From the NCBI GenBank assembly GCA_023230265.1, contig JALNXR010000012.1, positions 1 through 18,136 on the forward strand: 18,136 bases of DNA, written 5' to 3'. Both the position numbers and the translations under genes were made by a program. The DNA comes from Bacteroidales bacterium. GTDB taxonomy: Bacteria > Bacteroidota > Bacteroidia > Bacteroidales > UBA932. The notes under the pieces are model-generated. The model was not told where the DNA came from. It saw nothing but the letters and a program-made list of their open reading frames with translations, and did not search any database. This document shows, piece after piece, positions 1 through 18,136 of the stretch. Position 1 is the first letter of the stretch, and each line of letters begins with the position of its first letter.

Positions 1-659
1 ACATAATCAGGTCTTTTATTCTGATACTTAAGGTAGTAGGCATGTTCCCATACATCCATTCCAAGGATTGGTGTGCCTATCTTTCCGGCAACATCCATCA
101 GAGGATTGTCCTGATTGGGAGTGGAAGAGACAAACAGTTCCCCTTTATCATCTACACTGAGCCATGCCCAACCGCTGCCAAAACGGCCTTTTCCGGCATC
201 AAGGAACAATTTTTTAAGCTGGTCCATTGATCCGAATGTTTTATTGATTGCAGCTTCCAGTTTGGGAGAGGGTTTTCCCCCTGCTAACTTCATGTTCTCC
301 CAATAGAGTATGTGGTTGTAAAATCCTCCGCCATTATTTCGCACGGCCACAGGGTATTTACTAATCTCTGCAAATATCTCCTCTATGGTTTTTGATTCAA
401 GGGCAGTTCCTTTGATTGCATTCACAAAATTGTCGAAATAGGCTTTGTGGTGCTTTGAATAGTGGATCTCCATTGTGAGTTTGTCAATGTAGGGTTCAAG
501 TGCATCATATGCGTACGGTAACTGAGGAAAAGTGAATTTATCTATTGTATTCATGATCTTTTTTGTTTTTGTGTAATTAACTCTTTTGTCTGCCTGCGCA
601 GAAAGCTCTGCTGGTGATACCATCAGTATCAGGGCAAACAGATATATTGCTCTTTTCAT
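1..659 (-). CDS. Exported Mn-type superoxide dismutase, C-terminus beyond window
   Basis: Converts superoxide to hydrogen peroxide and oxygen. The reading frame is open from the ATG at 657-659 to the window edge, giving 219 codons; about 15-20 C-terminal residues are missing. Metal ligands by family alignment are H66, H116 (in FYNHILYW), D202 and H206 (in DVWEHAYY). The outer-sphere glutamine is Q183 in TPNQDNPL, while the site that carries Gln in Fe enzymes (NNGGGFYNH) is Gly; this is the Mn-type pattern. Residues 1-21 form a Sec signal peptide with likely cleavage at ELSA|Q, so the enzyme should be periplasmic or secreted. A second in-frame ATG at 552-554 (residue 36) would give an ordinary cytoplasmic form without the leader. 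I prefer the upstream start because the leader is in frame and complete. Family identity is very sure; export is an inference. Confidence 0.93.
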   Translation of the reverse strand, partial: MKRAIYLFALILMVSPAELSAQADKRVNYTKTKKIMNTIDKFTFPQLPYAYDALEPYIDKLTMEIHYSKHHKAYFDNFVNAIKGTALESKTIEEIFAEISKYPVAVRNNGGGFYNHILYWENMKLAGGKPSPKLEAAINKTFGSMDQLKKLFLDAGKGRFGSGWAWLSVDDKGELFVSSTPNQDNPLMDVAGKIGTPILGMDVWEHAYYLKYQNKRPDY

Positions 660-696
660 AATTATCTATTTATGTGTTAAAACAACAAATAAGGAG

Positions 697-725
697 ATTT
701 GTTCACTCAATATGAATGAACAAAT
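697..725. repeat. 29-base palindrome between folA and the dismutase gene
   Basis: The outer arms ATTTGTTCA and TGAACAAAT are perfect 9-base inverted repeats. Pairing continues inward with one mismatch to a 3-base centre, giving 12 paired positions in all. It lies 37 bases upstream of the dismutase start and 35 bases past the folA stop. No T-run follows it on either strand, so it is a poor intrinsic terminator. A protein-binding operator for the dismutase gene is an alternative I cannot prove. Confidence 0.5.
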
Positions 726-760
726 GTGGATTGATTATGCAGAGGTATTACCTGACTTGA

Positions 761-1327
761 TTACCTGCGAACCAGAACGACAAATTCAAAGGGGTATTCA
801 AAGAACTCCCCTCTGGGGAAATAGTTCCGGGAAACCTCCCTCCATTTGGAAAAGTCGAGTTTTGGGAAGAAGGTGTCAGCTTCATCAGGCATAATGTGCA
901 CTCTTGTAAGATAGAGTTTGTCGGCCAGAGGAATGGCCTGCCTGTAGATCTCACCTCCACCTATTATAAAAACTTCATGGAGATTGGCTGAGGCGTCATT
1001 ATAATCCCTGGAAAGGTGATAACGGGATGGATTGCTAACGGGTGGATTGTTCCGGGCTGCTTCCAGGGCTTCGCCAAGAGACTTGTATACCTCAGCCTTG
1101 CCTTTTAAAGGCTGGGACGGGTCAGCAAACAAAGAGCTGCTAACTACTATATTCCTTCTGTTTGGGAGAGGTTTGCCGATAGATTCCCAGGTTTTTCTGC
1201 CCATTATCACAGTATGCCCGGAGGTTAGTTTCCTGAAATAGCGCATATCCTCTGTGATATGCCAGAGTAACTGGTTGTTTTTTCCTATGGCTCCGTTATC
1301 TGCAACGGCTGCAACAATCGATATCAT
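761..1327 (-). CDS. folA: Dihydrofolate reductase
   Basis: Reduces dihydrofolate to tetrahydrofolate with NADPH in the cytoplasm, regenerating the cofactor consumed by the neighbouring thymidylate synthase. The N-terminus (MISIVAAVADNGAIGKNN) and the acidic catalytic residue D27, in WHITEDMRYF, match the family. So do the cofactor-binding stretch IMGRKTWESIG near 41-51 and the IIGGGEIYRQ motif near 121-130. The protein is 188 residues against about 160 for the E. coli enzyme; most of the excess is an insert of about 25 residues near 92-116, just before the GGG strand. The start lies 22 bases after the thyA stop, so the two are almost certainly co-transcribed. Confidence 0.97.
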   Translation of the reverse strand: MISIVAAVADNGAIGKNNQLLWHITEDMRYFRKLTSGHTVIMGRKTWESIGKPLPNRRNIVVSSSLFADPSQPLKGKAEVYKSLGEALEAARNNPPVSNPSRYHLSRDYNDASANLHEVFIIGGGEIYRQAIPLADKLYLTRVHIMPDEADTFFPKLDFSKWREVSRNYFPRGEFFEYPFEFVVLVRR

Positions 1328-1349
1328 ATGTTATATTATTAAGCAGTTG

Positions 1350-2144
1350 TTAAACAGCAACCGGGGCTTTTATTGCCGGCCAGGGATCATATCCCTCAAG
1401 TTTAAAATCATCGTATTTGAACTCAAATACAGATTTTACATCCGGATTGATAACCATGCGGGGGAGAGGCCGGGGGGTGCGTCCGAGTTGCGTCTGAACC
1501 TGTTCAAAATGGTTGGTATAGATATGGACATCACCAAAGGTGTGGATAAAATCCCCCGGCCTCAGCCCTGTCACCTGTGCTATCATCATTGTAAGAAGAG
1601 AGTAGGATGCAATGTTAAAGGGAACCCCCAGAAAAACATCCGCGCTCCTCTGGTAGAGCTGGCAGCTGAGTCTTCCTTCGCTTACATAGAACTGGAAAAG
1701 TGTATGGCAGGGGGGAAGAGCCATTTTGTTCACATCTCCCGGATTCCATGCTGTTATTATATGGCGTCTTGAATCGGGGTTTTTGATTATCCCCCCGATA
1801 AGCTGCGAGAGCTGATCAATTATCTCCCCTGAGGCAGTTTCCCACCTTCTCCACTGTTTCCCGTAAACCGGACCCAGCTCCCCCTCATTATCAGCCCATT
1901 CATCCCAGATGGAGACACCGTTGTCTTTGAGATACCTGATATTTGTATCACCTTTTATAAACCAAAGTAGCTCGTGAATAACCGACCTGAGATGCACTTT
2001 TTTAGTGGTAAGCAGAGGGAATCCCTCTGAGAGGTCAAATCTCATCTGATATCCGAAAACACTTTTAGTTCCGGTACCGGTACGGTCGCTTTTGAGGGAG
2101 CCATTGTTCATTATATGGCTAAGAAGATTCAGATAAGGTTGCAT
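1350..2144 (-). CDS. thyA: Thymidylate synthase
   Basis: Methylates dUMP to dTMP using methylene-tetrahydrofolate, releasing dihydrofolate for FolA. The protein is 264 residues, the same length as E. coli ThyA. All key residues fall at the same numbers: R21 in SDRTGTGT, R126 and R127 in PDSRRHI, nucleophile C146 in [11 protein letters not shown]177 in GVPFNIASY, and H207 and Y209 in DVHIYTNH. It is first in a thyA-folA operon. A -7 promoter match lies about 50 bases upstream. No anomalies seen. Confidence 0.98.
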
Positions 2145-2191
2145 AAAATCCGGAATGGTTGTTAAGTGAGTAGTAACAGAACTCTCGTTTA

Positions 2192-2199
2192 CAAATATA
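2192..2199 (-). promoter_or_regulatory. Candidate thyA-folA promoter, -7 element
   Basis: The minus strand reads TATATTTG, an exact match to the Bacteroidota -7 consensus TAnnTTTG. It would place the transcript start about 40 bases before the thyA ATG. No clear TTTG box sits at the expected -33 distance, so only half of the consensus is seen. Confidence 0.45.
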
Positions 2200-2396
2200 G
2201 CAATGTTTGTTCTTTTATTGTTATTTTACCGGGGAATGGTTATGGTTGGGAGGCGCAACTTTTTTACGGAGATGATAGTTCATGAACTTACCACCTTTAT
2301 TCAAAGGGCAAATATAATTCAGGAGTTGACGGATGGCAGAAAGAGAACAGAAGAGGGAGCGGGAATCAGATTCACGGTTAAAATCCCGGTTGAAAA

Positions 2397-3911
2397 TTAG
2401 TTCATCAACTCCTGGACAATTCTTGAAACTGTTCTGAAGTCAATCTTTCCGGTGCTCATCATAGGTAAATCCCTTATAACAATAAAATCTCTGGGAAGGG
2501 CTATGTTAGGAAGCTCTTTGCCCATTTTCTTAAGAATATCATTTTTGTTAACCTCGATAGAGACAGTTGCGATTATAGAAGAGCCGCGAAGCTCGTCCGA
2601 GACATCCACTACACAACAGGAGACCCCCGTGGGCAGAAATTTTTCCAGTGTGTTTTCCACTTTGACAAGGGAGACCATCTCTCCTCCTATCTTTACAAAC
2701 CTTTTGAAACGGCCGGAGTGCCAGAGATAGTTGTCCTCATCCAGATAACCCATATCCCCGGTGTTGTACCATCCGTCTACGACAGCTTCTGCGGTGAGTT
2801 GAGGATCACCGTAATAGCCCTTCATAACCGAGTCGCCCTTTACCAGGATCTTCCCGACATCACCCTTTTTGCACTCTTCGCCGGTCTCAAAGTTCTCAAT
2901 CCTGACCTGCAGGTTTGGTATAACCCGGCCGGTGCTTCCGGGACGGTTATATTCGTGACTGTTTACAGAGATCACAGGGGAGGTTTCGGTGGCACCGTAT
3001 CCCTCGAGCAGGGTCACTCCATGTTTCTTCATAAAGCCATCCCTCAAAGCGTCAGGGCATTTGTCTGCTCCTGAAACCATAATCCTCAAAGTTTTAAAAT
3101 CACCAGGCTCTGATTTGTGTAGATATCCCCAGAAGAAACTGGGTGTACCGACCATTACTGTGGGTTTTTCTTCGCGTGCTATTTTGCAGATTGTCTGGAA
3201 ATCAAGGGGGTTCGCATAAGTTACCATTGTCATCCCATAGTAGAAGGGAACCCATAGGTTTACAGTCAATCCAAAGACGTGGAAGAAGACAAGGTTTGCA
3301 AGAAGTATATCAGAACTGTTGATATTTATATAGTTCCCGAAATTTTCGATATTTGAAGAGATGTTTTTATGTGAAAGCTCCACAGCCTTTGGATCCTTTT
3401 CGCTGCCACTGGTAAATAAAACAACAGCAGTTTCATCAATTGTCCCTCCATGAATCAGTTTTAATATCTGTTTTGCAGGTAATTTACTTTTCAGCAGAGC
3501 CTTTATCTTCTCAAAAACAGTCACCTCCTTCATTATATCCTCAAGCATCACCATCCCATCTATCACCGGACAGTTAATCTTCTCCAGCAGAGCTTTGGAT
3601 GTAATTATGGTTTTGAATCCGCACTTTTTCTGAGCGTAGAGAGCATTGGACTCTGCACCAGTGGAATAATTTATCATTACGGGTGTTCTGCCACTCATCA
3701 GCACTCCCAGGGTGGCAAGAGCACATCCTGCAGATGTCGGAACCATGATCCCGGTAAACCCTTTGTTGTACTTTTTAAATTTTGAGGTGAGAATCAGAGA
3801 CGCAATAAGTGCGGTAGAGTAGGTAATATTCTTCTCTGTTGTTCTGTCGATTATGGCCATCTTCTTTGAGTGTTTTTTGGCCATTGTTACAAATTGCTGA
3901 TAGAGTAGCAT
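2397..3911 (-). CDS. Aas-like acyl-ACP/acyl-CoA synthetase (AMP-forming)
   Basis: ANL-superfamily adenylating enzyme of 504 residues, predicted to activate a fatty acid through acyl-AMP and pass it to ACP or CoA. The P-loop-like A3 motif lies at 166-181 (FTSGSEKDPKAVELSH) and A5 at 303-312 (EGYGATETSP). A7 has D386 in YNTGDMGYL, A8 is at 400-412 (GRFKRFVKIGGEM), and the catalytic lysine is K489 in STGKIDFR. The A8 segment with GGEMVSL resembles the ligase half of E. coli Aas, which links free fatty acids to ACP for phospholipid repair. Here there is no fused acyltransferase domain and no obvious transmembrane anchor. It is a single gene between thyA and the sigma factor. Family is sure; the acyl acceptor (ACP or CoA) and chain length are inferred. 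Confidence 0.85.
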   Translation of the reverse strand: MLLYQQFVTMAKKHSKKMAIIDRTTEKNITYSTALIASLILTSKFKKYNKGFTGIMVPTSAGCALATLGVLMSGRTPVMINYSTGAESNALYAQKKCGFKTIITSKALLEKINCPVIDGMVMLEDIMKEVTVFEKIKALLKSKLPAKQILKLIHGGTIDETAVVLFTSGSEKDPKAVELSHKNISSNIENFGNYININSSDILLANLVFFHVFGLTVNLWVPFYYGMTMVTYANPLDFQTICKIAREEKPTVMVGTPSFFWGYLHKSEPGDFKTLRIMVSGADKCPDALRDGFMKKHGVTLLEGYGATETSPVISVNSHEYNRPGSTGRVIPNLQVRIENFETGEECKKGDVGKILVKGDSVMKGYYGDPQLTAEAVVDGWYNTGDMGYLDEDNYLWHSGRFKRFVKIGGEMVSLVKVENTLEKFLPTGVSCCVVDVSDELRGSSIIATVSIEVNKNDILKKMGKELPNIALPRDFIVIRDLPMMSTGKIDFRTVSRIVQELMN

Positions 3912-4206
3912 CTTTTCGGGTGTGTTAGTTTATATTACAAAATCAGGGCCGCAAGATAATGATATTTTTTTAATCACCAACCTGAGGGTGTAAGTATGTA
4001 AAATGATATAAATATTTACATATAGATAAATTGAGGCATATAATTTACTTTAAGTTAATGCAGAGTGTAAAATAATTCAAGATTAAACAAATTACAATTG
4101 CGCAAAATTCAAATAGGTTTTTATCTTTGTAAAACCTAAACAAAACAAATCCCGGTAAAACTAAGATTGTGTACGCAAAATTAGTTTTACAGCAATAAAC
4201 AAGACT
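3912..4206. other. AT-rich divergent intergenic region
   Basis: These 295 bases separate the leftward ligase gene from the rightward sigma factor gene. They are clearly AT-rich and hold one strong promoter for the sigma gene at 4098-4129. I see no convincing open reading frame, RNA gene or strong hairpin here. A weak 7-of-8 match to the -7 element (TGATTTTG on the minus strand) may serve the ligase gene. Confidence 0.6.
4098..4129 (+). promoter_or_regulatory. Bacteroidota housekeeping promoter for the sigma factor gene
   Basis: TTG at 4098-4100 is followed after 21 bases by TATCTTTG at 4122-4129, matching the Bacteroidota -33/-7 pattern (TTG, TAnnTTTG). The transcript would begin near 4136, giving a leader of about 70 bases. 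This implies that the sigma gene itself is transcribed by the primary sigma factor. Confidence 0.65.
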
Positions 4207-4791
4207 ATGCTGCCGGATTCCTCTCCTCTGGAATACAAAAGAAACATGTCAGATGCCGGAATTAAAACCGGCAGTGATGAGTGCTTTTCTGCTCTTTTCA
4301 AAGAGTATTACGGCAGTCTCTATTCTTATGCTGTAAGATTGCTTGCTGATGAAACAGAGGCAGAAGAGTGCGTTCATAACACATTCTGTCACTTATGGGA
4401 TGTTCGAAACAGCATTGAGATTAAAGATTCAGTGAGATCATATCTTTTCAGGGCGGTATACAACAGAGCTATTTCCTCGATAAGACAGAAAAAAATTATC
4501 TCAAGATATGAAGAAAAGGGTCTTTCTGAGCTCTATTTTACCAATGTTGTACAGACTCCCCAGGCAGAAGTCAAGCTGATAAGTTCCGAAACATCAAAAA
4601 TTATTGTGTCTGCAATCGAATCTTTGCCGGAAAGGTGCAGAGAGGTGTTTGTCGGGTGCAAAATCAGAGGAAAATCTTATGCAGAGGTTGCCCGTGCTCT
4701 TGAAATATCAGAAAAGACGGTTGAAAACCAAATGACAATTGCAATGAAAAAATTGAGGGAAAAGCTAAAATGGCTTTTGCTTTTCTTTTGA
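4207..4791 (+). CDS. FecI-like ECF RNA polymerase sigma factor
   Basis: Extracytoplasmic-function sigma factor of 194 residues, expected to direct transcription of the downstream uptake genes when released by FecR. The region 2 helix set spans about 26-93 (FKEYYGSLYSYAVRLL, EAEECVHNTFCHLWD, SYLFRAVYNRAIS). Region 4, with its helix-turn-helix, spans about 134-187 (LPERCREVFVGCKIRG, SYAEVARALEISEKTVENQM). The linker between them is short, as in FecI-type members. The annotated ATG at 4207 gives the longest product; an internal ATG at 4246 (residue 14) lies closer to the start of homology and could be the true start. The anti-sigma gene follows 77 bases later. Confidence 0.93.
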   Translation: MLPDSSPLEYKRNMSDAGIKTGSDECFSALFKEYYGSLYSYAVRLLADETEAEECVHNTFCHLWDVRNSIEIKDSVRSYLFRAVYNRAISSIRQKKIISRYEEKGLSELYFTNVVQTPQAEVKLISSETSKIIVSAIESLPERCREVFVGCKIRGKSYAEVARALEISEKTVENQMTIAMKKLREKLKWLLLFF

Positions 4792-4819
4792 TTTTTTAAA
4801 TATTATTCAAATTAGTTTT

Positions 4820-4834
4820 GGGGGTTTTGCCCCC
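4820..4834 (+). terminator. Short GC hairpin between sigma and anti-sigma genes
   Basis: GGGGG at 4820-4824 pairs with CCCCC at 4830-4834 around a 5-base loop, followed by GATTTTCG. The stem is only 5 pairs and the T-run is imperfect, so it is at best a partial attenuator. It could lower FecR output relative to sigma or protect the sigma transcript end. Confidence 0.35.
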
Positions 4835-4868
4835 GATTTTCGTCTTAACAATAATAAAAGCATAGTTT

Positions 4869-6071
4869 ATGCAGAGTGACAAAAGAGAAGATATTGATAT
4901 CCTACTTAACAGAATTTTAAACGGTGAAGCAGACTCCTCTGATATTGAAGTATTTTCTTTGTGGATAAGGGATCCCGGAAATGAAAAATACTTTGAGCAG
5001 TTTAAAGATATCTGGCACCTGAGCCACAGTACACTCCCGGATCCTGATAAAACAGCAAAAGAACATGACAGGTATATTAATTATATCAGGATGAGAAGGA
5101 GAAGGGAGAGGGCAACAAAGAGTCTCACCCGTGTTTTTTCCATTGCCGCTGTTACCCTGATTTTATTCGGACTATATATTTTTGTCAATCAATATGTTAT
5201 TCAATATGATTACACGAACATATCTCTTGCCGAATTAAAATATAATACCGATTCAATTAAAGTCGTACTCTCCGATGGGCGTGTTATAAATCCTTTGTCA
5301 GGTAACTCTTTTGAAGACAGTAATATTACAGAGAGTGGACTTGTGATTGATCCTGTAAATGCCAGACAAATATCCTATGTTCCGGGAGAGAAAAGATCTA
5401 TACGGAAAACAACACAGGCAAAAGATGGTGTAAAGTTTAATTCTGTATCCATTCCTCCTGGAGAGAGATTTGTTATTATGCTGTCAGACAGCACAATGGT
5501 ATATCTTAATTCAAATTCCTACCTAAGATATCCCGTGAATTTCGGAGAAGGTACAAGGCATGTAACACTGTCTGGAAGAGCCTATTTTGACGTGACAAAA
5601 TCGAGTAAACCATTTATTGTTACAACTAACGACATGGAGGTGGAGGTTCTGGGTACCTCTTTTGATGTTGAATCGTCTGAGGCAGCAAAAAACTCTTCCG
5701 TAATTCTGGTTGAGGGATCTGTAAGGGTAACTGCCAACGGTCAGACAAAAGTTATTAGTCCTAACGAAAAATTCACATTGAATCATGTTTTCAACGAAGT
5801 TTCCATTAGCAATATTGATTCAAAAACCATGACCCTGTGGAAAGACGGCATTCTGGTACTCAAAGAACTCTCTTTTGACCAGATGATTGAGAGCCTGAGT
5901 TCCTGGTACGGAGTGGAGATAGAAGACCGGTCAACCGTTCCCGAAACAGACCGTTTCAACGGTAAGTTTGACAGGGAGGATATAAAAGCTGCGATGAAAA
6001 CGATAGCTCTGAGCGCAAAGGTGAAATATAAAGTCCGCGAGGGGAAGCTTGTAATTGAAGATGGAAAATAA
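4869..6071 (+). CDS. FecR-family anti-sigma factor
   Basis: Inner-membrane anti-sigma of 400 residues that is expected to hold the adjacent ECF sigma factor inactive until signalled by the STN domain of the SusC receptor. Residues 1-80 are a cytoplasmic sigma-binding region (LNRILNGEADSSDIEVFSLW) ending in a basic RMRRRRERATK stretch. One membrane segment lies at about 87-109. The periplasmic FecR domain spans about 190-290 (SIPPGERFVIMLSDSTMVYL, GRAYFDVTKSSKPFIV, VEVLGTSFDV). A C-terminal DUF4974-type domain lies at about 330-397 (LKELSFDQMIESLSSWYGVE). The order sigma, FecR, SusC with STN is the classic arrangement of this regulatory cascade. The gene looks intact. Confidence 0.94.
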   Translation: MQSDKREDIDILLNRILNGEADSSDIEVFSLWIRDPGNEKYFEQFKDIWHLSHSTLPDPDKTAKEHDRYINYIRMRRRRERATKSLTRVFSIAAVTLILFGLYIFVNQYVIQYDYTNISLAELKYNTDSIKVVLSDGRVINPLSGNSFEDSNITESGLVIDPVNARQISYVPGEKRSIRKTTQAKDGVKFNSVSIPPGERFVIMLSDSTMVYLNSNSYLRYPVNFGEGTRHVTLSGRAYFDVTKSSKPFIVTTNDMEVEVLGTSFDVESSEAAKNSSVILVEGSVRVTANGQTKVISPNEKFTLNHVFNEVSISNIDSKTMTLWKDGILVLKELSFDQMIESLSSWYGVEIEDRSTVPETDRFNGKFDREDIKAAMKTIALSAKVKYKVREGKLVIEDGK

Positions 6072-6092
6072 AAAGGCGGGATTGAACTGAAA

Positions 6093-6175
6093 ATAAAAAA
6101 GCGGGAGATGCTAAGGCCTGGTAAACTTTAATCTCTCCCGCATACCGATCAATAATCTATAATATTAACCAGAAA
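6093..6175 (-). ncRNA. Candidate antisense small RNA in the susC leader
   Basis: On the minus strand a perfect 8-pair stem (GCGGGAGA with TCTCCCGC, at 6101-6108 and 6134-6141) is followed at once by TTTTTTATTTT (6100 down to 6090), a normal intrinsic terminator. Upstream on the same strand, TAGTTTTG at 6189-6182 matches the -7 consensus TAnnTTTG exactly and would start transcription near 6175. The product would be about 80 bases, antisense to the susC leader. Bacteroides fragilis DonS-type RNAs are known from the same position, between anti-sigma and susC genes, and repress the uptake locus. No clear -33 box is seen, and expression is an inference. Confidence 0.5.
6101..6141 (-). terminator. 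Hairpin with minus-strand T-run in the fecR-susC gap
   Basis: Eight perfect base pairs (6101-6108 with 6134-6141) enclose a 25-base loop. The T-run exists only on the minus strand; on the plus strand the stem is followed by ATACCGATC, which would not terminate. The element therefore points against the direction of fecR and susC, and most simply ends an antisense transcript. Confidence 0.55.
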
Positions 6176-6188
6176 TTATGGCAAAACT

Positions 6189-9100
6189 ATGAAAACTTTT
6201 CCATTATTGAGAAAAAAGTGCTTCAACGGAAGTCGCCTGCTACGGCAGTTAATCCTGCCGGTTCTTTTCTTTCTGATTTCACTCCCTGTGGCAAAAGGGA
6301 TTGAGCAGCAGGAAAAGGTTACTCTTAACCTGAAAAATGTGAGCATAGTGGAGTTTTTTAAAGAGGTGGAAAAACAGACCCCCTATAAGTTTTTCTACAA
6401 AAACTCCCAGATAGAGTCTGTTCCCAAGGTCTCCGTTGAGGCAAAGGATCAGCTCCTCACAGTTGTTCTGAACACAGTCTTTTCCAAGACAAATTTAACT
6501 TATGTTTTTAATGAAAAGCAGATTGTAATTCAGCAAAAACAGAATACACAAAGAACACCTCAAACAGTCAGAATCACAGGTGTGATTGTGGACAAAAATC
6601 AAATACCCCTTATGGGAGTCTCTGTTTTAATCCAGGGAACAAAGAAAGGTACGTTTACCGATGAAAACGGAAAATTTATCATAGATGTTCCCAAAACAAG
6701 GGGAGCCTCTCTTCTGGTCTCGATGATAGGTATGATCAACCAGGTGATTTACATCGACGATAAGACAGACTACAGAGTGACTATGGAGGATGATCAGGAG
6801 CAGCTCTCTGAGGTGGTCATTACAGGTTATCAGACCCTGCCCAAAGAGAGGTCTACCGGAGCTCATACCAGTCTTAGTTCAGAAGTTCTCGAGAAAACCA
6901 CTCATTTTAGCCTGAAGGATAAACTTGAAGCTTTGGTTCCCGGACTATACTTTGAACCTAACTATGTTGAGGACCAGTATCCTACAGAGGAGAGCAGCAG
7001 AAGCATCATAATCCGTGGTGCCAGTACATTTGGCGATAACAATCCTCTGATTGTAATTGACGGATTTCCTGCAAGTTCTGCTTCTGATCCATGGAAATCA
7101 ATTAATCCGGACGATATTGAAAACGTCACGGTTCTCAAGGATGCTTCGGCTGCATCTATCTGGGGAGCACAGGCCGCCAACGGAGTTATTGTAATAACGA
7201 CAAAAAGAGGCAAAAGTCCCACTCCCAGGATTGACATAACTGTAGACACATATGCACAGAGAGCACCCAATCTTTTTAAAATTCCCTGGGCAAGCAGTGC
7301 TGATGCCATTGAACTCTACAAATGGATGGGATTCGAAACTACCTATCTTGATGCACTTGGAACCAACGCGGCAACTTACGAAAAGTACGAGCTTTCTCCT
7401 CCAATCAAAATAATTGCAGAGGCAAAACTTGGCCTGATAACAATGGAACAGGCAAATATGCAACTTAATCAGCTTAAGGGGATTGATATCAGAAATGAAT
7501 TTGCCGATCTCTTCCTAAACAAGATGGAGAACAATACAAAAGCAAATATGTCCTTTCAGCTTGGCAGTGGATCACACAACTTCAGAACATCTCTCACAGT
7601 CACCAGCAACAGGAAATACAACAAGGGGAACTCAAAAAATGACTATATTATCAGTGTGAATGACCAGTATGCACCGGCAAAATGGATCAGAGTCTCTCTG
7701 GGTGCAAATATAAATCTGAGTGAAGAGGAGAGAAACGGATTCGTTATAAATGAACTGAACTATCTCAACCAGTTTGACAGAATACTGGACGGGAACGGTA
7801 ATTATCTTCCGATGAATGCTCAGGATTCCAGATCATCTTATGATTCCTATTTTGCACTCAAGACATCCGCAAGAAGAGACTCCGTTGCTAAGTATAAATT
7901 GCCTTATGACTGGGATTGGAACCTGAAACGGGAAGCCGAAACCAGGGATAACACCCAGAGAAATTCCGACATCAGGCTCACTGCTAAGGTAAATCTTATG
8001 CCATTGCCCGGGTTGAGCGTGGAGCTCTCATATCAGTATCAGTATATTAACCAATATCTCAGGGAATATTATAACGAGGACTCCTGGATGGTAAGGAATC
8101 AGGTAAACAACAATGCCAGAACAGACGGTACATACCCTGTTCCTCCCGGGGGGATGCTCTATGAAAATAAGAAATTCGGATCCGGGAATAATTACAGGGG
8201 GCAGATAACCTATGACAAAAAAATTAAGGATCACTCCATTAAAGTAATGGCTGGGACAGACTGGAGGAGAGATTATTACGACCAAACTCCTTATGGGTAT
8301 TATTCCTATGATCCGCAGGCTCTTACTTACGCAACCGGATTGGATTTTCAAACTGCCAACACCAAAATTATCAGGTCAGTCTAATTACTACTCGACAGTG
8401 CCGATGATTCCCGGAAAATACTATTTTAGTATGGATGGAAGAGATGACCGTTATGTCGGTTATTTCGGTAATTTTGGATACACCTATGCAAAGAAATATG
8501 ACTTTACCGGAAGTATCAGACTGGATAAGACAAATCTTTTTGGAGGGTCACAGGAGTCTCCCAATCTGCCGCAATGGTCTCTGGGTGCAGGGTGGAATAT
8601 AACTGAGGAGAAATTTGCAAAAGATATCAAATTCCTGGATTATTTAAAACTCAGGGTATCTTACGGATGGAACGGTAAGATTGACAAAACAGCAGCACCT
8701 TACCTCTACGGATACCCCTGGACAGACAAGGTTACCCTTCTTCCCTACTCTGCTATTCAGTCAGCTCCCAACCCCAGCCTTACCTGGGAGAAGACACAGA
8801 CCTATAATATCGGTGTGGATTATGCGTTCCTGAAAAACAGCATATCAGGTACCATCAACGTTTACCGCAAAAACTCGGACGACTGCCTGGTTCAGCTTGC
8901 AGTGAACGGAACATACGGATTCCAGAACAACAGGGGAACCTTTAACGGAGGCCGGCTGGAGAACACAGGTTTGGAATTCAATATTAACGCAAACATAGTT
9001 AATAATAAGAATTTCAAATGGCAGACAATGTTTATGTACTCAACCAATAAAAATATGGCAAGAGGTATAACCAAGGTTTCGGATAATACATCGGCCTACA

Positions 9101-9843
9101 CTACTATGGCTTTCTATTACCGCAAACCTGACCGGCCACTCAGTTATCTGGCAGCTGTCGAATTTGCCGGCTACGATGAGGTTGGTCTGCCAAAATTTAT
9201 ATATGACGGAGAGGTTACCAAAGTTACAGATATAGCAAATGCCAGCACTCTGATAATGGATAAACTCTTTAAATTTGTGGGGCAGAAAGATCCCAAGCAT
9301 TTTGGATCCTGGACCAACAGGTTTATTTATAAAAACTTTGAACTATCCCTTGGGCTTTATTATAAATTCGGGCATAAAGTAATCGGGGATTATCCTCCCA
9401 CAAATTTATTCACCTCTTCTGGTTTTTTGCAACCCACAAAGATGTACACCTTCCTGCCTGAGTTAATGCTGCACAGCTGGAAGTCAGAGGCAGATGCGGC
9501 TACTGCTGAAATGTACAACCTTAACAATAAAATAACAAACAGCAGCCATACTCAGCTGATGGATTTAATTATGTCTTACGGCACGCAAAATGTGTATAAT
9601 GCAGGATCTATCAGAGTGAAGAATATCTCATTATCCTATTCGGTGCCCAAAAAAGCTCTCAGCAAAATTAATCTCAAAGATCTGAGAATAGTAATTGAGG
9701 CCAGAAACCTCGGCACGATTGTAAAATTTGCACCTTTTGATCCGGATAATCCACCTTACAGCAGTTCTACTTATGGAGCCCTGATGTTCGTAACCAGAAA
9801 CCGTCCTGAGTTCTCTGCAGGATTAAAGATTGGTTTATTTTAA
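6189..9843 (+). pseudogene. SusC/RagA TonB-dependent receptor with STN domain, frameshifted
   Basis: Outer-membrane transporter that should import a polymer fragment with its SusD partner and signal to FecR. The first frame (6189-8384, 731 residues) has a signal peptide (to about 37), an STN domain (43-117) and a carboxypeptidase-regulatory-like domain (127-201). It continues with a TonB-box-like SEVVITG (207-213), a plug (about 215-345, with PLIVIDGFP and AANGVIVITTKRG) and the first barrel strands. It then stops at 8382-8384. The rest of the barrel continues in the +1 frame to 9843 and ends in the typical FSAGLKIGLF. Dropping one A from the AAAA run at 8364-8367 joins the frames smoothly (NTKLSGQSNYYSTVP) into about 1217 residues, a normal length. 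Either a recent inactivating mutation or a sequencing error. The SusD start follows after 18 bases. Confidence 0.92.
8364..8367 (+). other. Likely frameshift site in the SusC gene
   Basis: The run CCAAAATT holds four A bases. Removing one restores a continuous receptor frame across the stop at 8382-8384. The residues on both sides (YDPQALTYATGLDF before, YYSTVPMIPGKYYF after) are normal SusC barrel sequence, so the shift must lie between about 8350 and 8381. Confidence 0.75.
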
Positions 9844-9861
9844 TTTTTAATACCGACCACT

Positions 9862-11415
9862 ATGAAGAAAATATTATATTTTATAGCAATCTTTTTCATA
9901 ACAGGCATTTTAGCATCCTGTGAGAAAGAATTCCTGAATTCATTCCCAAGGGGACAGGTAATTGCAAAAACTACTGCAGACTTCAGAAAACTACTGGACT
10001 TTGTTGATAACTCGAGGTATTCGTATTCATTGTCCCTGACCACCGGTTATGTGGATGTTATGACAGACGACTGTTATATGGATTCCACAAAATGGAATTC
10101 ATACACAACCACCAGGGAGCATATAAAGAATCTCTATGCATACAAGAACAGCGTTTTCACTTATGATTCTCCCTCATTTACAAATGAGACCAACTGGAAT
10201 AACCAGTATTATACCATATCCCTCTGCAGCAATATCCTTTCCGAAATCACAATAGCCACAGACAATGTTGAAAAGCAGAAACAGCTTATCGGAGAGGCCA
10301 GAGTACACAGGGCCTATGCATATCTGATTCTTATAAACACCTTTGCTGTCCATTACAATGAAGCAACCGCAGCAACAGACAAGGGAGTTCCTATTATAAA
10401 TAACCCAACAGCGCTTCCTCCTCTTGACAGAAAATCAGTAAAAGAGGTCTATGAGTTTATTATCAGCGAACTGGAGAGTGCACTTCCTGACCTGCCCGAT
10501 GATGTGGATCAGTATAAACACAGACCTACAAAATTGAGTGTATATGCCATACTGGCCAGAACCTATCTCTATATGGGCAACTATACCAAGGCTTTGGAGA
10601 ATGCAAACAGTGCTCTTCAAATAAGAAATTATCTGTATGACTACAACACCATCTACACCGGCACCGTTGATTATTATAACAACCTTATTGGCATATCAAG
10701 GATGAACGACGAGGAGATGATCCTTTGGAAAACCTTTGCAAAGAGTGTGGTTTACACAACTGCATCTACCCATTATATTCTTGACACTATGACCTTCAAC
10801 CAGCTTTATCCCGATTTTATCAAGAATCCCGACGGAACGACTGTCAATTATGACCTTAGAAGGACTTTGAAGTTTAATGGGATAGCCTCTAACAGAAAAA
10901 TGACAGCCACCTCAACCTTCCAGTTTAATTTTTATAACCAAAGATATAAAACCGACTCAAATAAGGGCGGAACAACCTGTCATAATCCTGTTGCAACACC
11001 GGAGATGTATCTCACAAGAGCAGAATGTAATGCACGGGCGGGTAATCTCCAGGCAGCACTTGATGATGTAAATGCAATATGTTCAAAGCGTTATAAAACC
11101 GGATCCTTTACCAATCTTACTCCGGCAAATTTCCAGAACAACAAAGATCTGGTACTTGACAGAGTTTTACTTGAGAGAAGGAGGGAGCTCTACGGAAAAG
11201 ACATGAGATTGTATGATCTTAAGCGCCTCAATTTACCATTCACCCATAAGCTGGGCTCTCTGACAATTTCGGTTCCTGCCAACGATCCAAGACTGATATG
11301 GCCGATATTCCCCAAGTATATCGAGATGAACTCGGAACTTGAGCAAAATGAGAGAGAAACATCCGGGGTAAAATATTATGACAAGAACGGAGTAGAAGTT
11401 CCGATTACAGATTGA
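9862..11415 (+). CDS. SusD/RagB-family nutrient-binding lipoprotein
   Basis: Cell-surface lipoprotein of 517 residues that caps the SusC channel and captures the substrate. The signal peptide ends in the lipobox ILAS|C20. Family landmarks are KEFLNSFPRGQVI after the lipid cysteine, the helical segment EARVHRAYAYLILINTFAV near 145-163, and YLTRAECNARAGNLQAALDD in the TPR-like region. The C-terminal ERRRELYGKDMRLYDLKRLN completes the set. The gene is intact although its SusC partner is frameshifted. The substrate cannot be read from sequence; no carbohydrate-active enzymes lie nearby, while a thioredoxin and a peptidase-like hydrolase do, which leans weakly toward peptides or an esterified substrate. 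Confidence 0.94.
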   Translation: MKKILYFIAIFFITGILASCEKEFLNSFPRGQVIAKTTADFRKLLDFVDNSRYSYSLSLTTGYVDVMTDDCYMDSTKWNSYTTTREHIKNLYAYKNSVFTYDSPSFTNETNWNNQYYTISLCSNILSEITIATDNVEKQKQLIGEARVHRAYAYLILINTFAVHYNEATAATDKGVPIINNPTALPPLDRKSVKEVYEFIISELESALPDLPDDVDQYKHRPTKLSVYAILARTYLYMGNYTKALENANSALQIRNYLYDYNTIYTGTVDYYNNLIGISRMNDEEMILWKTFAKSVVYTTASTHYILDTMTFNQLYPDFIKNPDGTTVNYDLRRTLKFNGIASNRKMTATSTFQFNFYNQRYKTDSNKGGTTCHNPVATPEMYLTRAECNARAGNLQAALDDVNAICSKRYKTGSFTNLTPANFQNNKDLVLDRVLLERRRELYGKDMRLYDLKRLNLPFTHKLGSLTISVPANDPRLIWPIFPKYIEMNSELEQNERETSGVKYYDKNGVEVPITD

Positions 11416-11471
11416 CTTTAACCGGCAGAATTCAGTTAAGATTATATTAATCAAGATTATCAACCGTATAT

Positions 11472-12575
11472 ATGAATAAATCACTACTAATAATAATATT
11501 GTTGCTTCTACCCGGACTTGTTTTTGCCCAGAATTATGTGGGTTATACAATCAGGGGGGAAATTAAAGGTGCTCCGGACGGAAATGTTTACATTCTTAAA
11601 ATGTTTAATGGCGATACTCTTAACAGGGGTGTTATCAGCTCCGGAAAATTTACAATAGAGAAAAATGAAAAATTTTCAGGAGATGTCACTGTCTTGTGTA
11701 TCAACGAGAATAGAATTTTTTCTAACCTGTTCATAGAACCAGGTGTGATAACCATAACCGGTGAGTATTCAAAGCCGTCGACTATTCAGGCTTCAGGTAC
11801 ACCTTCCAATGACGCATGGATATTATACCAAAAAAATGTTGCTCCCTACAATCAGAAAATCGACAATCTCGGAGCAGCCTACAGGGTAGAAAAAGATCCT
11901 GCTAAAAAGAACGCAATAAACCAGGAGAGAGGCAAAGCATATGATGATTTCTATACTTTCAAAAAGGAGTTTGCCTATAAATACAACAATACTATTATTG
12001 CTCCCATGTTTCTCTCAGCGGGCACGGGATATCTTGATTATAAAGGATTGAAAGAACTATTAGCCAAGCTCGATCCTAAAACTCCGGAGAACTGGTACAC
12101 CAACAGACTGCTGGAGAGAGCCGATATCATGAGCAGGTGCGACTACGGAAAAGTCGCACCTGACTTTACTCTAAAGGATCCTTATGGTAAAAAGATCACA
12201 CTCTCTTCTCTCAGAGGTCAGGTGGTACTGATAGATTTTTGGGCATCATGGTGCGCCCCCTGCAGGGCCGAGAACAAAAATGTGGTTGAACTCTACAAGA
12301 AGTACAATCCCAAAGGCTTTACAGTAATGAGCGTATCAATTGACGAAGACAAGAACAAATGGGTTGAGGCTGTGGAGAAAGACAACCTGCCCTGGAAAAA
12401 TCAGGTATCCAGCCTGGTAGGATGGGAATGCCCTGTGGCAAAGATGTATGGTCTGGGTTATGGTATGACCGGGGTTCCTTATTCGATGCTTCTGGACAAA
12501 GAGGGGAAAGTATGCGGATACAATCTGCGCGGCGAAGAACTTAAGGCAAAACTCGTTGAATTGTTCGGTGAATAG
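11472..12575 (+). CDS. TlpA-like thioredoxin-fold protein with DUF4369-type N-terminus
   Basis: Periplasmic thiol-disulfide oxidoreductase of 367 residues. A Sec signal peptide covers 1-19 (LVFA|Q). Residues about 25-110 form a beta-rich domain of DUF4369 type (YTIRGEIKGAPDGNVYIL), followed by a helical linker to about 225. The thioredoxin fold spans 227-366, with active site W260-C-A-P-C264 in IDFWASWCAPCR and cis-proline P336 in TGVPYS. Further cysteines C76, C223, C320 and C348 lie outside the active site. It is last in the FecI-FecR-SusC-SusD series, 56 bases after susD. Such proteins commonly accompany SusCD loci in Bacteroidales; the redox partner is unknown. Confidence 0.9.
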   Translation: MNKSLLIIILLLLPGLVFAQNYVGYTIRGEIKGAPDGNVYILKMFNGDTLNRGVISSGKFTIEKNEKFSGDVTVLCINENRIFSNLFIEPGVITITGEYSKPSTIQASGTPSNDAWILYQKNVAPYNQKIDNLGAAYRVEKDPAKKNAINQERGKAYDDFYTFKKEFAYKYNNTIIAPMFLSAGTGYLDYKGLKELLAKLDPKTPENWYTNRLLERADIMSRCDYGKVAPDFTLKDPYGKKITLSSLRGQVVLIDFWASWCAPCRAENKNVVELYKKYNPKGFTVMSVSIDEDKNKWVEAVEKDNLPWKNQVSSLVGWECPVAKMYGLGYGMTGVPYSMLLDKEGKVCGYNLRGEELKAKLVELFGE

Positions 12576-12649
12576 TTATTTTCAACCTGTTAGTGACCGT
12601 AAAGATCAGCGAATGTAAAAAAAGTGCCGGTCGATAAAAAAAGAAGAAA

Positions 12650-12679
12650 AGAGGCTGTCAATTGAGACAGTCTCTCTTT
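12650..12679. terminator. Intrinsic terminator between convergent operons
   Basis: AGAGGCTGTC (12650-12659) pairs with GACAGTCTCT (12666-12675) over 10 positions with one G-T wobble and a 6-base loop. On the minus strand it is followed by TTTTCTTCTTTTTTT, a strong terminator for the hydrolase operon arriving from the right. On the plus strand only CTTTG follows, so it is weaker for the thioredoxin operon. Confidence 0.75.
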
Positions 12680-12715
12680 GTTACTCCGGAAAGACACCTG
12701 ATTTGGGAACATTTA

Positions 12716-13681
12716 TTAGTATCCAAATAAGAGGTAATATGCAGCTGTCTTCTTTACCCGGTTAATGTCATAGACCCGGTTGTTATTACGATCTCTGGAA
12801 CTCAATCCGTAAACCAGGCTCCTGCTAAGACTTCCGACACCTGGTACTTCAACAAACTCCCATTTAAATTTCATTTTATTTTCCTTTGCATAATTTTTAC
12901 TCTCGTTGTAAAAATATCTTGCTCTTTCGTTACAGTTTTGTCCTTGCGCATAACTGGCAGGATCCTGTGGATAACCCTCTCCGTTTCTAGTATCCTCTTC
13001 ACCTACGTGTACTATTATGTGTTTGTCAAATAGTGGTTTTAGATATTCATTTGTACCAAAAGGTGAATCCAGCAATGAAAATGGCCAGCTAAAAACATCT
13101 TTGTCTACTGTCAGCCCTTCCGGGAAAGGCATGATATAATTGGCAGCCTTGGACATGACGGCAGTTCTTATTCTGGCATCAGGTATTGAAATCAGAAAGG
13201 CCTGAATAAACTGGGCTCCCCACGCAGAGCCCCATATGTCATATTTTGAAGCTCTGCTTCCTGTCTCTTCTTTATAGTAAGTAAAAATTGCTTCAATAAT
13301 CTGGGTAGTCCATTTTTCTTTTGATCTTATCTTAAGATTTGATTCAGAATATGTAATTCCGCCTCTTTGATATTCAGTCTGATTATAATACTCCTTTTTG
13401 AATTCAGGAGCCAGTACAACAAAACCGTCTCTTTCTGCAAAATCTTTCCAGGTTTCGAGTTCGTACTTACCATCTCGTTTTGAATCATGCATTACAAAAA
13501 GAACATACATTGACTCAACATTTCCCCGGGTAGGTATATAATAATGGAGTGTTACAGGTTTTGAAGAAAGCGGTTCATATTTTGTAAATGTAACAGAACC
13601 TTCTCCACGGGAGAAATCACCCTGGGCTAAACACAATAAATGTGAAAACAAAATTATAATTAACAGTAATGATTTTTTCAT
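12716..13681 (-). CDS. Secreted alpha/beta-hydrolase-fold pseudoenzyme
   Basis: Protein of 321 residues with a Sec signal peptide (1-19, LCLA|Q) and a fold related to PHB-depolymerase/feruloyl-esterase-like hydrolases. It is a clear paralogue of the lipoprotein at 14925. The two share EYQ-GG, W--KE-TGS and the YD-WG turn before the nucleophile, and the VEVP turn before the histidine. At the nucleophile site it reads WGSAWGAQ where the paralogue reads WGHSAGGQ, placing A153 at the serine. At the histidine site it reads VPGVGSLS against VPNVGHSS, placing S284 at the histidine. The HG oxyanion motif is HD (VMHDSKRD against AFHGADRN). The acid D230 is kept. The frame is intact, so it is probably a functional binding or regulatory protein rather than a decaying gene. 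It starts 12 bases after the upstream S9-type gene, in one operon. Confidence 0.85.
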   Translation of the reverse strand: MKKSLLLIIILFSHLLCLAQGDFSRGEGSVTFTKYEPLSSKPVTLHYYIPTRGNVESMYVLFVMHDSKRDGKYELETWKDFAERDGFVVLAPEFKKEYYNQTEYQRGGITYSESNLKIRSKEKWTTQIIEAIFTYYKEETGSRASKYDIWGSAWGAQFIQAFLISIPDARIRTAVMSKAANYIMPFPEGLTVDKDVFSWPFSLLDSPFGTNEYLKPLFDKHIIVHVGEEDTRNGEGYPQDPASYAQGQNCNERARYFYNESKNYAKENKMKFKWEFVEVPGVGSLSRSLVYGLSSRDRNNNRVYDINRVKKTAAYYLLFGY

Positions 13682-13693
13682 GATGACAAAATA

Positions 13694-14812
13694 TTATTCA
13701 AAAAAATAACCGGCCTTTCGCATCTCTTTGTAATTTTTAAAAGGTTTTTCAGGCATCATGTATTTTTCAATAAATTTATATGCATTATACCTTATAGTAG
13801 TAGATTCTTTTGAGTCTAACCTTTCAAACAGGTGTGCACCAGGCAGGGAATCATATATTTTGTAAGTGAACAAATTTCCCTCTTTACCGGCTGTCTTAAG
13901 AGCGTCAATCATCCGTTTCACCTCTTTAACACTTACGTCATCATCATTTTGACAGGTGGTGATCATCAGCGGTCTGGAGAGTTGAGATGCATAAGTAACA
14001 GGTGAACGGCGGGCATACTCTTCCGGATTCTCTGACGGAGTCTCTCCTACATGATATTTGGCACTAAAAAGGTTGTTGTAGGATTTGTCGTAGTAACTAA
14101 GGCGGAAAGTTACATCGCTCACAGGAACACCTGCATAGGCACAATTATATTTGTCAGGATATTTCAAAATACCCATCAGGGCATGTAATCCTCCATGACT
14201 CCATCCAAAGATACAGACCCTGTCAGGATCTACTATCTTATAGTTTTCTACCATATAGTCTCTGCTTGCCAGGACATCTTCCACCTCAGATCCTCCGTAA
14301 TCTATAGCCCTGTGGAAAGATTTTCCGTAACCTGTGCTGCCCCTGTAGTCGGGAGCAATAACGATGTAACCCTGATACAGAAATTCGCGAATTACGTGAT
14401 TATAGGAGTTTGAGTATGTCCCATGAATACCTCCGTGAGGGAACACTATTAAAGGATATTTTTTTGACTGATCTACTCCCCGTGGGATGAAAACATAAGA
14501 CCAGAAAATTAAAGGATTGTCAAGAAACTCATCAAAAAATGCATTCCCGGTTGAATCCTGATTTCTTTTTGGAGGTCCGGGCAACCTGACCTTATCTATA
14601 TATGCATATTCAGAAAGATCCTCATAAAGAAGATTGTCTTCCAGCTTCTTTTTTAATATATCAAACTGAAATGACATATTATCAATTTTTTTATTGAGGG
14701 AAGAGATCTCCTTTTTAAGAGAATTAAAATCATTTTGGGAAATCTGAGCATTGGAGATTGAAATTCCCGCAAAAAGGGAACACAATGTTAACATAAATAC
14801 AATTTTTCTCAT
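13694..14812 (-). CDS. Secreted S9-type alpha/beta hydrolase with coiled-coil stalk
   Basis: Predicted peptidase or esterase of 372 residues, exported by a signal peptide (1-22, SNA|Q). Residues 29-60 form a heptad coiled coil: F29, L32, I36, L39, I43, M46, F50, L53 and L57 follow strict 3-4 spacing. The catalytic domain spans about 100-355, with the oxyanion segment VFPHGGIHG near 123-131 and nucleophile S205 in GWSHGG. The acid is D290 in TTCQNDDDV and the histidine is H327 in PGAHLF. The order and spacing fit prolyl-oligopeptidase (S9) catalytic domains, but the N-terminal beta-propeller of the large S9 enzymes is absent. It is first gene of the leftward operon. Substrate type (peptide or ester) is unresolved. 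Confidence 0.85.
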   Translation of the reverse strand: MRKIVFMLTLCSLFAGISISNAQISQNDFNSLKKEISSLNKKIDNMSFQFDILKKKLEDNLLYEDLSEYAYIDKVRLPGPPKRNQDSTGNAFFDEFLDNPLIFWSYVFIPRGVDQSKKYPLIVFPHGGIHGTYSNSYNHVIREFLYQGYIVIAPDYRGSTGYGKSFHRAIDYGGSEVEDVLASRDYMVENYKIVDPDRVCIFGWSHGGLHALMGILKYPDKYNCAYAGVPVSDVTFRLSYYDKSYNNLFSAKYHVGETPSENPEEYARRSPVTYASQLSRPLMITTCQNDDDVSVKEVKRMIDALKTAGKEGNLFTYKIYDSLPGAHLFERLDSKESTTIRYNAYKFIEKYMMPEKPFKNYKEMRKAGYFFE

Positions 14813-14834
14813 GATATAAAAGATTTTATTACAA

Positions 14835-14842
14835 CAAATTTA
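14835..14842 (-). promoter_or_regulatory. -7 element of the leftward hydrolase operon
   Basis: The minus strand reads TAAATTTG, an exact match to TAnnTTTG, 22 bases before the ATG at 14812. A TTG lies 16 bases further upstream on the same strand, slightly closer than usual for -33. The short distance to the ATG implies a leader of about 15 bases. Confidence 0.5.
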
Positions 14843-14886
14843 TTAATTAATGTAAAAACAACTTATGTTTTACCTAATATTTTTTT

Positions 14887-14894
14887 TATATTTG
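14887..14894 (+). promoter_or_regulatory. -7 element of the rightward lipoprotein operon
   Basis: TATATTTG matches TAnnTTTG exactly. Transcription would start near 14901, which is downstream of the ATG at 14865 and upstream of the ATG at 14925. It therefore supports the later start for the lipoprotein hydrolase. The -33 region holds only a weak GTTT. Confidence 0.5.
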
Positions 14895-14924
14895 AGAGCT
14901 CTCAATCAATATCAAAACTCAGCC

Positions 14925-15893
14925 ATGATCAACAGCAAATTTATTACACGATTTGTTTTATTGTCAGTTTATCTCTTAATAAGTTGTTCCAGGGAGGATT
15001 CACCCCCGACAGTTACCACAACATTTCATTACGGATTAGATTCAATTGAGTTTGTTTATGAACCATTGAATCATAAGGAGATTAAAGTATATTACTATAT
15101 TCCGGAGTCTGGCAGCATGAAAAATATGCCAATACTTTTTGCCTTTCACGGAGCAGACAGGAATGGGATCTACCAGATTGACACCTGGAAATCAATAGCT
15201 GACGAAAGAAAAATAATGGTATTTGCACCCCAGTTCTCCCAGCCATTATCAGAATCAGACAGAAAACGCTTTAATTCTAACGAATATCAGCTGGGAGGTG
15301 TGACAACATCAGGTTCATATTACTCCCCCGTTCAGGAAGATAAATGGACCTTCTCCGTTATTGAAGAGTTGTTTGATCATATAAAAGAGGCTACAGGAAG
15401 CAGTCAGGCGACATATGATATGTGGGGACATTCTGCCGGAGGTCAATGGACACACAGATATGTACTTTTTAAACCGAATGCCCGTTTGAGGATGGCTGTG
15501 GTGTCCAATTCCGGAGTTTTTACTGTACCCGATGTACTGGGTATCAGTGACGGCTCGGCAATATATTCTTTCCCTTATTCACTTAAAGGTACCACAATGA
15601 TTGATAGTGATGTAAGGAGATATTTTACAAAAAACATGGTGATTCACACCGGAATGGCAGATCTTGCAACGACCACTCAACAAGATCCTTACCTGTCAGT
15701 AACTGCCGGAAGCAAGGCTCAGGGAGCAAACCGTAATCAGAGATCTCTCTTTTTTTATAATTATTGCAGACAGATAGCCGAGGACAAGGGTTGGGAGTTC
15801 AACTGGAGTCTGGTAGAGGTCCCAAATGTGGGTCACAGCTCCAGAAGAATGGTTCAGACCTATAATGTCGGTGCTGCAGATATCCTTTATTAA
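14925..15893 (+). CDS. Lipoprotein alpha/beta hydrolase, intact catalytic triad
   Basis: Predicted membrane-anchored esterase/depolymerase-like hydrolase of 322 residues. From the ATG at 14925 the signal peptide ends in the lipobox LLIS|C21. An open frame extends back to 14865, but that would bury the signal peptide behind extra residues and start before the promoter, so I chose 14925. Catalytic features are oxyanion HG in FAFHGADRNG, nucleophile S170 in MWGHSAGGQW, acid D246 in HTGMAD and H304 in VPNVGHSSR. The fold resembles PHB-depolymerase and feruloyl-esterase-like (CE1-type) proteins. It is the catalytically competent paralogue of the secreted pseudoenzyme at 12716-13681. It leads an operon with a BACON/FISUMP lipoprotein (54 bases later) and a SusC receptor. 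The exact ester substrate is unknown. Confidence 0.85.
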   Translation: MINSKFITRFVLLSVYLLISCSREDSPPTVTTTFHYGLDSIEFVYEPLNHKEIKVYYYIPESGSMKNMPILFAFHGADRNGIYQIDTWKSIADERKIMVFAPQFSQPLSESDRKRFNSNEYQLGGVTTSGSYYSPVQEDKWTFSVIEELFDHIKEATGSSQATYDMWGHSAGGQWTHRYVLFKPNARLRMAVVSNSGVFTVPDVLGISDGSAIYSFPYSLKGTTMIDSDVRRYFTKNMVIHTGMADLATTTQQDPYLSVTAGSKAQGANRNQRSLFFYNYCRQIAEDKGWEFNWSLVEVPNVGHSSRRMVQTYNVGAADILY

Positions 15894-15947
15894 TATGAGA
15901 AGACAATCTTATCAGGATTTTCTTACTAATTATTAAATAATTTTTTT

Positions 15948-17726
15948 ATGAACATCAAACTAAAAATTTGCACGGCACTAATTTTATCAGCACTCTTTTC
16001 TGTGCAATGTCAGGAAAGGGAAGGCATTCCCGGCAGTGTTCTGTTTACGGTAACATCAGAAGCAGATGAGTATGACGGAACAGTTTTGGCTTTTCCCGGA
16101 GACCGTACATCTATCGAGATGGAGGTAAGCACAGACGGTACAGAGAATGGCTGGGAGACAACTTCACCAACTAAGGATAGTTGGATTACTACAGAAAAGA
16201 TCGACGGTAAGCTTTACGTAACTGTCGATATCAACGAATCGACAATTCCTCGCACCAGCTATATTAAAGTATATTCTGGAAAAAGCGAAAGGACAATTAA
16301 CGTAACACAGGACTATTACAGAAAATTACAATTTTTTGGTTCAGAAAAAAGCATCGGTGCCTCTTCCGGAGTATACACTGTTTTTTTCAACACTAATGTT
16401 TTGACAGAAAATCTTTCATGCACTCTTGACCAGGCAGCTTCTGCCTGGATCACTAATGTAAATATTGGTGAAGGTGTGATTAACTTCTTTGCAAGCCGAA
16501 ACACTTCAACCACCGCTGCAAGAAGTGGTGTAGTGACACTTTCCGGTGACGGTAAAAACGCTGAAATAACAATAATTCAAAACCCCTTGACAGGGAAAGC
16601 GTATATTGTTAATATAAGCTCAATTGCCTGGGAAGAGTCCTCAGTTTATAATATTATGGCATCGGGAGAAAAAGTAGGAGAGATTTGTAAAGAGTATATT
16701 TATAAATACGATGATGTAAATGCAATCCCGGTTGTGAGAGGATCGATGATGATAGCTTATCCTATGAATATTTCCGGCAATGTGGACTATGCGAATGGTT
16801 ATGTAATAGATAACGGAGGTTCGATTATATGGAACACAGCTGTTACGGTGGAAACAGCAGGAAATGAAATGATTGCCCAGTACAATCCAGGTTCTCTGAC
16901 AGTAACCCCGTCAACAATCTATTTCCCGGACGGAGCCTCTTCGTTTACCCACATACAAATGGGAGCAGAGGATATGGCATCAGCAATAACAGCTGATACA
17001 GAACCGATGCTTCTTGTTGACGTAAAAAGCGGTGAGGCAAATACAGCAGGGGAGACTACAGAAACAATCACCTATGGAGTTGTAAAAATCGGACGTAATT
17101 ACTGGTTGAACACAAATTATGCATCTTCACGTTATGCTGATGGAAGTAATATTCCTACAAACATTGCAAATGCACAATGGACAAATATATCCAATCCCGG
17201 TTGTCTGGTTTCCGGAACCTCTTCTACCAACACATACCTTGATGCAAACTCTTCAAATGCTACAACTACAAGAAGAACATACGGCTGTTTGTATAACTGG
17301 CAGGCTCTTACAGGTGCTGTTATTTTGCCTGATCAGACAACAGAAACTGACAGAAAGAGTGATATAATCTCTCCGGAAGGTTGGTCAGTCCCGTCAAAGG
17401 ATGACTATACGATAATGAGGAATTACATTACACAGGGTTCACCCAATCCAACAACAGATCCTTTGAATGAATGTTATACAACAGCTACTACCACCTATGC
17501 AAATATAACCGGTTTTAATGGTCTCGGGACCCGGTCAAGAGGCTATAAATCCGGCGGATATAATACAGGAACCTATTATTGGACAATTGACTATACCTTT
17601 AAAGGATCTAATACTGCCGGGACCCAGGATGGTCATATGGGTTATATCCTTTCTCTTAACAAGTCAACAAATATCACTACAATCGGAGTTTCTACCGGTT
17701 GTTATTTACGTTTAATTAAGGACTGA
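15948..17726 (+). CDS. BACON/FISUMP-domain surface lipoprotein
   Basis: Protein of 592 residues with an N-terminal hydrophobic signal and a probable lipid cysteine C21; the residue before it is Gln, which is unusual for a lipobox. Residues about 45-121 and 130-213 look like two BACON-type beta-sandwich domains (DSWITTEKIDGKLYVTVDIN, RTINVTQDY, then ASAWITNV and AEITIIQNP). BACON domains in this phylum are often surface binding or spacer modules. Residues about 215-370 are unassigned. Residues about 375-592 match the FISUMP (Fibrobacter succinogenes major paralogous) pattern: KIGRNYWLNTNY, RTYGCLYNWQALTG, SPEGWSVPSKDDY, GCYLRLIKD. It is probably a surface-exposed binding protein for the operon. 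The next start lies 1 base after its stop, so the two genes are translationally coupled. Confidence 0.75.
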   Translation: MNIKLKICTALILSALFSVQCQEREGIPGSVLFTVTSEADEYDGTVLAFPGDRTSIEMEVSTDGTENGWETTSPTKDSWITTEKIDGKLYVTVDINESTIPRTSYIKVYSGKSERTINVTQDYYRKLQFFGSEKSIGASSGVYTVFFNTNVLTENLSCTLDQAASAWITNVNIGEGVINFFASRNTSTTAARSGVVTLSGDGKNAEITIIQNPLTGKAYIVNISSIAWEESSVYNIMASGEKVGEICKEYIYKYDDVNAIPVVRGSMMIAYPMNISGNVDYANGYVIDNGGSIIWNTAVTVETAGNEMIAQYNPGSLTVTPSTIYFPDGASSFTHIQMGAEDMASAITADTEPMLLVDVKSGEANTAGETTETITYGVVKIGRNYWLNTNYASSRYADGSNIPTNIANAQWTNISNPGCLVSGTSSTNTYLDANSSNATTTRRTYGCLYNWQALTGAVILPDQTTETDRKSDIISPEGWSVPSKDDYTIMRNYITQGSPNPTTDPLNECYTTATTTYANITGFNGLGTRSRGYKSGGYNTGTYYWTIDYTFKGSNTAGTQDGHMGYILSLNKSTNITTIGVSTGCYLRLIKD

Positions 17727-17727
17727 A

Positions 17728-18136
17728 ATGATGAAGATAATCAAAACTATATTATCCGCCATATTGGCTGCAGCATCAATATTTTACGCTGTTCTTTCCA
17801 TTAATACTGTATATGCACAGAGCAAAATAACAGTACAGGGAAAGATTGTTGACTCAGATGGAGGACCTCTGCCCGGAGTGGCAGTAGTGCTTGAAGGGAC
17901 TAATCAGGGAGTTGTATCAGATAATAATGGGGTATATTCTTTTACCTTTACCGGAAGTGATAACTCAGTACTTATATTCAAGTTTATCGGGATGAAATCT
18001 CAAAAAGTCACTATAGGGACCAAAAGATTAATCAATGTTATACTTGAACTTGATACAGAGGTTCTGGAAGAGGTAATAGTAACCGGATATGGTAACATTA
18101 CCAAAGAAGCGTATACCGGCTCCGCCTCAGTTATTA
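17728..18136 (+). CDS. SusC/RagA TonB-dependent receptor, N-terminal part
   Basis: 136 codons of a second outer-membrane receptor, cut by the window edge. It has a signal peptide (about 1-31, TVYA|Q) and a carboxypeptidase-regulatory-like domain (ITVQGKIVDSDGGPLPGVAV, VVSDNNGVYSF). A TonB-box region follows (LEEVIVTGYGNITKEAYTG). Unlike the receptor at 6189 it has no STN domain, so it should not signal through FecR. The start may be 17728 or the adjacent ATG at 17731. A SusD gene is expected just beyond the window. Confidence 0.92.
   Translation, partial: MMKIIKTILSAILAAASIFYAVLSINTVYAQSKITVQGKIVDSDGGPLPGVAVVLEGTNQGVVSDNNGVYSFTFTGSDNSVLIFKFIGMKSQKVTIGTKRLINVILELDTEVLEEVIVTGYGNITKEAYTGSASVI

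Follow-up and report, generated by a model that had tools for sequence, protein, structure and literature searches.

In Bacteroides, cis-antisense RNAs linked to PULs, DonS among them, were reportedly described by Cao et al. in 2016. DonS loci are probably under sigma/anti-sigma control, and DonS probably ends at an intrinsic terminator. In its available parts, PMC7366714 presents DonS as the representative of cis-antisense RNAs of 78-128 nt that are divergent to susC homologues, reports a sigmaABfr promoter for 52% of the B. thetaiotaomicron cis-antisense RNAs and counts 10 PUL antisense RNAs in this species, a figure that became 32 in a later article (PMC10994844, likewise available in part). 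According to the accessible sections of PMC11697453, from 2025, it is unknown how DonS brings about its repression of a B. fragilis PUL, host-glycan PULs typically have an ECF sigma/anti-sigma pair, and 9 of the 14 members of the FopS/GibS family of Bacteroides small RNAs are intergenic. Outside Bacteroides, we found no report of DonS-type antisense RNAs among the titles and abstract openings of the literature matches listed; the available text of a Flavobacterium psychrophilum transcriptomic study gives antisense RNA counts and a citation of Cao et al., with no tie to susC given there (PMC9723704), and that of PMC10861873 gives only a count of cis-antisense RNAs.

Here we analyse an 18,136-nucleotide stretch of Bacteroidales DNA (the window) in which the 117-nt gap between a fecR-type and a susC-type gene very probably holds, on the minus strand, a predicted small regulatory RNA opposing susC (Table 1). 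Like DonS, this RNA lies at a locus with an ECF sigma/anti-sigma pair and would end at an intrinsic terminator before the anti-sigma gene (6101-6141 plus 6090-6100). Its place, orientation and size agree with the published outline of DonS-type RNAs, as a preliminary description had proposed: it is divergent to susC (6189) and overlaps the susC leader, its predicted 87 nt fall inside the 78-128 nt range, and TAGTTTTG matches the housekeeping -7 consensus TAnnTTTG (PMC7366714, in part). The -33 TTTG box is absent from the window and was not treated as defining, given that the available text of the same source found no identifiable -33 box for Flavobacterium johnsoniae. The likeness to DonS concerns the published description as far as available, not the sequence. 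The host is not a Bacteroides, its nearest named relatives being the MAGs UBA6088, HGW-Bacteroidetes-5 and -8 and GWF2_40_14, and the accessible DonS-type descriptions mention neither the two-hairpin fold predicted for the window RNA nor the register of its promoter at the start codon. With the FopS/GibS family the window RNA shares small size, a terminator hairpin and a link to PUL control; unlike FopS, whose consensus in the available text of PMC11697453 has a single-stranded 5' stretch and one terminator hairpin, it has two hairpins, the first at most 10 nt from its 5' end.

Methods

Orthologues were sought by a search of the window SusC protein against genome contigs, which returned 13 loci, four of them taken as orthologues. 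A covariance model, R1, was trained on five sequences (the window and loci L001, L002, L003 and L011) and run against 249 genomes, all from the family to which G003 (the genome holding L003) belongs. The ends of the predicted RNA are assumptions, the start being set 5 nt past the -7 box and the end within the T-run, 7 nt past the stem.

The wider sample comprised 177 FecR_C loci, a non-random set taken by top family score, from the eight genomes of the first loci, a phylum-drawn sample and three families around Parabacteroides sp. PF5-6 (G008), Pseudoflavitalea rhizosphaerae (G006) and Sphingobacterium faecale (G007); G001-G004 are the window's kin. A SusC-like gene came next in 157 of these loci, and the remaining 20 (no long frame next, not SusC-like, or unresolved) were left out. 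Loci with a terminator at -10 kcal/mol or better are called F+ (106) and those with none at -8 kcal/mol F- (47), four intermediate loci being left out. Control susC loci (70) came from 25 genomes chosen among those also yielding fecR loci; 66 were parsed and 10 with FecR upstream set apart, which left 56 controls without fecR, meaning none within the fetched stretch of at most ~1.6 kb. The first in-frame ATG was taken as the susC start, and boxes at later ATGs were counted only in the analysis stratified by sample.

Results

Anatomy of the predicted antisense RNA

The genes and predicted elements of the locus are collected in Table 1. The reading frame of the window susC breaks near its 3' end, and the related SusC genes (n=5) are single open frames of 1221-1239 aa; the window copy of the RNA may thus precede a damaged gene. 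We infer that the ECF sigma/FecR pair controls this susC, whose 5' leader is the presumed target of the antisense RNA.

Table 1. Genes and predicted RNA elements of the sigma/fecR/susC locus in the window
Feature	Position	Strand	Basis
ECF sigma factor gene	4207..4791	+	Pfam Sigma70_r2 and Sigma70_r4_2
fecR-type anti-sigma gene	4869..6071	+	Pfam FecR and FecR_C
T-run of intrinsic terminator, TTTTTTATTTT (plus-strand letters AAAATAAAAAA)	6090..6100	-	Sequence; T-rich tail in nine relatives
Predicted antisense RNA, ~87 nt	6091..6177	-	Promoter/terminator anatomy; covariance model R1; identity to nine relatives
Terminator hairpin, outer stem GCGGGAGA/UCUCCCGC	6101..6141	-	Folding, terminator finder, relatives
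5' hairpin of RNA, arms CUGGUUAAUA / UAUUGAUCGG	6145..6172	-	Folding; 93.6% of cells paired across ten sequences
-7 promoter element TAGTTTTG	6182..6189	-	Matches sigmaABfr consensus TAnnTTTG (PMC7366714, in part); identical in 9/9 relatives
susC-type TonB-dependent transporter gene with STN domain	6189..8384	+	Pfam STN, CarbopepD_reg_2, Plug
Probable remainder of susC coding sequence, different frame	8293..9843	+	Reading frames; single open frame in five related SusC genes
susD-type gene	9862..11415	+	Pfam SusD-like_3 and SusD_RagB

Read along the minus strand, the gap presents in order the -7 box, a 5' hairpin, the terminator hairpin and the T-run. The perfect -7 element claimed in the preliminary description is indeed there, TAGTTTTG at 6189-6182 fitting TAnnTTTG, and it overlaps the A of the susC ATG, the plus strand at 6182-6191 reading CAAAACTATG (the complement of the box together with the susC start). 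The terminator hairpin begins ~40 nt beyond the box and has an 8-bp outer stem and a strongly conserved inner part, its plus strand starting with GCGGGAGA and ending with TCTCCCGC. It had been taken for the only strong hairpin of the gap, with its T-run on the minus strand. The terminator finder scores the minus strand at -16.8 kcal/mol and finds no plus-strand terminator at the gap. The short RNA then proposed is likewise predicted here, at a length closer to 87 than to the ~80 nt first given; the 5' hairpin (6145-6172), which includes G-U pairs impossible on the plus strand, is an addition to that picture.

Folding of the 84 bases of the minus strand at 6093-6176 gave -26.4 kcal/mol (z = -4.06), a stability reached by none of 200 dinucleotide shuffles, and 6088-6143 gave z = -3.82, with one of 200 shuffles equally stable. 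The hairpin at 6101-6141 is missing from a general hairpin scan of the window, probably because the rule of that scan permits loops of at most 8. Rfam returned no match at the gathering score across the whole window and, at 6040-6260 up to E = 5, three weak and unrelated matches, neither FopS nor GibS among them. By count, the -7 box alone is unremarkable (TAnnTTTG occurs 28 times in the 18 kb of the window against 17.4 expected, and CAAAnnTATG once against 1.1), so that the weight is carried by its register, conservation and linkage. A small peptide encoded in the window RNA was considered and rejected: the ATG of the 10-codon frame (ATG-CGG-GAG...TAG) is missing from the other nine aligned copies, the ATG of L274 being one base off and in a different frame.

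Conservation among close relatives

The four SusC orthologues (L001, L002, L003 and L011; 69-81% identity to the window SusC) all keep the stem, the T-rich tail, the arms of the 5' hairpin and CAAAACTATG, the T-run being interrupted in L011, and their RNAs (81-86 nt) adopt the same two-hairpin fold as that of the window, which gives a range of 81-87 nt for the five. Stem and T-run, on whose conservation in orthologous gaps the preliminary description had staked its case, are thus both kept in loci found through the protein. R1 produced ten matches in 7 of the 249 genomes. Nine were strong (77.6-100.8 bits, six genomes), four of them the training loci and five new, and all nine lie antisense between FecR-like and SusC-like frames with CAAAACTATGAAA at the start; the covariance search thereby adds five further loci that keep stem, T-run and -7 box. 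The tenth match, at 34.8 bits and not in a fecR-susC gap, is probably due to chance. The window RNA itself scores 94.6 bits as one of the five training sequences of R1. Against 100 collected sources, strong R1 matches were obtained only for the window, L047 and L048, four others lying at chance level (E 0.55-0.86); therefore, the sequence family of the window RNA is confined to its own kin, and the wider likeness among loci lies in anatomy, not in sequence.

Mean nucleotide identity of the nine relatives to the window was 83% in the RNA, 64% at the fecR 3' end, 68% in susC codons 16-60 and 100% in box and start, figures that are biased because five of the nine were found through their RNA. For the four protein-found orthologues (L266, L268, L269 and L273) the RNA is 83-85% identical to that of the window, against 61-75% at the fecR 3' end and 60-77% in susC codons 16-60. 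The T-rich tail is kept in all nine relatives, interrupted in some. Covariation in the ten close loci was not significant (one double-change pair, a value equalled in 186 of 500 shuffles), owing to the near absence of sequence variation. This weighs against any argument from covariation, and the structural case was therefore placed on the wider sample. Synonymous sites in susC codons 2-15 were conserved at 11/12, 7/9, 7/9 and 11/12 in the four orthologues versus 45-47% further on, as is expected if promoter or translation signals overlap those codons; L270 and L271 lack such conservation there (29%).

Two of the new R1 loci, L047 (G003) and L048 (G004), have SusC barrels only 29% and 34% identical to that of the window, with STN domains at 57% and 61%, FecR at 53% and 57% and RNA at 90% and 87%. 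The corresponding values for L002, L003 and L011 are 61-62% (STN), 50-56% (FecR) and 85-89% (RNA). STN, FecR and RNA of L047 and L048 thus resemble those of the window about as much as the same parts of these orthologues do, while the barrels are unlike. FecR, RNA and STN therefore stay together, and such a cassette common to unlike SusC barrels may be new. Two RNA copies each are present in G002, G003 and G004, the two cassettes lying 8.4 kb apart in G002 and G003; the two RNAs of G003 match at 68 of 81 aligned bases, with SusC barrels 35% identical, so that cross-pairing is conceivable. These paired copies, alike in RNA despite their unlike barrels, are what could be expected if the main targets of the RNA were reached in trans, be they leaders of susC paralogues or different mRNAs. 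We hold this to be quite unlikely, as complete complementarity is already given in cis and the nine strong R1 matches all sit at a susC start in the same promoter register.

Terminators before susC in the wider sample

Within the 200 nt before susC, terminators at -12 kcal/mol or better were found on the minus strand 90 times and on the plus strand 16 times in the 157 fecR-susC loci, versus 9 and 6 in the 56 susC loci without fecR and 28 and 3 in 471 shuffles. At the -10 kcal/mol threshold the hairpin lies inside the fecR-susC gap itself in 98 of 106 loci. By sample, minus-strand terminators occurred in 11/35 loci of the window's kin, 10/11 of G005-G008, 6/25 of the phylum sample (plus strand: 4), and 20/39, 19/20 and 24/27 of the families of G008, G006 and G007, respectively. 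The minus-strand terminator is therefore frequent in some families and not a fixed part of fecR-susC loci.

Linkage of terminator and promoter

On the minus strand from -60 to +20 of susC, TAnnTTTG was found in 59/106 F+ loci, 4/47 F- loci and 6/56 controls. Its commonest position is the register CAAAnnTATG (36 loci); in 11 loci it occupies a second register, CAAATGTA, that spans the start codon. A perfect box at either start register is present in 47/106 F+ loci, 2/47 F- loci and 2/56 controls, and at least 5 of 6 consensus positions at these registers in 74, 12 and 7, respectively; of the 59 terminator loci in which neither register holds a perfect box, 27 miss one position. Linkage held after clustering at 50% identity (124 clusters: both features 42, terminator only 36, box only 3, neither 43; p = 3e-8), was weaker at 40% (52 clusters: 12, 16, 1 and 23; p = 0.0013) and reached p = 5e-12 when stratified by sample, an analysis that includes five terminator loci with the motif at a later in-frame ATG. 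Among the window's kin, with such ATGs counted, the box accompanies 10 of 11 terminator loci versus 1 of 24 others. Loci carrying both features also include L032, L035 and L029 of the cultured Sphingobacterium faecale, Pseudoflavitalea rhizosphaerae and Parabacteroides sp. PF5-6, respectively. As mere ribosome-binding context the box would be expected in F- loci and controls as well, which mostly do without it.

The absence of a visible -33 box, conceded from the outset for the window, extends to the 47 related promoters: plus-strand CAAA, sought 8-35 nt beyond the start of the motif, reached at most 3/47 at any one position, and a -33 box was rejected as a shared feature. In 25 of the 47 loci the plus strand has a C 5 nt past the box, which suggests a G as transcription start; the window RNA would start with A at that position. 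For susC itself, dyad and k-mer enumeration of the 157 gaps revealed no clear two-box ECF promoter motif and yielded the words TTAACCA and GCCTATG instead. Inverted repeats in the early susC codons, common by eye, were also discarded, since folding z-scores fail to separate the sets (-0.98 in F+, -0.64 in F- and -0.70 in controls; p = 0.11 and 0.25).

The hairpin could be an insulator that stops stray antisense transcription from entering fecR, the short RNA being a functionless by-product, and there is some ground for this: antisense initiation is widespread, and the authors of PMC7366714, in its available text, caution for B. thetaiotaomicron that antisense candidates need not all be functional. 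An insulator, however, needs neither the fixed-register start-codon promoter that distinguishes F+ from F- loci nor the structured minus-strand 5' part described below, and it accounts poorly for RNAs better conserved in the four protein-found orthologues than the flanking fecR and susC stretches; we consider it unlikely.

Strand-specific structure, length and loops

Selection of the loci made no use of the stretch of the predicted RNA that lies between its start and the terminator. In the 47 predicted RNAs this 5' part had a mean z of -2.49 on the minus strand versus -0.72 on the plus strand and was more stable on the minus strand in 42 (p = 2e-11). A fixed 56-nt stretch, which may include part of the terminator, gave -1.50 versus -0.59 in the same loci (minus better in 32/47), and -0.17 versus -0.36 in F- loci and -0.25 versus -0.42 in controls. 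The asymmetry would be explained by G-U pairs, as in the 5' hairpin of the window, and of all the signs it points most strongly to the minus strand as the functional RNA. Predicted lengths in the 47 loci ranged from 78 to 158 nt, 42 of them within 78-128.

The U-turn motif YUNR appeared in 29 of 77 sense-strand loops, those facing the antisense terminator loops, against 12.6 expected (0 of 1000 shuffles) and, in a second count, in 46 of 90 against 19.5, numbers inflated by kinship since the loops of related loci are not independent; 742 other terminator loops showed no such enrichment (144 against 140). On the antisense strand, YUNR was not enriched in the bare loops (9/77 against 9.6) and weakly so with the closing pair included (28/90 against 21.3, sd 4.1). 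CopA and RNA I are antisense RNAs with U-turn (YUNR) recognition loops. They resemble the RNAs predicted here in being fully complementary cis RNAs with hairpins, the related loci having YUNR in their sense loops, and differ in serving plasmid copy control, with no known link to SusC or an ECF sigma factor. The sense-loop enrichment would fit loop-loop recognition.

The same enrichment, together with a sense transcript that may span the hairpin (the BT1875 case discussed below), could speak for a structured susC leader acting in the sense strand on translation or stability, the T-run of the other strand being incidental. Where a strong hairpin is followed by a T-run, however, 77 loci show this solely on the minus strand, 3 solely on the plus strand and 13 on both, and the 5' part is more stable on the minus strand in 42 of the 47 predicted RNAs, which leaves such a leader very unlikely.

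Discussion

The antisense features noted in the preliminary description (promoter, hairpin and T-run) are confirmed, and their interpretation as a DonS-like antisense RNA is supported by the comparisons with related loci. We put at about 0.78 the probability that the gap encodes a DonS-like cis-antisense RNA of ~87 nt keeping susC off until the FecR/sigma switch is turned on. The computed evidence consists of the sequences of promoter and terminator and their linkage, the structure of the minus strand, and conservation; from these we infer transcription, pairing, repression and release upon induction. The housekeeping sigma factor, sigmaABfr, would start the RNA from the -7 box that is merged with the start codon of susC, and transcription would head away from susC, across its leader, to end at the hairpin and T-run before fecR. 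Starting ~12 nt before the ATG, the RNA would pair with the 5' leader of the susC mRNA up to that point. The mRNA itself would stem from ECF sigma-dependent initiation or from fecR transcription reading through. Pairing would repress susC by blocking ribosome entry, by exposing the duplex to RNase III, or both; the antisense start is close enough to the ATG that ribosome loading could be hindered. Duplex cleavage is the usual alternative to ribosome blocking for antisense RNAs. Once FecR/sigma is switched on, dense sense transcription over the antisense promoter would outcompete the antisense RNA. In a B. thetaiotaomicron mutant, a 5' end of the PUL24 susC homologue BT1875 lies 291 nt upstream, inside the anti-sigma gene, and has no housekeeping promoter according to the available part of PMC11501099, which makes a sense leader spanning such a gap plausible.

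The window RNA may be said to belong to a known kind of antisense RNA, which the wider pattern may extend. The same arrangement of promoter, hairpin and terminator recurs at many susC genes outside Bacteroides in the wider sample, and both its occurrence beyond Bacteroides and the start-codon register of the antisense promoter may be new. It is tempting to speculate, at even odds for the whole, that the antisense RNA is an old and recurrent part of sigma/FecR/SusC systems across Bacteroidota, with its promoter fused to the susC start so that the two starts cannot drift apart, with the FecR-RNA-STN cassette kept while the barrel changes, and with sister RNAs alike enough to cross-regulate.

SusC/SusD importers decide nutrient uptake in Bacteroidota, and ECF sigma/FecR pairs switch many of them. 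If an antisense layer is common in several families, models of these switches built on sigma and anti-sigma factors only would be incomplete. A simple rule (TAnnTTTG at the start codon, a minus-strand terminator, an RNA mostly of 78-128 nt and a 5' hairpin) lists candidates directly from genomes, and would predict which fecR-susC loci have an antisense RNA and which do not.

Sequence elements around the predicted antisense RNA

At 24 loci, L104, L213, L222, L113 and L155 among them, the gap between fecR and susC contains the heptamer GCCTATG or ATGCCTA. These words lie mostly shortly 3' of the fecR stop and ahead of the hairpin, and they are found in hairpin-less gaps as well. A stop codon, as judged by eye, often follows within a few codons; these words may be part of a promoter, a mini-ORF or a leader signal. 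TTAACC is also enriched on the plus strand of the gaps (38/157 versus 12.6 in shuffles), its site lying ~16-22 nt 5' of the susC ATG. Its occurrence within 60 nt of susC is similar at loci with the minus-strand terminator (14/106), at those without it (6/47) and at susC genes lacking fecR (6/56), and therefore it looks like a feature of the sense-side leader.

Adjoining fecR in the window is the near-repeat AAATAAAAAGGCGGGA (6066-6081)/AAAATAAAAAAGCGGGA (6090-6106), a partial duplication of the 3' arm and T-run of the predicted terminator. The duplication is present in the window and absent from its four orthologues; the copy beside fecR could serve as a second terminator.

susC genes and paralogous loci

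The window susC carries a frame break at 8350-8384, where the ORF 6189-8384 stops early and the ORF 8293-9843 carries on in a different frame, unlike five related susC genes with a single open frame of 1221-1239 aa; the break is either a sequencing error or the mark of a damaged gene. A second susC-type gene (17728-18136), without an adjoining fecR, starts directly after the end of the previous gene at 17726, leaving no upstream gap to hold an antisense unit of the fecR-susC kind. TAGTTTTG also occurs near its start, on the minus strand at 17749-17742.

Additional predicted elements
Feature	Position	Strand	Context
Predicted antisense RNA	L047:1406-1490		paralogous locus
Predicted antisense RNA	L048:1404-1489		paralogous locus
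Compact terminator-like hairpin TTGGGGGTTTTGCCCCCGA, then TTTTC	4818-4836	plus	between sigma and fecR genes

The antisense RNAs predicted at L047 and L048, fecR-susC loci of two other genomes, are very similar to that of the window, and their FecR and STN sequences are alike too, whereas their SusC barrels share only 29-34% identity with the window barrel. The putative regulatory cassette is thus retained between these loci, while the transporter barrel differs.
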